Assembly: GCA_022226955.1 (NCBI GenBank)
Contig: CP092079.1
Coordinates: 1,333,053 to 1,397,052, forward strand
Direction: 5' to 3'
Source: Nitrospira sp.
GTDB lineage: Bacteria > Nitrospirota > Nitrospiria > Nitrospirales > Nitrospiraceae
Length of the DNA stretch: 64,000 nucleotides
Every line of letters starts with the position of its first letter. The stretch's first letter is position 1. A program made the translations under genes and the position numbers. Shown here piece by piece: positions 1-64,000 of the stretch. Below the pieces are notes generated by a model. The model had not been told where the DNA came from. It ran no database searches and was given only the letters and a program-made list of their open reading frames with translations.

Positions 1-46
1 CAGCGGGATCAGGCCCGACCCGATTCTGGCCTAGAATCCACACGCG

Positions 47-102
47 AACTCCAGCCGGCATAGCTTACTGTATGGCAATGCTAAACCTGCCAGGCTGGAG
101 TT
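47..102 (-). terminator. Hairpin downstream of the zinc-ribbon gene
   Basis: The arms at 47-56 (AACTCCAGCC) and 93-102 (GGCTGGAGTT) are perfect inverted repeats. They extend inward by GGCA/TGCC with one bulged base, giving about 14 paired bases. The hairpin starts 23 bases after the stop codon of the minus-strand gene that ends at 125, which suits a terminator or mRNA-stabilising 3' structure. No T-tract follows on the minus strand, so intrinsic termination is uncertain. It could also be the end of a lost mobile element. Confidence 0.4.
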
Positions 103-124
103 CCACTACCTAGCCATCGGCCAG

Positions 125-304
125 CTAGGCAGCAGCCACTTCAACTTCCTTCGCAGCTTTGGCAGCAAGGCTATTCTTGCGATTATTGGAGATTGTCCGA
201 TCAATAATCGCTCCACAATTAACGCACTTCCACGCATAGAACACTAGAAAGAAATCCGAGAACCGTTCCAACATCATCAAGCCTTTGCATTTCGGACAAC
301 CCAT
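125..304 (-). CDS. Small zinc-ribbon protein (59 aa)
   Basis: This 59-codon gene starts at ATG 304 behind a strong GGAGGAGA ribosome site and stops at 125. The product carries two cysteine pairs, CPKC at residues 3-6 and CVNC at 27-30, separated by 20 residues. That is the layout of a one-zinc ribbon. The stretch between the pairs is hydrophobic and aromatic, and the tail (residues 40-59) is basic then Ala-rich. Similar tiny zinc-ribbon proteins with a WKC/WRC-x2-C core are known in Nitrospira and other environmental bacteria without an assigned function. The zinc ribbon and start codon are clear. A nucleic-acid or protein-binding role is only a guess. Confidence 0.8.
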   Translation of the reverse strand: MGCPKCKGLMMLERFSDFFLVFYAWKCVNCGAIIDRTISNNRKNSLAAKAAKEVEVAAA

Positions 305-828
305 GATTATCTCCTCCCATTAAGTGAAGGTTGACGTACGCCTCATGGGTTTAGCAATTTACGATCCAGAGTTTAGTAGTTTACGATCTAGCATTGTATC
401 TTTATAATAATCATCCACTTATAACATTAAACATCTCATATTATCTTCGTGGAGACTACTTATTCGTACACTATTGTACAGCCCGTATCATTTTTACGCC
501 GAGTACGGTCTAAGGTCTACGGCATCTATTTTTACGACATCTTCAACGATTCACGTTTTTACCAAAACATCTTCGTAACGCACAGTAAATAGAGATTAGC
601 TAGAAAGTAAATAAATTCAATAACAAAAACATTAGCTTATTAGCAGTGAACAAATCTGAACAGCCGGAGCCATCGACGACGACTAAAGCATTATAGGAAA
701 CAGCAGCCGTGCTGCACTGGAGGTCGCTCGATTATTTTCCACCTCTTTGCTGACGGCCATCGAATACTTGCCTGACAGGCTATTCCAAGGTTGAGCCCAG
801 CCAACTGAATTCTGTATTTTATAGGCCT
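305..828. other. AT-rich non-coding stretch
   Basis: No convincing gene lies in these 524 bases. About 340-660 is much more AT-rich than the rest of the window. It carries several copies of a TTTACG-type motif (near 358, 380, 491, 529 and 555), two of them extended to TTTACGATC. It lies upstream of the minus-strand zinc-ribbon gene, so it probably contains that promoter. It could also be a relic of transferred DNA. I could not pick a single confident promoter. Confidence 0.4.
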
Positions 829-1125
829 ATGCATGCCTCCTTGCGAATCCACGCCGGACTTCCGCAACTCCTTGTTAAATGCGCCATGATCATGTTGTGC
901 ATCTGCGTGCTGGTGCAGATGCTGGGCGCGCCTACCACATTACTGAATTTCGCTCCCACGCCGGATGCGTTCAGCGCTTCCGCCTCTGAGGGCTTTTCAC
1001 TTCCGGTCTCAATTCCTTTGACCTGCGCCGAGCTTATTGCACTCTTGCCGAAGGCCATCCGACAGAACCCTCACAATCCACTCCTCAATCATGCTCTGTT
1101 CCACCCTCCTGTAAAGAATCGCTAA
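829..1125 (+). CDS. Hypothetical secreted or membrane-anchored small protein
   Basis: This is an open frame of up to 98 codons. A second start at ATG 886 would place a hydrophobic segment (MIMLCICVLVQML) at the very N-terminus, as in a signal anchor. The rest is Ser/Pro/Leu-rich and has no recognisable domain. The ribosome site before 829 is weak. The opposite-strand frame at 819-1058 overlaps it, but lacks a signal sequence and looks less protein-like. I recall small Nitrospira proteins of this shape (hydrophobic start, a VQMLG-like motif, a C-terminal FHPP), but cannot confirm homology here. Treat it as a possible gene. Confidence 0.4.
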   Translation: MHASLRIHAGLPQLLVKCAMIMLCICVLVQMLGAPTTLLNFAPTPDAFSASASEGFSLPVSIPLTCAELIALLPKAIRQNPHNPLLNHALFHPPVKNR

Positions 1126-1575
1126 TTCTCGCTGACCAATCCCCACTCATGAAGAAGCAGCTTCTGGCCTGCAGCTGATTGAAGGCTTCGATCTATGTTG
1201 TGTCTTGAGGTGGAACTGCCCGTGAAATGTTGCCGAGCAGATGTGCCAGAGAACGCCTCTCCCGACTGACAGGATCGCCGAGGGAAGACAATGGCAGAAG
1301 AAATTTGAGGCTCAGCCCAAGACCGCGTATGGATTGTAGGAAAAAGAAATGTTCGCTGTAGCGATTGCTGACTTTTTTATCACCGGTCCTCGAGCCGGCC
1401 AATCAGGCAGGATTAGCAAGATATCCGTCGCTGACTATGCCAGCAGACTAATAAATTCGGACTCTCGAAACGGACGACCGGTGTGCTGCGATGGCCTTAT
1501 TCCATGGGGCGCGAAACAACGAAAACACGTCTTGTTTCTGGGGCGCGGCTCTCAGCCGCGCCCCCTCGGACCAGC
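1126..1575. other. Intergenic stretch without a recognisable gene
   Basis: These 450 bases hold only short shadow frames lacking ribosome sites. The one structured element is a GC-rich hairpin at 1540-1564, listed separately. Confidence 0.45.
1540..1564 (-). terminator. GC-rich hairpin after the Lys/Asp-repeat gene
   Basis: GGGGCGCGGCT at 1540-1550 and AGCCGCGCCCC at 1554-1564 form a perfect 11-bp stem with a 3-base loop. It begins 12 bases beyond the stop of the minus-strand gene at 1576. There is no T-tract on either side. Position suggests a terminator or 3' stabiliser. Confidence 0.45.
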
Positions 1576-1800
1576 CTACTTTCCGCCGGCGTCCTTCTTT
1601 TCGTCCTTCGACTCATCGGCCAAAACCACGTGGCCACCCTTGTCTTTCTTCTCTTCTTTCTTGTCGTCACTGAACATCACCACATGGCCGCCCTTATCTT
1701 TCTTTTCCTCTTTCTTGTCGTCTGAAGCAAGGGCAATCGTCGACATCGTGCTGAAGCTGAGAAACGCCACCAGAGCCATCAATCCATTGAAGCGCGTCAT
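1576..1800 (-). CDS. Secreted Lys/Asp-rich repeat peptide (74 aa)
   Basis: The start at ATG 1800 is preceded by GGAGG and gives 74 residues: a signal peptide (about residues 1-26, cleavage after ALA-S), then a short mature part. The mature part is three copies of an 18-residue unit, SDDKKEEKKDKGGHVV plus two residues. The third copy is degenerate and truncated. It is very rich in Lys, Asp and Glu with a periodic Gly-Gly-His. The open frame extends upstream, but those residues are unlike a signal peptide and the internal start has the ribosome site. The function is unknown. Export to the periplasm or outside is likely. The charged repeat with one His per unit could bind metal ions or polyanions, which is speculation. 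Confidence 0.75.
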   Translation of the reverse strand: MTRFNGLMALVAFLSFSTMSTIALASDDKKEEKKDKGGHVVMFSDDKKEEKKDKGGHVVLADESKDEKKDAGGK

Positions 1801-1964
1801 AAGAACCTCCATGAATACCGATGAGGTGAGAGTATTTATCCGGCCATACCCCATGCATGACCGGTATCTAGGCGTACCAAGCGCGAGGCATTCGACACAA
1901 TGGACAAAATCACCGGAGACCAAACCGCTTTTGTCCAATGCACCGGAATGACAAGGGAGGCACA
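1801..1964. promoter_or_regulatory. Divergent promoter region
   Basis: These 164 bases separate the start of the minus-strand repeat peptide (1800) from the plus-strand sigma-like gene (1965). Promoters for both should lie here. Ribosome sites are visible at each end (GGAGG before 1800, AAGGGAGG before 1965), but no unambiguous -35/-10 pair could be chosen. Confidence 0.35.
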
Positions 1965-2846
1965 ATGAGTGGCATCGGATCGCCCTCTATGCTTAACAGA
2001 GACCACACCATACCCGACCGTTCAGAAGTCATCGGCCGTATTGAGGACGTGGCGTCAACCGCCGAAGACTTCGACCGGGTCGTATCGCAATCCCTCCCCC
2101 TGCTGCTCGACCGGACAGTCGGCTATATCAAACGATTCCTGCGTGACACCGGCCAATGGAGTGAGGATGTCGCCCATGAGAAATTCGTGCTGCGCTGGGG
2201 AGCGGAATACCTCGAGCAATTTCTCGTCTCCGGCCGATTCGAAGTCCCCTGCAGGCCTCTTTTTCTCCTTGACTCCATGGTTGCCAAACAACACAGCCGG
2301 CCTGAGCCATTCTGCTACCACCCAGACCTCCTCACACCACTCGGCCGATTTCTTGATGGACTAGTGGGACGCGCCGCAGTCAGCCGAGACGCACTGATCG
2401 CCTTGTATCATCATTGTTACGGACTAGGGCCGGGACAAGTCATCGCAACTCTTCGCTTAAACGGATCCGAAAGCCCACGCATCTATAAAAACTTTCAACG
2501 ATGGCGGGACTCCGGATGGAAGCGAACACTGGAGGACATGGGCGTAACTGCACCAGACTTGCAGGGACTGACTGAACAATGCCACCAGCAGCAGCGCCGA
2601 TTCAACAGCGACGCAGAACGCATGCTGCGTTTTGTGCAGGCCCACTATCGAAAGAGCGAACCGGATCATTACCCCTGTCTCTCCCGGCATCAATGGGAAG
2701 ATATGTTTCTGCAAGGCTACGGAATCGAATATCGAATCTGGCATCTGGCCTTATGCCTGAATTGCCTACAAACAGCCTGGGACCTGGGACTCGATGGGGC
2801 CGCGGCCAATGAGAAGCCGCGTGTCGCACTCCAGTTTCAGCCATAA
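1965..2846 (+). CDS. Sigma-like HTH protein, function unknown
   Basis: The start at ATG 1965 follows AAGGGAGG and gives 293 residues. An earlier in-frame ATG at 1938 lacks a ribosome site. The protein is soluble and mainly helical. Around residues 141-185, the stretch with ALIALYHHCYGLGPGQV and then RIYKNFQRWR resembles a sigma region-4 or LuxR-like helix-turn-helix. A weak sigma-70 relationship is therefore possible, but I see no clear region 2. The gene lies 40 bases upstream of a membrane coiled-coil protein in the same direction. That layout resembles a regulator and membrane anti-regulator pair. The open frame is certain; the regulatory role is inferred. Confidence 0.7.
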   Translation: MSGIGSPSMLNRDHTIPDRSEVIGRIEDVASTAEDFDRVVSQSLPLLLDRTVGYIKRFLRDTGQWSEDVAHEKFVLRWGAEYLEQFLVSGRFEVPCRPLFLLDSMVAKQHSRPEPFCYHPDLLTPLGRFLDGLVGRAAVSRDALIALYHHCYGLGPGQVIATLRLNGSESPRIYKNFQRWRDSGWKRTLEDMGVTAPDLQGLTEQCHQQQRRFNSDAERMLRFVQAHYRKSEPDHYPCLSRHQWEDMFLQGYGIEYRIWHLALCLNCLQTAWDLGLDGAAANEKPRVALQFQP

Positions 2847-2886
2847 CAGAAACTGAATAGCGTCGATAGAAGGGAGTGCACGTCCT

Positions 2887-4146
2887 ATGGATTCTGAGCA
2901 TGAACATACCGGATATCGCGAGCACCTCTTGAATATCATACGAACAGGAGCGCGCCGGACTGGCTGCGGCGCATCGGAGCCGATCCATGTCTTTGTCAAT
3001 CAGCAGCGCATCGGACAGCTAGACGGCGCCGGAACCGAAACCACGCTGCAGGTCAGGAATCAGGGTCCTGTCGAAAGTGTCTATCTGAGATCGGAAGACG
3101 GGGTACTCCTCGGTGGTTTATCTACGCCCGAGCACGGATTCAAAAGCAGTCGCATCGCTCTTCGGCGCGACGCGGTTGAACTCCGCGTTCAGAACACAGC
3201 CCAAGGTGGGCTAGTCAGCGCAGTTTTTCTTCCAGCGCCTGGCCTTTGGCACCGCGCGCGGCGGGCATTCGGCCGCATCGCCGATCACAGCGCCCCACGC
3301 CCGACCGCAGTCGCCGGCTCAGGGATTCGGATGCTCGCCTTCGCCCAAATATTACTGGCTATCGTATTGATCGGACACATCGCCGACCGAATCACTGGCT
3401 GGATGACGCCAGCCAACCAGCCTCTTCCTGTTGTGCAGACAGACGCTCCCCCAATAGCGCCTCTCGCTGAAGTTGCCAAGCTCGAACAACAACTCGTCGA
3501 ACTGGCCCAAACTCAGACCAAGACCATAGAAACTATTCAGACTCAGCAGCAAGGAATGGCTCAGCTGCAGCGGACGATGGCAAAACTTTCTACCGCGCAA
3601 GAATCGGTCGCCTCCAACGTCATGACCGTCGCGCAGGAGCTAGAGCAAAGCCGAAAAGGCACAGAACATAATGTCGACCGCATGACACGCGTGCTGATGA
3701 GCAAAAATCGCAGCGAGCGGGAACAGCTGGAGGCCGAAATCCATAGCCTTCTCATCGCGAACGACCAGCTCTCACGCGAACGAACTCAGCTGGAGAAAAA
3801 TTACCAAGAGCTAAAAAAACAATTAACCTCGACCAGTCAAGATATCTCGAAAACTCCCGTTCCGGATCGTGAGAAACTGGTGCTGGCTCAACAAGGCGCT
3901 TCACCTCAGATCGTAGAAGCCACACCAATCCACCAGCAGCTCCCTTTCTTACTATGGGTGTCCTTCAGTGAGGGCACCAGCCAAGCCAGCATCGATCAAT
4001 GGGTTCTTGATATGCATGGGCGAAAAGGCGCATTCAGCGAAGGATGGCAAGCGGTCGAAATCGCCCCGCCAACTGAACCGATGGAGCGAGTGCTGGACCA
4101 GATTAAACGAACAAAGATCGTGAAAGCCGTAAAAATCAGCCGGTGA
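2887..4146 (+). CDS. Single-pass membrane protein with long coiled coil
   Basis: The 419-residue product has an N-terminal globular part (1-140), one transmembrane helix at about 149-168, and a long Gln/Glu-rich coiled coil at about 196-325. A C-terminal domain (345-419) follows; it contains a GTSQASIDQWVLDMHGRKGAF segment and looks like a compact folded module. Topology would put the N-terminal part in the cytoplasm and the coiled coil outside the membrane, as in many anti-sigma or signal-relay proteins. It follows the sigma-like gene by 40 bases with a GGGAG site, so the two are probably co-transcribed. I recognise no named family. An anti-sigma or partner role is inferred from order and topology only. 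Confidence 0.75.
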   Translation: MDSEHEHTGYREHLLNIIRTGARRTGCGASEPIHVFVNQQRIGQLDGAGTETTLQVRNQGPVESVYLRSEDGVLLGGLSTPEHGFKSSRIALRRDAVELRVQNTAQGGLVSAVFLPAPGLWHRARRAFGRIADHSAPRPTAVAGSGIRMLAFAQILLAIVLIGHIADRITGWMTPANQPLPVVQTDAPPIAPLAEVAKLEQQLVELAQTQTKTIETIQTQQQGMAQLQRTMAKLSTAQESVASNVMTVAQELEQSRKGTEHNVDRMTRVLMSKNRSEREQLEAEIHSLLIANDQLSRERTQLEKNYQELKKQLTSTSQDISKTPVPDREKLVLAQQGASPQIVEATPIHQQLPFLLWVSFSEGTSQASIDQWVLDMHGRKGAFSEGWQAVEIAPPTEPMERVLDQIKRTKIVKAVKISR

Positions 4147-4277
4147 GACCGAACAAACACCACCTCCCTTAAGTGCCCTCTTCGCCATTCTCAGCATCAC
4201 GGAAACCTATCTCCGAAGAGCACCCCTATGCGATACTGTGAGCGGTCCGTTTTTAAACGGTCAAAAACAGGTGTGGC

Positions 4278-5222
4278 GTGACCGTCCAAGCGCAATTTCC
4301 CGACGAGCAATCCGGCGAAGGCGAATTCACCCGTCAGGCGGATGCCTTTCGCGACTACGTGACCGCCACGGGCAGCTCCGGCTATCCAGCCGAACCCGGA
4401 CGCTACCATCTCTATGTCTCGTGGGCCTGCCCCTGGGCGCATCGTACGATCATCGTACGAAAGCTCAAACGGTTGGAGGGAATTATCGGGCTCACCGCCG
4501 TCGACCCGATTCGCGATGAAAGGGGCTGGGCTTTTCGCGAAGGTCCAGGCCATTCGCTCGACCCTATCAATGGATTCCACTTTCTGAGTGAAGCCTACAA
4601 GGCCACCGATCCGCGCTACATCGGCCGCATAACCGTGCCGGCCCTGTGGGACCAAGCGACCCGCCGCATCGTCACTAATTCCGACGACGATCTCATGCGC
4701 ATCTTCAATAGCGAGTTCAATCGCTTCACTGAAAGCCCGATCGATCTATACCCGGACGGTCTTCGCAAAGAGATCGACGAACTCAATACTTTTCTCTACG
4801 AAAACGTCAACGATGGGGTCTACCGCGTGGGATTTTCCACCTCGCAAGCCGTCTACGAACGGGCGGTGAGACGACTGTTCGACGCCCTCGATCTGCTTGA
4901 GTCCCGCCTTGCCCGGCAGCGATATCTGTTTGGCAAAGAGTTCGTGGAGTCCGACTGGCGGCTGTTCGTCACACTGGTCCGGTTCGATACGGTCTATCAT
5001 GGCCACTTCAAATGCAACGTCCGCCGTCTCATCGACTATCCGAATCTCTTCGGCTATCTCAAAGATCTCTACCAGACCGACGGCATCGCCGAGACCGTCA
5101 ATTTCGATCACATCAAACGCCACTACTACATCACGCACGATGACATCAACCCTACCCGCATCGTCCCGATAGGCCCGGACCAGGATCTGACGACACCGCA
5201 CGGGCGAGAACAGTTAGGTTAA
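4278..5222 (+). CDS. Glutathionyl-hydroquinone reductase (ECM4/YqjG family)
   Basis: This is a cytosolic omega-type glutathione transferase relative that reduces glutathionyl-hydroquinones. The thioredoxin-like part carries the family signature CPWAH at residues 51-55, with Cys51 as the catalytic residue, directly after GRYHLYVS. The second half is the helical GST C-terminal domain. At 314 residues it matches the family length. An in-frame stop lies 24 bases upstream of the GTG at 4278, and that GTG is the only start codon available before the conserved region. The start is therefore probably right, although the ribosome site is weak. It stands alone between the coiled-coil gene and the lysine-type genes. 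The likely job is detoxifying quinones. Confidence 0.9.
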   Translation: MTVQAQFPDEQSGEGEFTRQADAFRDYVTATGSSGYPAEPGRYHLYVSWACPWAHRTIIVRKLKRLEGIIGLTAVDPIRDERGWAFREGPGHSLDPINGFHFLSEAYKATDPRYIGRITVPALWDQATRRIVTNSDDDLMRIFNSEFNRFTESPIDLYPDGLRKEIDELNTFLYENVNDGVYRVGFSTSQAVYERAVRRLFDALDLLESRLARQRYLFGKEFVESDWRLFVTLVRFDTVYHGHFKCNVRRLIDYPNLFGYLKDLYQTDGIAETVNFDHIKRHYYITHDDINPTRIVPIGPDQDLTTPHGREQLG

Positions 5223-5348
5223 GTCGTAAGCCCCAACAAACAGCGCCTTGCAAGATTTCCTCATCGTCTCAAAAATCGACGGTGCTCTGAGGTGAGAGGC
5301 CTTTTCTCTTATCACGATTGAACGGCTGGTGAATGCCCCAGAGAGGAG

Positions 5349-5354
5349 TATACT
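5349..5354 (+). promoter_or_regulatory. Candidate -10 box of the lysine-catabolism unit
   Basis: TATACT at 5349-5354 lies 21 bases before the ATG at 5375 and is a near-consensus -10 hexamer. At the usual 17-base spacing the -35 would be CTGGTG, a weak match. A better-looking TTGAAC at 5318 is too far away. A short leader with the GAGG ribosome site would result. Confidence 0.35.
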
Positions 5355-5374
5355 AAAGAGACGCGAGGCACATC

Positions 5375-6463
5375 ATGTATCGAGTCCTGGTGTTAGGCGC
5401 AGGAAAAATCGGCTCGCTCGTTGCGAGCCTGCTCTCCCAGCACCATGGTTACGAGGTACATCTCGGCGATGTGAATCTAGACGGAGCAAATCGCCTCGTC
5501 GCGGACCTCAAACTTGAGCGAGTCACACCCTGCCTCCTCGACGTCCGCCACCCCAATATAGTCAGCGCCTATCTCTCGACCCACCCCGTCGATGCAATCG
5601 TCTCCAGTCTCCCCTATTTCTGTAACCCCACGGTGGCAAAGCTGGCTCTGACCCACGGCATCCATTACTTCGACCTGACTGAAGACATCGAGGCGACCAA
5701 CCAAATTCGCATATTGAGCGCCGATGCTCCCCAAGCCTTCATGCCGCAGTGCGGCCTGGCGCCCGGGTTTATCAGCATTGTGACGCACGACCTCATGACG
5801 CATTTCCACAAACTGGATACCGTCAAGATGCGCGTCGGCGCGCTGCCGGTCCACCCCAGCAACGCGCTGAAATACTCACTGACCTGGTCGACCGATGGCC
5901 TCATCAATGAGTACGGCAACCTCTGCTACGGCATCGAGGCGGGCGAGAAAGCCCCGCTCCAGCCGTTAGAGGGCTACGAGACCATCGAACTAGACGGCCT
6001 TCTCTACGAAGCCTTCAATACATCCGGAGGATTGGGCACGCTGGCAGATACCTATACCGGTCAGGTGCAGACCATGAATTACAAGACGCTGCGCTATCCG
6101 GGTCATTGCGAAAAAATTCATCTTCTCATGAAAGACCTGAAACTGAACGAAGATCGGGATACGCTTAAACGAATACTGGAGCATGCCGTCCCGCAAACCC
6201 TCCAGGATGTCGTGCTGATCTATGCCTCGGTCACCGGGATCAACGAGGGAGGATTATTTGAAGAGAACTACGTCAAAAAAGTCTACCCTCAATGCATCAA
6301 GGGCAGGCTCTGGTCAGCGATTCAAGTGACGACCGCATCCAGCCTCTGTACCGTCCTGGATCTCGTCTTACGCGACCCATCCCACTACCATGGTTTCGTC
6401 ACACAGGAATCGATTTCGCTGAAGAACTTTCTCGCCAACGATTTTGGAGCATGCTTCCGATGA
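5375..6463 (+). CDS. Saccharopine dehydrogenase-like oxidoreductase
   Basis: The 362-residue protein begins with a Rossmann dinucleotide motif, GAGKIG at residues 8-13. It then follows the saccharopine dehydrogenase C-terminal-domain pattern (conserved [11 protein letters not shown] and [11 protein letters not shown]-type segments). Known members are saccharopine dehydrogenase (splitting saccharopine to glutamate and 2-aminoadipate semialdehyde) and lysine 6-dehydrogenase (making the same semialdehyde from lysine). The next gene overlaps it by ATGA and encodes the ALDH7-type dehydrogenase expected to act on this product, which supports a role in lysine catabolism. A GAGG ribosome site sits 6 bases before the ATG. 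The choice between the two reactions cannot be made by eye. Confidence 0.85.
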
Positions 6464-7986
6464 GCGCCATCCAAGCGACTCTCAGGCAACTAGCCATTCA
6501 AGCCGTCAATCCAGGAGGAAGCACTGGCTCAGAGTGGTGGTCCAGTCAATCCAGCAGATCTTTATTGCCATCCATCAACCCAGCCACTGGAGAAGTTATT
6601 GCGGAAATAGCGCCGTGCATATCAGATGATTACACATATATAGCAAATGAATCTGTTGATGCATTTAAATCCTGGAGAATGGTCCCTGCCCCAAAACGTG
6701 GGGAGCTCGTTCGACTCATCGGCCAGGCCTTGCGAGAAAAGAAGGATGCGTTGGGAACCTTGGTCTCCCTGGAAGTCGGCAAGATCAAAGCTGAAGGAGA
6801 CGGCGAAGTTCAAGAGATGATCGACATGGCCGACTTTGCAGTCGGTCAATCGCGGATGCTCTATGGAGCGACGATGCAGTCAGAACGGCCAGCGCACCGC
6901 ATGTCGGAACAGTGGCACCCGCTCGGCCCCATTGGAGTGATTACGGCGTTCAATTTCCCCGTAGCCGTCTGGGCATGGAATGCGTTTCTGGCCGCAATCG
7001 CCGGAGACACGGTCATCTGGAAGCCCTCACCGAAAGCTCCCCTCTCCGCGATTGCCGTTCAACAGATCTGCAATCGCGTAATGCACCAGCTCGGCTATCG
7101 CGGAGTCTTCTCGCTCGTCATCACGGATCAAGCCGATCTTGCCGAGGCCATGGTCCAAGATCCGCGCCTGCCGCTCATCTCGTTCACCGGGTCGGTAACG
7201 GTCGGACGCCGGGTCGCGTCAACCGTGGGCCGCCGCTTGGGACGGGTGCTGCTTGAGCTCAGCGGCAATAATGCCATCATCCTCGATGAGACCGCAGATC
7301 TTGACCTGGCCCTGCGCGCCATTCTCTTCGGAGCCGTGGGCACCGCCGGCCAGCGCTGCACAACGACCAGACGCCTGCTCGTCCATGAATCGCGCTATGA
7401 GGAAGTGGCCGCTAAACTCGTGCGCGCCTACGCGCATATCCGTATCGGAGACCCACTGGAACCTGGCGTGCTGATGGGGCCACTGATCGATCAGAACGCC
7501 GTGGCCGCCTACCGTGCCGCCATTGAAGAGATCAAACAGGAAGGCGGCGAGATTCTCTACGGCGGGCATGTGCTGAATCGGCCCGGCTATTTCGTTGAAC
7601 CGACCATCGTACGCGCGGATAACCACTGGCCCATCGTCCAGCGCGAAACCTTCGCCCCCATCCTCTATATCATGACATTCCGTACTCTCGACGAAGCCAT
7701 CCGCCTCCAGAACGATGTGCCGCAGGGGCTGTCGTCGGCCCTCTTTACGACAAGACTGCGCCACAGCGAGCAATTTCTCTCTGCCGCGGGAAGCGATTGC
7801 GGGATCGCCAATATCAACATCGGCACATCCGGCGCTGAAATCGGCGGGGCATTCGGCGGCGAGAAGGAGACGGGAGGCGGACGGGAAGCCGGATCCGACG
7901 CCTGGAAAGCGTACATGCGCCGTCAAACCAACACCGTGAATTGGGGCACAGATCTCCCGCTCGCGCAAGGCATCACCTTCGGCTGA
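6460..7986 (+). CDS. ALDH7-type aldehyde dehydrogenase (2-aminoadipate semialdehyde dehydrogenase-like)
   Basis: The ATG at 6460 overlaps the upstream stop as ATGA and gives 508 residues, the normal ALDH7 length. A longer frame from 6292 lies inside the upstream gene and is not expected to be used. Catalytic residues are visible: Glu267 in LLELSGNN and Cys300 in [10 protein letters not shown], the latter typical of ALDH7A1/aminoadipate semialdehyde dehydrogenases. The C-terminal [18 protein letters not shown] also matches that family. The reaction is NAD(P)-dependent oxidation of 2-aminoadipate 6-semialdehyde to 2-aminoadipate in the cytosol. Translational coupling to the saccharopine dehydrogenase-like gene supports a shared pathway. 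Confidence 0.9.
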
Positions 7987-8024
7987 GCACCAGAGGACGG
8001 TGATAGGAGAGAAAGGAGACCAGC

Positions 8025-8648
8025 ATGGATCAGAATCGTGAGCTCGATACACTCCTCGCGCACATGGTAGAAGAATTCGTTCAGCATAATCAGGCTGCAA
8101 CAACATTGCGCGCCATGCTCGACGAGGCAGGAGTCGGCCTCACTCCCGTCATCGATCACGTGACGTTGCGAACCTTCAACATTGATCGCCGCGCCGAACA
8201 ATTCATCGCCCTCGGATATGCCTTCGACGAAACGCTGGAATACGACGATTGGTATGCCAAGGTCTATCGCAAGGCCGGCTACCCGGCGCTCTTTGTCGAT
8301 CAAGCCTATGAGGGAAACCGCGGCCGCTCGAGCATTATTCCAGGCTGGGTCAAAAATTTCGGGGACCAGGTCTTTCACCATGTCGCCGTGCGGGTAGAGG
8401 ATATCGAGCTGGCCATCCAGCGGCTCAAGAACAAAAACATCGTATTCGCTGGAACAATCGTTGGAGCGAAGGGCGGCTCGCTCAGGCAGATTTTCTCCTC
8501 ACCGGAAATGGTCGAGGGGCATCCGTTCTCGGTGTTAGAACTGGCTGAACGCCACCGGGGGTACCAAGGCTTCCTGCCGCCGCAAGCCGACAGCCTTATG
8601 AAATCGACCGCGCCACGCAAGACGCCGCACAAGCAACCCCCGTCGTGA
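8025..8648 (+). CDS. VOC-fold metalloprotein, DUF1338/HglS-like (2-oxoadipate pathway candidate)
   Basis: This 207-residue protein follows the ALDH gene by 38 bases with a GAAAGGAG ribosome site. It has the features of a vicinal-oxygen-chelate enzyme. His45 and Arg49 form an HxxxR motif in VIDHVTLRTF, His118/His119 sit at the start of a second beta-alpha-beta unit, and Glu172 lies in FSVLELAERH. Together they form a plausible 2-His-1-Glu metal site. HglS (DUF1338), which converts 2-oxoadipate to 2-hydroxyglutarate in lysine catabolism, uses a similar H...H...E site and HxxxR, but is about twice as long. With two upstream lysine-type genes, a role in 2-oxoadipate turnover is a reasonable inference. 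Another dioxygenase or isomerase role is possible. Confidence 0.75.
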   Translation: MDQNRELDTLLAHMVEEFVQHNQAATTLRAMLDEAGVGLTPVIDHVTLRTFNIDRRAEQFIALGYAFDETLEYDDWYAKVYRKAGYPALFVDQAYEGNRGRSSIIPGWVKNFGDQVFHHVAVRVEDIELAIQRLKNKNIVFAGTIVGAKGGSLRQIFSSPEMVEGHPFSVLELAERHRGYQGFLPPQADSLMKSTAPRKTPHKQPPS

Positions 8649-8659
8649 GGACAGGCGGC

Positions 8660-10297
8660 TTACGCCAATACAGCCGGTGCGGCAAGCCGAGCCGCATGAT
8701 GCAGCGCATCAAGTCGGGACGCATGATGATGGCCGGCCGGCACCAGCCGCAAAATACCCAGCCCGTCCAGCACCTCAGTCACAGTGGGCTGCATGCCCAC
8801 AAGGATAAGATGCTGACGATGAGCCTCAACCATGCGAATCATATCCTCGACCGCCAGCGCAGCCGTCCCATCGATTGTCGGCACTGTCGATAGGTCCAGC
8901 ACCACTACGGAGAAACTGCCCCACCCCGACACCCCCTCCAAGCGGCGCACCATAGCCTTGGCCGATCCGAAGCTCATTGGACCGTCGATGTGAATCAGCA
9001 CGATCCGGCCCTCATGCGGCCTCAGCACCGCCGCTTCTTCATTCGTCAGCGGCGATTCCGGAGTCTGGCCGGTAATAATCTGCAAGTTCATCAACTCGAG
9101 ATCCGACATCCGCTTGACGAACAACACGCTCGCCAAGACCAAGCCGACGCCCACGGCCATGATGAGATCCGCCAGCACCGTCATCGCGCAGACGACCGCC
9201 ATGATCGTGACATCGGCGCGCGGCGCCTGCATGATGTGCCTGAGCATGCGCCAATCGATAATATCGACGCCCACCTTCACGAGAATCCCCGCCAGCACGG
9301 CAAGCGGAATCCGCTCCGCCAGCGGCCCCAAGCCCAAAAGCACCGCCAGCAAAATCAATGCGTGCAGCGCGCCAGAAAGAGGCGTTCTCCCGCCGGTCCG
9401 AATATTGATGACCGAGCGCATCGTAGCGCCCGCTCCAGGCAGCCCACCGAACAGGCCAGCCACGGCATTGCCGATCCCCTGCCCGATCAACTCACGGTTG
9501 GAGTCATGGTGTGTGCGCGTCATGTTATCGCAGACCAGCGACGTCAATAGACTATCGATACTGCCAAGCAGCGCCAAAACAATCGCCTGCCCGATCACGA
9601 TCTGCACGGCGTCAAGACGCAATGCCGGCAGCACTGGCATGGGAAACGTCGTCGGGATCTCGCCGATCACCGGCGCGCTGGAAAACACCAATACGCCCAG
9701 CACCGTCCCAACAACCAATGCGAGCAATGGAGGCGGAACGATTTTACCCACAGACTCCGGAGTCGCGGCCACGATTACCAGCGACAGCAGGCCGAGCGCC
9801 AGTGCATCGAATACGGGGTTCATCACAAGCGGCGGCAGCATGGCTATCGTGGCAAGGACGCTTCCAGACTGGGCCCCATGGCCGACCAGCGGAGCAACTT
9901 GGAGAATAATGATGATCGCACCGATCCCGCTCATAAAACCAGAGATCACGGGGTACGGCATCAAACTGATGTAGCGCCCGACCCCGCTCAATCCAAGCAG
10001 AATCTGCAACCCGCCACCCAAGATGACCGCTGAAAACGCCAGCGCCGGCTCCTGGCTGAACTGGACGATGAGCCCGGCCATGACGACCGTCATCGGCCCC
10101 GTGGGACCCGAGACCTGCGCAGGAGTGCCGCCGAACAACGCGGCAAAGAACCCGACGAAAATCGCCCCGTACAAACCGGCAATCGCCCCGGCGCCGGACG
10201 CCACCCCAAAGGCAAGCGCCAACGGCAGCGCGACAACGGCGGCGACAACCCCGCCGGCAAGATCCCCGCGAAGATGAGTGAACGACAAACCCTGCAT
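8660..10297 (-). CDS. SulP-family anion transporter with STAS domain
   Basis: This integral membrane protein of about 545 residues has the SulP N-terminal signature (LRGDLAGGVVAAVVALPLAL) and about ten or more membrane segments. A C-terminal cytoplasmic STAS domain contains VVLDLSTVPTIDGTAAL. SulP proteins move sulfate, bicarbonate or other anions, usually with Na+ or H+. I chose ATG 10297, preceded by TAGGTG at 8 bases. A GTG at 10306 with GAGG upstream is nearly as good. The longer frame to 10393 adds unlikely residues. Substrate cannot be told from sequence. Bicarbonate would suit an autotroph, and sulfate would suit the sulfite-oxidising genes elsewhere in the window. Confidence 0.9.
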   Translation of the reverse strand: MQGLSFTHLRGDLAGGVVAAVVALPLALAFGVASGAGAIAGLYGAIFVGFFAALFGGTPAQVSGPTGPMTVVMAGLIVQFSQEPALAFSAVILGGGLQILLGLSGVGRYISLMPYPVISGFMSGIGAIIIILQVAPLVGHGAQSGSVLATIAMLPPLVMNPVFDALALGLLSLVIVAATPESVGKIVPPPLLALVVGTVLGVLVFSSAPVIGEIPTTFPMPVLPALRLDAVQIVIGQAIVLALLGSIDSLLTSLVCDNMTRTHHDSNRELIGQGIGNAVAGLFGGLPGAGATMRSVINIRTGGRTPLSGALHALILLAVLLGLGPLAERIPLAVLAGILVKVGVDIIDWRMLRHIMQAPRADVTIMAVVCAMTVLADLIMAVGVGLVLASVLFVKRMSDLELMNLQIITGQTPESPLTNEEAAVLRPHEGRIVLIHIDGPMSFGSAKAMVRRLEGVSGWGSFSVVVLDLSTVPTIDGTAALAVEDMIRMVEAHRQHLILVGMQPTVTEVLDGLGILRLVPAGHHHASRLDALHHAARLAAPAVLA

Positions 10298-10306
10298 GAT
10301 CGACAC

Positions 10307-10620
10307 ACCTAACCTCTTTTTATAAGACCCTCGGATGAAACAGCCGTCACAAATCGGCGGGCGGGATTCTATCAAAAGAAACCCGTTGCACAAATACGCG
10401 GCGCCGCCTCTTCAAATTCGTCCAGGCAGCGCGCCGACACTCAATCCGGGCCATGCTTCTTCCACGCATCACCTCATCCCATAGGACCAGCTCAAAAAAA
10501 CGTCTCACCTATTTTGTTATGCTTTCCTGATCCCAACAGACTCTGCTTATTCGACCCCTTTACGGCAGCTCCCACAATGGACCCGAGAGCCTCCTCTTCA
10601 TTTTCAGTTATAGTACGTCC
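10307..10620. other. Divergent intergenic region
   Basis: These 314 bases lie between the SulP gene (minus) and the transglycosylase-like gene (plus). Promoters for both should lie here. A poly-A run (10494-10500) and a TTTTGTTATGCTTT stretch near 10511-10525 are the only AT-rich elements. I see no gene. Confidence 0.4.
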
Positions 10621-11523
10621 ATGCCGCCTCGATCCCATCGCCGTAACGCCCGATCGCCTCGCCGCAGCGCGGGACGGTCCCGCCGGCGCTCGCGGTTGGC
10701 CGCATCGCGCCAATTCGCGCAATCCCGCTGGCGCGAGTGCCGAATGTTCTTTCGCGCGCTGGGAAAAACGACACTCGCAGTGCGCATCGTCGTCAGCGTG
10801 GCGTTACTGATCGTCCTCTGGCTGGCGGTAAATTGGACCTACCACGCGATCCTCAAACCGACCGAGGTGCTGTTTCCCCTGGACAATGCGCTCGACAAAA
10901 GTCCGGCAACAACCTGGCAAGAATACGGCGCGCTTTTCCGTGAGCATTCGACCGCCGTCATCACACCCGAATTGCTCGCGGCCTTGGCCCAAAGCGAAGG
11001 CGCGGGCAATCCCGTGGCGCGGACCTACTGGCGATGGCGTGCCTCCTGGAATCCCTTGGAGTGGTATCAACCGGCCTCGAGCGCGGTGGGCATGTACCAG
11101 CTCACCGACGGCACGTTTCAACTGGCGAAGCGCTATTGCATTCACGATCACGAGGTGGTCGAAGACGGCCGCTGGCAGAACTTCCAGTCCTGCTGGTTCA
11201 ACAGCCTCTACTCCCGCGTCGTGCCGAGTCATGCGATCGAGATGACCGCCGCGCTCCTCGACCGCAACGTCGCCTGCGCAATCGGCCACCGGCGGACGAC
11301 CTCACTGTCCCTTCAAAAGAAGCAAGACCTCGCCGCCATCATCCATCTCTGCGGAGCGGGAGCCGGCCAGGATTACGCCAGGCGCGGATTCCGGTTGCTC
11401 CCTCGCCAGCGTTGCGGCGACCACGACCTGTCGCTCTACCTCGCACGCATTAACGGATTGAAACGGCAATTCGCCCATCTGTCGTCCGGCGGCAAAGAGC
11501 TGCGGCCCGCCAAATCCCGCTGA
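10621..11523 (+). CDS. Membrane-anchored lytic transglycosylase-like protein
   Basis: The product has an Arg-rich N-terminus (1-41), one membrane helix at about 52-72, then a lysozyme-like domain. The candidate catalytic Glu126 lies in LLAALAQSEGAGNP, followed by SSAVGMYQLTDGTF, the pattern of SLT-type transglycosylases that cleave peptidoglycan. The domain would sit in the periplasm. The start is uncertain: ATG 10621 includes the Arg-rich segment, while ATG 10744 begins just before the membrane helix, and neither has a good ribosome site. Cys pairs in the second half could form disulfides. The gene converges with the MFS gene downstream. Confidence 0.8.
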   Translation: MPPRSHRRNARSPRRSAGRSRRRSRLAASRQFAQSRWRECRMFFRALGKTTLAVRIVVSVALLIVLWLAVNWTYHAILKPTEVLFPLDNALDKSPATTWQEYGALFREHSTAVITPELLAALAQSEGAGNPVARTYWRWRASWNPLEWYQPASSAVGMYQLTDGTFQLAKRYCIHDHEVVEDGRWQNFQSCWFNSLYSRVVPSHAIEMTAALLDRNVACAIGHRRTTSLSLQKKQDLAAIIHLCGAGAGQDYARRGFRLLPRQRCGDHDLSLYLARINGLKRQFAHLSSGGKELRPAKSR

Positions 11524-11553
11524 CCGCAACACATTCGCCTGCGCTCGACGTAG

Positions 11554-12783
11554 TTAACGCTGCACTCGCGTGACCCGCCAGGCGAGGCCTGCCCCGGTCA
11601 GCAGCAGACAGGCGGCGAGAAAAAACGGCGCGCCAGGAATCTGCCATCCGGTTTGCGCCCCAATGAAGTGGGCGAAAATCTGCGTGAACAGCGTCGGCCC
11701 GATCAAACCGGTAATTCCGTTGACACTCGCCATCGCCCCCTGCAACCGGCCTTGCTCAGACCCACTGACGCGGCGCGTCATCAAGGCCTGAGTCGCCGGA
11801 CCGGCGAGTCCCCAGAACGCCATGATCGGAATGCCCAGGCAGAAGATCCAGCCCTGCGGCGCAATGCCATAGATCGCAAACCCAGTCACACCGCAGAGCA
11901 GCCCTGCCAGCAACGTCGTGCGTTCCCCAAAGCGCGCGGTAAGCGGCCGGATCAACAGCCCCTGGACAATCATCGCCGCCAGACCGACCCCGGCAAGCAT
12001 CAGCCCCACGCTCGCCGTATCCCATCCATAGCGATAGCTCATGTATAGCACCGCGGTGCTCGGCAACACCGCATGCGCGAGATAGCCGAGGAAGGCGACG
12101 GTCGCCAGCCCAAACAATTCATGATGCGATCGCAGCAGCGCCAGCGCGCCGACCGGATTCGCCCGCTTCCAGGCAAAGGCCGCCCGCCGCTCCGGCGGCA
12201 ACGATTCGGGCAGCACGAAGAAACCGTAGCAGGCATTCAGCAGACTGAGCATCGCGGCGCCCCAGAACGGCAGCCGCGGATCGATCGCGCCGAGCCATCC
12301 TCCCAGCGCCGGGCCGAGGATAAACCCGAGGCCGAACACCATCCCGATCTTGCCAAACGCCGCCGCCCGCTGCGCCGGCGGCGTCACATCGGACATATAG
12401 GCGCCGGCCGTGCTGAAACTCGACGCCGCCATCCCGGCAATCGCCCGTCCGGCGAACAACCAGGCCAGATTCGGCGCCAGCGCCATCAGCATGTAGTCGA
12501 GGCCCAGTCCAATGTTCGACAACAACACGACCGGCCGCCGGCCAAACCGGTCGGACAACGCGCCCTGAATGGGCGAACAGACAAACTGCATCAACGCCCA
12601 GACCGTCCCCATATAGCCGAAGATTTCCGCCGCGCGTGCCGTGTCGCCCGCCAGGAACTCTTCGACCAGCTTCGGCAACACCGGAATCACAATGCCGAAC
12701 GACAGCATGTCGAGAAACACGGTAAAGAGGATGAAGAGCGCCGCGGCCTGGCGCGGTTGAGCGGTTGTCGCGTGGTCAGTCAT
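11554..12783 (-). CDS. MFS transporter, TetA-like
   Basis: This 409-residue major-facilitator protein has twelve predicted membrane segments. MFS motif A (GALSDRFGRRPV) lies between helices 2 and 3, and the start LFTVFLDMLSFGIVIPVLP is typical of the TetA/class H+ antiporter group. Family members export tetracycline or other small molecules in exchange for protons. The sequence does not show that this one confers drug resistance. It sits downstream of the lipoprotein/outer-membrane pair in the same direction, with a gap of 53 bases. Confidence 0.85.
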   Translation of the reverse strand: MTDHATTAQPRQAAALFILFTVFLDMLSFGIVIPVLPKLVEEFLAGDTARAAEIFGYMGTVWALMQFVCSPIQGALSDRFGRRPVVLLSNIGLGLDYMLMALAPNLAWLFAGRAIAGMAASSFSTAGAYMSDVTPPAQRAAAFGKIGMVFGLGFILGPALGGWLGAIDPRLPFWGAAMLSLLNACYGFFVLPESLPPERRAAFAWKRANPVGALALLRSHHELFGLATVAFLGYLAHAVLPSTAVLYMSYRYGWDTASVGLMLAGVGLAAMIVQGLLIRPLTARFGERTTLLAGLLCGVTGFAIYGIAPQGWIFCLGIPIMAFWGLAGPATQALMTRRVSGSEQGRLQGAMASVNGITGLIGPTLFTQIFAHFIGAQTGWQIPGAPFFLAACLLLTGAGLAWRVTRVQR

Positions 12784-12836
12784 GGCGGCGCATTCTAGCA
12801 GGCAGAGAGAGGAGCAGGCACTGCAATCGGAATCCG

Positions 12837-13622
12837 TTAGAATCCAACCGACAACCCGATTGTGCCTAACAAGGCCGCGCGATCTGACGGCCCAGAGAAC
12901 TCCGTCCCGAGACCGCCGTCCAGCACCATGCGAGACGTGAGTTGATGTCGCAGACCGATCTCGATGCCGCTGTGATTCCGCTGACCGCGCAGATCCGACT
13001 CTCTGGTGTAGAGACTGGCGATCAACGTGTCGCTGAAGCTCGTCGGATAGCCCAGGGGATAGCTCACCGCCACGACCGCCCGATAGGCGCCGGGCCGCTC
13101 CTGCCCCTGCGGCGACCCAAGGACGGTATAGCCCGCATTGATGTGCGCGCGCAACCGGCCGAACGAACGGGTGAGGATGCCGGTCATTTGCGTATCCACG
13201 CCTTTCGAATTTACCCCGGTGGGCAGATCCACTTCGATCCGGCCCGCAAACGCCGGCAGGTTGATCGTTTCTGTATTGAAATTGTAGAGCACGCCCAGGT
13301 GCAGATCGCCCGACTTGGCCGCGCCGACGAGCGTATGGGGGTCGGAAATGAGATCGCCCTGTATTTCAATCTGCGTATTGTCGAATGCGCCATAGATAAT
13401 CTGCGGCTGAAACGTCACGCGGGTGCGGCCTTCCCGCCGGTCGTTGAAGCGCACGCCGCCTTCCAGGCCGATTTCGCCTTTCGGAATCGCATAGGCGTCT
13501 TCCATTCCGATCGGCCGGTTCGGGTCGAGATTGTCGTGGTCCAGCGCAAAGCCGCGCAGCGGCAACAGTCCGAGCAGCAACGCAAGCATTGTCCCGGCGA
13601 TGTGACGCGCCAGCCGCTTCAA
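12837..13622 (-). CDS. Outer-membrane-type beta-barrel protein
   Basis: I place the start at TTG 13622. It overlaps the stop of the upstream lipoprotein gene (shared TTGA) and has GGGAG 8 bases before it. This gives an excellent signal peptide (KRLARHIAGTMLALLLGLLP, cleavage after GFA) and 261 residues. The longer frame to 13865 runs through the upstream gene. The mature part has alternating strands, repeated Asn/Gly turns and ends in a terminal Phe (TIGLSVGF), as in outer-membrane barrels. It resembles the MetA-pathway/phenol-degradation-type barrel proteins in length and start. A transport or structural role is likely but not specified. Confidence 0.75.
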   Translation of the reverse strand: MKRLARHIAGTMLALLLGLLPLRGFALDHDNLDPNRPIGMEDAYAIPKGEIGLEGGVRFNDRREGRTRVTFQPQIIYGAFDNTQIEIQGDLISDPHTLVGAAKSGDLHLGVLYNFNTETINLPAFAGRIEVDLPTGVNSKGVDTQMTGILTRSFGRLRAHINAGYTVLGSPQGQERPGAYRAVVAVSYPLGYPTSFSDTLIASLYTRESDLRGQRNHSGIEIGLRHQLTSRMVLDGGLGTEFSGPSDRAALLGTIGLSVGF

Positions 13623-14554
13623 TGGCGATGCTCCCGGTCTTGCACGATCATCGGATTCGTGGCATCGGCGCTCGCCAGATAGTAGCGATCCACCAGACGA
13701 TAGATCTCCGCCCGCTTGGCCTCCCAGGTCGGCAGCAGATCGCTCGCCAGGATGTCGCTGATGTTGTCGTGCAGCATGTGGAGATTGTCGAAGATGTCGG
13801 CGATCTCCGGATAACGCGCCGCGAACAACGGACTCAGCTCCGCCGTCAACGGCATGAAGGTCCACTCCACCGGCGGCTGGTCGAGGTAACGCCGATAGGT
13901 CATGAGAATCGGCCGCACCGCTTGCGTCTTGGCCGTGAGATCGCGAGCCGCCTGCAACGGATCGTATACAGCGACTTGCAGATAGTGGTAGGACCAGATC
14001 GTCGCATTGAACAGCGGAAATCGGTGACGGAAGGTTTTGGAATAGGGAAACTGGTCGAGCCGGCGATGGTCCAGCCGCTTCGCCGTCAGCGCGTAGGCGC
14101 TCTCCTGGTAATAGGCCAGCACGTTCCGGATCGCCCGGTCTTTGTCCGGTTCGGCGGAGGCCATGATGTCGTAGGTGGCGCGATGCAGCGCATGCGCTTC
14201 GTCGAAAACATTCTGCGCGCGCCAGGCCAGCTTCATGTATGTCGGGGCGATGGCTTCTTCGTTGGGGTTGAGCCGGGGCTTCGTCGCAATGAACGCCAGG
14301 GTTTCTTTTCTTGCCCGGTCTTCAATGGCCGGCACATCTTTCCCACCGGTTAACAGTAAGTTCTCATAGAGATTGGAATGGCCGAAATCGACCCCATTGA
14401 ACTCGCTGTCGAGCTCGGCCAGATCCTCGCGCAACGCGAAGTTCCACAACGCGCGGTAGTAGAATCGCTTGTCCCGAGGCTCGAACTGGCTGCACCCTGC
14501 CAAGGCAAGCGCGATCATGGCTACTGCCGCAATGGCCCCGATCCGAATGAACAT
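13619..14554 (-). CDS. Putative lipoprotein, function unknown
   Basis: Starting at ATG 14554 (AGGTG 7 bases upstream) gives 311 residues. The lipoprotein signal ends in LALAGC, so Cys about 21 would be lipid-modified. The mature part is mostly helical, with many Tyr, Arg and Asp residues and no catalytic motif that I recognise. It is translationally coupled to the downstream outer-membrane barrel, so the two probably act together at the cell envelope. The first codons of the longer frame (from 14581) lack a ribosome site. Confidence 0.75.
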   Translation of the reverse strand: MFIRIGAIAAVAMIALALAGCSQFEPRDKRFYYRALWNFALREDLAELDSEFNGVDFGHSNLYENLLLTGGKDVPAIEDRARKETLAFIATKPRLNPNEEAIAPTYMKLAWRAQNVFDEAHALHRATYDIMASAEPDKDRAIRNVLAYYQESAYALTAKRLDHRRLDQFPYSKTFRHRFPLFNATIWSYHYLQVAVYDPLQAARDLTAKTQAVRPILMTYRRYLDQPPVEWTFMPLTAELSPLFAARYPEIADIFDNLHMLHDNISDILASDLLPTWEAKRAEIYRLVDRYYLASADATNPMIVQDREHRH

Positions 14555-14778
14555 GTGCCGCACCTCACCAGTCTCTCGCATTCCGGATTCTTGCCTACCC
14601 CTCAGGCATCAACGATAAACCGCGTGCATTCAAAATAACGGATGGAACGACCCGGCGTCTATCGTGCCGTAATGCCCTGACGGATTTTTCTCCCCTTGCG
14701 TCTAGGCGATGCCACCGTTACTCTTTTCGCAGTTTCATCGAAGCAGCACTGACCGATTTTTACCCAGGAGGAAAATAC

Positions 14779-15396
14779 ATGCGCATCGTCGTCGTTGGGG
14801 CAACAGGAACCATCGGGTCCGCAGTCGTCGCCGCCTTGTCCGGGCAACATGATGTCGTCGGCGTCGGACATACGAAGGGCGCGATCCGCGTGGATCTAGC
14901 CTCACTCGAATCCATCGACAAGATGTTTGCCGCCGTTGGAGCGTTCGATGCCCTCGTCTGCGCGGCAGGCCGGGCCGCATTCGGAAGCCTGGAGAACCTG
15001 AAGGATGCGGATTTTCAGCTCGGGCTTTCCAATAAACTCATGGGGCAGGTCAACCTCGTCCGCATTGGCTTGAAACAGATGCGCGACAACGGCTCATTCA
15101 CCCTCACTAGCGGCGTCCTGAGCCGCGAACCCATGAAGGGCAGCGCATCGATCAGCATGGTTAATGCTGGGCTCGAAGGCTTCGTCCGCGCCGCCGCCTT
15201 GGAACTCCCGCGCGGCATTCGCATCAACGTCGTGAGTCCGCCCTGGGTAACCGAGACGTTGATCGCCAGAAAAATGGATTCGTCCGCTGGCTTGCCAGCC
15301 GCCACCGTCGCCCAAGCCTATCTCTCCAGCGTCGAACGCGCCATAACAGGCCAAACAATCGATCCGCGTGTCATTGCAGCCAAGCATGCGGGTTAA
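14779..15396 (+). CDS. Short-chain dehydrogenase/reductase, atypical
   Basis: The 205-residue protein starts with the SDR nucleotide-binding motif VVGATGTIGSAV. It also has the structural CAAGRAAF segment (the NAG-like motif), so the Rossmann fold is clear. Where classical SDRs have YxxxK, this protein reads SMVNAGLEGFVRAA. The catalytic Tyr is missing, as is known in a subgroup of short SDRs. A GGAGGAAAA ribosome site precedes the ATG. It stands as a single gene upstream of the peroxidase. The substrate is unknown. Confidence 0.85.
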   Translation: MRIVVVGATGTIGSAVVAALSGQHDVVGVGHTKGAIRVDLASLESIDKMFAAVGAFDALVCAAGRAAFGSLENLKDADFQLGLSNKLMGQVNLVRIGLKQMRDNGSFTLTSGVLSREPMKGSASISMVNAGLEGFVRAAALELPRGIRINVVSPPWVTETLIARKMDSSAGLPAATVAQAYLSSVERAITGQTIDPRVIAAKHAG

Positions 15397-15491
15397 ACAC
15401 TGAGGATGAGGGCACGCTCCGTGCGACGCCCGAATACATTGTGTCTGTGCTATTCTGGGCGCCATCGGCTTTATCTAGGAGGATTTCTACG

Positions 15492-16568
15492 ATGCGGATC
15501 AGACTAAAACCAGCAGGACTCATCGGAATATTCGGGTTGATCGGGGCAACGGCGCTCTCGCCATTTTCCCACTCAGCTCAGGCCTCGCCGTCCAGCCATG
15601 CCCCTCACGGCACAGTCACCATCGACGGCATCACCGTGCCCGATATCGGGCCGCTGCCGACCGCGATCCCGACACCGTCCACGAACCTGAATTACGCCGC
15701 TAAAATCGAATTGGGCAAGCAACTCTACTTCGACGGCCGCCTGTCGAAGAGCAATGCGATCCCCTGCGCCTTCTGCCACAATCCAGGAACCGGATTCGCC
15801 GACCCCCGGCAGACCTCTATCGGCATCGATGGCGGCGTGGGCGGGCGCCAGTCGCCGACGATCTACAACACCGCCTTTAATCATGTCCAATTCTGGGACG
15901 GGCGCGCGCGCTCGCTCGAAGAGCAGGCCATTGGGCCAATCCATAATCCAGTCGAAATGGGCGAAACGCACGAGAACGTCGTGCGCAAGCTTGGGAAGGT
16001 CAAAGGCTATCAGCAGCAGTTCCAGACTGTCTTCGGATCGGGCGTGAATCTTCAGGATCTCGCCAACGCCCTCGCCGCCTACGAGCGGACAATCATCTCG
16101 ACGAATTCCGCATTCGACAAATATGTGCTGGGAGACCCCAAAGCCATGGATGAAACCGCCGTCAGAGGCATGGCTCTCTTCAAGGGAAAGGCCCGCTGCA
16201 TCCTCTGCCACAACGGTTCCAACTTCACCGACAACCAATTCCACAATCTGGGTGTGCCACAAGTCGGCCCGGCGAAAGAAGACCTCGGACGTTATGACGT
16301 GACGCGGGCGGAGAAGGACAAAGGCGCCTTCAAAACTCCAACGCTGCGCAGCATCACAGAGACCGCGCCCTACATGCACGACGGCGCCTTCAAGACACTC
16401 GAAGAAGTCGTGGACTTTCTGAACGAGGGGGGCGGAGCCAATCAGAATCTCAGCGCTCTCGTGAAGCCGCTGAACCTGACACCTGAAGAAAAGACCGACC
16501 TTGTGGCGTTTCTCAAATCGCTCACAGGAGAATCGGTCAAATTCCAAATGCCTAAGCTCCCGAAGTAG
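15492..16568 (+). CDS. Diheme cytochrome c peroxidase (MauG/CcpA family)
   Basis: This periplasmic enzyme reduces hydrogen peroxide with electrons from small cytochromes. ATG 15492 follows AGGAGG and begins a signal peptide (cleavage near SAQA-S, residue 30). Two c-heme sites are present, CAFCH at residues 92-96 and CILCH at 236-240. The interdomain signature, with GRQSPTIYNTAF and FWDGRARSLEEQA, is typical of the family. At 358 residues it has normal length. It fits a lineage with many periplasmic cytochromes. A MauG-like oxidase role is the main alternative. Confidence 0.9.
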   Translation: MRIRLKPAGLIGIFGLIGATALSPFSHSAQASPSSHAPHGTVTIDGITVPDIGPLPTAIPTPSTNLNYAAKIELGKQLYFDGRLSKSNAIPCAFCHNPGTGFADPRQTSIGIDGGVGGRQSPTIYNTAFNHVQFWDGRARSLEEQAIGPIHNPVEMGETHENVVRKLGKVKGYQQQFQTVFGSGVNLQDLANALAAYERTIISTNSAFDKYVLGDPKAMDETAVRGMALFKGKARCILCHNGSNFTDNQFHNLGVPQVGPAKEDLGRYDVTRAEKDKGAFKTPTLRSITETAPYMHDGAFKTLEEVVDFLNEGGGANQNLSALVKPLNLTPEEKTDLVAFLKSLTGESVKFQMPKLPK

Positions 16569-16622
16569 CGCAGCCTTCACGATTGCAGTCATGCTACTTG
16601 CATCGAAAAGCATGCATCGATG

Positions 16623-18116
16623 TTAATCGGGGGTAGTCGCCAGGCGGTCGAGCAGCAGGCGGAAATCTGGGCGGCTGAGATAGCGTTGGAACGAGGAATC
16701 GGTACGGGGATCCGGCAGACCTTCGCCAGGATTCCCGTACTGTCGATAGCGGAACGCCACTGCCAATGAACGCATCGCCTCATCGGGTGCGTTCATTTCG
16801 GCATAGGTGCAGGCAAGATTGTAATGGAACATCGGATATTGAGGATCGCTCCTGAGACCATATTCAAACATCGCTTTGGCCTCGGCGAGCCGCCCGGTCA
16901 GGCCATAGGCCATGCCTAAATTGTCGACGAGGACACGCCAATAGACGACAGGAAGCCGACGGGAGATTTTCTCCATCTCGAGCGCTGACCGGTACCAAGG
17001 AATGGCTCGCGCGTACTGGCTTTGGACATAGTGCGCATTGCCTTTTTTAAACAAGTTGAAGCTGGATGGCCTGTTGGCGGCTGGCGCGGACAACAATCCA
17101 CTCTCGCTTCTCTGAAAGGTTGCACGCATATGACTTCCCGAGGAATAACGGTCGCGCCCTGATGCAGGGGCGCCGACGGTCGAACGCTTTTGCCCTGTCA
17201 CAAGATACGCATGATCGACGATGTCCATGACGACACCGGCTTGCAGCAACTCATCTGAGGTCGGAATCCACAGATCGTAGGCCGGGACCCCCATCGCCTT
17301 GTCCACAAACGAAACCTCCACACCTTGTGAGAGCATGTAGGCTCGGCTACGCTCATTCTCCCGATGGGCAGCAACCTCCGGCATGCCCGGGAAATATCCG
17401 CGGTGGAATCCCAGACTCGCATCCTTGTGCAAGAACCGCTGGCCGCCGGCCAGGAAAATCCTGATGCATGCGCTCTGGCAGCGCCCAGTGACGTACGTAG
17501 AGAGTCCGATCTGCTCCACCAGCGCTTGAACCTTTGTCGCTTCCGCCAATAAGCCGCCATGAGAATTCAATCCAATGACTTCCACGCCCGGAGTGTGCTT
17601 GAGGTGGTGAGCCACAGTCTGCACGAGGCCGACGCCAATGCCCCCCTCAATATGCAACATATGTCCGTCTTCTGAGAACGAGACCCTGTACCGATAGTCT
17701 TCTGTGGCGACCGCGATTTTCCCTTGTTCGAAATACATGGGCGCCCAATATGGGACCGTGATGAGCATGGCCAGGAGGCACAGGACGATCAGCCCTTGAG
17801 TTGCGCGGCCCCAAAACCAACCTGAACAGCTCGACAGATACTGCCGTGCGGCCCTCCATAATCCCACCGTTTGCCAGGGATGAATCACAAACATATGAAG
17901 AAAAAGCGCGCTGGTATAGAGCCGAAAAACTAGCAGCGGAGACGCAGTGGCCTCTTGGCGAGAGGCAAAAAACTGTTGGACAAGGCCGAAAAACGCATCG
18001 ACAAGAACGTTGGTCAGCCAAAAGGAATGGGCCAGAGACAACTCACCTCGCCAATATCGCACGACATAGCGAACGATCGCTATTGGTCGAGGCCCGCGAG
18101 GCTTTACTGAATACAT
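16623..18116 (-). CDS. Membrane protein fusing a ClpP-fold (COG3904-like) domain and TPR repeats
   Basis: The 497-residue protein starts with membrane segments, including a clear helix at about 106-126. A ClpP/crotonase-like domain follows: GLNSHGG at 182-188, then GRCQSACIRIFLAGG with Ser215, and LGFHRG with His238. This is the pattern of COG3904 periplasmic proteins, so Ser215 and His238 are candidate catalytic residues. The last third (about 350-470) contains TPR-like helical repeats. The domain combination suggests a periplasmic protease or binding protein that docks partners through TPRs. Peptidase activity is unproven. The gene is monocistronic. Confidence 0.7.
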   Translation of the reverse strand: MYSVKPRGPRPIAIVRYVVRYWRGELSLAHSFWLTNVLVDAFFGLVQQFFASRQEATASPLLVFRLYTSALFLHMFVIHPWQTVGLWRAARQYLSSCSGWFWGRATQGLIVLCLLAMLITVPYWAPMYFEQGKIAVATEDYRYRVSFSEDGHMLHIEGGIGVGLVQTVAHHLKHTPGVEVIGLNSHGGLLAEATKVQALVEQIGLSTYVTGRCQSACIRIFLAGGQRFLHKDASLGFHRGYFPGMPEVAAHRENERSRAYMLSQGVEVSFVDKAMGVPAYDLWIPTSDELLQAGVVMDIVDHAYLVTGQKRSTVGAPASGRDRYSSGSHMRATFQRSESGLLSAPAANRPSSFNLFKKGNAHYVQSQYARAIPWYRSALEMEKISRRLPVVYWRVLVDNLGMAYGLTGRLAEAKAMFEYGLRSDPQYPMFHYNLACTYAEMNAPDEAMRSLAVAFRYRQYGNPGEGLPDPRTDSSFQRYLSRPDFRLLLDRLATTPD

Positions 18117-18458
18117 CGATACCCCTCATTACGAGTAGGTAACCAAAGTGTATGTAACCATGAAGGCTTTCGAGTCAAAACTCAAATTAATAGCGTAATT
18201 TCTGCCGCGTGAGACAAGACTCCACCGAGGACACTTTGATTAGGAAATAGTACCGAAAAGAGATGAATGCGTCGACAACGAGGTGGCGCACTGGCAATCG
18301 GCCTAGGGAAATCCCTCTCTGGACGATAGGTCTGATCAGACCGATCGCCAGAGTCATCTAGCCGGCGTGTTTTGGGGTAGCGTTTCTGAAGCGCCGCTTC
18401 GGGGTAGTATCTAATTAGATATCGTGCGTCTGCTCAATATGGCAAGAGTTCCCTCGCG
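18117..18458. other. Intergenic region with a long palindrome
   Basis: No gene is visible in these 342 bases. The region is somewhat AT-rich. It contains the 37-base palindrome listed separately and two copies of GGGGTAG, near 18374 and 18401. It holds the promoter of the COG3904-like gene and the 3' flank of the cytochrome c gene. Confidence 0.45.
18317..18353. repeat. 37-bp near-perfect palindrome
   Basis: The arms 18317-18335 and 18336-18353 are inverted repeats with one A/G mismatch and one bulged A. The core GGTCTGATCAGACC (18329-18342) is perfect. As RNA it would fold into a stem of about 15 base pairs closed by a GATC loop. It lies 106 bases beyond the stop of the cytochrome c gene (minus strand) and 200 bases upstream of the COG3904-like start. 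It could be a terminator, an operator for a dimeric regulator, or a mobile-element end. Confidence 0.6.
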
Positions 18459-18818
18459 TCACTTCCCCAGAGTTCGCACATAGGCCAGCACATCCCGGCT
18501 CTGGCTTTCCGAAAGATTTCTCTTCCAGGCCGGCATATTCGGTTTGCCGTTGTGAATTGTCTTGAGCAGCTCCGCATCCGATTTCTTCTTGGTCGCCGGC
18601 GCGGTGAGATTAGCTGGGTCCGGCCCCAAGAGCCGATAACCGTCTCCCCCGCCCTCAGCCCCGTGGCAACCGGCACAGTTCCTGACAAACAGTGTCTTGC
18701 CGCGAGCCGCATCCCCAGGCTTGGCCTTGGATTCTGCCTGCCCCTTCCCCGGCAACCCCAGCAACAAGCTACTGATACATCCAACCATTGCGATCCCGAG
18801 TAACCAGCTTTTGCTCAT
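18459..18818 (-). CDS. Monoheme cytochrome c
   Basis: ATG 18818 lies behind GGAGGGAGG and starts a signal peptide (cleavage near GQA-E). The 119-residue product has one heme site (CAGCH) and a distal Met in GKPNMPAWK, the pattern of class I cytochromes c that carry electrons in the periplasm. A DUF202 membrane protein lies immediately upstream in the same direction. It may shuttle electrons between the bc complex, peroxidase or terminal oxidases. The sequence does not say which. Confidence 0.9.
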   Translation of the reverse strand: MSKSWLLGIAMVGCISSLLLGLPGKGQAESKAKPGDAARGKTLFVRNCAGCHGAEGGGDGYRLLGPDPANLTAPATKKKSDAELLKTIHNGKPNMPAWKRNLSESQSRDVLAYVRTLGK

Positions 18819-18901
18819 TACTGTTCCTCCCTCCGATGCGCCATATCGGCTGAGTGCAATCCAAGCCCTGCCTTGGCTATTGCGGATCACGCCTCCAACA
18901 A

Positions 18902-19162
18902 CTAGTCCAGTTGACGATCAATCCCTGCTTTCATCGCGAGGAACCGCCGGACTCCGATCACGAGAAACATCGCGCCCATGACCAGCGACACCACTCCCAA
19001 GGTTTGAATGGCTCGCCCTTCCAGCCACCAGACGGCCGGAATGCCAACCGCAAAAAATCCCAGCGCGGTCCGGACGTACGCCAGTAACGTCCGCTCGTTG
19101 GCCAGCTCAGTCCGTTGCCGGGCCAGTCGATCACGCAAGACGGTATCAGTCGGTACAGCCAC
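18902..19162 (-). CDS. DUF202 small membrane protein
   Basis: The 86-residue protein shows the DUF202 signature, RTELANERTLLAYVRTAL, followed by two or three membrane helices. The molecular function of DUF202 is not established. It is 83 bases upstream of the cytochrome c gene and probably co-transcribed with it. Confidence 0.85.
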   Translation of the reverse strand: MAVPTDTVLRDRLARQRTELANERTLLAYVRTALGFFAVGIPAVWWLEGRAIQTLGVVSLVMGAMFLVIGVRRFLAMKAGIDRQLD

Positions 19163-19268
19163 GAACGGTCTCCAAAAATCCTGAGAAACGAGAGCCGATC
19201 AACCTTGGGCGCTCAATGAGAAGGAAGGAAGCCGGAACGAACTCGGCAAAGACAGCGCACAAATCCCA

Positions 19269-19691
19269 TTAGAAAGGAATGCGGAGGCCCATTTGAAACT
19301 CATTCGGTGAAATCCCCTGCCCAAACTGACTGCGCAGCCCGACATCGGGTTGCACGGGAGGAGGACCGGTCAACGAACGATTTAACTCCGATGTATACCC
19401 GCCGCCGAATCCCGCCCCGAGATACGGCAAGATCGTGCGTCCGCCCACTGAATAGCGGCCGCTGATCGATGGAATATCCCGAAAGACCGATGAGGATGGA
19501 GAATACAGCGGCAACGCTCCAGACGCATTGAACGGAAGCTCAGAGGCCTCGCCTCCCTGAGAATATTGTTCATTCAACGACTGCAGGACGGGGGACTCCA
19601 ACACCGGCTCTTCCTGAGCCAAGGCGCCGCGCACAGAAACGGCGAGCACGGCGCACAACAACATTGGAGCGATGGCATAACGAAAGAACAT
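19269..19691 (-). CDS. Hypothetical secreted/outer-membrane protein
   Basis: The 140-residue product begins with a signal peptide (cleavage after ALA-Q, about residue 25). It continues with a Ser/Pro-rich stretch and ends in a Gly-rich segment, closing with a terminal Phe (QMGLRIPF). The ending hints at an outer-membrane or beta-strand protein, but it is short for a full barrel. No family recognised. It is transcribed divergently from the MscS gene. Confidence 0.65.
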   Translation of the reverse strand: MFFRYAIAPMLLCAVLAVSVRGALAQEEPVLESPVLQSLNEQYSQGGEASELPFNASGALPLYSPSSSVFRDIPSISGRYSVGGRTILPYLGAGFGGGYTSELNRSLTGPPPVQPDVGLRSQFGQGISPNEFQMGLRIPF

Positions 19692-19935
19692 AGTGAGATT
19701 TTACAAACAAAATTGCACGCGCACAAGACCGGCGCTCCGAAAACAGCGAAAGCAACACTGCCTATTCGGCCAAGGCGCCGGTCCATCTTCTACATCGACT
19801 CTTCATGGCCTGTTGCCATCTTGCATCCCCCGATCATCCGGTCTATCTTCTGCCGGTCGGACATCCCAACTGGAACGTACCGGCCTCCGGCTTGGAACGC
19901 CGGTGCAATCCACTCATCGGAACCCGGCGAACGGT

Positions 19936-21420
19936 ATGGGCATCGCGGCGATTCTCGGCCTGATCACCATCGGACTGCTTGCGTACCTCGGCGCCGGCCG
20001 TAAAAAGCCTGCCGGGATTGAATTCTACGCGGGAGGCCTCTCCACGATCCTGCTCGCGCTCCTGCTGGAGCTCACGACACAAGGGGTGATCTCACACGTG
20101 CCCCAGTGGGCGCAGCCCTGGCTGGCCTTCATGACCTACCTGGCGATGTCCTTCGTCATTCTGAAAACGCTGGACCTGCTGTTCATCGAAGACTACCTCG
20201 TGGAGAAGCGGGGGAAATACATTCCCCGAATGCTCCGCCTGATCCTCCTGCTCGTCGGGATTACACTCGCAGGCCTGGTCATGCTTCGGGCTGTCCTCGA
20301 TATGGATCCGCTGACCTTGATCGCGCTCCCGACCATCGCCACTGCCATCGTGGGATTCGCGCTCAAAGACGTCATCGCGCGCCTGGCCTCGGGCATCCAG
20401 CTCGGCCGCATGATCCACGTCGGCGACTGGGTCACGCTGATGGACAAAGAAGGCGTCGTCACCGATATCGCGTTCGACTACATCACGATCAGGACTCGTA
20501 CCAATGATTACGTCATGCTCCCCAACGATGCCGTCTCTCAATCCGCTATCACCAACCACAGCCGGCCGGAAAATCTCTGCGCCCGCGCCATCCATGTCGA
20601 CGCGAACTATGCCCATCCACCGGTGCAGGTGAAACAGATTCTCGTTCAATCCGCCTCGGCGGTGCCGGGCGTCGTCGCCGCGCCGGCGCCGGTCAGTTTC
20701 ATTGAAGAGTTCAAGGATTCCGGCATCTCCTACAAACTGAAGTTTTTCTTTCATGACTATGGGAGCCGTGAGCGCATCGAGGGCGAAGTGATGTCCTACG
20801 TCTGGTATGCCTTTCAGCGGAACGGCATTGAGATTCCCTATCCTCAGCGAGTCGTGCAAATGACCCAGCCTCCCGATCTGACAGCACAACGGGCCACCGA
20901 ACTGACCGGGATCGAAGCACAACTTCGCGCCATCGATTTCTTAGCCATACTCGACACGGAGGCGCGACGCTCGCTGGCCGAACAGGCGCAAACGCGCGTC
21001 TACCTGCCCGGCGAGCAGGTCGTGCGGGAAGGCGAACCGGGAGAGGAGCTCTTTGTCGTCATGGGGGGCGAGGCCGACGTCGTGATCAAGACCGGTGATC
21101 AGACCACGCCTGTCGCGACACTCACGAAAGGGCAGTTCTTCGGTGAAATGTCCCTGCTCACCGGAGCCCCGCGCTCAGCCACGGTCCAAGCGAAATCCCA
21201 ACTGACCGTCACGGTCATCGGCAAGCACGCGATGAGCCAGGTCATCTCTCGCACCCCCGGCCTGGCAGAACAATTCGGCACCATCCTCACAACTCGGCAA
21301 TCGGCCCTGGCGGCCACGCGTGAAACCGCCGATCGCGCGTCAAAACTGAGATCCGCCGCAGAAGATGGACGGTCGCTCACCGCGAAGATTCTCCAATTCT
21401 TTCGCCGGTCCGGGAGCTGA
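19936..21420 (+). CDS. MscS-family channel with cyclic-nucleotide-binding domain
   Basis: This is a bCNG-type channel. Several N-terminal membrane helices are followed by the MscS pore-lining helix and beta domain (TAIVGFALKDVIARLASGIQLG, then VGDWVTL). The C-terminal cyclic-nucleotide domain (about residues 325-450) has the phosphate-binding cassette FGEMSLL with Glu404 and Arg413 in GAPRSAT, the residues that hold cAMP or cGMP in CRP-like domains. ATG 19936 begins just before the first helix and gives 494 residues. The longer frame from 19693 adds non-conserved sequence. A nucleotide cyclase gene starts 39 bases downstream, so channel and ligand-making enzyme are probably produced together. 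In known bCNG proteins the ligand modulates gating, and mechanosensitivity is often weak. Confidence 0.9.
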   Translation: MGIAAILGLITIGLLAYLGAGRKKPAGIEFYAGGLSTILLALLLELTTQGVISHVPQWAQPWLAFMTYLAMSFVILKTLDLLFIEDYLVEKRGKYIPRMLRLILLLVGITLAGLVMLRAVLDMDPLTLIALPTIATAIVGFALKDVIARLASGIQLGRMIHVGDWVTLMDKEGVVTDIAFDYITIRTRTNDYVMLPNDAVSQSAITNHSRPENLCARAIHVDANYAHPPVQVKQILVQSASAVPGVVAAPAPVSFIEEFKDSGISYKLKFFFHDYGSRERIEGEVMSYVWYAFQRNGIEIPYPQRVVQMTQPPDLTAQRATELTGIEAQLRAIDFLAILDTEARRSLAEQAQTRVYLPGEQVVREGEPGEELFVVMGGEADVVIKTGDQTTPVATLTKGQFFGEMSLLTGAPRSATVQAKSQLTVTVIGKHAMSQVISRTPGLAEQFGTILTTRQSALAATRETADRASKLRSAAEDGRSLTAKILQFFRRSGS

Positions 21421-21459
21421 TTCCCGGCCAGCCTCTGTCATCGACGGTGGAGCCATAAG

Positions 21460-23631
21460 ATGCCAGCCGCCACGCGATACAACAAACTACTCTCTGGAGC
21501 GGCGGTGGGAGGTTCTGTATGGCTCCTCGCCTTGGCCCTGCACTGGTCGGGATGGCTCACCGTCACAGAACTCAAGACACTCGATCATCGGTTCCATCGA
21601 TACGCGGATTCCACCAAAGCGGGGCACGATATCGTGCTAGTGGCGGTCGATGAGGCCAGCCTGGAATCCTACGGCCAATGGCCATGGCCACGCGACCGGC
21701 ACGGCTATGTCGTCCATTACCTGAAAGAGGCCGGAGCCAAAGCCGTGGTCTTCGATGTCCTCTTTCTCGAACCGGACCGGTCGGGAGAGGAATTCGATGC
21801 CGTGCTTGCCGAAGAGATGCAAGCGGCTGGGAACGTCTACCTGCCGTTCCTGATGCAGAATGAGCCGATACCCTCCGGCGGATCGACCGCTTCCAGCGCG
21901 CACGAATATTCGCCAGACATCTTGAAAAAATCCACAATCCCGCTCAACGATCCAACCGCGCTGCAAGCGGACATCGCCTCAGCTTATACCGGCGCCAAAT
22001 TGCCCCTGCCGCTGTTTGCGCAAGCCGCTCGCGGACTCGGCTATATCAATCTGACCCCGGACATCGATGGCACCACCCGCCGCCTCCCCCTGCTGGCGCA
22101 GGCGCAGCAACAGACATTCCTGCACATCAGTGCGACCGTTGCGCGCGACCTTCTGCAAGCGGATCGCGCGGCGCTGCATCCGCGTGAGCTTCGGCTAGGA
22201 CCTGTAGCGATTCCGCTGACTGCGGAGCAAGACATGGTCATCGACTGGCACGGATCGCTGGAAAATCGCGTCTATCCTGTCTATCCCATTGGCGCCGTCC
22301 TCCGCTCGTTTATCGATAAACAGAACGGGAAACCGCCCCTGCTGGACCCGGCGCTGTTTCGCGACAAAATCGTGTTCGTGGCCGCCACCGCCGCTGGGAC
22401 GTACGATCTCCGGGTAACCCCGCTCTCCCCCTTCGCGCCCGGCGTTCTCATCCATATGGCGGCGCTCGATAACATCCTGCGACAGCATCATCTCCAGCCG
22501 GCGTCATGGGCAGTCTTCGCAGCCTCCACACTTTTCCTCACGCTCGCCACCGCCTGGGCCTTCATGCTGATCCAGTCCCAGTGGATCAAGGCGGCCAGCA
22601 TCACCGGCCTGGCCGCCGCGTACTATGGACTCGCCGTCCACGCCTTTACCTCGCACGGACTCTGGCTCGACCTCGCCATCCCCGAAGGCGCGCTAGCCGT
22701 CTCCTTCACCTCCGCCGCAACCGTCGAGTACCTCACGGAAGGGAAACGTCGCAGGCAACTGCGAACGGTCTTCGATAAATACATGGCGGCTGACGTTGTC
22801 GATGAGATCATGCGGAATCCAGATGCGATCCGGCTCGGCGGCGAGAAACAAGAACTCTCCGTGCTCTTTTCCGACATCGCCGGATTTACCTCCATCTCGG
22901 AACAGATGGATCCGGAAACGCTCGTCGAGCTTCTGAATCGGTATCTCTCGGCCATGACGGAGATTATTCTCCGCCATCGAGGCAACGTGAATAAGTATCT
23001 GGGGGACGGCATTATGGCCATCTTCGGAGCGCCGCGCGGAGAGCCCAATCATGCCAGCCTCGCCTGCTTTGCGGCGTTAGATTCGCAGGCTGAGCTTGCC
23101 AGGCTGCGCGAACGATGGAAAGCCGAAGGACAGTCGGAGATCCGCGCGCGCATCGGCATCAATTCAGGCCCGCTCGTCGTCGGGAATATGGGGTCGCAGA
23201 CCAGGATGGAATACACCGTGATGGGCGATGCCGTGAATCTGGCTTCCCGCCTGGAGGGCGCGAATAAGTTTTACGATACGTTGATTCTGTTGGGTCCCCG
23301 CACCTATGAACTCGCCGCCAGCGACATCGAAGCGCGTGAAGTCGACCGCTTGCGGGTCAAAGGCAAGCAGGAACCCGTTGTCGTCTTCGAATTGCTCGCC
23401 CGCAAAGGAGCGCTGCCCGACGAACGGCGCCCTGTCATCGAGGCCTATCGAACCGGGCTCGCGGCCTACAAGCAGCGAGACTTTGCCACGGCGGCCACAC
23501 ACTTTGCATCCGCCCTGACACTCGATCCCAAAGACGGCCCAGCGCTGGTTTACTTGGCACGAGCCAAAGAGTACCTTATGACTCCGCCTCCCGAAGAGTG
23601 GGATGGCGTCTACGATCTCACATCGAAGTAA
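21460..23631 (+). CDS. CHASE2-domain adenylate/guanylate cyclase
   Basis: This 723-residue membrane sensor has an N-terminal helix (about 10-30) and an extracytoplasmic CHASE2 domain (about 35-330, with VLVAVDEASLESYGQWPWPR). Three membrane helices (about 345-425) and a class III cyclase domain (about 465-640) follow. Metal-binding Asp472 lies in LFSDIAGFTS and Asp516 in NKYLGDGIMA. Lys512 is the residue that favours ATP, so cAMP is the likely product. The C-terminus (645-710) has TPR-like helices. A ribosome site precedes ATG 21460. It lies between the cyclic-nucleotide-binding MscS gene and an SH3-domain gene. Confidence 0.9.
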   Translation: MPAATRYNKLLSGAAVGGSVWLLALALHWSGWLTVTELKTLDHRFHRYADSTKAGHDIVLVAVDEASLESYGQWPWPRDRHGYVVHYLKEAGAKAVVFDVLFLEPDRSGEEFDAVLAEEMQAAGNVYLPFLMQNEPIPSGGSTASSAHEYSPDILKKSTIPLNDPTALQADIASAYTGAKLPLPLFAQAARGLGYINLTPDIDGTTRRLPLLAQAQQQTFLHISATVARDLLQADRAALHPRELRLGPVAIPLTAEQDMVIDWHGSLENRVYPVYPIGAVLRSFIDKQNGKPPLLDPALFRDKIVFVAATAAGTYDLRVTPLSPFAPGVLIHMAALDNILRQHHLQPASWAVFAASTLFLTLATAWAFMLIQSQWIKAASITGLAAAYYGLAVHAFTSHGLWLDLAIPEGALAVSFTSAATVEYLTEGKRRRQLRTVFDKYMAADVVDEIMRNPDAIRLGGEKQELSVLFSDIAGFTSISEQMDPETLVELLNRYLSAMTEIILRHRGNVNKYLGDGIMAIFGAPRGEPNHASLACFAALDSQAELARLRERWKAEGQSEIRARIGINSGPLVVGNMGSQTRMEYTVMGDAVNLASRLEGANKFYDTLILLGPRTYELAASDIEAREVDRLRVKGKQEPVVVFELLARKGALPDERRPVIEAYRTGLAAYKQRDFATAATHFASALTLDPKDGPALVYLARAKEYLMTPPPEEWDGVYDLTSK

Positions 23632-23641
23632 GCGAGGCCCC

Positions 23642-24151
23642 GTGAATCGCCGACATCTTTTTCTTGCGATCATGCTCGTTGTGACAATGGTCCTGCCTAT
23701 GGCCAATACCGCCTTCGGCGAAACGCTGTACGTCATTGCCAAAAGCGCGCAGATGCGCTCGGGAAAGACTTCCTTGGATCCTGTCGTCGCCAGCCTCAAG
23801 CTCGGCGAGAGCCTAAACGTCGTCGCACGCGAGGAACGCTGGCTGCACGTGCGAACCGCTAGCGGTACCCAGGGGTGGATCTATGCCTCGTATGTGTCTC
23901 CATCGAAACCGGCGGGAGGAGACAACGAGCTGGCCGCTCTGGGAAAAGGGTTCAGGCGAACCGACGCCTCAAGCGTCACCGCCTCAGCCGGCGCCCGTGG
24001 GCTCGATAAAGCATCGGAGAATTATGCTCACCGGGCTGGCATTACCCAGCAGCAGCGCGACGCCGTGGATCGCATGACCGCCGACAAGATTCCCGACGAA
24101 GAGATTCAGGCCTTCCTCAAGGCTGGGAAGCTTGGTGAATATGCGGAATAG
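23642..24151 (+). CDS. Periplasmic bacterial SH3-domain protein
   Basis: GTG 23642 lies behind GAGG and 10 bases after the cyclase stop. It starts a 169-residue protein with a signal peptide (cleavage after AFG-E, about residue 26). A bacterial SH3 domain follows (about 28-90, ending GWIYASYVSP), of the kind that binds peptidoglycan or peptides. The C-terminal third is Ala/Ser-rich, then a short helical segment. Its position inside the cyclase operon suggests a periplasmic sensor accessory or cell-wall anchor. A longer frame from 23603 overlaps the cyclase and lacks a ribosome site. Confidence 0.85.
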   Translation: MNRRHLFLAIMLVVTMVLPMANTAFGETLYVIAKSAQMRSGKTSLDPVVASLKLGESLNVVAREERWLHVRTASGTQGWIYASYVSPSKPAGGDNELAALGKGFRRTDASSVTASAGARGLDKASENYAHRAGITQQQRDAVDRMTADKIPDEEIQAFLKAGKLGEYAE

Positions 24152-25022
24152 ATTATCCCGCAGGCTGTTCATGACCGGCCTGGCGCTGCTCACGACCGCC
24201 GGACTGGCCGGCTGCGCGGAACTCCAGCAGGCCGCCGAAGGCGTCGCGCGAAACTCGGGGAACGAACGGCTGGCGAAAACGATTCGTGGTGGCGGAACAT
24301 TGCTCGGCGGGTTGCTTCCTATCGGCTATGACGAAGAGCGCATCATTGGACAAGCGATCGCCTTGCAAGTCGTCGCCCGCTATGGCGGGGTTTATGACCG
24401 GCCCGACCTGACGCGCTACGTGAACCTGGTCGGCCGCAGCGTGGCCTTGACCTGCGATCGCGCCGACATCGACTACCGATTTGCCGTCCTCAATTACGAC
24501 TCGGTCAACGCCTTCGCCGCGCCCGCCGGCTATATCTTCGTCACCCGCGGGCTCTTGAAAACGATCAAGAACGAAGCCGAGCTCGCCGCTGTGCTGGGCC
24601 ATGAGATCGGCCACGTCACCCAAAGACATATTCTCGACGTCATTCAACGGTCCAAACAAATTGCCGGCGTGGCGGAAGCCGGCCTGGCCTACACCAATGC
24701 AAACCCCGACGCGTTCAAGAACGTGATCGATGGAGCGGTTAAGAAACTGTTGGACGAGGGGCTGGACCAGAGCAAGGAGTTGGAGTCGGATCGATTGGGA
24801 GTCATCTTCGCCGCGCGCGTGGGATACGATCCGGCCGCCTATGAGGCATTTCTTGAGCGATTGCGAACCCTCAAAGGCGACGACCCGGCCTTCTTCAAAA
24901 CGCATCCCGATTTTTCCAGCCGGCTCTCGGCCGTCCGGTCCACCATCAGCGAGCAGAAGCTGAAACCCACAAGCATCCTCCTCGCCGACCGTTTTCGCCG
25001 CGCATCGAACGGGGCGTTGTAA
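24141..25022 (+). CDS. M48-family metalloprotease, lipoprotein
   Basis: The gene overlaps the SH3 gene by 11 bases. ATG 24141 starts a signal with an LAGC lipobox, so the protein is probably an envelope lipoprotein. TTG and GTG starts just upstream are possible. The zinc site is HEIGH at residues 154-158, with the third ligand in ELESDRLG (Glu213 region), as in M48 peptidases such as BepA/LoiP. Members of this family act in the periplasm on misfolded outer-membrane proteins. At 293 residues it is within the family range. It closes a four-gene unit with the MscS, cyclase and SH3 genes. Confidence 0.9.
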   Translation: MRNRLSRRLFMTGLALLTTAGLAGCAELQQAAEGVARNSGNERLAKTIRGGGTLLGGLLPIGYDEERIIGQAIALQVVARYGGVYDRPDLTRYVNLVGRSVALTCDRADIDYRFAVLNYDSVNAFAAPAGYIFVTRGLLKTIKNEAELAAVLGHEIGHVTQRHILDVIQRSKQIAGVAEAGLAYTNANPDAFKNVIDGAVKKLLDEGLDQSKELESDRLGVIFAARVGYDPAAYEAFLERLRTLKGDDPAFFKTHPDFSSRLSAVRSTISEQKLKPTSILLADRFRRASNGAL

Positions 25023-25514
25023 GAACTCACCCCTTGAAAAGACTCTTCCCGTTCTTTTCAAATCCTGAGAGGCTGACGAGTTCACACCCCTCACGATTAA
25101 AAACAGTGATCCTGCAGAGACGAATTAGTCATCAGCTAGAAACGAGAATCACTGCGATCCCTCAATCTATCTCTCGTCTGCACAATTCCCATACCAGCGT
25201 AGAATATGTAGTCCAGTCCCTGCATCACTTAACTGCTTGAAATATTAGCAGTTGACTGCGAGAATTTTTGTTCTACCCTACAGTCTCCACATCTGTTAAC
25301 ACTCCATCCCCACGCAACAGCTCTAAATATACAGGTATTCGCCAACGAGTTGTCGTTTCACCGCATGGTATGCGTTTTGCTATATACGGCCACGATATGC
25401 GGTAGATAAGCCTCCGCTCGGACAATTGAATCCTTGAGTTACCCCGAAACAATATCGGGCCTGTGACAGTAACCACACTCCCAGAAGAGTGCATTTTTAT
25501 GCGTACTAAAACAA
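25023..25514. other. AT-richer intergenic region
   Basis: No gene is supported in these 492 bases. Two weak inverted repeats are visible: TTGAAAAGA/TCTTTTCAA at 25035-25062, just after the M48 gene, and CAGTGAT/ATCACTG at 25104-25154. Base composition is clearly more AT-rich than neighbouring genes. It should contain the promoter of the Ig-like repeat gene. Confidence 0.45.
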
Positions 25515-26768
25515 ATGAGCCAGAGTACCGCCATGGCAGGTAAAGAAACTCTCCGGATATGCGGAGCAATCGTCGCAGCCATTATACTGACACTCTGGAG
25601 CAATCCATCCTGGGGAGCCATGCTGACATGGAATGCCAATACGGAAAGTGACCTAGCAGGCTACTATATCTACCAATGCAGCACGCAGCCTTGCACGAAA
25701 ACATCTGGCACGGCGACAAGACTCGCCACGCTGGGAAAGGTCACCAGCTTTAATATTGGAACACCGGCTGTCACCCAGTATTATGTGGTCACCGCGTACG
25801 ATTTTTCTAATAACGAATCGCAGGAAAGCCTGGTTGTCACCTATCTCCCCGCGGGTACGCCACCACCGCCCGCCTCAGCCGCAGTCAGCCTCACGGTGGT
25901 CGGATCGCCGACGTTGGGACAACCCTGGTCGGTTCAGGGCACGACTAACGCATCCGGGGCCGTGTCCGTGCAAGTTTGGATCAATGGCACACTGGATCAC
26001 ACGGAATCCTATAGCCCCTTTTGCGCCTTCGGCGACAACAGCACCGCCTGCACTACCGTTCTAAAGCCCTATGGCACCTATACCGTAGAGTTTCGGGCGC
26101 TCAGCAATGGAATCGAAGTCGCACGCCAAGCCATCGTCATCAATGCCTCCGCCGCGTCCGGCCCGGTAGCCCCAGCGCCCCCCCCCTCCTCCAATCCGAC
26201 GACGCTGACCATCGTCGGATCGCCGACGTTGGGACAACCCTGGTCGGTTCAGGGCACGACTAGCGCATCCGGGCCCGTATCCGTGCAAGTTTGGGTCAAT
26301 GGCGCACTGGATCACACGGAATCCTATAGCCCCTTTTGCGCCTTCGGCGACAACGGCACCGCCTGCACTACCGTTCTAAAGCCCTATGGCACCTATACCG
26401 TAGAGTTTCGGACACTCAGCAATGGAATCGAAGTCGCACGCCAAGCCATCGTCGTCAATGCCACTGCAGCACCATCTAGCCCTCCAGCTTCGACCACGGT
26501 TGGGCTCATCGTAGTTGGGGAGCCGACATTGGGACAGCCCTGGTCGGTTCAGGGCACGACGAACGCATCCGGAGTCGTATCCGTGCAAGTTTGGGTCAAT
26601 GGCGCACTGGATCACACAGAATCCTATAGCCCCTTTTGTGCCTTCGGCGACAACGGTGCAACCTGCACCATGATTAAAAAGCCATCTGGAACCTACACAG
26701 TGGAGTTCCGAATACTGAGCAATGGAATCGAAGCCACGCGCCAAGCCATCGTCGTCACCGCACAGTAA
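25515..26768 (+). CDS. Secreted protein with FN3-like domain and three near-identical Ig-like repeats
   Basis: A signal peptide (about residues 1-35, ending WGA) leads into a fibronectin-III-like domain (about 35-115). Three tandem domains of about 86 residues follow, separated by Pro/Ser/Ala linkers. Each repeat starts with a VVGSPTLGQPWSVQG-type strand and contains DHTESYSPFCAFGDN and TYTVEF. Two Cys per repeat probably form a disulfide. No enzyme motif is visible. An adhesion, matrix or surface-binding role is the usual reading of such beta-sandwich arrays. The start could also be ATG 25545, five codons in from the signal. Confidence 0.75.
   Translation: MSQSTAMAGKETLRICGAIVAAIILTLWSNPSWGAMLTWNANTESDLAGYYIYQCSTQPCTKTSGTATRLATLGKVTSFNIGTPAVTQYYVVTAYDFSNNESQESLVVTYLPAGTPPPPASAAVSLTVVGSPTLGQPWSVQGTTNASGAVSVQVWINGTLDHTESYSPFCAFGDNSTACTTVLKPYGTYTVEFRALSNGIEVARQAIVINASAASGPVAPAPPPSSNPTTLTIVGSPTLGQPWSVQGTTSASGPVSVQVWVNGALDHTESYSPFCAFGDNGTACTTVLKPYGTYTVEFRTLSNGIEVARQAIVVNATAAPSSPPASTTVGLIVVGEPTLGQPWSVQGTTNASGVVSVQVWVNGALDHTESYSPFCAFGDNGATCTMIKKPSGTYTVEFRILSNGIEATRQAIVVTAQ
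25896..26765 (+). repeat. Three tandem coding repeats of about 258 bp
   Basis: Units start near 25896, 26211 and 26511. Units 1 and 2 are almost identical at DNA level across long blocks. Unit 3 is the most diverged, especially towards its 3' end. High DNA identity within the coding frame points to recent duplication or gene conversion. Confidence 0.85.
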
Positions 26769-27026
26769 GCATTGCTCTGGCCTTCTTAGCTGCGTTCTTC
26801 TACCTTGGAAAACCCGCGCGACATCCGCATGAAATGACTCGTGCAGCTGAAAAATTGATCTCCGCCCCATACATCCTCATAGTCACATATCCTTAACCTT
26901 TCTCCACCTCACTTTTTCCACCAATCGCAACGCACTAACATCTGTCCCGCTACGGCAAGCAACCGTCCCCTGCATTGACCCTGCCTCGGTGGCTTTCTAT
27001 ACTGCAACGAGATTGGAGATGCTGCT

Positions 27027-29591
27027 GTGAAAATTGCTATCGGCCTGGTGATCGGATTTCTACTGCTCATCGGCGTGGTCCTTGCGCTGCCGTTTCTCAT
27101 CGACCTAAACCAGTATCAAGACCGGTACAAACCGCTGATCGAAGAGGCGCTGAATCGCAAAGTCCAACTCCAAGACATCCGCCTAACCATCTGGCCCCGC
27201 CTCGGTGCCCGTGTGGCCGGAGTCACGATCCTCGACGATCCGGCGTTCAGCGCCGAGCCATTTATATCGCTGACGTCGTTGGACATCGGGGTCAAACTCT
27301 TGCCGCTCCTGAGTCAACAGATTGAAGTCGAGGAAATCGTTCTGCGCGATCCGGTTGTCACGGTCATCGCCGACAAACATGGCCTAATGAATGTATCGAC
27401 CATCGGAACCAAGCCAGGCGCCCCATCGACCGCAGAAACTGGCCCAGTTCCATCGACCGGCGGAAACCCCTTGCAACTGCTGGCCATATTCGCTGTGGAT
27501 CGCGTCTCCATCGAAGGCGGGAAGCTGACCTATCGCGATCGTTCGACAGCGCCGGTCACCGAATACCAAGCGCAGGACCTCGAACTGCTGTTGAAGTCCG
27601 TTCGTCTTGGACAAACACCTTCGATCCATCTCAAGACCACAGTACTGCCCTACAACCTTCCCGTCACATTGGACGGCGGGTTCGGTCCGCTGGTCGAGAC
27701 ACTGGCCGTACAGCAGTACGACTTCGCGCTGGGACTCGGCAAGATCGCGCTTGCGGCAAAGGGCTCTTTCATCGAAAACATCTTGGATGCAACCCTGTCG
27801 TCTCCCTCTATCAATACGGCAGACCTTCCCATCGCCTTGCCGCTGCAAAAGCCGGCACAGATCAAGGATCTGTTGGTGACGGCTAAAGCACCGTACCCAT
27901 TCAAGCAGGGCGCAACGCCGTTGGAGTTAGCGGATATCTCGAATCTGAGCCTGGCACTCCTCATGGGACAATCCTCCGTACAGGTCAAAGGGACGGTCCT
28001 GAATGGCCAGGCCCATGTGGCGCTGTCGGCCCCTTCGCTCAATACCGCCGATCTGCCAGTCGCTGTTCCACTGGCAAAACCGGTGGAACTGAAAGATCTT
28101 GCCGTTACCGCCAAAACCCGTGTGCCGTTCAATCCAGCTGCCCCACCCTTGGAAATCGCCGACGTGGCAGACCTGCGTGTCGCAGTCGCACTGGGCCAGT
28201 CACTGCTCCATGTGAAGGGCACCGTCCTCAACGGCCAGGCCACGGCGACCGTCACATCGCCGTCTATCAATACGGCGGACCTCCCGGTCGCTCTGCCGCT
28301 GACCAAACCAGTGGAACTAAAAGATTTCGCTGTCACGGCCAAAACCCGTATGCCATTCAAACCGGCTGCCCCGCCGTTGGAGATCGCCGATGTCTCCGAC
28401 TTACGAGTCGCCGTGGCGCTAGGCCAGTCGCTCCTGCATCTCAAAGGAACCGTCCTGAATGGCCAGGCCAATGTGACGCTGTCGGCGCCTTCGCTCAACA
28501 CCGCCGACCTCCCGGTCGCTGTCCCACTGGCGAAGCCGGTGGAACTGAAAGATCTTGCCGTCACCGCCAAAACTCGCGTGCCATTCAATCCAGCCGCCCC
28601 GCCCTTGGAAATCGCCGATGTGCCAGACCTACGCCTCGGGGTTGTGCTGGGAAAATCTGTGCTGTCAGTCAAAGGCGCCGTGCTGAATGGCCAGGCAAAG
28701 ATCACCCTCTCATCGCCCTCGGTGCAGACCGGAGACCTGCCGGTCGAAACTGGGCTCGCGAAATCCGTGGAACTCAGAAACCTGCTCGTGAATGCCGAGC
28801 TCAAGGGACCGAACGCGCGCCTCTCCAACGCCTCCTTTCAGGTGTTCAACGGTCAGCTCAAAGCAGATGGAGACATGACGACAGGCGTGCCAGCGCCACC
28901 GTTTCGCGGGAAGGTCAAGATCGATGGGCTCCAACTCGGCCCTGCGCTGGCAGCCATCAGCCCGAACAGCGCTGTTTCAATGAGCGGGACCGCGGCAATG
29001 GACCTGGCAGTCACAGGGCGCGGCTTTACGATGCCGGACCTGATCAAGGCGCTGGAAGGGCCGGGGCATCTGCGAATCAAGGACGGGAAAATTGAAGGAA
29101 TCAACCTCATGGAGGAAGCAACCACGATCTTGAAAACCGCCGGCCTCTCACCGGATCGTCTCAAAACGACCGCCTTCTCGGTCATTGAAACCGATGTGGC
29201 GATCAAGCAGGGCCTCGTCAATGTGCACAAACTGCTGATGGACAGCCATGACTTTCAGGCAACGGGCGCCGGCGCCGTCGGATTCGACCAGTCGCTGAAT
29301 CTTGCCGTGAATCTGCATCTCTCCACAGCCCTCAGCCAGAAACTAGTAGCCTCCTCGCCCTTGGCCAAGCTCGCGATGAAAGACGGCCGGCTCAGACTCC
29401 CCTTCCAAATCACAGGCACGCTGCAAGCGCCCGCCTACGGGTTGGATGCGAAAGAGCTGACGGGAAAAGTCCAGGAGCAGGTGAAAGAACAGGTGAACGA
29501 AGCGGTCAAGGGACTTCTGGACGGCACGACAACGCCCAAAGACCTTGAGCGGCAAGGCAAAGATCTGCTGAAGGGACTGCTCGGCCGGTGA
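27027..29591 (+). CDS. AsmA-family envelope protein with internal repeats
   Basis: GTG 27027 follows TTGGAG at 8 bases and begins a membrane anchor (residues 4-24). An AsmA N-terminal domain follows, with LIEEALNRKVQLQDIRLTIWP. AsmA-like proteins span the periplasm and help move phospholipids or maintain the outer membrane. The central part (about 260-590) carries five copies of a 76-residue unit, the fifth partial. The C-terminal AsmA-2-like region (about 600-800) ends in a Lys/Glu-rich helix. At 854 residues it is a typical size. No other gene shares its transcription unit. Confidence 0.85.
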   Translation: MKIAIGLVIGFLLLIGVVLALPFLIDLNQYQDRYKPLIEEALNRKVQLQDIRLTIWPRLGARVAGVTILDDPAFSAEPFISLTSLDIGVKLLPLLSQQIEVEEIVLRDPVVTVIADKHGLMNVSTIGTKPGAPSTAETGPVPSTGGNPLQLLAIFAVDRVSIEGGKLTYRDRSTAPVTEYQAQDLELLLKSVRLGQTPSIHLKTTVLPYNLPVTLDGGFGPLVETLAVQQYDFALGLGKIALAAKGSFIENILDATLSSPSINTADLPIALPLQKPAQIKDLLVTAKAPYPFKQGATPLELADISNLSLALLMGQSSVQVKGTVLNGQAHVALSAPSLNTADLPVAVPLAKPVELKDLAVTAKTRVPFNPAAPPLEIADVADLRVAVALGQSLLHVKGTVLNGQATATVTSPSINTADLPVALPLTKPVELKDFAVTAKTRMPFKPAAPPLEIADVSDLRVAVALGQSLLHLKGTVLNGQANVTLSAPSLNTADLPVAVPLAKPVELKDLAVTAKTRVPFNPAAPPLEIADVPDLRLGVVLGKSVLSVKGAVLNGQAKITLSSPSVQTGDLPVETGLAKSVELRNLLVNAELKGPNARLSNASFQVFNGQLKADGDMTTGVPAPPFRGKVKIDGLQLGPALAAISPNSAVSMSGTAAMDLAVTGRGFTMPDLIKALEGPGHLRIKDGKIEGINLMEEATTILKTAGLSPDRLKTTAFSVIETDVAIKQGLVNVHKLLMDSHDFQATGAGAVGFDQSLNLAVNLHLSTALSQKLVASSPLAKLAMKDGRLRLPFQITGTLQAPAYGLDAKELTGKVQEQVKEQVNEAVKGLLDGTTTPKDLERQGKDLLKGLLGR
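27804..28943 (+). repeat. Five tandem 228-bp coding repeats in the AsmA-like gene
   Basis: Unit starts are spaced by exactly 228 bases: 27804, 28032, 28260, 28488 and 28716. The fifth is diverged and blends into the C-terminal region, so the end is approximate. Units 2 and 4 are nearly identical while unit 3 differs from both. This suggests that a 456-bp two-unit block was duplicated. Confidence 0.8.
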
Positions 29592-29600
29592 GAGCCGGCC
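29583..29600 (+). terminator. Short GC hairpin over the AsmA-like stop codon
   Basis: GGCCGG (29583-29588) and CCGGCC (29595-29600) form a 6-bp stem around the stop codon. The hairpin is small and lacks a T-tract, so termination is only possible. Confidence 0.25.
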
Positions 29601-29640
29601 TGGCGCCTCGCGTCAGCCTAGTCCACGCGATGCGTACGCG

Positions 29641-30375
29641 CTATGGCAGAACGATCGCCTGTTGGGCGTAACCGATCGTATGCAGCGTCGCTTCAATCTC
29701 ATCGACCATCGGCGGAGGGCCGCAGAGAAAGATGGCGGTCTCGGCGCCTGGCGCCGGGAGATGCGCGCGCAGCATGGCTTCGCTGACGCGGCCGACTCCT
29801 TGAGACCAGTCGGCCGGTGGCTGGCTCAAGACATAATAGCAATGGAAGTTCGCATGCGCGCGCTGGTACGCGTCCCACTCAGCGCGGAAGATAATATCCG
29901 CCTCGGTCTTATTCGCATACAGCAGGAACAAGTCGACGTTCAGATTTCTGGCCAGAACCCACCGCATGATCGCAATCATCGGCGTGATGCCGGACCCTCC
30001 GGCGACAAACCCAACCTTCTTTGCCATCCCATCGACCCAATGGCCGCCCGAACTTGGCCCGCTCATCAATACTGTCTCGCCGACCTGCCGATCGTGGAGA
30101 TAGCGCGAGATCGTGCCGGTCTCATACTGTTTCACCGTGAGATCGAAGGAGCCGGTGATGCCGGGCAGCGATGACGGTGTGTAGGGGCGCTTGACGGGCT
30201 TCCCGTCGATCGTCGCATGGACGTAGAGGTGATCGCCGGGCAGCAGGTCCAGCGTCGCATCGCTCGGAAGGGCAAAACGGAACGTCTTCGTGTCGTGGGT
30301 ATCGCGATGAATCGCCACCAGCTCATACGGCACCGGCTGTTTTGACCGAAGACGCGTGACAGATGCCGCATTCAT
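29641..30375 (-). CDS. Ferredoxin/cytochrome-b5-reductase-like flavoprotein
   Basis: ATG 30375 follows GGAGGAAG and gives 244 residues. The N-terminal beta-barrel has the FAD motif RPYTPSS, the middle has the NAD(P) loop GGSGITPM, and the C-terminal part has CGPPPMVDEIE. These are the marks of the FNR superfamily, closest to cytochrome b5 reductase. It moves electrons between NAD(P)H and a one-electron partner. No partner gene is adjacent; the downstream neighbour is convergent. A second FNR-type gene lies at 39056. Confidence 0.9.
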   Translation of the reverse strand: MNAASVTRLRSKQPVPYELVAIHRDTHDTKTFRFALPSDATLDLLPGDHLYVHATIDGKPVKRPYTPSSLPGITGSFDLTVKQYETGTISRYLHDRQVGETVLMSGPSSGGHWVDGMAKKVGFVAGGSGITPMIAIMRWVLARNLNVDLFLLYANKTEADIIFRAEWDAYQRAHANFHCYYVLSQPPADWSQGVGRVSEAMLRAHLPAPGAETAIFLCGPPPMVDEIEATLHTIGYAQQAIVLP

Positions 30376-30461
30376 GATGTCTTCCTCCAAACCTAACTGG
30401 ACCGCCAGCGATGTCGGCAAGGCCATCTCAATCTAGACGACAAGCACAAACGACCCGCGAG

Positions 30462-30785
30462 TTACCGCACACCGGCCGGAGCGCCGCTGTTCCCGGCATC
30501 GGGAACCTGCAACACGATTGAGCGCGCGCGCCGATCCTCACCGACCTGCGCCACAATCTTGTCGCCGGTCTTGAGCCGCCCGGCCACCACACCTTCGATT
30601 TTGGTATCGGGAGTCACCACCAGGCGCATCTCGTGACCGGAAAATTCCTTCACAATCAGCTCATCCCCTTCCCAGTACATCACATCCGCTTTGATCGCGG
30701 TTGATGCGGTCGAGGAGGAACCCTCTTGCGCGGCCACGGAAACGACTGATGCAAAGATAAGATAGAGTGCGAGCAACAGTGCCAT
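30462..30785 (-). CDS. Small secreted protein with OB-like periplasmic domain
   Basis: ATG 30785 follows GAGGGAGG and starts a signal peptide (cleavage near VAA-Q). The 107-residue product has a mature part rich in beta-strands (VMYWEGDELIVKEFSG, then KTGDKIVAQVGED) that resembles the small OB-like periplasmic domains in many environmental bacteria. The longer frame to 30824 adds residues without a ribosome site. No catalytic motif; function unknown. Confidence 0.7.
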   Translation of the reverse strand: MALLLALYLIFASVVSVAAQEGSSSTASTAIKADVMYWEGDELIVKEFSGHEMRLVVTPDTKIEGVVAGRLKTGDKIVAQVGEDRRARSIVLQVPDAGNSGAPAGVR

Positions 30786-31081
30786 CACCAACCTCCCTCT
30801 TAAATAGCCATCTTGGATAACCATTGCAAAAATATGCTCATCATACGTTCCCGCAGACGCGCTCGCAACTGGGAGATCGGAAATGACAAGATTGACTCAG
30901 CACGCCACCATTTGAATGACCGCGATCTACCCACAGGCCTTTAGTCGACTCCTCATGAATAAACCGGCGGCGCATTGTCTTCCATCGTACCACCCAATAT
31001 AGGGGTAGCTTCTCCTTGTCATAATCACGCACACTACGCAGGCGATAGCCTGCGCATAAATGGAAAGGGTGGGCAAGAGCG

Positions 31082-31819
31082 ATGAGACGACAATATTTCG
31101 CGGCCTGCGGACTGGCGCTGGTATTGAGCGGGTGCGGGGAACAGACACCGACAGTCCCCTCCGCATCGTCTGCTGAAGGGCTCTGGACCGGGACCACCGT
31201 CACAAACCGAACGGTGACAGCCGCTGTCCTTGAGGACGGCGCCTCCTATTTTTTCTATTCCGTCCCAGCCAATCCCACTCAAATCGCCGGAGTGCTTCAA
31301 GGCCTGGGGACGTCTAACCAAGGAAACTTTACATTGGCCAACGCGAAAGATTTCAGAATTGGCTTCGCGACACTGGATACAACCGTCTCCGCCACATATG
31401 CGGCGCGTCAATTCTTGAATGGGTCCTTCGCAGATCCCGGAGCCGGCACCGTCGCATTCACGAGCGCTTACAACGCGGCCTACGACACGACGCCGACTGT
31501 GGCCAGCCTGGCCGGCCTCTACACCGGCCAGGCTGGAAGTTCCGGAGGCGTACAGTCCGCGACAGTAACAGCCGCCGTCGACGGAACATTTACAGGAACC
31601 GAGCAAAACGGCTGCACCTTTGCCGGGAGAACGACCGCAAGAACTCACGGAAACGTCTTCGATCAAAGCGTGACATTCGGCGGGCCACCCTGTTTCTTCC
31701 CCGGCAGCACCTTTCAGGGAATAGTCTACTTCGATATCACCACCCGTCGCTTCTATACCGCCGCGCCAAATGGTGCTCGCACAGATGCGGCAATCTTTTT
31801 TGGAACAAAAATCCTGTGA
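31082..31819 (+). CDS. Hypothetical lipoprotein
   Basis: The 245-residue product starts with a lipoprotein signal; Cys18 in LVLSGC is the expected lipid site. The mature part is Ala/Thr/Gly-rich and predicted beta-strand, with two similar halves that each begin with a GLWTGTT or GLYTGQA element. That suggests an internal duplication or a small barrel. A ribosome site (GGGTGGGCAAGAGCG) is only moderate. No family recognised. Confidence 0.7.
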   Translation: MRRQYFAACGLALVLSGCGEQTPTVPSASSAEGLWTGTTVTNRTVTAAVLEDGASYFFYSVPANPTQIAGVLQGLGTSNQGNFTLANAKDFRIGFATLDTTVSATYAARQFLNGSFADPGAGTVAFTSAYNAAYDTTPTVASLAGLYTGQAGSSGGVQSATVTAAVDGTFTGTEQNGCTFAGRTTARTHGNVFDQSVTFGGPPCFFPGSTFQGIVYFDITTRRFYTAAPNGARTDAAIFFGTKIL

Positions 31820-31948
31820 CGGGAAATCAGACCGACCCGATTCGAGTCTCGCCGATGGAACGCCGCAGGGCAAGTTTGTATCTGCCCGCCTAGAGGATTA
31901 TGCTGAATCTATCCGGCCGGTCCCCGCCTTTATCAAGGAGGTGCCGCG

Positions 31949-32527
31949 ATGACGACCCGTACCAGCACCCTCGCACTTATCATTGCACTCTTGGGCCTAC
32001 CGACTCCCACTCCCGCGCCGGCCGGCGAACAAACCGGCATCCCGCCGGAAACCGTCGCGAACTACCTCCATGCGGTGATCGAAGCGGATCGGACGTTCTA
32101 CACCATTCATGTGGTTGAACGCCTGCAGAGCGGCGGCGGCGCGGCGGCAGCCGAAAACTGGCGGTCCACGAAGAATACGCTCCCGTTGCCCGCCCAGTTC
32201 CTCATCGAATCCAGCACACTCTCAACAATGACCGGCGCATCGGTCCGTTACCGGCTCATTAGCCTCTGGCCGATCAACCCGCTCAATGCGCCGCGGAATG
32301 CCGCGGAGAAAGCGGGGCTGGAATCGTTGCGCACACAGCCCGACCAGGTCGTGACTGAAACGGTCACACAGGGAAGCGAGACATATTTTCAAGCCATCTA
32401 CGCCGACCGCGCCGTGAGTCAGTCTTGTGTGCAATGCCACAACACCCACTCGCAGAGCCCCAAAAAAGATTTTAAGATGAACGAGGCCATCGGAGGCCTC
32501 GTGATTGAAATTCCGATGGGACGATAA
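31949..32527 (+). CDS. DUF3365 (Tll0287-like) heme protein
   Basis: ATG 31949 follows AAGGAGG and opens a signal peptide (cleavage near APA-G, about residue 25). The 192-residue protein has the DUF3365 pattern, with YFQAIYADRAVSQSCVQCHN near residue 155. This carries one CxxCH c-heme site. Tll0287-type domains are PAS-like heme sensors or redox proteins in the periplasm. Here it stands alone rather than fused to a kinase, so it may be a free periplasmic redox sensor or carrier. Confidence 0.85.
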   Translation: MTTRTSTLALIIALLGLPTPTPAPAGEQTGIPPETVANYLHAVIEADRTFYTIHVVERLQSGGGAAAAENWRSTKNTLPLPAQFLIESSTLSTMTGASVRYRLISLWPINPLNAPRNAAEKAGLESLRTQPDQVVTETVTQGSETYFQAIYADRAVSQSCVQCHNTHSQSPKKDFKMNEAIGGLVIEIPMGR

Positions 32528-32801
32528 GACGAGCCACGCATACAATTTTCGAAACGCTGAAGATGGAGAGGAGAGCAATAAAGTCCCCATCGTTTCCCAA
32601 TCGGAAATCTTCACCAAGGTATTCACCTAGCGGCGCATCGGCAATACGGCTGCTAGGCTTAGGACAGGCACTCACAACGAAGGAGGACATTGCCTTGCGC
32701 AAGAACCGGTAAAGAAGTTCAGCGTCGCGTCTTCCTCATGGCCTTGTTTTCCGCTCTTCGTCCACCAAGACAATGCCGTCCTCTCACAAGGAGGTGGAGG
32801 C

Positions 32802-33056
32802 ATGGCGTCACAAATCCACATCAGCGGATTCCCTTCCTCGTATACTAAAATCCAGATCAAGCAAATTTTCGTCCCCTTCGGAAAAGTGAAGTCGGTGCAA
32901 GTCCTGCGGAATACCCGAGGCTATTTCGTCGGAGTGGTGCAGATGTCTTCGCCAGAGGACGTCGAGCATATCTTCGGAGCGCAACAGGTCTTCCAAGTCG
33001 AAGGCAAGCATCTGGATATCTGGGAACCGGCGGAGACGGACAACGCGCAGGGGTAA
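32802..33056 (+). CDS. Small RNA-recognition-motif (RRM) protein
   Basis: The 84-residue protein is a single RRM. RNP2 is seen as IHISGFP near the start and RNP1 as RGYFVGVVQM in the middle, with the expected beta-alpha-beta-beta-alpha-beta order. AAGGAGG lies 7 bases before the ATG. Such stand-alone bacterial RRMs (common in cyanobacteria and some other lineages) bind RNA and are often cold- or stress-linked. The 274-base leader before it is unusually long for this window and may carry regulation, but I see no clear riboswitch. Confidence 0.9.
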   Translation: MASQIHISGFPSSYTKIQIKQIFVPFGKVKSVQVLRNTRGYFVGVVQMSSPEDVEHIFGAQQVFQVEGKHLDIWEPAETDNAQG

Positions 33057-33187
33057 CTCGCCACAAGGCCTGCAAAACTCCAATCTCTCAATCTTTCATG
33101 GGAGCGTGAGAAAAAGACTGCGCGGTAGAAGAAGAACGGTAACGGTGTAAATCCGAGACTCCGCTCTATATGCATTAGCTTGATAGA

Positions 33188-33742
33188 TCATTTTTCCTCT
33201 CGATCGAGGATGTGCGTAGGAATGCCGTCGAGGCTGAGTTGATTCTTCTCCTTGCGGTATTGCCGCAGCCCCTCTTCGCCTTTCTTGTTCGCCCACTCAT
33301 TCAGCAGCTCACGGTCCTCGGCGTAGGAGAAATACGGCACCGCCATGCCGCAGGAAGTTTGCACGAGATCGAGCGTCACATCAAAAATCTGCCGCGCACC
33401 AGGCAGCGGCGGAAACAGTGAGATCAGCTCCCTCCACGTTGCACCGCCCCGGTGAACGACCGTTGCGGCACCGTAGAGGCGCAGAATCATCGGCGGCCCC
33501 TCGAAGGCACAGAACATCAGCGTCATGCGCGAGTCCTGCTGCACATGGGCCGACGTTTCATTCCCGCTCCCGGTGACATTGAGCCACACTACCCGCCGAG
33601 GGCCGAGCACACGCAGCGAATCCATCCCTTTGGGCGACACATTCACCCGGCTCTCCGCCGTCGCCGTGCCGACAAAGAACACCTTCTGCTTAGCGATGAA
33701 TTGGATGTGCTGATCCAAAAGTTCGTCGTATCGCTGGGCCAT
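33188..33742 (-). CDS. Pyridoxamine-5'-phosphate-oxidase-like flavin protein
   Basis: ATG 33742 follows AAAGGA and gives 184 residues. The N-terminal part has the split-barrel pattern (FFVGTATAESRVNVSPKGMD) of the PNPOx-like FMN-binding family. These proteins bind FMN, F420 or heme and reduce varied substrates; true pyridoxine oxidases are longer. The exact substrate is unknown. The gene is monocistronic. Confidence 0.85.
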   Translation of the reverse strand: MAQRYDELLDQHIQFIAKQKVFFVGTATAESRVNVSPKGMDSLRVLGPRRVVWLNVTGSGNETSAHVQQDSRMTLMFCAFEGPPMILRLYGAATVVHRGGATWRELISLFPPLPGARQIFDVTLDLVQTSCGMAVPYFSYAEDRELLNEWANKKGEEGLRQYRKEKNQLSLDGIPTHILDREEK

Positions 33743-34107
33743 AACATGATCCTTTGGAAGTTTGGGAGACTGGATCAGTTCAATCAATGAATCGATCCTC
33801 GCCCCTCACCGCTTCTTAGAAGTATCCGTTTTAACGAAATCTGAGCGAGGCAAGATTGTGGCGAGCGAAGCATGCGCTGTCAATCAGACCCAGAAGGAGA
33901 AGACCTTGATCTCAGAGCCCCGCCAGAGCGCTTTAATAGGCGCGCTGGCAAGAGCAACTGAGTCAGTTCAAAATGAACGCCCTAAGAAGCGTCTGGCCTG
34001 ACCCATCCACTAGGTATATACTTGAACCATGATTGATCCGGAGATGTGGCACTCACGTAGGAATCATTCTGCCTGCCTACTTATTCATTCATTGGAGGAT
34101 TACCATA
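33743..34107. other. Intergenic region, possible micro-ORF
   Basis: These 365 bases separate two divergent genes. A 31-codon frame starting at TTG 33906, 6 bases after AAGGAG, ends at 34001 and encodes a short basic peptide. It has no further support. The rest looks like promoter sequence; AGGTATATACTTGAACC near 34011-34027 is AT-rich. Confidence 0.35.
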
Positions 34108-34623
34108 ATGGCGAAAACTAAACCGGCCGCTCTTAAGCCGTTGCTCCGCCTCAGTAAGCCTGTAAAGGCCACCGTGTATCGCGCCAAAGTGCGCCAGTAC
34201 GATTCGGTTAAGTTTCTCGACGTGAAAGCGCTGGCTCGCGCTCGTCGCGCGCAAATTGAAATCGGGTCGATCACCACACCGTCAGGAAGCGCGACCATCG
34301 TCGCGGAGATTCGGAATGGTCAAGTCGTGGGGCTGCGGCCGAAAGAATGCGCCAACTGCAAGCCTCGGCGCAAGAAACTCTCTCTGGGCCAAGTCAAGGA
34401 ACTCATCGCGCAAATCAAGGTAAAAGGAGGCGTCACACTTCCTTTACCAGTGACCAAGACCTTCGGCCCAATGGGATTGCGTATCCCGATCGGCCCCATT
34501 GTCATCGTTATCGGTGAACCGGGTTCCGGACTGTGCATCGAGATCACGAAAGCAGATGGGACCATCTGCTGGTGGTGCCTCTGGGATCCCAATGGCTGCA
34601 TGAAGATGGGCCCTCCCATGTAG
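34108..34623 (+). CDS. Hypothetical Lys/Ala-rich protein with Cys-rich C-terminus
   Basis: ATG 34108 follows GGAGGATT and gives 171 residues. The N-terminal 60 residues are basic (many Lys, Arg and Ala). A CANC pair sits near residue 78, and the C-terminus holds CWWC and NGC within 25 residues of the end. The cysteines could bind a metal or form disulfides. The protein has no signal peptide. I do not recognise the family. The start at 34033 seen in the longer frame lacks a ribosome site. Confidence 0.65.
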   Translation: MAKTKPAALKPLLRLSKPVKATVYRAKVRQYDSVKFLDVKALARARRAQIEIGSITTPSGSATIVAEIRNGQVVGLRPKECANCKPRRKKLSLGQVKELIAQIKVKGGVTLPLPVTKTFGPMGLRIPIGPIVIVIGEPGSGLCIEITKADGTICWWCLWDPNGCMKMGPPM

Positions 34624-34871
34624 AGGAAGCAACGCCCGCGGTCCTTCACTGCGCGCATCCGATCTTCGGAACTTGCTCACTTTCTTCCCAAGAGGCGGCC
34701 TGGTCGATCCTCAACTGCGCGCGTCCAACGAGGGCCTTCCAAGGCCGCGCGTTGCGCGAGCACAGAAGGTCGCTCAGCCTCCATCCCCTCCCCCCCTCTC
34801 CGCTGACATCCCCTTCCCAAGTATGCTACAAATCCAGCCCACTAATAACTCGGCTTTTTAGTGAAACTCTC

Positions 34872-36077
34872 ATGACCACAACTCTCCGTTTCACGTCCTT
34901 TGCACGGCTCATCGCAGCCGGGGCGTTCTATAGTCTGTTGCTGACCGGCTGCTTATCGCCGGTCACATTGAATCGCGCGGTCTCTTCGTACGACGAAGCG
35001 GTGACGGAGACGGTTTCCAAGCAACTGCTCATCAACATTGCCCGCGCCCATCGCCATCAGCCCATCCACTTCACCGGCATCTCGAACATCGCTGCGACGT
35101 TCGACTTCCGCGTAAATGCCGGAGTTTCCCCGGCACTGACAGGCAACGTCGGCAGCACACTCGTGCCGACCTTCGGCGGCAGCATGGCGGAGAATCCCAC
35201 CATCAGCATCGTGCCGATCGAAGGGGAAGAGTTCACGAAGCGGCTGCTGACTCCGTTTCAAGAAACCAAGTTCATCCTGCTGCTCCGGCAGCGATTCGAT
35301 ATCGATCTGCTGCTCCGGCTAATGGCGCAGGAACTACGCATGAAACAAGACGGCCGGGAAGTCTCGTACCGCAACACGCCGGCCGACAAGCAAGGCTATG
35401 ACATGTTTCGCCGTGTGGTGACGCATCTCTCGGCTATTCAAGATCAGAATCAGCTCTATGCCGAGCCGCTCATCTCCCATCGCACCTGGACGCTTCCCGC
35501 CAATTCAGTCTCAGCCGAAGGCTTCCAGTCGCTCCAGAGCGACTACATCGTTACCTATAATCAGAAAGACAGTACCTACACGCTGCGCAAACAGATCGCG
35601 GGAAAGGTTCTCATCACCAACTACGACCCCGATACCCTCTCAATCGACGAACGGACACGGTTGATCGAGGATGCCGAAGACGGACACCTCAACGACGTTT
35701 TCTTTGATATTCGCCCAGGCCATTTCGGCGGCGAGTACCCGATGAAGGGCGAGTTCCGGTTGCGGAGCTTCAATACGATCCTCAACTTCCTGGGACGCGG
35801 ACTAGAGGAAGAACCCGAATATGATGTGGAGAAAGATCCTCGCACACCGTCCGTACTCGAAAACCCCGTGTACACAATGGAGCTCGTGCTGGAGGACAGC
35901 GCGCCGTCGGATGCCGACCTGTCGATCAAGTTTCACGGCAAACATTACGCCGTGAAAACAACCGGCCCACTGGCCCGTTGGAACCGCAAGGGATTCCAGT
36001 TGCTGTACCTGCTGTTTCAAATGACCATGAGCGAAGTTCCACGCGTCGGCGTCCCCAGCATCACGATTGCGAAGTAG
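34872..36077 (+). CDS. Hypothetical lipoprotein (401 aa)
   Basis: ATG 34872 starts a signal with a lipobox LLLTGC, giving an envelope lipoprotein. The longer open frame (to 34533) is not supported. The mature part has alternating helices and strands, including a run of AQELRMKQDGREVSY and two conserved-looking DVFFDIRPGHFGGEYPMK blocks, but no catalytic motif I can name. The serine-hydrolase gene lies 166 bases downstream in the same direction. Function unknown. Confidence 0.7.
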   Translation: MTTTLRFTSFARLIAAGAFYSLLLTGCLSPVTLNRAVSSYDEAVTETVSKQLLINIARAHRHQPIHFTGISNIAATFDFRVNAGVSPALTGNVGSTLVPTFGGSMAENPTISIVPIEGEEFTKRLLTPFQETKFILLLRQRFDIDLLLRLMAQELRMKQDGREVSYRNTPADKQGYDMFRRVVTHLSAIQDQNQLYAEPLISHRTWTLPANSVSAEGFQSLQSDYIVTYNQKDSTYTLRKQIAGKVLITNYDPDTLSIDERTRLIEDAEDGHLNDVFFDIRPGHFGGEYPMKGEFRLRSFNTILNFLGRGLEEEPEYDVEKDPRTPSVLENPVYTMELVLEDSAPSDADLSIKFHGKHYAVKTTGPLARWNRKGFQLLYLLFQMTMSEVPRVGVPSITIAK

Positions 36078-36243
36078 CGCCCTGAGTACTAGGTGCTACC
36101 ATACCCCTAAAGATAGCTATCTCTTGCGCTCTGCCCCCTGCTACAATTTCACTCCTACTTGCGCCCTCATTTTCCGTATACGCCTTGCCAAGATTTGGCT
36201 TGCCGCAGGTCAACGGATTTTCTGGTTTCACGTTACACACTGC

Positions 36244-37338
36244 ATGCGACACACACCGTTCCTGACTATCTGCCTCTCTTTTGCACTCAGTTTCCTTCCC
36301 GGCTGCGGGAGCGGCGGATCGGATACTCCTCCTGCACCTGCCCCTGTTGCAGGGCCGTCCTGTTCGGTCGCCCAACTCGAAGGAGCGATGGATAGCACGC
36401 TGGCGCAGACCGCCTCAGACACGGACTTCTCTTTCTCGGTCGAGCGGCAAGATGGCCGCCGCTACACCTATACTCGCGGCGGCTCCACGCTGCTCACCTC
36501 TTATGAATCCGCCTCAACCTCCAAACTGGTTTCAGCGGTCATCATTCTTCGTCTCGTGGAGAAAGGGTATCTGCGTCTGACAGACAAACCGCAGCAGCAC
36601 ATCACAACGTGGCCTATCACGAGCACCGATCCGCTCTTCACTATGACACTCGACCAGTTGCTGAGCTTCACCTCCGGACTGACAACCGAGCCGCCTTGCC
36701 AGGACTTCGGAGAATCGAGCTTTGAAACCTGCGTGAACAGCATTGCGACGACCAATGCCGGGAACGGCATAACCCCAGGACAGCAGTTCTACTATGCCAG
36801 CACTCACTTGCAAGTAGCGGGACTCATGGCAATCAAGGCGCGGGGCGTTGCCACCTGGCAGGACATCTTCACTGAATTTCAAACGCAGACCGGCCTCTTC
36901 CCCACATCGACCTATGACCTGCCCTCTGCCATGAATCCCCGCCTGGCCGGTGGCATGCACTGGACCGGCGAAGAATACATGGCCTTTCTCAAGGCGCTTA
37001 CAATCGGTTCGCTGCTGAATACCACGTCGATGGGCCAGCTGTTGGCGGATCACACCGCCTCCGTCGTGATCGCCTATTCGCCGGCCCTGGCCAACATAGG
37101 CGAAGACTGGCACTATGGGCTCGGCCTCTGGCACGAATGTCAGAGTCCCACATTCAACTGCACGGTCGGCATGAGAGTCTCTAGCCCAGGCGCCTACGGG
37201 GCCTATCCGTTCTGGGATCGCAGCCACGGCTACTTCGGTCTCATCGCCCGCCAAGGCGCGCTCGGGACCTTTCCCAAGGGCGCCACCATCGAACGATCAG
37301 TCAGACCCGACGTCGAGCAGTGGCTGGCCTGCCTGTAA
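36244..37338 (+). CDS. Beta-lactamase-class-C-fold serine hydrolase
   Basis: ATG 36244 starts a lipoprotein signal (lipobox LPGC, Cys about 21) and gives 364 residues. The SxxK active site is Ser91-Thr-Ser-Lys94 in ASTSKLVSAV. A Tyr-containing YYAST segment about 90 residues later fits the second conserved motif (usually YxN), here YxS. The family includes esterases, D-alanyl-D-alanine peptidases and beta-lactamases. The sequence does not show antibiotic resistance. A longer frame from 36067 runs before the signal and lacks support. Confidence 0.85.
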   Translation: MRHTPFLTICLSFALSFLPGCGSGGSDTPPAPAPVAGPSCSVAQLEGAMDSTLAQTASDTDFSFSVERQDGRRYTYTRGGSTLLTSYESASTSKLVSAVIILRLVEKGYLRLTDKPQQHITTWPITSTDPLFTMTLDQLLSFTSGLTTEPPCQDFGESSFETCVNSIATTNAGNGITPGQQFYYASTHLQVAGLMAIKARGVATWQDIFTEFQTQTGLFPTSTYDLPSAMNPRLAGGMHWTGEEYMAFLKALTIGSLLNTTSMGQLLADHTASVVIAYSPALANIGEDWHYGLGLWHECQSPTFNCTVGMRVSSPGAYGAYPFWDRSHGYFGLIARQGALGTFPKGATIERSVRPDVEQWLACL

Positions 37339-37417
37339 CCAAGCGGTTGGTCCAACCTGACGGCGGCGCGTACGTTCCCAAAGACCGGCTCAGAGTTTTC
37401 TGCTACTCTCCCCTCCC

Positions 37418-38332
37418 ATGCCGCCAGCTCTTCAAGCCTTCTTGATTCTGTTCGTCGTCGGCGCCGGGCTCCGCCTATCCGGCCTGCTCGGAAAGCCTCA
37501 TGCAGAGAGGCTGGGACAATTTGTCTTTTCCGTTACCCTGCCGGCGACGATTCTCCTGTCGTTAGATCGCATCACCTTTGCTCCGACAGCCTGGAAGCTG
37601 CCGCTAGCGGCCTGCCTCGTCTCGCTCACGCTAGTGCTCGCCGCTTGGCCGCTCGCGAAGCGGCTGCATCTCTCTCGCCAGACCCAGGGCGGATTCCTCC
37701 TCGCCGTCGGCTGTATCAATTCGGTGTACTTCGCCTATCCCGTCACACTGGCGACGTTCGGCGACGACGGCCTCGCCCAGGCGATCCTCTTCGACCTCGG
37801 CCAAACGGCACTCACCCTCACCCTGCTCTATGCGCTGGCCGTCTGGCATGGCACCGCCACCCCGTCGGCGCACTCGGCGCTCAGACGATTGCTCGTCTCG
37901 CCTCCCTTCTGGGCCTTCACTTTCATACTGGCCCTCAAGACAGCCGGGCTTCACTTGCCTTCCTGGCTCCATACCGCCTTGACACCGGTGCATCTCATGA
38001 CGACGCCGCTGGCGAGTCTCGTGCTCGGCCTCTCGATCAGCTTCGCGGCGGTGCAGCGGACATGGCGGCTCACCTGCCTGGGTGTAGCGATGCGAATGCT
38101 CGGTGGCTTGTTGCTGGGATGGCTCGCGGCCTGGCTGCTGGATCTGTCAGGACTGGAACGGGCTGTGGTATTACTGATTGCCGCGATGCCGTCGGCGGTG
38201 ACCGCCGTGATTTTCGCAACGGAAACCGGATTAGACGAAGACCTCGTTGCCTCGATTGTGGCGCTCTCGATCTGCCTTGGCGTCGCCCTGCTCCCCTGGC
38301 TCCCATCCCTCGCCGCAGCGCTGTTGGGATAG
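37418..38332 (+). CDS. AEC-family (auxin efflux carrier-like) transporter
   Basis: The 304-residue protein has about eight to ten membrane helices. It shows the AEC pattern of two five-helix halves, each with conserved Asn/Pro-containing helices (SVYFAYPVTLATFG, then AMPSAVTAVIFATETG). Bacterial members export or import organic acids such as malate, or other metabolites. The substrate is not determined. It ends 102 bases before the convergent sigma-factor gene. Confidence 0.85.
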   Translation: MPPALQAFLILFVVGAGLRLSGLLGKPHAERLGQFVFSVTLPATILLSLDRITFAPTAWKLPLAACLVSLTLVLAAWPLAKRLHLSRQTQGGFLLAVGCINSVYFAYPVTLATFGDDGLAQAILFDLGQTALTLTLLYALAVWHGTATPSAHSALRRLLVSPPFWAFTFILALKTAGLHLPSWLHTALTPVHLMTTPLASLVLGLSISFAAVQRTWRLTCLGVAMRMLGGLLLGWLAAWLLDLSGLERAVVLLIAAMPSAVTAVIFATETGLDEDLVASIVALSICLGVALLPWLPSLAAALLG

Positions 38333-38433
38333 CCCGACATGAGTCGTATAGGAACGCATCCGCTCAGACCTACACTAGATTGCGATTGCCATTCGCGTTA
38401 CAGACGAAGGACAGCGCAGATTATGGCAACCGG

Positions 38434-39084
38434 CTAACAGGTGCAGTTCAGGCAACCGTGTTTGGTGCAAACCCCACACGATTTCTCAAGCATGGCACGC
38501 AGGGCTTGGCGCGCTCGGTGGAGGCGGACGGTAAGATTGTTGGGCGTGACATTGAGATCCTTCGCCACCGCCACCGGTGACTCTTCCTCCAAATCGATGC
38601 GCCGAATAAGATCGGCATAGGCGGGACGGAGCTGGCTCACCAACGGGACGAGGCAGGCGCAGAGAGCCGGACGGATTTCATCGAGCCCCGGCATCTTGTC
38701 CTCCCCCGAGGCGACCAGCTCAGTCAGCAAGCCATCCGCTTTCCGGCGGTCGGCGGCGCGGGATCGGTAATAGTCCACCACGGCATTCCGCAGGATGCGA
38801 TAAAACCAACTGACGGCGCTGTCGCGCTTATTCAGTTCGTGGCCGCGCTCCACCGCCTTGACCAGGCTTTGCTGGAGCAGGTCTTCGACCAGCGCATCAT
38901 CGGGTAGTCGTTTGCGCAGAAAGGCTCGGAAGGCGGATTGCTCCGCCAATAGACGTTGGATGAGGGTATCCAAAGTCGCCGAAACGGAAGGGGACCGGTC
39001 GGCCGCGCCACGCGGCTCTGCGCGTGCGCTTCGCCGCCGACCGTTGAGCGGCGGCTTACTCGTTCGCCCCGGAGGCCGCGTCAT
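38434..39084 (-). CDS. ECF-type sigma factor with Cys-rich C-terminal tail
   Basis: The 216-residue protein has sigma region 2 (DALVEDLLQQSLVKAV, then SWFYRILRNAVVDYYRS) and region 4 (VAKDLNVTPNNLTVRLHRAR), typical of ECF sigma factors. It ends in CGVCTKHGCLNCTC, five Cys and one His in fourteen residues, which should bind a metal or form disulfides. The gene starts 29 bases inside the end of the FNR-type gene upstream, so the two are translationally linked. No anti-sigma gene is adjacent; the Cys tail may act as an internal redox or metal switch. The start is the only ATG available. Confidence 0.85.
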   Translation of the reverse strand: MTRPPGRTSKPPLNGRRRSARAEPRGAADRSPSVSATLDTLIQRLLAEQSAFRAFLRKRLPDDALVEDLLQQSLVKAVERGHELNKRDSAVSWFYRILRNAVVDYYRSRAADRRKADGLLTELVASGEDKMPGLDEIRPALCACLVPLVSQLRPAYADLIRRIDLEEESPVAVAKDLNVTPNNLTVRLHRARQALRAMLEKSCGVCTKHGCLNCTC

Positions 39085-39790
39085 AATACTTTTCTCGATA
39101 GATGGGACACAGGCCCTTCTGCTGCAGCGTCTTCGTCACATCGGCGATCATGCCGCCGCTGCCACAGAGATAGGCCGCGAGATGCGCGACCGACTGTACG
39201 CGCTCTTCGACCAGCCGTTGCACCCGGCCGGTCTCTCCAGACCAGCCAGGATCTGGGCGAGACAGCGTGAGCACCGTCGTCAGCTTCGGCATCGTCCGCA
39301 CGAGCGCGGCCAGCTCTTCTTGGTAGTACAAATCCCGCTGGCTCCGCAGCCCCCACAACAGGGTGGCCGGCCTGGGATCAGGCCGTTCCGCGTTCGCCAG
39401 CAGCATCGACCAGATTGGCGTGATCCCCGTGCCGGTGGCGACAAACAACAGCTCGCGTCCCGGATCGTCGCGCAGCGTGAAGTGGCCTGCCGGCCCTTTG
39501 AATCGCGCCGTATCGCCTTCCTTGAATCCATAGAGCAACGTGGAGCCGGGTCCGCCCGACACGCGATTGAACAACAGCGTGACCAAGCCGGGACGGCTGG
39601 GAGTCGACGCAATCGAGTAGGCCCGCGTAACCAAGCGGCCCGTCTCCGGATGCGGCATCTCGAAGGAAATGAACTGCCCCGGTTTGAACTCAATGGCGGC
39701 AGGCTCGACCAAGCGTAAATCGAGCTGGCGCACATCGTGCGTCAGATCTTTAATCGACTCGACTTTCGCTGTGATCGTCTGAATACTCAC
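39056..39790 (-). CDS. FNR-type ferredoxin/flavodoxin-NADP reductase
   Basis: The 244-residue protein has FAD-binding RAYSIAS, nucleotide-binding GTGITPIWSM and C-terminal CGSGGMIADV, the marks of bacterial ferredoxin-NADP reductases. These balance NADPH with ferredoxin or flavodoxin. It lies between zwf (upstream) and the sigma factor (downstream, overlapping) in one transcription unit, which fits a role in NADPH supply. A second FNR-type gene lies at 29641; the two differ clearly in sequence. Confidence 0.9.
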   Translation of the reverse strand: MSIQTITAKVESIKDLTHDVRQLDLRLVEPAAIEFKPGQFISFEMPHPETGRLVTRAYSIASTPSRPGLVTLLFNRVSGGPGSTLLYGFKEGDTARFKGPAGHFTLRDDPGRELLFVATGTGITPIWSMLLANAERPDPRPATLLWGLRSQRDLYYQEELAALVRTMPKLTTVLTLSRPDPGWSGETGRVQRLVEERVQSVAHLAAYLCGSGGMIADVTKTLQQKGLCPIYREKYYDAASGANE

Positions 39791-39864
39791 TACGAATACA
39801 CTCCTACGCCTATCGGCTCGATGTCGTCATTGATGTCCAAAACACAATGTGCTCGGGCAGCGCT

Positions 39865-41328
39865 TCACCAGCCGAGCTGCCATTGATGCCCCTGTCGCTC
39901 CACCAGCGCGTCCGCCTCGCGCGGCCCCCAACTGCCGGCGGAATAGAAATGGACCTCGCGTTTTCCGGTTAAGAGTGGATCGTACAACTTCCAGGCCTTT
40001 TCCGTAAACTCCGCGCTGACGAACAGCGTCTGGTCTCCGATCATCACGTCGCGCAAGAGGGTCTCGTAGGCTTCGGGCAGCTGGCCGAAGGCTTTCTGAT
40101 AATCGAATTGCAATGCATGGTCGCTCAGCGTGAACGGTCGTCCAGGACTCTTCACGGAGAAACAGAGCGAGAATCCTTCGTTCGGCTGCAATGTAATCAG
40201 CAGCTTGTTGGAAGCAATGCTGCCGGGATCGATGGATGGAAACACATGGGCCGGCGCCTCGCGGAAGATGACGGCAATCTGCGTGAGCTTCCGGGGAAAG
40301 CGCTTCCCGGTTCGCAGATAGAACGGAACGCCTTTCCAGCGCCAGTTCGGAATCTCCGCTTTCACCGCGACATAGGTTTCCGTATTGGAGTCCGGCGGCA
40401 CCCCCGGCTCCTCGCGATAGCCGGGAATCGTCTGCGCGCCGACCTGCCAGGAGGTGTACTGGCCAAAGACAACGTCTTGCGGCGCAATCGGCGCAATCGA
40501 CTGCAGCACTTTCATCTTCTCGCTCTGAATCGCCGCCGCATCGAACGAGGCCGGGACTTCCATCGCCACGACCGTCATGAGCTGAGTCAAATGGTTTTGC
40601 AGCATATCGCGCAGCGCGCCCGACTGCTGGTAGTAGGCCCCGCGATGTTCGACGCCGAGGTCTTCGGCCACGGTAATCTGCACGTTCGAAATCGCGTCGC
40701 GTTTCCACAGCGATTCAAAAATCGGATTGGCAAACCGGAAGGCCAGCAAATTCTGAACGGTTTCCTTTCCAAGATAGTGATCGATCCGGTAGATCTGCGA
40801 TTCGTCCACATACTGGTGCAGGGTGGCATTCAGCTGATGCGCCGATTGGAAATCGTGCCCGAACGGCTTTTCGAAGACGACACGCACCCAGCCACGCCCT
40901 TTGAGCAACCCCGACCGATCCAGCCGTTCGATCGCGTTGGCCGCGATGTCCGGCGGCACGGCCAGATAGAACACACGATTTTCCGGCATGGCATGTTTCT
41001 CTTCGATGCGCCGGATATAGAGGGCGAGCGCAACATAATCGGCATCCGTCCCCCGGCCGATCGTATGATAGTAGAGATAGGCGTCGCACCACTCGCGCAA
41101 TTCGTGATTGTTGTGCCAGCCGGCCTGGTGCAACCCTTCGTGCGCCCAGAGCCGAAACCCGTCCTCGCCGACTTCGGGCAAAGCCGCGCCCACAATCAGC
41201 GTGTTGTTGGTTTCCAGCACCCCCTGATCCCGCAAATGGTAGAGCGCGGGCAACAGTTTGCGGCGGGTGAGATCGCCCGTGGCGCCGATGATAACAAAGA
41301 CGTGCGGCTCAACCTGCTGTGGCGGCAT
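39865..41328 (-). CDS. zwf: Glucose-6-phosphate 1-dehydrogenase
   Basis: This 487-residue cytosolic enzyme makes 6-phosphogluconolactone and NADPH from glucose-6-phosphate. The cofactor motif GATGDLTRRKLLPALYHL is at the N-terminus (residues 13-30), and the substrate site RIDHYLGKE is intact. Length is normal. It heads a unit with the FNR-type reductase and the ECF sigma factor. No 6-phosphogluconolactonase or 6-phosphogluconate dehydrogenase is in the window. The ribosome site GGAGGAACGG lies just before the ATG. Confidence 0.95.
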   Translation of the reverse strand: MPPQQVEPHVFVIIGATGDLTRRKLLPALYHLRDQGVLETNNTLIVGAALPEVGEDGFRLWAHEGLHQAGWHNNHELREWCDAYLYYHTIGRGTDADYVALALYIRRIEEKHAMPENRVFYLAVPPDIAANAIERLDRSGLLKGRGWVRVVFEKPFGHDFQSAHQLNATLHQYVDESQIYRIDHYLGKETVQNLLAFRFANPIFESLWKRDAISNVQITVAEDLGVEHRGAYYQQSGALRDMLQNHLTQLMTVVAMEVPASFDAAAIQSEKMKVLQSIAPIAPQDVVFGQYTSWQVGAQTIPGYREEPGVPPDSNTETYVAVKAEIPNWRWKGVPFYLRTGKRFPRKLTQIAVIFREAPAHVFPSIDPGSIASNKLLITLQPNEGFSLCFSVKSPGRPFTLSDHALQFDYQKAFGQLPEAYETLLRDVMIGDQTLFVSAEFTEKAWKLYDPLLTGKREVHFYSAGSWGPREADALVERQGHQWQLGW

Positions 41329-41391
41329 GCGATCCGTTCCTCCTATGTCCGGTCATATCGACGGTGGTCTCGGCGTTCCCGCCACTCAACG

Positions 41392-42438
41392 CTATAAACC
41401 ATGCAGCTCACGCCCAATGCGGCCATCGTAACGGTTGGTGGATTTGAACAATTCGAATCGCCCATCCATCGCATAGCGAGCCACGCGAGTCCGCAGGCCA
41501 TGCATTTCGGCGGTCGTCATCGGAACGAAGCGCCGCACGATATCAAGATTCTGCCGCAAGACGTTCCTGGAATCGATGCCGCTGACCAGCGACGCGATCG
41601 GCAGACTCAACACATACCGCAGCGCTTCTTCCGGCGTGACAAGCCCCTGCTTAATCGGCTCGGCATTTCCGCTCAGGCTCTTCATGCCAATCGGAGCGAT
41701 GCCCCGCTGCGCCAAAACCGGCAGCACCTCCTGCTCAAAACTCCGATAGGTGCCGTCGAAGACATTGAGCGGCATCTGACAGGTATCGAACGGAAAGCCT
41801 TGAGCCAGCATCTTCAGATGAATCTTCGGATCTTTGTGCCCGGTAAATCCGACAAACCGCACCTTACCCTGCCGCTTCGCTTCGAGCAAGGCTTCGGCTG
41901 CGCCGCCCAGCGCGAAGTGCCGGTCGGGATCGTCGAAATAGACCACTTCATGAATCTGCCAGAGATCGAGGTAATCCGTCTTCAGGCGGCGCAGCGATTC
42001 ATCCAACTGCTGCAACGCAACCTTCTTATCGCGTCCGTGCGAACAGACTTTGGTCATGAGAAAGACCTGCTGCCGGCGGCCTTGCAGGGCTTTCCCCATC
42101 AGCGCTTCGGATCGCCCGCCGTTGTACTCCCAGGCATTATCGAGAAACGTCACGCCTGCATCGATCGCTTCATGCAGAATGCGAATGGCCTCGGCATCGT
42201 CTTCGATTCGCCCCCAATGGGCGCCGCCAAAACAGAGCGCGGAGACCTGCACGCCGGTGCTCCCCAGCAGGCGCGTCGGAATGTTCCCGGTTGCAGGGCG
42301 CGCCGGGTCCAGAGCCTCAGCCAAGCCGCGCGAGCCATCCAAGGCGGCCATTGCCCCGAGCAGGCCAAGCGCCTTCAAGAGTTGCCGGCGGTTCAGCAAT
42401 CCCCTGCTGCCATCGCTCTCGAACCGTCGTCCTGTCAT
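41392..42438 (-). CDS. Aldo/keto reductase with Tat-type leader
   Basis: The 348-residue protein starts with a twin-arginine leader (NRRQLLKALGLLGAMAAL, residues about 16-33), so export by Tat is likely. The AKR barrel follows, with the catalytic Asp/Tyr/Lys region in TFLDNAWEYNGGRSE and the Lys in VFLMTKVCSHG. A Tat-exported AKR is less common than cytosolic ones. It lies 63 bases upstream of zwf in the same direction. The substrate is unknown. Confidence 0.85.
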   Translation of the reverse strand: MTGRRFESDGSRGLLNRRQLLKALGLLGAMAALDGSRGLAEALDPARPATGNIPTRLLGSTGVQVSALCFGGAHWGRIEDDAEAIRILHEAIDAGVTFLDNAWEYNGGRSEALMGKALQGRRQQVFLMTKVCSHGRDKKVALQQLDESLRRLKTDYLDLWQIHEVVYFDDPDRHFALGGAAEALLEAKRQGKVRFVGFTGHKDPKIHLKMLAQGFPFDTCQMPLNVFDGTYRSFEQEVLPVLAQRGIAPIGMKSLSGNAEPIKQGLVTPEEALRYVLSLPIASLVSGIDSRNVLRQNLDIVRRFVPMTTAEMHGLRTRVARYAMDGRFELFKSTNRYDGRIGRELHGL

Positions 42439-42775
42439 CGCGCAACCTCCGAGTCCATTCCTTCCTTATACCCACCGCGAAAGGTGAATGGAAGAGCCTA
42501 GTAGGGATGAACGCATGTACTGTCGAGCAACTCCCCAGCAGCACAACCGGCACTGTTCTATAACGCAACAGCCGCTGATGATTTCTCGCTTCGACGAAGC
42601 ATGCGGCCTGGCTAAACCCCTTGAATCTCCATCGGTCTCACTATTTTTTCAAGTCTCTCTGCCTTGGCATTATCAATGCTTTGGAGTAGGGTACGGATGC
42701 GTGAGGCGCATCTGTCGGCTAACCAAGCGTTAGGAAATGCATTCGGTTGAATGCCCTAACAACAGGAGAGACATC
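42439..42775. other. Intergenic region with candidate promoter
   Basis: These 337 bases lie between the divergent aldo/keto reductase (minus) and phosphoribosyltransferase (plus) genes. No gene is visible. Small inverted repeats GATGCG/CGCATC and GCATTC/GAATGC lie at about 42696-42752. Confidence 0.4.
42664..42692 (+). promoter_or_regulatory. Candidate sigma-70 promoter for the phosphoribosyltransferase gene
   Basis: TTGGCA (42664-42669) and TAGGGT (42687-42692) are separated by exactly 17 bases. The -10 box is a weak match, and the ATG lies 84 bases downstream. Confidence 0.3.
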
Positions 42776-43480
42776 ATGCTGTTTCGCGATCGTCGCCATG
42801 CAGGAGTGCTATTAGCCAATCGTTTGCAGGCCTATCGAGGCGATCATCACATAGCCATACTTGCGCTGCCTCGCGGAGGGGTCGTGGTTGGCCAGGAATT
42901 AAGCACCGCGCTCCATTTGCCGCTGGACGTCTTTATCACCCGAACGCTTGCAGCGCCTGAGTCGCCGGATTATGCCGTCGGCGCCGTCAGCGAAACAGGA
43001 GCCATCTACCTCAGCCGGGAAGCCGTGCGCGAAATGCAGTTGTCTCTAGAAGATCTCGACGGGCTGGTTACCGCGCAGCGCCGCGACATCAATCGACGGC
43101 AGCTCTTCTATCGCAAGGGGCGCGGGCTGCCGCAGTTGCAGCATCGAATCGTGATCCTTGTGGATGACGGCGCCGCCACAGAGACCACGTTATTCGCCAC
43201 GCTCGATGCGCTCTCCGCGCTGAATCCGTTGCGCATCGTCGTGGCTCTGCCGGTCGCGCCACTCTCGATAGCCGAACGCATCCGCGCGCTCGTGGACGAA
43301 TGTGTCATCCTTTCGACCCCCGAGCCGTTTGGATCCGTCGGAGAGTTCTTCGAGGAATTCGAGCAGGTCACAGACAACGACGTACTCCGCGCTCTGCACC
43401 AAGCCAATGCGGCCTTCGTAGGCAGTTCCAGAGCTTGGCGCATGCGCTCCGCCATACCTCCGCCAAAGGAGGTACGATAG
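42776..43480 (+). CDS. Phosphoribosyltransferase-domain protein
   Basis: ATG 42776 follows CAGGAGAG and gives 234 residues. The PRT signature is VILVDDGAATETTLFATL, close to the PRPP-binding loop; the usual G-A-T of the loop is replaced by E-T-T, so the loop is atypical. Proteins of this kind are often next to universal stress genes, as here, and are predicted rather than proven transferases. The start upstream at 42737 lacks a ribosome site. Confidence 0.85.
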   Translation: MLFRDRRHAGVLLANRLQAYRGDHHIAILALPRGGVVVGQELSTALHLPLDVFITRTLAAPESPDYAVGAVSETGAIYLSREAVREMQLSLEDLDGLVTAQRRDINRRQLFYRKGRGLPQLQHRIVILVDDGAATETTLFATLDALSALNPLRIVVALPVAPLSIAERIRALVDECVILSTPEPFGSVGEFFEEFEQVTDNDVLRALHQANAAFVGSSRAWRMRSAIPPPKEVR

Positions 43481-43544
43481 ACACCGATTCAACCACGCCC
43501 TAGTCGAGGCGCCGCATGGCCGGCTTTACACAAAGGACGTCACC

Positions 43545-44402
43545 ATGAAAATTGTCGCGGGCGTCGATTGGTCCGATGAAGCGTTTGCCGCCGTAACTCA
43601 ATTGGGCTTGCTCTACAAGCCGGACGAAGTCCTGCTGGTTCACGGGGTGGATCTGGGGATCTTTCAGTCGCCGCTCATGGCCGGAGCGGCCAATCTGCAA
43701 GGGTATGACGAGTTTCGCAACTCCATGATCGACGCCGGGCGCCAGGCCGTCGAACGCGGACGAACGGTATTGCCCGCCGATATTCCTTCCGTGAAAACTG
43801 TGTCCGAGCCGCACCATGCCGCCTCGTTCATCCTCGACAACGCCGACGCCCTCAAAGCCGATCTCATTGTCGTTGGGACTCATGACCACTCACGTCTCGC
43901 GGAGCTGCTCATCGGCAGCGTGTCGCATCAGGTCTTGCTCCACACACGCATCCCAACGCTCATCGTCAAAGGCAAGGCCAGGCCCATCTCGCGCGTGCTC
44001 CTGGCCATCGAGGGCCGCGACGATGCCGCGCGCGCTCAGGCCTGGCTCACGGCATACCCCTTCAGAAATCCTGTGACGCTGACAATACTGTCGATCATCC
44101 CATCGCTCACGATGGTCGAGCCAGACATCATGGCTGGCTATCGCACTTGGTATGAGGAACACCGGCGCCAGACCGAGCGCATCGTCGCCGAGGCCGCCAC
44201 AACCTTCGCCGGGCCACAGTTCACCGTCACCACTCAAGTCCGCTCGGGCGAGCCAATCACCGCGGTCTGCGAGGAGGCCAACGGGTACGATTTGCTCGTC
44301 GTCGGATCGCACGGACGGACCGGAGTAGACCGGTTCCTTCTCGGCAGCGTATCGCATGGCATCGTCCACAAGGCAGGCTGTTCCGTCCTAGTCTTACGGT
44401 AA
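43545..44402 (+). CDS. Universal stress protein, two UspA domains
   Basis: The 285-residue protein has two tandem UspA domains. The second ends in the ATP-binding pattern GSHGRTGVDRFLLGSVS; the first has the related GTHDHSRLAELLIGSVS. It is cytosolic and usually binds ATP and helps survival under stress. It lies 64 bases after the phosphoribosyltransferase gene and is probably co-transcribed with it. Confidence 0.9.
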   Translation: MKIVAGVDWSDEAFAAVTQLGLLYKPDEVLLVHGVDLGIFQSPLMAGAANLQGYDEFRNSMIDAGRQAVERGRTVLPADIPSVKTVSEPHHAASFILDNADALKADLIVVGTHDHSRLAELLIGSVSHQVLLHTRIPTLIVKGKARPISRVLLAIEGRDDAARAQAWLTAYPFRNPVTLTILSIIPSLTMVEPDIMAGYRTWYEEHRRQTERIVAEAATTFAGPQFTVTTQVRSGEPITAVCEEANGYDLLVVGSHGRTGVDRFLLGSVSHGIVHKAGCSVLVLR

Positions 44403-44445
44403 CACCATCCCTCGTTGCGATGTAGATTCAGGCGGGAGATCGACG

Positions 44446-44470
44446 CGGCGGCGTCATCTGACGCCCGCCG
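44446..44470. terminator. GC-rich hairpin between convergent genes
   Basis: A stem of about 11 base pairs with one bulged C and a 2-base loop (CGGCGGCGTCA/TGACGCCCGCCG) lies between the convergent universal stress and PPK2 genes. It may serve both directions. No T-tract is present. Confidence 0.45.
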
Positions 44471-44509
44471 CCGACAGTTGCCTGCCTATCGTAACCGTAA
44501 GGCTGCTCC

Positions 44510-45553
44510 TCACAAATCGAGTTCCACCATCTTGCGATGAAAACGCGTGATGATGTTGGGATCCGGTGTCAGACGAATCTGCGTCTCCTCTTTGCCTTTG
44601 TAGGGCAGAAGATTCAACACATAGCGCAGGCTCTCAAGCCGCGCGGACTGCTTGTCGTTCGCCTTCACAATAATCCAGGGGCTGAAAGTGGCGTGCGTCT
44701 TGCTGAACATTTCCTCTTTATAGCGCGTGTAGGAATCCCAGAGCTCTTGCGCTTTCTCATCGACCGGACTCAGCTTCCACTGTTTGAGAGGATTCTGCCG
44801 GCGCGCTTCAAACCGATTTGCTTGCTCTTCCTTGGAGATGGAGAACCAGAACTTGATGATGGTGACACCGTCTTCGTACAGCATGTGCTCGAACTCTGTC
44901 ACCTGCTGCAGAAACCGCTGGTGCTCCTTCTTGCTGCAGAATCCCATCACAGGCTCGACGACCGCGCGGTTGTACCAGCTGCGGTCGAAGAACACAATTT
45001 CACCCTTGTTGGGCAATTGCTGGATGTAGCGCTGAAAATACCACTGGCCACGCTCCTGATCCGTGGGCTTCGGCAGCGCGACGACGCGCATGGCGCGTGG
45101 ATTCAAATGTTCCGTGAAGCGGCGAATCGTGCCGCCCTTGCCGGCCGCATCGCGCCCTTCGACGAGAATGGCAATCCGCTGCCCGCTCTCCTGCACCCAT
45201 CGCTGCAATCGAACCAGTTCGACCTGAAGCTGCCGCAGCTCCTGATCGTAGAGCAAGGTCTTGCGCACTTCCTCCAGGTCGACATCTTTCCGCTTCAACA
45301 GCGTCAATAACCCTCGTCGAGTGTTGATGCGAATCAAGTCGTCGTCTGTCAGCGCATGCCCGGCGGCGCCAATCGCAGCGACGGCTCGATCGACGGGATG
45401 GGATTCCCGCCGGCGGTAGCCGTCGCCTTGTTTGGGAATCGCCGTCGGAATGATTTCCAGTTCATCGGCCAACAGTTCGCCGTCGGCGCTTAATTCCTCT
45501 CGGATTTCTTTATTATTCTTCGATTTACCGGTCGACTCGCCTTCAGCAGCCAT
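44510..45553 (-). CDS. ppk2: Polyphosphate kinase 2 family protein
   Basis: ATG 45553 follows GGGGGGACAGC and gives 347 residues. The P-loop EGRDAAGKGGTIRR and the Walker B-like DRSWYNRAVVEPVMG are intact, as is the lid segment KEEQANRFEARRQN. PPK2 enzymes use polyphosphate to phosphorylate nucleotides (or the reverse). Which nucleotide cannot be told by eye. The N-terminal 80 residues are a charged extension. The start at 45658 in the longer frame lacks a ribosome site. Confidence 0.9.
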   Translation of the reverse strand: MAAEGESTGKSKNNKEIREELSADGELLADELEIIPTAIPKQGDGYRRRESHPVDRAVAAIGAAGHALTDDDLIRINTRRGLLTLLKRKDVDLEEVRKTLLYDQELRQLQVELVRLQRWVQESGQRIAILVEGRDAAGKGGTIRRFTEHLNPRAMRVVALPKPTDQERGQWYFQRYIQQLPNKGEIVFFDRSWYNRAVVEPVMGFCSKKEHQRFLQQVTEFEHMLYEDGVTIIKFWFSISKEEQANRFEARRQNPLKQWKLSPVDEKAQELWDSYTRYKEEMFSKTHATFSPWIIVKANDKQSARLESLRYVLNLLPYKGKEETQIRLTPDPNIITRFHRKMVELDL

Positions 45554-45714
45554 GCTGTCCCCCCTGTTAGACTCCAGCCCTGCCTTAGAACAGGATCCTA
45601 CCATCACACCAGACGCCGCAGCCCTATAGAGGAATATTTGCAGCTTGCGCCCCGGCAAGCAAGTCTTTTAACGGAGTCCGATTCACTCCTGTTACATGAT
45701 CGGCCGTGCGCGCA

Positions 45715-46725
45715 TTACTTCGGCCCTTTGAACGTCGTCTTCAAATAGGCCATGACATCCGCCACACCCTGCTGTCCAATAGTCAGCCCCCAATAGGGCA
45801 TGTTGGCGGATTTGCCCATCGCGGCACCGCCATGATTGATCATATTGTAGAGATATTCCGTCGGCACTTCGCTGAAATTGATATTGGCGTGGATCGCCGG
45901 CTTCGGCTCCAGCGTGGCCGCGGCCGGCCCGTCGCCTTTCCCAGTCGCTCCGTGGCACTGCATGCAGTACTCTTTATAAATCACTTTGCCGCGCCCGGAG
46001 CTGGCCTTGGAAAATTCCGGGCTCGTCCAAGGCTCGTAATATTTAAAATCCGGCACGCCCTGCACCATCAAGTATCCAATCACCGCGCGCAGTTGCGGCT
46101 CCGTCGCATCGGCGAGAAACTCGCCGCTGTGCGGCGCAAAGTCCTGCGGATTCAACCCGAAACGGAACAGCCAATCCTGGTTGTACCGTTGTCCGGCTTT
46201 CTCCAAGGCGGCGCTCTGCTGCCCGCCGATGAGCTTCCCGTTTTCCTCGACCGTATGACAGCCGAGACAGGCATGAGCCTTGTAAGCTATTCCGCCGAAC
46301 GCCGCGTCGAACTTCGTCACTTTGGCCAGGTCGAACCCGCCGACTTTCACACGCGAGTCCTTATTGTGTTCCACCAGATAATCGGCAATCCCGTTGGCCT
46401 CAGCCTCCGAGACCGTCACATGCTTGTGCGCATCTTGCGATTGATCCCAGCGATACCCTTTGACGTACAAGGGCGCCTCTTTACCGGTCAGCCATCGAAT
46501 CAGCCAGTCCCGATTGTACTTGCTCCCTGCCCAGATAAGATCGGGTGCCTTGAGGTTGAACCGGGAGTCGGCCTGGCCTTCCATCCGATGGCATTGGACG
46601 CAGTTCTGCTGAATCAACTCTTTCGCCTTCGATTGGTCGGCTCCGAACGACACTCGTGGAGCCGACATCAGTCCCACCAACGTCAGCAATGCCCCTCCGA
46701 CAATCATGCTCCGTCTCACTCTCAT
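45715..46725 (-). CDS. Triheme cytochrome c
   Basis: The 336-residue protein has a signal peptide (cleavage after SFG-A, residue 28) and three c-heme sites: CVQCH in NCVQCHRMEG, CLGCH in CLGCHTVEENG and CMQCH in YCMQCHGATGKG. It is periplasmic. It lies downstream of the sulfite dehydrogenase and diheme cytochrome genes in the same direction, 37 bases after the latter. It is a likely electron carrier of the sulfur cluster, passing electrons to a terminal oxidase. Its Met/Trp ligands are not resolved by eye. Confidence 0.9.
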   Translation of the reverse strand: MRVRRSMIVGGALLTLVGLMSAPRVSFGADQSKAKELIQQNCVQCHRMEGQADSRFNLKAPDLIWAGSKYNRDWLIRWLTGKEAPLYVKGYRWDQSQDAHKHVTVSEAEANGIADYLVEHNKDSRVKVGGFDLAKVTKFDAAFGGIAYKAHACLGCHTVEENGKLIGGQQSAALEKAGQRYNQDWLFRFGLNPQDFAPHSGEFLADATEPQLRAVIGYLMVQGVPDFKYYEPWTSPEFSKASSGRGKVIYKEYCMQCHGATGKGDGPAAATLEPKPAIHANINFSEVPTEYLYNMINHGGAAMGKSANMPYWGLTIGQQGVADVMAYLKTTFKGPK

Positions 46726-46762
46726 GACTGCTCCTTTCGGCTGTGATGAATATCGCGCTTCG

Positions 46763-47377
46763 CTATTTCGTCAGTAACCAAGTATGGACGTCGGCAATAT
46801 CTTGTGCGCTCAGCACCGATCCCCAAGCCGGCATCGGGCCGCGCCCATGCAACACCGTTTCCCAGAACAGATCGTCATGTTTCAAGATCGGATTCTTCGC
46901 CAGCTTCGGCCCCATCCCTCCGGTCGCTCCGGCGCCATGACAGGCCTGGCAATTATGCTCGAAGATGCCCGCGCCTCTGGCCGCCAAACCGACGGGCGGA
47001 CCGGTGTCCTCGGGCTCTTGCGTCAACGGCTCCGCGTTTCTCAATTCATGATCGAAGGGCGGCAGCTGATCCGGCGCAGCCGGGTGATAGCGGGCGGAGA
47101 GATACCGCACAAGCAACTCGGCTTCATCGTCGGTAATCTCCGCTCCCCAATGCTTCATTTTGTCGACGGTCGCCGCCCAGCGGTCTTTCGGCAACCGCTG
47201 CTGCGCAATCAAGTCGGGACTGTGGCAGACGGAACAACGCGCGATGATCAATCCTTCCGCGCGTGGCGCCAGCGCGGCGCTCACCGACGCCAGATCGTCT
47301 TCCTGCGCCGCGGTCATCGCCGCCAACCCTGCGAGACCCAAGACGAATAGGCCGATAAGTGGAAGGCTCCGCCTCAT
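46763..47377 (-). CDS. Diheme cytochrome c, SorB-like position
   Basis: ATG 47377 overlaps the sulfite dehydrogenase stop by ATGA and gives 204 residues. The signal peptide ends near TAA-Q (residue 24). Two heme sites are seen, CSVCH and CQACH. In SorAB enzymes the molybdenum subunit transfers electrons to a small cytochrome subunit encoded next to it. This gene sits in that position, but carries two hemes rather than the one of classical SorB. Translational coupling supports a complex. The longer frame from 47533 lies within the dehydrogenase gene. Confidence 0.9.
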   Translation of the reverse strand: MRRSLPLIGLFVLGLAGLAAMTAAQEDDLASVSAALAPRAEGLIIARCSVCHSPDLIAQQRLPKDRWAATVDKMKHWGAEITDDEAELLVRYLSARYHPAAPDQLPPFDHELRNAEPLTQEPEDTGPPVGLAARGAGIFEHNCQACHGAGATGGMGPKLAKNPILKHDDLFWETVLHGRGPMPAWGSVLSAQDIADVHTWLLTK

Positions 47378-48558
47378 ACCGCCACCGTCACAGCAACGCG
47401 GTCCCACCCGTTCCACAAGAATCCGCTGGGATTCCACGGGCTCTCTTGCGGCTGCGTCTGCCCCGCGGCATCCGTCGCGCGGCAGAGGATTGTTACTGAG
47501 CCGGCTGCTGCGGGCTTCCAGACAAACTGCCATTGCCGCCAGGCATGGGGCTCATCCTCGCCGACCAGCCGGGCCTGATCCCAGGTCTTGCCGTCGTCGA
47601 ACGAAAGTTCCACGGTCGCGACAGCGGCTTCTCCGCTCCAGGCCACGCCCTGGACAGTGACCGGTCCCCGCCCAATCTGATCTCCCTGCGCCGGCGAGGC
47701 AATGAGCGATTTCACCACCATCGCTTCAACGGGAACCATCGAGGTGCCCGGCAGGCCTGAGCTTGGCTGAATCGCCGTGACCGGCACGCGATAGGCCGTC
47801 TGCATGTAGTAGCCTTTGGCTTCATCTGATCGCACCGTGATATCCGTCAGCCACTTGATGCACGAGTCCGCCATCCAATCTGGAGTAATGACTCGCAGCG
47901 GCGCGCCATGCAACAGCGGCAAGGGACGCCCGTTCATGTCGTACGCCAGAATCGTATCCGGATGAACGGCCTTCTCCAGTGGAATACTTCGAACGAACAA
48001 CGGTACCGACGCAACCACCGGGCGGTCGGCACCTTGCAGCTGCACATGTTTTCCGTTGAGCCGCACGCCGGCCTTGGCCAGCACGTCCCGTAGCCGCACG
48101 CCGGTCCACTGCGCGTTGCCAACCGCGCCACGCTCCCATTGCACGCCCGGCACTTTCGGACGATGAAACGCGCGCCCGTTCCCGCTGCATTGAACGACTG
48201 CCGTGATCGTCACCGGTTCGAAGGCTTTGAGATCCTTGAGCGTGAGTTCCAGCGGATGGTCAATCAATCCTCCGACATACAGCCGCCAACTCCCCTCGGC
48301 AATCGACTCAGGCGCGGGTGGGCCGAAATGACTGCGCACGAAAAACCGATGATTGGGGGTTATATAAGAGGTAAATTCACGCACCGGCGTTTCCGCGTCG
48401 TACGGCCGCATAACGCGCACGGTCTGCGGCCCGGTTTCCGGTGAAGCCGCCTGCTGAGCCAGCGCCGGCCGCGCCTGGCGCCAGGCCGCGAGCCCGCCGA
48501 TCATGACAGCCATCCGCTTGAACAATGTCCGACGAGAGACTGACGCGGACTCGCTCAT
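47374..48558 (-). CDS. Periplasmic sulfite dehydrogenase, SorA-like molybdenum subunit
   Basis: ATG 48558 follows GAGG at 7 bases and is coupled by ATGA to a short upstream frame. The product is 394 residues with a Tat leader (SRRTLFKRM, Arg9-Arg10). The molybdenum ligand Cys124 is in VVQCSGNGRAF, and the substrate-site region VPGVQWERGAVGNAQWTG is typical of SorA-type sulfite:cytochrome c oxidoreductases. The C-terminal dimerisation domain is present (residues about 265-394). It oxidises sulfite to sulfate in the periplasm. SoxC is the main alternative. Electrons probably go to the two cytochromes downstream. Confidence 0.9.
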   Translation of the reverse strand: MSESASVSRRTLFKRMAVMIGGLAAWRQARPALAQQAASPETGPQTVRVMRPYDAETPVREFTSYITPNHRFFVRSHFGPPAPESIAEGSWRLYVGGLIDHPLELTLKDLKAFEPVTITAVVQCSGNGRAFHRPKVPGVQWERGAVGNAQWTGVRLRDVLAKAGVRLNGKHVQLQGADRPVVASVPLFVRSIPLEKAVHPDTILAYDMNGRPLPLLHGAPLRVITPDWMADSCIKWLTDITVRSDEAKGYYMQTAYRVPVTAIQPSSGLPGTSMVPVEAMVVKSLIASPAQGDQIGRGPVTVQGVAWSGEAAVATVELSFDDGKTWDQARLVGEDEPHAWRQWQFVWKPAAAGSVTILCRATDAAGQTQPQESPWNPSGFLWNGWDRVAVTVAV

Positions 48559-48683
48559 GGGCAAACCTCAGCGGCAGGTGAGTTACCGCCACCGGCTTCC
48601 TCCGGCTGTTCGGTCACCACACGATGCCGACCGCTGATGATGTCGTAGCGCGTACCGCCATGATAGACCACCGTAAGATTCAT
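48555..48683 (-). pseudogene. 42-codon OsmC-like N-terminal fragment, coupled to sulfite dehydrogenase
   Basis: ATG 48683 follows GGAGGTGCG and runs 42 codons to TGA at 48555, overlapping the dehydrogenase ATG as ATGA. The peptide (YHGGTRYDIISGRHRVV, then TEQPEEAGG) matches the start of OsmC/Ohr-family proteins, which normally run about 130-150 residues. The rest of the domain, including its catalytic Cys residues, is absent. It may be a decayed OsmC gene kept as a leader that couples translation of the dehydrogenase. It was found by reading the minus strand and is too short for most gene callers. Confidence 0.55.
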
Positions 48684-48707
48684 CGCGCACCTCCCGCATA
48701 CGACGGT

Positions 48708-49562
48708 TTAGTACGGCACATCCGCCGGTTTGCCGCCCTTCGGCCAATCGCGCGCTTTGCCAGGAAAGTCCGGGCGAGGCTGACTATTCACATAGGCCGC
48801 CACGTCGACGGCTTCCTCGTCGGTCAGTGTCCAGCCCAAGCCTCTCGGCATGTTGGACTTGATAAACGACGCCGCCACGCTCACCCGCGCCATCCCCGCT
48901 GCAATCGTGTAGGACTGCGGGCCCCACACCGGCGGCGCGGCCATGGTCCCCTGTCCGTCCGCGCCATGACACAACGCGCATTTCACGGCGAACTGACGTT
49001 GCCCATTCGCGACATCCGGAATGTGCGTGGAGGTCAGGCGTGGAATCCCACGCCAGGGCACCGCGTTGCCCGGCGGAACGTTTTGCGATAACCACTCGAT
49101 GTAGGCCACGACGGCCTGCAACTTAGAACTATCGGAGGAAAGCGCGTGCCCGTTCATGCTGCGTTCGAAACATTCATTGATGCGATCCGCCAGCGTCATC
49201 TGCCGATCCGCTCGCGCCCGATACTCTGGATACAACCGGCTGATCCCCACAAAGGACGCGGCATTCGGATTCAGGCCGGCATTGAGATGACAATTCGTGC
49301 AATTCAACCGATTGCCCACGTACGGGCGTCCATACTCCTGCGTATCCACCACGATGGTGTAGCCTAAACGAATCTGTTCTCCTCGCCAATCGCCTGGAAT
49401 CATCTCCGGCGACGGAGGCGCGAACACCATGTCAGCAGAGGTCAGTCCGCCACCGCCATGGCCTTGCGCAGAAACAGTGGCAGCTTTCGGAGTCGGCGTG
49501 CATCCACCGAGTCCGATCAAACATCCTACCGCAAGGAAAGCGGTCCAGGCCTGCAATCGCAT
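48708..49562 (-). CDS. tsdA: TsdA-like diheme cytochrome c (thiosulfate dehydrogenase family)
   Basis: ATG 49562 starts a lipoprotein signal (LIGLGGC, Cys about 20) and gives 284 residues. Heme 1 is CTNCH in NCTNCHLNAG and heme 2 is CALCH in KCALCHGADGQG. Between them, RINECFERSMNG contains the Cys that serves as the unusual heme-1 ligand in TsdA. TsdA interconverts thiosulfate and tetrathionate in the periplasm. The 24-base gap to the OsmC-like frame and the shared direction place it in the sulfur cluster. The lipid anchor is a plausible variation. Confidence 0.85.
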   Translation of the reverse strand: MRLQAWTAFLAVGCLIGLGGCTPTPKAATVSAQGHGGGGLTSADMVFAPPSPEMIPGDWRGEQIRLGYTIVVDTQEYGRPYVGNRLNCTNCHLNAGLNPNAASFVGISRLYPEYRARADRQMTLADRINECFERSMNGHALSSDSSKLQAVVAYIEWLSQNVPPGNAVPWRGIPRLTSTHIPDVANGQRQFAVKCALCHGADGQGTMAAPPVWGPQSYTIAAGMARVSVAASFIKSNMPRGLGWTLTDEEAVDVAAYVNSQPRPDFPGKARDWPKGGKPADVPY

Positions 49563-49572
49563 CGGTTCCTCG

Positions 49573-49791
49573 CTATCCCTTTTTCCCTGGCGTGACCGGA
49601 CAGGTATTGATCCCGAAGATGCTCCAGAGCGGGCACACCCCAATTGCGCCTGTCACGAGGGCAATAGTCCCAACCACCAACGCCACCCCTGTCCCCACTG
49701 ACGGCAGCTCCGCAAAAGCTCCGATGCCCAGCGCAATAATACCGATGACGATCCTGACTGGCCGCTCAATTCCGCCCACGTTGCATGCCAT
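49573..49791 (-). CDS. DUF2892 small membrane protein
   Basis: ATG 49791 follows AGGAGGTG and gives 72 residues with two membrane helices and the DUF2892 pattern (NVGGIERPVRIVIGIIAL, then CPLWSIFGINTC). This domain is often fused or adjacent to rhodanese and other sulfur-transfer proteins, which suits its place heading the sulfur cluster, 10 bases before the TsdA-like gene. Function unproven. Confidence 0.85.
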   Translation of the reverse strand: MACNVGGIERPVRIVIGIIALGIGAFAELPSVGTGVALVVGTIALVTGAIGVCPLWSIFGINTCPVTPGKKG

Positions 49792-50238
49792 CACGGCACC
49801 TCCTGACTAAGGGAGAAAGAAACTCTCTGTGCGCCTGTTTCATTGGAGACGCGAAGCCAAAAAGAGATTCGCCTCATCTGCATTATCTTTATATGAGGAA
49901 CTCATGCGAGCGATGTGCCATCGGCGTGAAACGCTGACGACAACGCAAGTCAAGAATCCCATGAGGTTAGCGCTCGCACAAACAACGCGGCAAGACACAG
50001 AACCTTTAGCTGGCGAGAAACACCCCAGGCCGTCTTTCACACACTGTCCCAAGATGCCCCAAGACGAGGATATGAACAAAAGGTTGGGGTGAGGATGCTC
50101 TCCGTCTTCATGTCAATGCCCAGCGGCAGAGACTCGTGCGGCACTCATGATAGTGCGATTGTGAGAGCTGATAGAAGAACAGGTGGGTGCGCATGCTCAT
50201 TGCCGAGCATGCGCGTGGAACGCAGCAGAGCTAGCCAG
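49792..50238. other. Intergenic region upstream of the sulfur cluster
   Basis: These 447 bases contain two overlapping short frames on opposite strands, neither with good support. The promoter of the minus-strand sulfur cluster should lie in 49792-49920, where TATAAAGATAAT reads on the minus strand near 49885. A hairpin near 50200 is listed separately. Confidence 0.4.
50189..50214 (-). terminator. Hairpin after the lectin-fold lipoprotein gene
   Basis: GCGCATGCTC (50189-50198) and GAGCATGCGC (50205-50214) form a perfect 10-bp stem with a 6-base loop, 25 bases past the stop of the minus-strand gene. On the minus strand it is followed by a pyrimidine-rich stretch (CTGTTCTTCT). This is a fair terminator candidate. 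Confidence 0.5.
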
Positions 50239-51324
50239 CTAGTTGTAACAGGACAGGCCGTCCCCACAGGGAAAGCCATCCCAGATTTCGAGGCCGGTCA
50301 GCTGGCTGTGCACTTCTGGATAACCGCCGCTGTAGGAGTTGTCGATAAATATTCGCGTAATAGGCAGCCCGAAATTGCCCATATTGGGGCCTCGGTGGTC
50401 GGCAATCACCCGGCCGTTGACCGCCGCCCAGTAGCGGCCGTCCGCTCCATTAGACCGATGCCAATACCCCTCAAATTTGAACCACTGATCCACCGGCACA
50501 GGCACCGTTCGATTATCCTCGGTCCAATAGGTATCCTTCTCCAACGGGCCGTAGGGTCCATTCGCCTGATTATCGCCACTGGTCCTCCAATACAGGGAGC
50601 CATTAGTAAAATCCTTCATCACATTGGTGGTAATCCGGTAATCACCGCCAGACGTATTGTTGTACCCCCCAGTCTTGAACTCGAACTGCACTCGCCAATC
50701 TCCGCGAGAGCCATCCGGTTGGACCGTCGTATCCAGTTGCGTCTGCAAATCCGATTGATGCTTGAACCAATAGGTGATGTACAGGTCCGTCACCTCGCCG
50801 ATCGTCCACGGCCGCTTAATCAGGAGCGGCGCTTGCGAGTACCCGTGGCCCACGGGGCCTTTATTTTTCACGGTCTGAAACAATTCACGGACCGGGTTGC
50901 CGGTTGGGCCAGGCACCGTTCGGATCTCATTCACAATATAGTTTCCCACCGTACCCGCATCGATCGGATCGACGGTAATCAATTGCACCCCGGAGAATTC
51001 CGCGCCCAAGGCCGCCACCGGCCACGCATAGCCGGTCTCGTTATCTGTCCCTATCAATCTTTGCCAGGCTCCTCCCCGGCTATTCCCAATGGTGGCATAG
51101 AACCCTTCGGGTGCTCCCAATGACACTCCAGGGCCAAAGTTCGATTTAAACAACAGATTGGCCGCCGGCCCCGAAGAGACCACAGTCGTCAATGCAGATG
51201 ACGAGGCCGGGCCTTCCCCACTGCAGCCCGCGAGGAGAAGCAGCCCGCAGAGGAGTCCGCATCGTCCGAACCAGGCTCCCCCCTTCCCATAAGAAAGCCC
51301 CGCAGAGATCAGAGGATGTGTCAT
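50239..51324 (-). CDS. Lipoprotein with concanavalin-like (lectin/lyase) fold
   Basis: The 361-residue product has a lipoprotein signal ending in LLLLAGC (Cys about 34). The mature part has the beta-sandwich pattern of concanavalin-like domains or polysaccharide lyases (YITYWFKHQSDLQ, DQWFKFEGYWHRSNGADGRY, then RIFIDNSYSGGY), with many Trp and Tyr. No catalytic residue set can be named with confidence. A polysaccharide-binding or degrading role is plausible. It is preceded by an intergenic stretch with the integrase remnant and is monocistronic. Confidence 0.65.
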   Translation of the reverse strand: MTHPLISAGLSYGKGGAWFGRCGLLCGLLLLAGCSGEGPASSSALTTVVSSGPAANLLFKSNFGPGVSLGAPEGFYATIGNSRGGAWQRLIGTDNETGYAWPVAALGAEFSGVQLITVDPIDAGTVGNYIVNEIRTVPGPTGNPVRELFQTVKNKGPVGHGYSQAPLLIKRPWTIGEVTDLYITYWFKHQSDLQTQLDTTVQPDGSRGDWRVQFEFKTGGYNNTSGGDYRITTNVMKDFTNGSLYWRTSGDNQANGPYGPLEKDTYWTEDNRTVPVPVDQWFKFEGYWHRSNGADGRYWAAVNGRVIADHRGPNMGNFGLPITRIFIDNSYSGGYPEVHSQLTGLEIWDGFPCGDGLSCYN

Positions 51325-51562
51325 GCGATAAATCCTTTCTTCCCGGCTGCGACAATACTGGCGTATCCGGCCACATCCAGCGGCTGCGAAAACTATGCCT
51401 TCTGACTCCCACTTCTAAACGGCCAATTTCAGGCCATGCCAGGGCAATGTTCAACAGGACTTTCCCGTACGTGCCAAAATATATATGCCCACATACACAA
51501 TGGAACCATCGCTCTTGACGTCTCCCCTATCAACGGCACTGTTGCCGTCAATATCTGACAGT

Positions 51563-51830
51563 CCATCGTGGGCGGTCATTCAAATAGATATCGTGGATTT
51601 TGGCGGGATGTTTGTCTTCACCGGGATCGACATCTACGCCAAGGAGGCGAGGTAATGCTCTGGCCCGCGTTGACGAGTGAAGATGGGGCGGCCTTTTTGC
51701 GGACCGCGATGACGCGGCGTTTTACGGGACGTGTGGCGGTGCTGCAAACTGACGGGGCCCGGAGTTCAAAAGCACCTTTGCCCAACAGGCTCGTGTCTAT
51801 TGTGATCGGCACTGCATCACCCGGCCGTAG
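51563..51830 (+). pseudogene. Frameshifted integrase-core (rve) transposase remnant
   Basis: Across three reading frames, the DNA encodes pieces of an rve/IS481-like integrase core. The first piece reads IQIDIVDFGGMFVFTGIDIY (from 51578) up to AKEAR and a stop. A +1 shift then gives LWPALTSEDGAAFLRTAM and LQTDG, and another shift gives FKSTFAQQARVYCDRHC and ITRP before a stop. The spacing of DxVDFG and TDG matches the catalytic core. At least two frameshifts and two stops make it non-functional. No terminal inverted repeats were found. The boundaries are approximate. Confidence 0.7.
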
Positions 51831-51894
51831 CGGTGAATGCGTGCCTCGCGTCGCCCGAATCGAGCGCCCGGTACCGCCAGCAGCCGCGCATTCG

Positions 51895-53706
51895 TCAGGC
51901 CGGTCCGTGGGCATCCAGAATCGTTTTCAACTCGCTCCCGCTGATGACTTCTCGTTCCAGCAAAACCCTGGCGCCTTCGACTAATGCCGCGTCGCGTTGC
52001 TTGAGCAACTGCTTCACCCGCTCATACTGTTCGTCAATAATCCGCCGCACTTCACAATCGATGTCCCGGGCCGTCGCTTCGGAATAATCCCCCTTTTCGA
52101 ACGCCCCCTGAGCCTGCATGAACTGCGATTGCCGTTCCGGTTCCAGTGTAATCGCGCCCAGCTTCTCGCTCATCCCATAGGCCTTCACCATGCTTTTGGC
52201 AATATCCGTCGCTTTGACCAAATCGTTCTGCGCGCCGGTGGAGATCTCGCCGAAGGTCAGCTCCTCGGCAATCCGCCCCCCTAAGAGCACCGCGATTTTG
52301 TTTTCCAGCTCGGACTTCGTCATCAGAAACCGGTCTTCCGTGGGCAGTTGCAGCGTGTATCCGAGCGCCGCCACGCCGCGGGGAATAATCGAGATTTTCT
52401 GCACCTGATCCGAACCCGGCAGCGAGATCGCCACCAACGCATGGCCGGTTTCATGATACGCCACCCGTTCTTTCTCCATCTTATTGAGGACCCGGTTTTT
52501 CTTTTCCAGCCCGGCGATCACCCGTTCGACTGCTTCCTGCAATTCAGAATGCCCCACTAAATCCTTGCCGCGCCGCACAGCCAGCAAGGCCGCCTCATTG
52601 ATGATATTGGCCAAATCCGCGCCAGAGAACCCGGGTGTCATCGCCGCAATGTTCTCGAGATCCGCGTCGGGCCCCAACGGCACGTGCTTGGCATGCACGC
52701 GGAGAATGGCGAGGCGCCCAATCTTGTCAGGACGGTCCACCACGACCTGACGATCGAACCGGCCCGCGCGCAAGAGCGCGGGATCGAGTATTTCAGGACG
52801 GTTGGTCGCCGCCATTAAAATGACGCCGATGCGCGGATCGAACCCGTCCATCTCGACCAGCAATTGATTGAGCGTCTGTTCTCGCTCGTCATTCGTCGCG
52901 GGCCCCATGCCCCGCGCTTTCCCCAGCGCATCGAGTTCGTCGATGAAGATGATGCAGGGCGCCTTCAGCTTCGCTTGCTCGAAGAGATCGCGCACCCGCG
53001 CAGCCCCCACCCCCACAAACATTTCCACAAACTCCGACCCGCTGATGCTGAAGAACGTCACTCCGGCCTCGCCGGCGACCGCCCGAGCCAGCAGCGTCTT
53101 GCCAGTGCCCGGCGGACCCACTAACAGGATGCCTTTGGGAATCTTGCCGCCCAGGCGAGTGAACTTTTCCGGCGTCTTGAGGAACTCCACCACCTCGCGC
53201 AGCTCCTCCTTCGCCTCATCCACTCCGGCGACATCGGCGAAGGTGACTTTGACATCGGTGTCCGCGTAAATCTTCGCTTTGGATTGCCCGACCTGCATGA
53301 AGCCCCCCTGGGCTTGCCCCAGCCGGCGAATGAAGAAATACCAAATGCCGCCGAAAATGGCGGCGGGAAGAATCCACGACAGCACGTCGCGCCAGAAGGT
53401 CGTCTCGATCACTCCGACGAACTTCACCCCGTGCTGGTTGAGCTCTCGGACAAGATCCTGATCGTCGACCCGGATGGTCGAAAACAGTTTGGGCTCCTTG
53501 GCCTCGCCCTCCGGCTTGAGCGTCCCCGTCAAAGCCTGGCTGCCGACCGCCACCTCGGCGACTTTTCCAGCCGCCACAAGCTGCCTGAATTCACTGTAGG
53601 GGAGTTCTTCGATTTTCTGAAGAGCATGGATCAAGTCATGGACGAGAATCACCGCCCAGATGGCGAGAAATACGTACCAGATGGAAAATGACACTTTCTT
53701 ATTCAT
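51895..53706 (-). CDS. ftsH: ATP-dependent zinc metalloprotease FtsH
   Basis: ATG 53706 overlaps the phosphoketolase stop (ATGA), with GGAG 7 bases upstream; the product is 603 residues. Two N-terminal membrane helices (about 8-25 and 108-125) flank a periplasmic domain. The AAA+ module has Walker A GPPGTGKT and the second region of homology [19 protein letters not shown]. The protease site is HETGH at residues 418-422. FtsH degrades membrane and regulatory proteins. Its coupling to phosphoketolase is unusual; ftsH normally lies by tilS/folP or alone. Confidence 0.95.
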
Positions 53707-56081
53707 CGTCGGTCTCCAGGCCATGTCCAGTTGCGAACCTCTGGCAGGTCTTCGCCATGTTCGGCAATATAGTGCTTGTGCTCGATCAGCTTGTCCCGAA
53801 TCGCCTGCCTCGCATAATCGGCGCGGGACCCGTGCAGCGGCACCCGGTCGATGACGGCTCCGGCCAGATGAAAGCGGTCCAGATCGTTCATCACCACCAT
53901 GTCGAACGGGGTGCTCGTCGTGCCTTCTTCCTTATAGCCCCGCACATGCAGATTTCCATGATTGGTCCGCCGGTACGTGAGTCGATGGATCAACCAGGGA
54001 TAGCCATGGAACGCGAAGATCACCGGCTTATCGACGGTGAAGAGCGCATCGAACTCCTTGTCGCTCAGCCCATTCGGGTGTTCCCTGGCCGGTTGCAACT
54101 TCATGAGATCCACGACGTTGACGACCCGGATTTTCAATTCAGGCAAATGCGCATGCAACCAGGCCACCGCCGCCAGCGTTTCCATAGTCGGCACATCCCC
54201 GCAGCACGCCATCACCGCGTCCGGCTCGCTGTCCTGATCGTTGCTCGCCCAGCTCCAGATACCGATTCCGGCCGTGCAATGCGTGACCGCGGCCTCCATG
54301 TCGAGCCACTGCGGCGCGGATTGCTTGCCGGCGACAATCACGTTGACGTAGTTGCGGCTGCGCAAACAATGGTCCGTGACGGACAACAAGGTATTGGCAT
54401 CGGGCGGAAGAAACACCCGGATCACTTCGGCCTTCTTATTGACGACGTGATCGATGAAGCCAGGATCCTGATGACTGAACCCGTTGTGGTCCTGCCGCCA
54501 AACGTGAGACGACAACAGATAATTGAGCGACGCGATCGGCCGCCGCCAGGGGATATGGCGGCAGACCTTCAGCCACTTCGCATGCTGGTTGAACATCGAG
54601 TCGATAATGTGGATGAACGCTTCATAGCAGGAAAAGAATCCGTGCCGTCCGGTGAGCAGATAGCCCTCCAGCCACCCTTGGCACTGGTGCTCGCTGAGCA
54701 TTTCCATCACCCGGCCATCCGGCGCCAGGTGATCGTCGTATGCATAGCGCTCCGCCGCCCAGGCGCGATCGGTCACCTCCAGGACATCCTGCCAGCGATT
54801 CGAGTTGTTTTCATCCGGGCTAAAGAGGCGAAAGTTGCGGCTGTCCATGTTGCGCGTCATGATATCGCGCAGGAACTGCCCCATGACCCTGGTGGATTCC
54901 GCTTCGACTCCACCGGGCGCGGTCACCGTGACGGCGTAGTCGCGGAAATCCGGCAGGCGCAAATCCTTGAGCAGGAGCCCGCCATTGGCCTGGGGATTGG
55001 CGCTCATGCGCCGCGCCTTCTTGGGAGCCAGCGCGGCGAGTTCAGGCTTGAGCCGGCCGGTCAGGTCGAACAACTCCCTCGGCTTGTAACTCTTCATCCA
55101 CGTTTCGAGCGTCTTGACATGCCCCGGCTTCCCCATATCGCCCATGGGCACCTGATGAGAGCGCCAGTAATCCTCCGCGCGCTTGCCGTCGATCAGCTTC
55201 GGGCAAGTCCAGCCCTTCGGCGAGCGCAGGACGATCATCGGCCATCGCGGACGGCCGGTGAACCCTTTCGTCCTGGCGGCGCGCTGAATCTTCTTGATCT
55301 CCAAGACGGCGGCATCCAATGCCGCCGCCATACGTCGATGCATCGTACGCGGCTCCCGCCCTTCGACAAAATACGGCCTGTAGCCATATCCTCTCAGCAG
55401 CTGGTCCAACTCCTCGTGGCTGATGCGGGCGAGGATCGTGGGATTCGCAATCTTATACCCGTTCAGATGGAGAATGGGGAGGACCGCACCGTCTGTCGCG
55501 GGATTGAGAAACTTATTCGAATGCCAGCTCGTCGCAAGCGGGCCGGTTTCCGCTTCGCCATCGCCGACCACGCAGGCCGCAATGAGATCGGGATTGTCGA
55601 ACACGGCGCCATAGGCATGCGACAACGAATATCCCAATTCGCCGCCTTCATGGATGGACCCCGGTGTTTCCGGCGCCACATGACTCGGAATACCGCCGGG
55701 AAATGAAAACTGCTTAAAGAGCCGCTTCATTCCCGCTTCGTCCTGCGAGATGTTCGGATAGACCTCGCTGTAAGTGCCTTCGAGATAGGCGTTCGCCACA
55801 ATGCCAGGCCCGCCATGCCCAGGACCCGTGATATGGATCATATCCAGGTCGTGCTGGACAATCATCCGGTTGAGATGCACGTAGATAAAGTTGAGCCCCG
55901 GCGTCGTGCCCCAGTGCCCCAACAGCCGCGGCTTAATGTGCGCGCGCGTCAGCGGTTTCTTCAGGAGCGGGTTGTCGTAGAGATAGATCTGGCCGACCGA
56001 CAGGTAGTTCGCCGCCCGCCAATAGGCATCCATCTTTTTCAGCAGATCCGATGCGAGCGGTTTCTTTTTTGTCGGCGCCAT
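53703..56081 (-). CDS. xfp: Phosphoketolase (xylulose-5-P/fructose-6-P)
   Basis: ATG 56081 gives 792 residues, standard for the family. [21 protein letters not shown] near the N-terminus and the TPP-binding [11 protein letters not shown] are intact. It cleaves xylulose-5-phosphate or fructose-6-phosphate to acetyl-phosphate plus an aldose phosphate. The acetate kinase gene 17 bases upstream would convert the acetyl-phosphate to acetate and ATP. Which sugar phosphate is preferred is not clear. A frame to 56186 overlaps acetate kinase and is not used. Confidence 0.95.
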
Positions 56082-56097
56082 CGTCTTCACCTCGCTC

Positions 56098-57303
56098 CTA
56101 TCCCGCCTGCGCCAGCAATGGAAGCACGGATTGCGCCATCTCGCGCGCTTCATCGGTGTGGATGACCCGCACGATCGCCCGGCCATCCTCCGCCGAAATC
56201 ACGGCGTCATTCGCCTCGTTGCGCCGGCGGTCAATCGCAATCCCCAGAAACCCCAAGCCCTCGCAAATCCTGGCGCGGGCGACCGGCGAGTGCTCGCCGA
56301 TTCCGGCGCTGAACACGAGGGTGTCCACCCCGCCTAGCGTGGCGGCCAGCGCGCCAATGGCTTTCTTCGCCTGATGGCAGAACAGCGCCACGGCTTCAGC
56401 TGCCTGTGGATCATGCGCCTCCAGCGCGAGCAAATCGCGGATATCGGAACTGCGCTCCGACAGGCCGAGCAGGCCGGACTCCGAATTGACCATCTTGTGG
56501 AACTGTTCCACGGTCAGGCCTGCCGTTCTCGTCAGATAGGACATCACACCTGGGTCGAGATCGCCTGAGCGCCGGCTCATCGGCAGGCCCGAGGCTGGCG
56601 TAAACCCCATGGTCGTTTCTATACTCTTCCCGCCCAGCACCGCTGTCATGCTGGCTCCGTTGCCCAGATGCGCAAGAATGACCCGCCCCTCGGCCTCTCC
56701 GGGCCTGCCAACTCTGGTCAACTCCTTCATCAGAAAGGCATAGGAGAGTCCGTGAAATCCGTACCGCCGGATGCCCGCGTTGGCATACGTTCTCGGGATC
56801 GCCAACAGCTGAGCCACCAGCGGCATGCCGCGATGAAAAGCGGTATCGAAACAGGCGATGTGCGGCACCGATGGATAGCGCCGGGAGAATGCTTCCATGA
56901 GGCCGATCTCTGCAGGCAGATGTTCCGGATCGTAGGGGCTGATTCGCCGCAACTCCGCAATCATGGCCGGCGTCACCGGCTCAGGCTGGCTGTACGTCAT
57001 GCCGCCATGGACGATGCGATGCCCCACCGCCAGCAGCGCGAATGACCCAACTCGTTGATCGATCCAATCCATCAGAGGCCTGACAGAAGCCGCATGATCG
57101 GCCCCTGGTATCGCGACCTCCTCTGTCCGGTTGCTGAGGATATCCGTCATCGACAGCCACGTGCCGGGCAATCCGATGCGTTCGACGTGCCCTTCCATGA
57201 GGCGCGGCAGTCGTGGCGTCGCCTCAAACAACGCTAGCTTGATACTGGACGACCCGGCGTTGACCGCCAGAATGCCAGGAGCTGGCTGAGGGGATCGCGA
57301 CAT
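56098..57303 (-). CDS. ackA: Acetate kinase
   Basis: The 401-residue protein begins with [15 protein letters not shown] and has the conserved [21 protein letters not shown] and [11 protein letters not shown] blocks of acetate kinases. It interconverts acetyl-phosphate plus ADP with acetate plus ATP. It overlaps the HAD gene stop by one base and lies directly upstream of phosphoketolase, so the three genes form one operon with ftsH. Confidence 0.95.
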
Positions 57304-57989
57304 CAGGCCCTCTGCTGAAGAGAAGATGGCCCCGCTGAGTAATCATGGTCCAATAAGTCGCCGATACGCTCGATCGTCAGATCCGGCGGCGGATACCGGC
57401 CTGGCAGCTGCGGATCCAAGGCATAGTGCCCCTGACGTGGAAACACGGTCGTGACCCGTGAGCCCCAAGTTTTTTTCACTGCGGTAAGAATGCGCAATTT
57501 ATCGTCGATCAGCACATACTGCCGCGCGGGAAACCGCTGCTCGACATCGCGCAACTCCTGCTCCTTATGCACATAAATCAAAACATTCCCCTCGACGGCC
57601 TCAAACAATCCCGACCGCTCGACTTTTCGAGGCTGAAACACCACATCGCCATCGGACAGAATGACGGCCTTGCCCCACTGCTTGACATGTTCCACGACCG
57701 CAAGCGCTTTCGGATACAAGCGGTCGGCAAACGGATACTGAATGAGAAACCGTGAGACGGTGAGTAGATGGGGATCGTGAGGATACTCGATGCGATACTG
57801 TTGCAAGGCGCCTAAATAGTCTGCATACCCCAGCTTGCCTCGTAACTGTTCGAAGATGATCCAATAGCGTTGCTGCCGCTCGTGCCCGACTTCCTGATCG
57901 AGGTAATCCGCAAGATCCTCTGTGACCCGATCGTTGTCCAGCAGCGTGTTATCTACATCAAACAGGAACACCACGTCCGATGACGACAT
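57303..57989 (-). CDS. HAD-superfamily hydrolase
   Basis: The 228-residue protein carries the HAD motif I DVDNTLLDND (residues 11-20, nucleophile Asp11) and motif II VILSDGD. The cap domain is helical. Substrate unknown; a sugar or acyl phosphate linked to the phosphoketolase pathway is conceivable. It heads the ackA-phosphoketolase-ftsH operon and lies 100 bases downstream of the cytochrome b gene in the same direction. Confidence 0.85.
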   Translation of the reverse strand: MSSSDVVFLFDVDNTLLDNDRVTEDLADYLDQEVGHERQQRYWIIFEQLRGKLGYADYLGALQQYRIEYPHDPHLLTVSRFLIQYPFADRLYPKALAVVEHVKQWGKAVILSDGDVVFQPRKVERSGLFEAVEGNVLIYVHKEQELRDVEQRFPARQYVLIDDKLRILTAVKKTWGSRVTTVFPRQGHYALDPQLPGRYPPPDLTIERIGDLLDHDYSAGPSSLQQRA

Positions 57990-58089
57990 AACGAGCTTCC
58001 TCTCAGGTGAACACTCCCCTACTGACGAATCATCGTTCTTCCCAATTCTCCCTATCGAAAGAACTCCGCATAGGGATTGACTCCATCGA

Positions 58090-59409
58090 TCACGGTGTTT
58101 TCTTCAGACTCAGCACATAGCTCGTCAGATCGTTCAACTGCGGATCGGTGAGCGGAAACTTCGGCATGAACGATCCCGGCGACACGGATTGAGGATCTTT
58201 GAAATGCTTGAGGTGCCATTCACGGTCCGGCCTCTTATCGCCGACAAAGGATAAATCCGGCGCAACCGCCCCTCCGACGCCATGAATCCGATGGCAACCT
58301 GCGCAGCCGAATTGGGCAAAGAGCGCTTGCCCTCTCGCCACCGCCGGATCGACGCGCGGAACAGCGTAGAGATTTTTAAGCGACAGCCCCAACAGGGAGA
58401 ACACGACAAGCAGAAACACCGCGCCTGCGCCAAGCGCGACCGGCCGTCTGATCGGATTCCTGGCAGGGTTGCGATCGATGAACGGCCAGAACAACATAAC
58501 CAGAATCACGACCATCGGAAGAATCCACGTCGCCAGCGGCTCCAGCGGCCCATGGACGTACTTCAGCAACTCGTAATAGAAGAGGAAATACCACTCCGGC
58601 ACCGGCACAAAACTCGTGTCGGCCGGATTTGCCTTGTCGGTCAGCGGAAACGGCACCAGCAACGCAAGGCTTGCAATGACCGTGAACACAACCAGCATGG
58701 CGACGGCATCCATATAGACCTGCCGTGGATAGAACGTCTCGCTGCTGAGCGACGCCCGCGCATCGGTCCAGGGACCGGCCGGTCCTACACGCCGCAAAAT
58801 AAAAAGATGCGCGGCAATCAAACTGACCAGGAGCGCCGGCAGAAAGAGCACATGGATGGCAAAGAACCGGGACAGCGTCAGCGCCCCCAGCACTTCCCCG
58901 CCTCGCATGACCTTCATCAAGAACTCTCCGACCACCGGCACCGTGCCCACCATATTGAGGCCGACCTGCGTCGCCCAGTAAGCCGTCTGGTCCCAGGGCA
59001 ACAGATACCCGGTAAAGGCAAACGCCATCACAATGAGAAAGAGCACGACGCCGACCATCCACATCACTTCACGTGGCGGCTTATACGCGCCATACAAGAA
59101 GGTTTGAAGCATGTGCAGTCCGATCGCGACGACCATGCCGGAGGCGCCCCAGTGATGAAGGCCGCGCACAAACGCGCCAAAGGTAACCTGTTCTTCGATG
59201 AACTGAATGCTATCGTAGGCGTGATCGGGGGTCGGCGCATAATACAAGGCGAGGAACATTCCCGTGATGGCTTGCATCAGAAAGAGAAATAAGGTGGCCG
59301 AGCCGAAGACATAAATCCAGCTAGTGCCGCCTGGGATGGGTTCGTCGAGAAGAGTCCGTTCCACCGACTTCAGATTGAGCCGGCTATCGAGCCATTGATA
59401 GATTCGCAT
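58090..59409 (-). CDS. Cytochrome b (b6/subunit IV type) fused to a cytochrome c domain
   Basis: The 439-residue membrane protein has a b6-like half with heme ligands in HHWGASGMVVAIGLH (H-x13-H) and HVLFLPALLVSLIAAH (H-x14-H), the latter spacing typical of b6-type proteins. A subunit IV-like half with the PEWY motif in VPVPEWYFLFYYELL follows. A C-terminal cytochrome c module holds CAGCH in FGCAGCHRIHG. Together with the Rieske protein upstream it forms a quinol-oxidising bc complex. The fused heme c replaces a separate cytochrome c1/f. The ATG at 59409 is 46 bases after the Rieske stop. Confidence 0.9.
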   Translation of the reverse strand: MRIYQWLDSRLNLKSVERTLLDEPIPGGTSWIYVFGSATLFLFLMQAITGMFLALYYAPTPDHAYDSIQFIEEQVTFGAFVRGLHHWGASGMVVAIGLHMLQTFLYGAYKPPREVMWMVGVVLFLIVMAFAFTGYLLPWDQTAYWATQVGLNMVGTVPVVGEFLMKVMRGGEVLGALTLSRFFAIHVLFLPALLVSLIAAHLFILRRVGPAGPWTDARASLSSETFYPRQVYMDAVAMLVVFTVIASLALLVPFPLTDKANPADTSFVPVPEWYFLFYYELLKYVHGPLEPLATWILPMVVILVMLFWPFIDRNPARNPIRRPVALGAGAVFLLVVFSLLGLSLKNLYAVPRVDPAVARGQALFAQFGCAGCHRIHGVGGAVAPDLSFVGDKRPDREWHLKHFKDPQSVSPGSFMPKFPLTDPQLNDLTSYVLSLKKTP

Positions 59410-59454
59410 AGATACTCCAGGCTAATGGTAAGGGACGAGGGTTCAGCACTGGCC

Positions 59455-60000
59455 TCACAATTCGACGGGATCCTTGGTTCCGGGCTTGAACTCTTTGAAC
59501 ACCACAAGAAGGCGGCCGTTCTCGACCTTGGAAGGCAAGCGATCGAGCGGACGCGGCGCGGGTCCTGCCACTACGTTCCCTTCGATATTGAACACGCTGC
59601 CGTGGCACGGGCACTTAAACTGCTTCACCTCTCCGTCCCAACGATAGCCACACCCGAGATGGGTGCATCTCGGAGAGAACACCTGAACCTGTCCGTCCGG
59701 CTGCTTGACCGCCCAGACCGCATTCTGCGACTGGGCTTTCAAATATCCGTCCTGAATCGTCGTGACATGGTCGAGCTGTTTGGGATCGCCGACAGGCAGC
59801 TCGTCCGGGCTGGCGACATCCACCCAAGGCTGCTCCTTCCGCTTCAAGGCCGGGGAAATGACATACCCGACCAACGGCACCGCCAGTCCGAATCCAATGA
59901 GGCCTGCCGCCACCGTGGTGACCCAGCCGAAAAAGGTCCGCCTCGTCCCAACCGGTGTATAGGCCCCTCCTTCTCCACCGTCCCCCTGATGTTCGCTCAT
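59455..60000 (-). CDS. Rieske [2Fe-2S] protein of the bc complex
   Basis: ATG 60000 follows GGGAGG and gives 181 residues. A single membrane helix (about 21-47), preceded by TRRTFFGW that resembles a twin-arginine start, is followed by the cluster-binding CTHLGC and CPCHGS motifs. It transfers electrons from quinol to the c-type heme of the neighbouring cytochrome b/c fusion. The longer frame to 60072 lacks a ribosome site. Confidence 0.95.
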   Translation of the reverse strand: MSEHQGDGGEGGAYTPVGTRRTFFGWVTTVAAGLIGFGLAVPLVGYVISPALKRKEQPWVDVASPDELPVGDPKQLDHVTTIQDGYLKAQSQNAVWAVKQPDGQVQVFSPRCTHLGCGYRWDGEVKQFKCPCHGSVFNIEGNVVAGPAPRPLDRLPSKVENGRLLVVFKEFKPGTKDPVEL

Positions 60001-60058
60001 AAGAGTCCTCCCTTGATCGTCCAGAGATTGCGGACATGGCGCGTCAATCTCACGCCAG

Positions 60059-60532
60059 CTACTGGCCCACACTAAACCGGTACAAATCGTGACACGTCGT
60101 GCAGCGGGCCGTCAGGTTCGCCAGACGCTGCAAGATTTGCTGCGGCGTTTCCTTGTTTGCGACCGCATCGGCCAGCGCATCCATGTCGCGATGAATCGAC
60201 ATCCCCATCTGCTTGAACGGCAGCGGCAGTTTTTCCATGATCGCCGGATTGACATCCACCGCCATGCCCATCCCCGCCGCACGCGCCGCCTGTTCCATCT
60301 GTCGCCGGCCGGCCGACTCATCCTGGTCTGCCAATCCCGTCACCACTCCATGAACGGCTTTCAAGAGATGGCGCATCTCGCCAAGAATCAGGTCTCGTTC
60401 CGCCGGCGCCAACAGAATCGCTGTGCGCCCGTCAGTGCTCTTCGCCGTCCACCCCGTCACAAAAAACCATCCGGCAGCACCGATCATGATCATCCATAGT
60501 GCAACCGCACCCATGCAGAAACGTGTCTTCAT
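60059..60532 (-). CDS. Cytochrome c-prime-like monoheme protein
   Basis: The 157-residue protein has a signal or anchor helix (residues about 7-28) and a mostly helical body, with one heme site near its end: CTTCH at residues 144-148. Heme at the extreme C-terminus of a four-helix bundle is the mark of class II cytochromes (c' or c-556). It lies 58 bases upstream of the Rieske gene and is likely part of the same unit. It may be an electron carrier or a gas-binding protein. Confidence 0.85.
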   Translation of the reverse strand: MKTRFCMGAVALWMIMIGAAGWFFVTGWTAKSTDGRTAILLAPAERDLILGEMRHLLKAVHGVVTGLADQDESAGRRQMEQAARAAGMGMAVDVNPAIMEKLPLPFKQMGMSIHRDMDALADAVANKETPQQILQRLANLTARCTTCHDLYRFSVGQ

Positions 60533-60657
60533 CCTCTTCCCTCACCGCGCCTTCATCATATGACCCGCCATCCCAGCGTCATCGTATGTCGTGCCGGCAG
60601 CGTGGGCTTCCGGACAGGTGTCCAAAAACTCATGGCAAAACCGTTGAACTGGCTCGC

Positions 60658-61920
60658 TTACTTTCTCACGGCAATTCCGTGGGTATCGGCGGTTTCCTTC
60701 TCGTCCTTCTTATTCGTGATGACCGCCTGGCCCTTGTAATGCCCGACCTTGCCGCCCGCATCGACATGGACCACCCCGACGCCGGGAATCGTCCCCTTCG
60801 CGTTATGCACACCCTTGTCGTTGCCGGTTAATGGATTGGGGCCACGAAGGCCGACAAACACATACTGTCCATCCGGCGCGACGTCCATCAAATCGGGGGC
60901 CGGATCCGTATTTCCTTCAGCGACAAGATCGATAGTGCCCACGCTCAGATGGCTCACTGTGTCGATAATCTCGACATTGTTGCCTGCCCGATCCGCGCTC
61001 CAGACATAGCGGCCGACTCCGATCATGCCGTGCGAATCGGCAAACTTGTCGTCCCGTTGCGAAATCAGCTTGGCCGATACTGTGGCCGGCAGGCCTGAGA
61101 TGTCGAGCGCGTACACATCGTAGGACAGCGGCGCCACCGGCCATCCGCCGCCGGAATTCACGTACATGGTGCCGCCGGCCTGAACGCCGCCGCAGCCAGC
61201 CGGATGAATCTGGTTATTGTTCAACATCGCCACCGCCGTCATCGGCGTCGCCGTCACATCAAAGACGAGCAACCCTCCGCCGCGCAACGTCACAAAGGCA
61301 TAGCGACTCGACGATTCGGTAATCGGGCAGATCGGCGACGTATCCGGCCGCTCGCCCCCTTCGAAGGCGGCCAGGTTCACGACGTCTTTTTCAAGATCGA
61401 AGGTGAACTTGTGCGCCGCGTAGTCCGTCCAGATCCGGATGAATTTCTTCTCCGCGATGTTCGCGGCGATCGCCATCTTCTGATCCGGTGTCGGCCAGGC
61501 GGCATGCACGTTTTTCCCCATGGAAAGACAGGCATCCGGTTTCTTCGTCGCCGCGTCCATGAATAGGACATGGCCGCTCAGGAACGAAATGATGGCATGG
61601 TCCTGACTCTGATTGAAGAACAGCATATGCGGGCGGCGCACGGCCTTCTTGGTCGTCTCCTCGCAGAACTTGCCGATGTCGCCGGCAAAGTCGATAGTCA
61701 TCGTGGGCTTCGCCGAGGCCGGATTCGCCGCCAGCTGCGCGCCGTCATAAATATGGAGATACCCCCCACTCTCCTTGCCGGTATCGGACTGATCGGTCAG
61801 CCACACTTCATACGCGGAAGCGGGCGAGCCGCCAATGCAGGCTGCCCCCAGCACGACACATCCACTCACCGCTATGGCACACAGTGACCTCCGCTGATTT
61901 GCGGCAGCTTGTTTTCTCAT
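60658..61920 (-). CDS. YncE-like beta-propeller periplasmic protein
   Basis: The 420-residue product has a signal peptide (cleavage near ASA-Y, residue 36) and repeated propeller-type blades with SADRAGNNVEIIDT, LMDVAPDGQYVFVGLRG and similar segments. Such propellers often bind cofactors or partner proteins in electron-transfer pathways. No heme motif is present. It lies 125 bases upstream of the cytochrome c-prime-like gene, in the same direction. The function is unknown. Confidence 0.75.
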   Translation of the reverse strand: MRKQAAANQRRSLCAIAVSGCVVLGAACIGGSPASAYEVWLTDQSDTGKESGGYLHIYDGAQLAANPASAKPTMTIDFAGDIGKFCEETTKKAVRRPHMLFFNQSQDHAIISFLSGHVLFMDAATKKPDACLSMGKNVHAAWPTPDQKMAIAANIAEKKFIRIWTDYAAHKFTFDLEKDVVNLAAFEGGERPDTSPICPITESSSRYAFVTLRGGGLLVFDVTATPMTAVAMLNNNQIHPAGCGGVQAGGTMYVNSGGGWPVAPLSYDVYALDISGLPATVSAKLISQRDDKFADSHGMIGVGRYVWSADRAGNNVEIIDTVSHLSVGTIDLVAEGNTDPAPDLMDVAPDGQYVFVGLRGPNPLTGNDKGVHNAKGTIPGVGVVHVDAGGKVGHYKGQAVITNKKDEKETADTHGIAVRK

Positions 61921-62051
61921 CGCTGGCCTCCTTCTCTATCGCGCGACGCGCGCAAGACCGATTCCCCGCTCACCCCCACAGGCATGGCAGACCCTAGCTT
62001 AGAAGTATTACGGAACGAGAGCAACCAGCCAAGGCTGGTATTCGGAGATCG

Positions 62052-62531
62052 TTAGGACCGGACCAGCGAGACTGCGGCAAACAGCACGGCCAGTGAAAGC
62101 AGAAGCGCCATGCGCGGCAACCAGGTAGCTGCGGCAAGAACCATGCGATCAGACGCCGTTCGTTGGTTGGGGGCATGAACGAGGATGGCCCGGACGCGCG
62201 GGCCGAGGACAAGATCGTGGGCAAGGGTCAGCAGCAGCAGCGCGGCCACGAGCGCCAGCTTCACTCTCAAGGGAGACGGCCATTGAGCCGGCTCGAAGAG
62301 CGGCCATCCGTGGGAGAAGGCCAGCATCGGCCCGGTCAATAAGAGAACGGAGGCCGCTCCCCACACCACCAGGCGAAACCGCTTTGCCGACGTTCGGAAC
62401 AGGGCTCCGGCATCGGGCTTCGATGCCATGGCCCGATAGGACGGGGCTAGGACAAGGGAAAGAAAAACCGTTCCTCCAATCCAACTGACTGCCGCGAGAA
62501 GATGTATCCACACGAGGGCCACTTGCGACAT
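62052..62531 (-). CDS. CopD-domain membrane protein
   Basis: The 159-residue protein has four membrane helices and the CopD-like start VALVWIHLLAAVSWIGGTVFLSLV, with conserved His and Trp. CopD proteins take part in copper handling, and related membrane domains occur in heme-linked proteins. Here no copper-binding partner is adjacent. Function moderately supported. Confidence 0.8.
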   Translation of the reverse strand: MSQVALVWIHLLAAVSWIGGTVFLSLVLAPSYRAMASKPDAGALFRTSAKRFRLVVWGAASVLLLTGPMLAFSHGWPLFEPAQWPSPLRVKLALVAALLLLTLAHDLVLGPRVRAILVHAPNQRTASDRMVLAAATWLPRMALLLSLAVLFAAVSLVRS

Positions 62532-62606
62532 GCTGTTGCGACTCTATCGTTTCTGTAAAACTCGTATCACGGCGCTGCCCCGACTGAGACTCGAGGCGGT
62601 GGCAAG

Positions 62607-62633
62607 GGCGCGCTGAGCCACGCTCAGCGCGCC
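62607..62633 (-). terminator. 12-bp hairpin after the outer-membrane protein gene
   Basis: GGCGCGCTGAGC (62607-62618) and GCTCAGCGCGCC (62622-62633) form a perfect 12-bp stem with a CAC loop, 24 bases past the stop of the minus-strand gene at 62657. No T-tract follows. Confidence 0.5.
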
Positions 62634-62656
62634 GAATGCATCGTCCACTTTGTTCG

Positions 62657-63370
62657 CTAGAACGAAATCCCCACGTACGGGCCGACTTGGAAATAATCGT
62701 TGATCGTGTTGGTCATCCGAGCCGTCAGGTGATAGCGGGCATCGACGCCGACCTTGAACGCCTTCCAGACCTGCACCTCGAATCCCGCGCCGAACTGCAG
62801 GCCGGCATCGAGATATTGCGTCTTGTTCGACGGTGGACTCATCACATGAAAATCGAGACCGACGGGAATAATCCAAGGCCGGAACGCACTGCCCTCCATG
62901 AATTTGATCTTCGGCGAAACGTTAATCGTCAGCAGGGTCAGCTGAACTTCCTGCGGATCGACCGTGGGACAGGTCCCGCCAAGCGTACAGGTTGCAATGC
63001 TCCCTGCGGCGTTGTTGACCCGATGGGAGTTAATTCGGTTGAGCTGCAACCCGATTTCGCCAAGGACCGACGTCTTGTCCAGTGCGCCCCAGACATCTTT
63101 GGACATCATCAAGTCGAGCCCCGCGCCGACATACCATCCGGCGTTCCCTCCATTGACACCACCGGCTCCCAAGACGCCGTTCGTATCGGTAAAAATCTGC
63201 GTGCCCCGGTCCTGGTTTAAATTCATGAACCCGCCTTTAAAGAAGACCTGATTCCCGGCACCGATCTCCTCAGCCGAAACCGGCGACACACCAGAGGCAG
63301 CGAGCCCCCCGGCGATCGCAACTCCGACAGACCACACTCCAATGCTCCGCACGATTGTCCGAACCTGCAT
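62657..63370 (-). CDS. Outer-membrane beta-barrel protein
   Basis: ATG 63370 follows AAGGAGGGGG and begins a signal peptide (cleavage after VSA-E, about residue 33). The 237-residue protein has alternating beta-strands and a terminal Phe (VGPYVGISF), typical of an eight-stranded outer-membrane barrel such as OmpW/OmpA-like proteins. The cysteine pair in CTLGGTC may form a disulfide in a loop. The longer frame to 63427 lacks a ribosome site. Confidence 0.8.
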   Translation of the reverse strand: MQVRTIVRSIGVWSVGVAIAGGLAASGVSPVSAEEIGAGNQVFFKGGFMNLNQDRGTQIFTDTNGVLGAGGVNGGNAGWYVGAGLDLMMSKDVWGALDKTSVLGEIGLQLNRINSHRVNNAAGSIATCTLGGTCPTVDPQEVQLTLLTINVSPKIKFMEGSAFRPWIIPVGLDFHVMSPPSNKTQYLDAGLQFGAGFEVQVWKAFKVGVDARYHLTARMTNTINDYFQVGPYVGISF

Positions 63371-63494
63371 GATGTCCCCCTCCTTGCGCGCACTGCGAGG
63401 AGCACGGCCCTTCCTGCAAGCGCTCATGTGATAGACGCTCGCCGGCCCGAGACATCAGCCTAATAAATAAATCCCTCACTGCTGCTACCTTATC

Positions 63495-64000
63495 CTACTT
63501 CACCGCCATCGACACCTTCGTTCCTGCCCCATCCTGCGCATCGCGGGCGCACCGGAATCCCATCCAGTTGATCTTGGTTTGGGGATCGGTCCCGTTGCGC
63601 ATCGCAACACGCATCGTCGTCGTGCTGTCCATCCATCCACCGCCGCGGAAAGCCTTTTGCGTGCCAGTTGCCGGCCCTTTGGGGTTGCGATCAGACGCGG
63701 ACGCGTAATAATCCTTGTCGTACCAGTCGGCCACCCATTCGGACACGTTGCCGATCGTCTGATAGAGCCCGTACGGGCTCACCGCTTTGTCGTACCGGTC
63801 GACGGAAATGATCGGAGGATACAACAACAACCGCTCCGGACGATCGCGTACAGGCCCGGACAGCCCGGTCCGTCCGAAATTCGCCCTCGTCGGTCCGGCG
63901 AGTTCCGGCCCCCATGGAAACAGCCGCCCGTCCGTTCCGCGCGCCGCCTTTTCCCATTCCGCTTCGGTCGGCAGCCGCTTCCCCGCCCACTTGCAGTAGG
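63495..64000 (-). CDS. Formylglycine-generating-enzyme (SUMF1)-like protein, 5' end outside the window
   Basis: The gene is open from the window edge (first complete codon at 63998) to its stop at 63495, giving the last 168 residues. The segments [33 protein letters not shown] and FRGGGWMDS are the core of the FGE-sulfatase/SUMF1 fold. True FGE activates sulfatases by making formylglycine; many bacterial relatives have other or no known activity. A catalytic Cys in the FRC type position is FRCARDA near the end. The ATG at 63830 is internal. Confidence 0.85.

Follow-up and report, generated by a model that had tools for sequence, protein, structure and literature searches.

bCNG channels combine an MscS pore and vestibule with a downstream cyclic-nucleotide domain (CNBD) whose phosphate-binding cassette is intact—the same domain order as in the channel described here. 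To our knowledge, the field has yet to settle what triggers MscS channels of this kind in the cell and what they do there. The bCNG channels are a known family of the MscS superfamily with a CNBD (Caldwell 2010 and Malcolm 2012, as cited in PMC4560390), and at least one published member gates in response to tension, going by a title in the reference list of that paper. In the open papers searched, we found no account of a bCNG channel as the genomic partner of a cyclase or of envelope genes, whereas the channel here heads a CHASE2-cyclase operon. Control of a membrane pore by a ligand made in the cytosol is also familiar from the K+ channels MloK1/SthK and HCN, which have a homologous CNBD and a similar cassette; however, their pore is a K+-selective tetramer and the pore here is of the MscS type.

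The CHASE2 cyclases CyaD1, CyaD2 and CyaK of S. meliloti act downstream of the outer-membrane protein NsrA (PMC13001267). They share the CHASE2 sensor and class III catalytic domain of the enzyme described below and have NsrA as an envelope partner upstream, and they are a precedent for envelope control (PMC13001267). In S. meliloti the output is the CRP-family transcription regulator Clr, whereas the cyclase described below has an ion channel next to it as the candidate output and SH3 and M48 proteins as conserved partners. For the latter, BepA and LoiP of E. coli are likewise envelope-located HEXXH zinc proteases, and the M48 protein here has profile similarity to BepA; it lies far under the equivalog cut-offs of both, however, and, unlike either, has an SH3b protein and a cyclase as genetic partners.

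Here we examine a four-gene unit (Table 1) within a 64,000-nucleotide stretch of Nitrospira sp. DNA, referred to as the window. The original prediction, made from the sequence, gave the gene order as MscS-CNBD channel, CHASE2 cyclase, SH3 protein and M48 protease, with gaps of 39 and 10 bases and an 11-base overlap. Open reading frames and Pfam matches over curated cut-offs yield the same order, the coordinates return the same spacing (39, 10 and -11 nt), and the five residues singled out (Glu404, Arg413, Asp472, Asp516 and Lys512) are all present at those numbers. Near-identical gaps of 39-40, 10-11 and -11 nt are found in relatives with about 70-92% protein identity, and gaps of 28-30, 14 and -11 nt in relatives at 55-72%; because near-exact spacing recurs in relatives, the arrangement is not a product of chance, and these comparisons support an operon-like unit. 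The gene upstream (19269-19691, minus strand) is divergent, so that the run begins with the channel. A promoter scan found no sigma-70-like match in the region between the two, and promoter and terminator scans of the locus gave no excess over shuffles and nothing useful within the four-gene unit.

Table 1. Features of the four-gene unit, in window coordinates
Feature	Position	Strand	Remarks
Intergenic region, candidate place of the unit's promoter	19692..19935	+	between divergent gene 19269-19691(-) and channel start
MscS-CNBD channel (bCNG type)	19936..21420	+	494 aa, ATG start
CHASE2-domain class III nucleotide cyclase	21460..23631	+	723 aa, ATG start
Exported SH3b-domain protein	23642..24151	+	169 aa, GTG start
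M48 metalloprotease, lipoprotein	24141..25022	+	293 aa, ATG start

The channel consists of about five N-terminal helices, MscS beta and alpha/beta domains, and a C-terminal CNBD at residues 354-439. Its Pfam matches (MS_channel_2nd/3rd and cNMP_binding) are over curated cut-offs: PF00924 at 46.6 bits and PF21082 at 39 bits, which cover the MscS beta-domain and the C-terminal vestibule domain, and PF00027 at 69.6 bits. The phosphate-binding cassette reads FGEMSLLTGAPRSATV, with E404 and R413, and its pattern FGEMSLLTGxPRxATV is invariant in 20/20 aligned channel orthologues, so the cyclic-nucleotide pocket is intact, as had been predicted. Sequence and fold matches in the PDB lead to MscS/YnaI for the pore and to PKA, PKG, MloK1 and SthK for the CNBD. 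An AlphaFold model (mean pLDDT 74) contains the five N-terminal helices, the MscS domains and the CNBD, and the modelled CNBD superimposes on cAMP- or cGMP-bound PKA, PKG, MloK1 and SthK with Z of about 18-20 and rmsd mostly about 2 A over 130-148 residues. The full-length model has a pTM of 0.36, with domains that are fairly confident and a mutual placement that is uncertain, and we draw no CNBD-pore geometry from it. cAMP is the candidate ligand of the channel, and its binding may change gating.

The cyclase carries a CHASE2 domain (PF05226, 185.4 bits) and a Guanylate_cyc domain (PF00211, 91.6 bits), both over curated cut-offs, with the catalytic domain at about 458-646 and a TPR-like tail at the C-terminus that is absent from the earlier description. 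The catalytic residues comprise the metal-binding D472 and D516, the adenine-type K512 and T586, and the transition-state pair N593/R597, and all six are invariant in 20/20 aligned orthologues; the predicted pair of metal Asp residues and ATP-favouring Lys is thus upheld. Class IIIb adenylate cyclases carry a Lys/Thr pair of this kind, the adenine type, and the closest solved structures are adenylate cyclases, the P. aeruginosa-type CyaB first. ATP is accordingly the probable substrate, as far as residues can tell.

The third protein has an SH3 domain at 35-86 (SH3_3/SH3_4, over curated cut-offs), a signal-like N-terminus, and a C-terminal half that is helical and conserved; its AlphaFold model is poor (mean pLDDT 52) and was not used. 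The fourth matches Peptidase_M48 (PF01435) at 101 bits, over the curated cut-off, and contains a lipobox LAGC (C25), the HEXXH motif HEIGH at 154-158 and an ExxxD motif at 213-217 that provides the downstream Glu zinc ligand, with C25, H154, E155, H158, E213 and D217 invariant in 15/15 orthologues. Against the BepA equivalog NF052400 it scores 118.5 bits where 570 are required, over profile positions 41-256 of 483 only. The SH3-M48 pair is also found without the cyclase in some Nitrospirales (loci L198-L200 and L202-L205, in family f2 and some genomes of the same genus), and may be a functional unit of its own.

The original prediction also proposed a dedicated module and, as a check, a search for conserved linkage of the four genes. 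The last three are linked in this way: SH3 and M48 genes follow the cyclase at 25/25 orthologous Nitrospiraceae cyclase loci examined, and the same trio occurs in the same order in seven further regions examined from the Nitrospirota families f15, f16, f23, f26 and f30. Coordinates place cyclase and SH3 genes side by side in more Nitrospirota genomes (for example, G336, G185, G241 and G311). Outside the phylum, the order cyclase-SH3-M48 appears in a Fermentibacteria genome (L170) and the order SH3-M48-cyclase in a zixibacterial (L166) and a deltaproteobacterial (L169) genome; because gene order changes while the set is kept, a functional linkage of the trio, rather than simple inertia, is suggested. 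By these comparisons the cyclase-SH3-M48 trio is the old core, and the three-gene unit is what is conserved. In several Nitrospirota families, such as f26 and f30, the trio stands without a close channel.

The channel, however, is linked to the trio in one clade only. It heads the trio operon in 11 genomes of a single Nitrospiraceae clade (G000, which is the window's genome, and G056, G071, G045, G027, G008, G310, G333, G335, G339 and G347), with a channel-cyclase gap of 39-40 nt in the closer relatives and 28-30 nt in G027 and G008. Across relatives the trio core therefore stays together, and a strict or obligate four-gene module is rejected, since the linkage of the full set fails in most of them. 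The genera g18, g3, g14 and g22 have orthologues of both channel and cyclase, far apart or on separate contigs; in all four relA/spoT is followed immediately, on its 3' side and on the same strand, by the channel, and the same neighbourhood is found in family f3 (L230) and at the Nitrospirae loci L092, L094 and L105. This second conserved neighbourhood hints at a link to the stringent response. Most simply, the channel of Nitrospirales would have stood beside rel ancestrally and moved later to the cyclase operon—probably once, in the ancestor of this clade, where it came to head the trio.

A few observations concern these loci individually. The relA/spoT-channel neighbourhood is present at L057, L059, L061, L064, L066, L070, L071, L092, L094, L105 and L230. 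In many g18 drafts (L011, L013, L015, L022-L025 and others) a contig ends about 2.2-3.6 kb away from the channel, which looks like an assembly interrupted by a repeat; an Rfam scan of the window and of L057, the complete-genome counterpart of these drafts, gave zero matches. The window's channel is 77-79% identical to those of G071, G045 and the same-genus G075 alike. An SDR-type gene upstream is shared with G071 and a reductase-type gene downstream with G045, and because flanking genes are partly shared, one ancestral site with repeated loss fits; we make no claim of horizontal transfer of the block between genera. A gap in the G333 channel is a run of masked bases, and we do not conclude an internal deletion from it.

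Linkage aside, channel and cyclase are found in largely the same genomes. Of 117 Nitrospiraceae genomes, the channel orthologue is present in 35 and the cyclase orthologue in 36, and 33 carry the two (Fisher p about 3e-23, on counts uncorrected for phylogeny). The channel occurs alone in G075 and in G022 (85% complete), and the cyclase alone in G015, G069 and G113; G069, at 99% completeness, has the trio and no channel. G075, which belongs to the same genus as the window, has an intact channel with an intact cassette, whereas its cyclase is a frameshifted, truncated remnant, neither SH3 nor M48 remains, the AsmA-like gene that lies downstream in the window comes next, and no match to the class III profile PF00211 is left in the genome. 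With 79-84% identity to the window's cyclase still left in the remnant, the loss looks recent. In G075, then, the loss of the presumed writer has not at once taken the channel with it.

Channel and CHASE2 cyclase also meet outside Nitrospirota. A scan of bacterial genomes collected 80 channel loci; the cassette peptide FGEMSLLT was among the scan patterns, and conservation of the Glu across these loci is partly by construction. In Deltaproteobacteria RIFCSPHIGHO2_02_FULL_43_33 (L131) and Geobacteraceae Bin.003_Forest (L137), a FecR-domain gene, a CHASE2 cyclase and the channel form, in that order, a tight same-strand run, with the cyclase directly upstream of the channel. Desulfobacteraceae Eth-SRB2 (L118) has the order channel, FecR/TPR gene, CHASE2 cyclase, with the caution that its channel is without the cassette Arg, and at L113 a CHASE2 cyclase lies two genes from the channel on the opposite strand. 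If chance gave a mean of 0.3-1.0 such neighbours, a figure that is our own estimate, at least four would be met with a probability of 0.0003-0.02. Of the 277 genomes in the class around L137, the channel is present in 26 and a close cyclase in 51, with 24 carrying both, again uncorrected for phylogeny; the channel adjoins the cyclase in only 1 of the 26. At the Desulfobacterota-type loci L131, L137 and L118, the FecR-domain protein adjoins the cyclase as its envelope partner, in place of SH3-M48, and the cyclases share a C-terminal PP...W(D/E)G(V/I) tail with the Nitrospira enzyme.

Within the window's genome, both ends of a possible cAMP pathway are narrow. PF00211, which covers class III only, has a single match, this cyclase. 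PF00027 has five, the channel included; the other four are CRP/FNR-like frames of 240-277 aa that, read from the sequence, are without the G-E-x8-R cassette. The channel is thus, on its cassette, the only canonical CNBD protein in this genome, and degenerate CNBDs might still bind. The prediction that the neighbouring cyclase makes the channel's ligand accordingly stands in part: the intact pocket and cyclase, the sole class III cyclase, the sole canonical CNBD, the co-occurrence in 33 of 35 channel-bearing genomes and the loci L131 and L137 speak for it, but linkage outside one clade does not.

The best explanation of the unit, to which we give about an even chance, makes it a compact signalling circuit that runs from the envelope to ion flux. 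In it, the membrane cyclase would sense the state of the periplasm or envelope via CHASE2, with the SH3b and M48 proteins probably in the same sensing or repair pathway on the periplasmic/outer-membrane side. On sensing, the cyclase would make cAMP, which would bind the CNBD of the MscS-type channel encoded next to it and shift gating, so that efflux of solutes or ions (and with it turgor or membrane potential) could be tuned to envelope state without a transcription factor. We infer the steps from substrate to gating, the signal that is sensed and the roles of the SH3 and M48 proteins. Going further, the circuit might be a closed one, in which the sole class III cyclase feeds the sole canonical reader, a mechanosensitive-type channel, without a transcription factor and within an ancient, undescribed trio module; this we put forward tentatively and would not favour over its negation.

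An alternative that we regard as unlikely, if a serious contender, treats the trio as an autonomous envelope module whose cAMP acts elsewhere, with the channel a passenger co-expressed for a shared stress and gated mainly by tension. In its favour, the trio is old and usually without the channel, the channel adjoins relA/spoT elsewhere, and G075 has retained the channel alone. Against it stand the invariance of the channel pocket and the finding of CHASE2 cyclases next to bCNG-type channels more than once, in lineages that are not related; moreover, this genome encodes no other CNBD protein with a canonical cassette, so that an alternative cAMP effector is not evident. Because the putative ancestral neighbour of the channel is relA/spoT, a role in the stringent response is possible as well: the channel might use a different or additional signal of that response and release solutes or ions under stress of the starvation type, and cAMP would have become an input only later, within this clade. 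The rel-channel adjacency in g18, g3, g14, g22, f3, L092, L094 and L105 argues for this reading, which we nevertheless consider improbable, as every aligned orthologue has a CNBD cassette of the type that binds cAMP or cGMP.

The identity of the nucleotide leaves slim room for a further alternative, in which cGMP gates the channel and is made by a cyclase of cGMP or mixed specificity. A Ser follows the pocket arginine (PRSAT), which does not strictly exclude cGMP, and the modelled CNBD is about as similar to PKG as to PKA domains; however, Lys512 and Thr586 form the pair expected of class IIIb adenylate cyclases, and the nearest solved relatives, headed by CyaB, are adenylate cyclases. Overall, the unit reads as a widespread three-gene envelope-cyclase module with the channel as a lineage-specific partner that is functionally plausible. 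Its value for the field lies in the candidate ligand-making enzyme sharing an operon with the channel, which bears on what such channels respond to; the question is directly testable with two proteins because this cyclase and this channel are the only class III cyclase and the only canonical cAMP receptor that the genome shows.

Each of the protein families is already known, whereas the trio and the circuit look new. Among open-licence PMC papers, we found none with CHASE2, M48 and SH3, none with CHASE2, adenylate cyclase and Nitrospira, and none joining MscS, cyclic nucleotide, adenylate cyclase and CHASE2. Because the trio is kept across Nitrospirota and recurs in other phyla, it points to a connection, so far undescribed, of envelope quality control with cAMP signalling in nitrifiers of environmental importance.

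Two minor features of the genome may be recorded. A 417-aa protein without a confident Pfam family, encoded at 25515-26768 of the window, contains three near-identical repeats of ~100 aa of the VGSPTLGQPWSVQGTT...DHTESYSPFCAFGDN type. The only other CHASE2 protein of the window's genome (L002, G000:C1:1683429-1687253) seems, judged by its sequence, to be a fusion with a sigma-54-type AAA+ activator, and its gene is preceded by one for a TPR-type protein.
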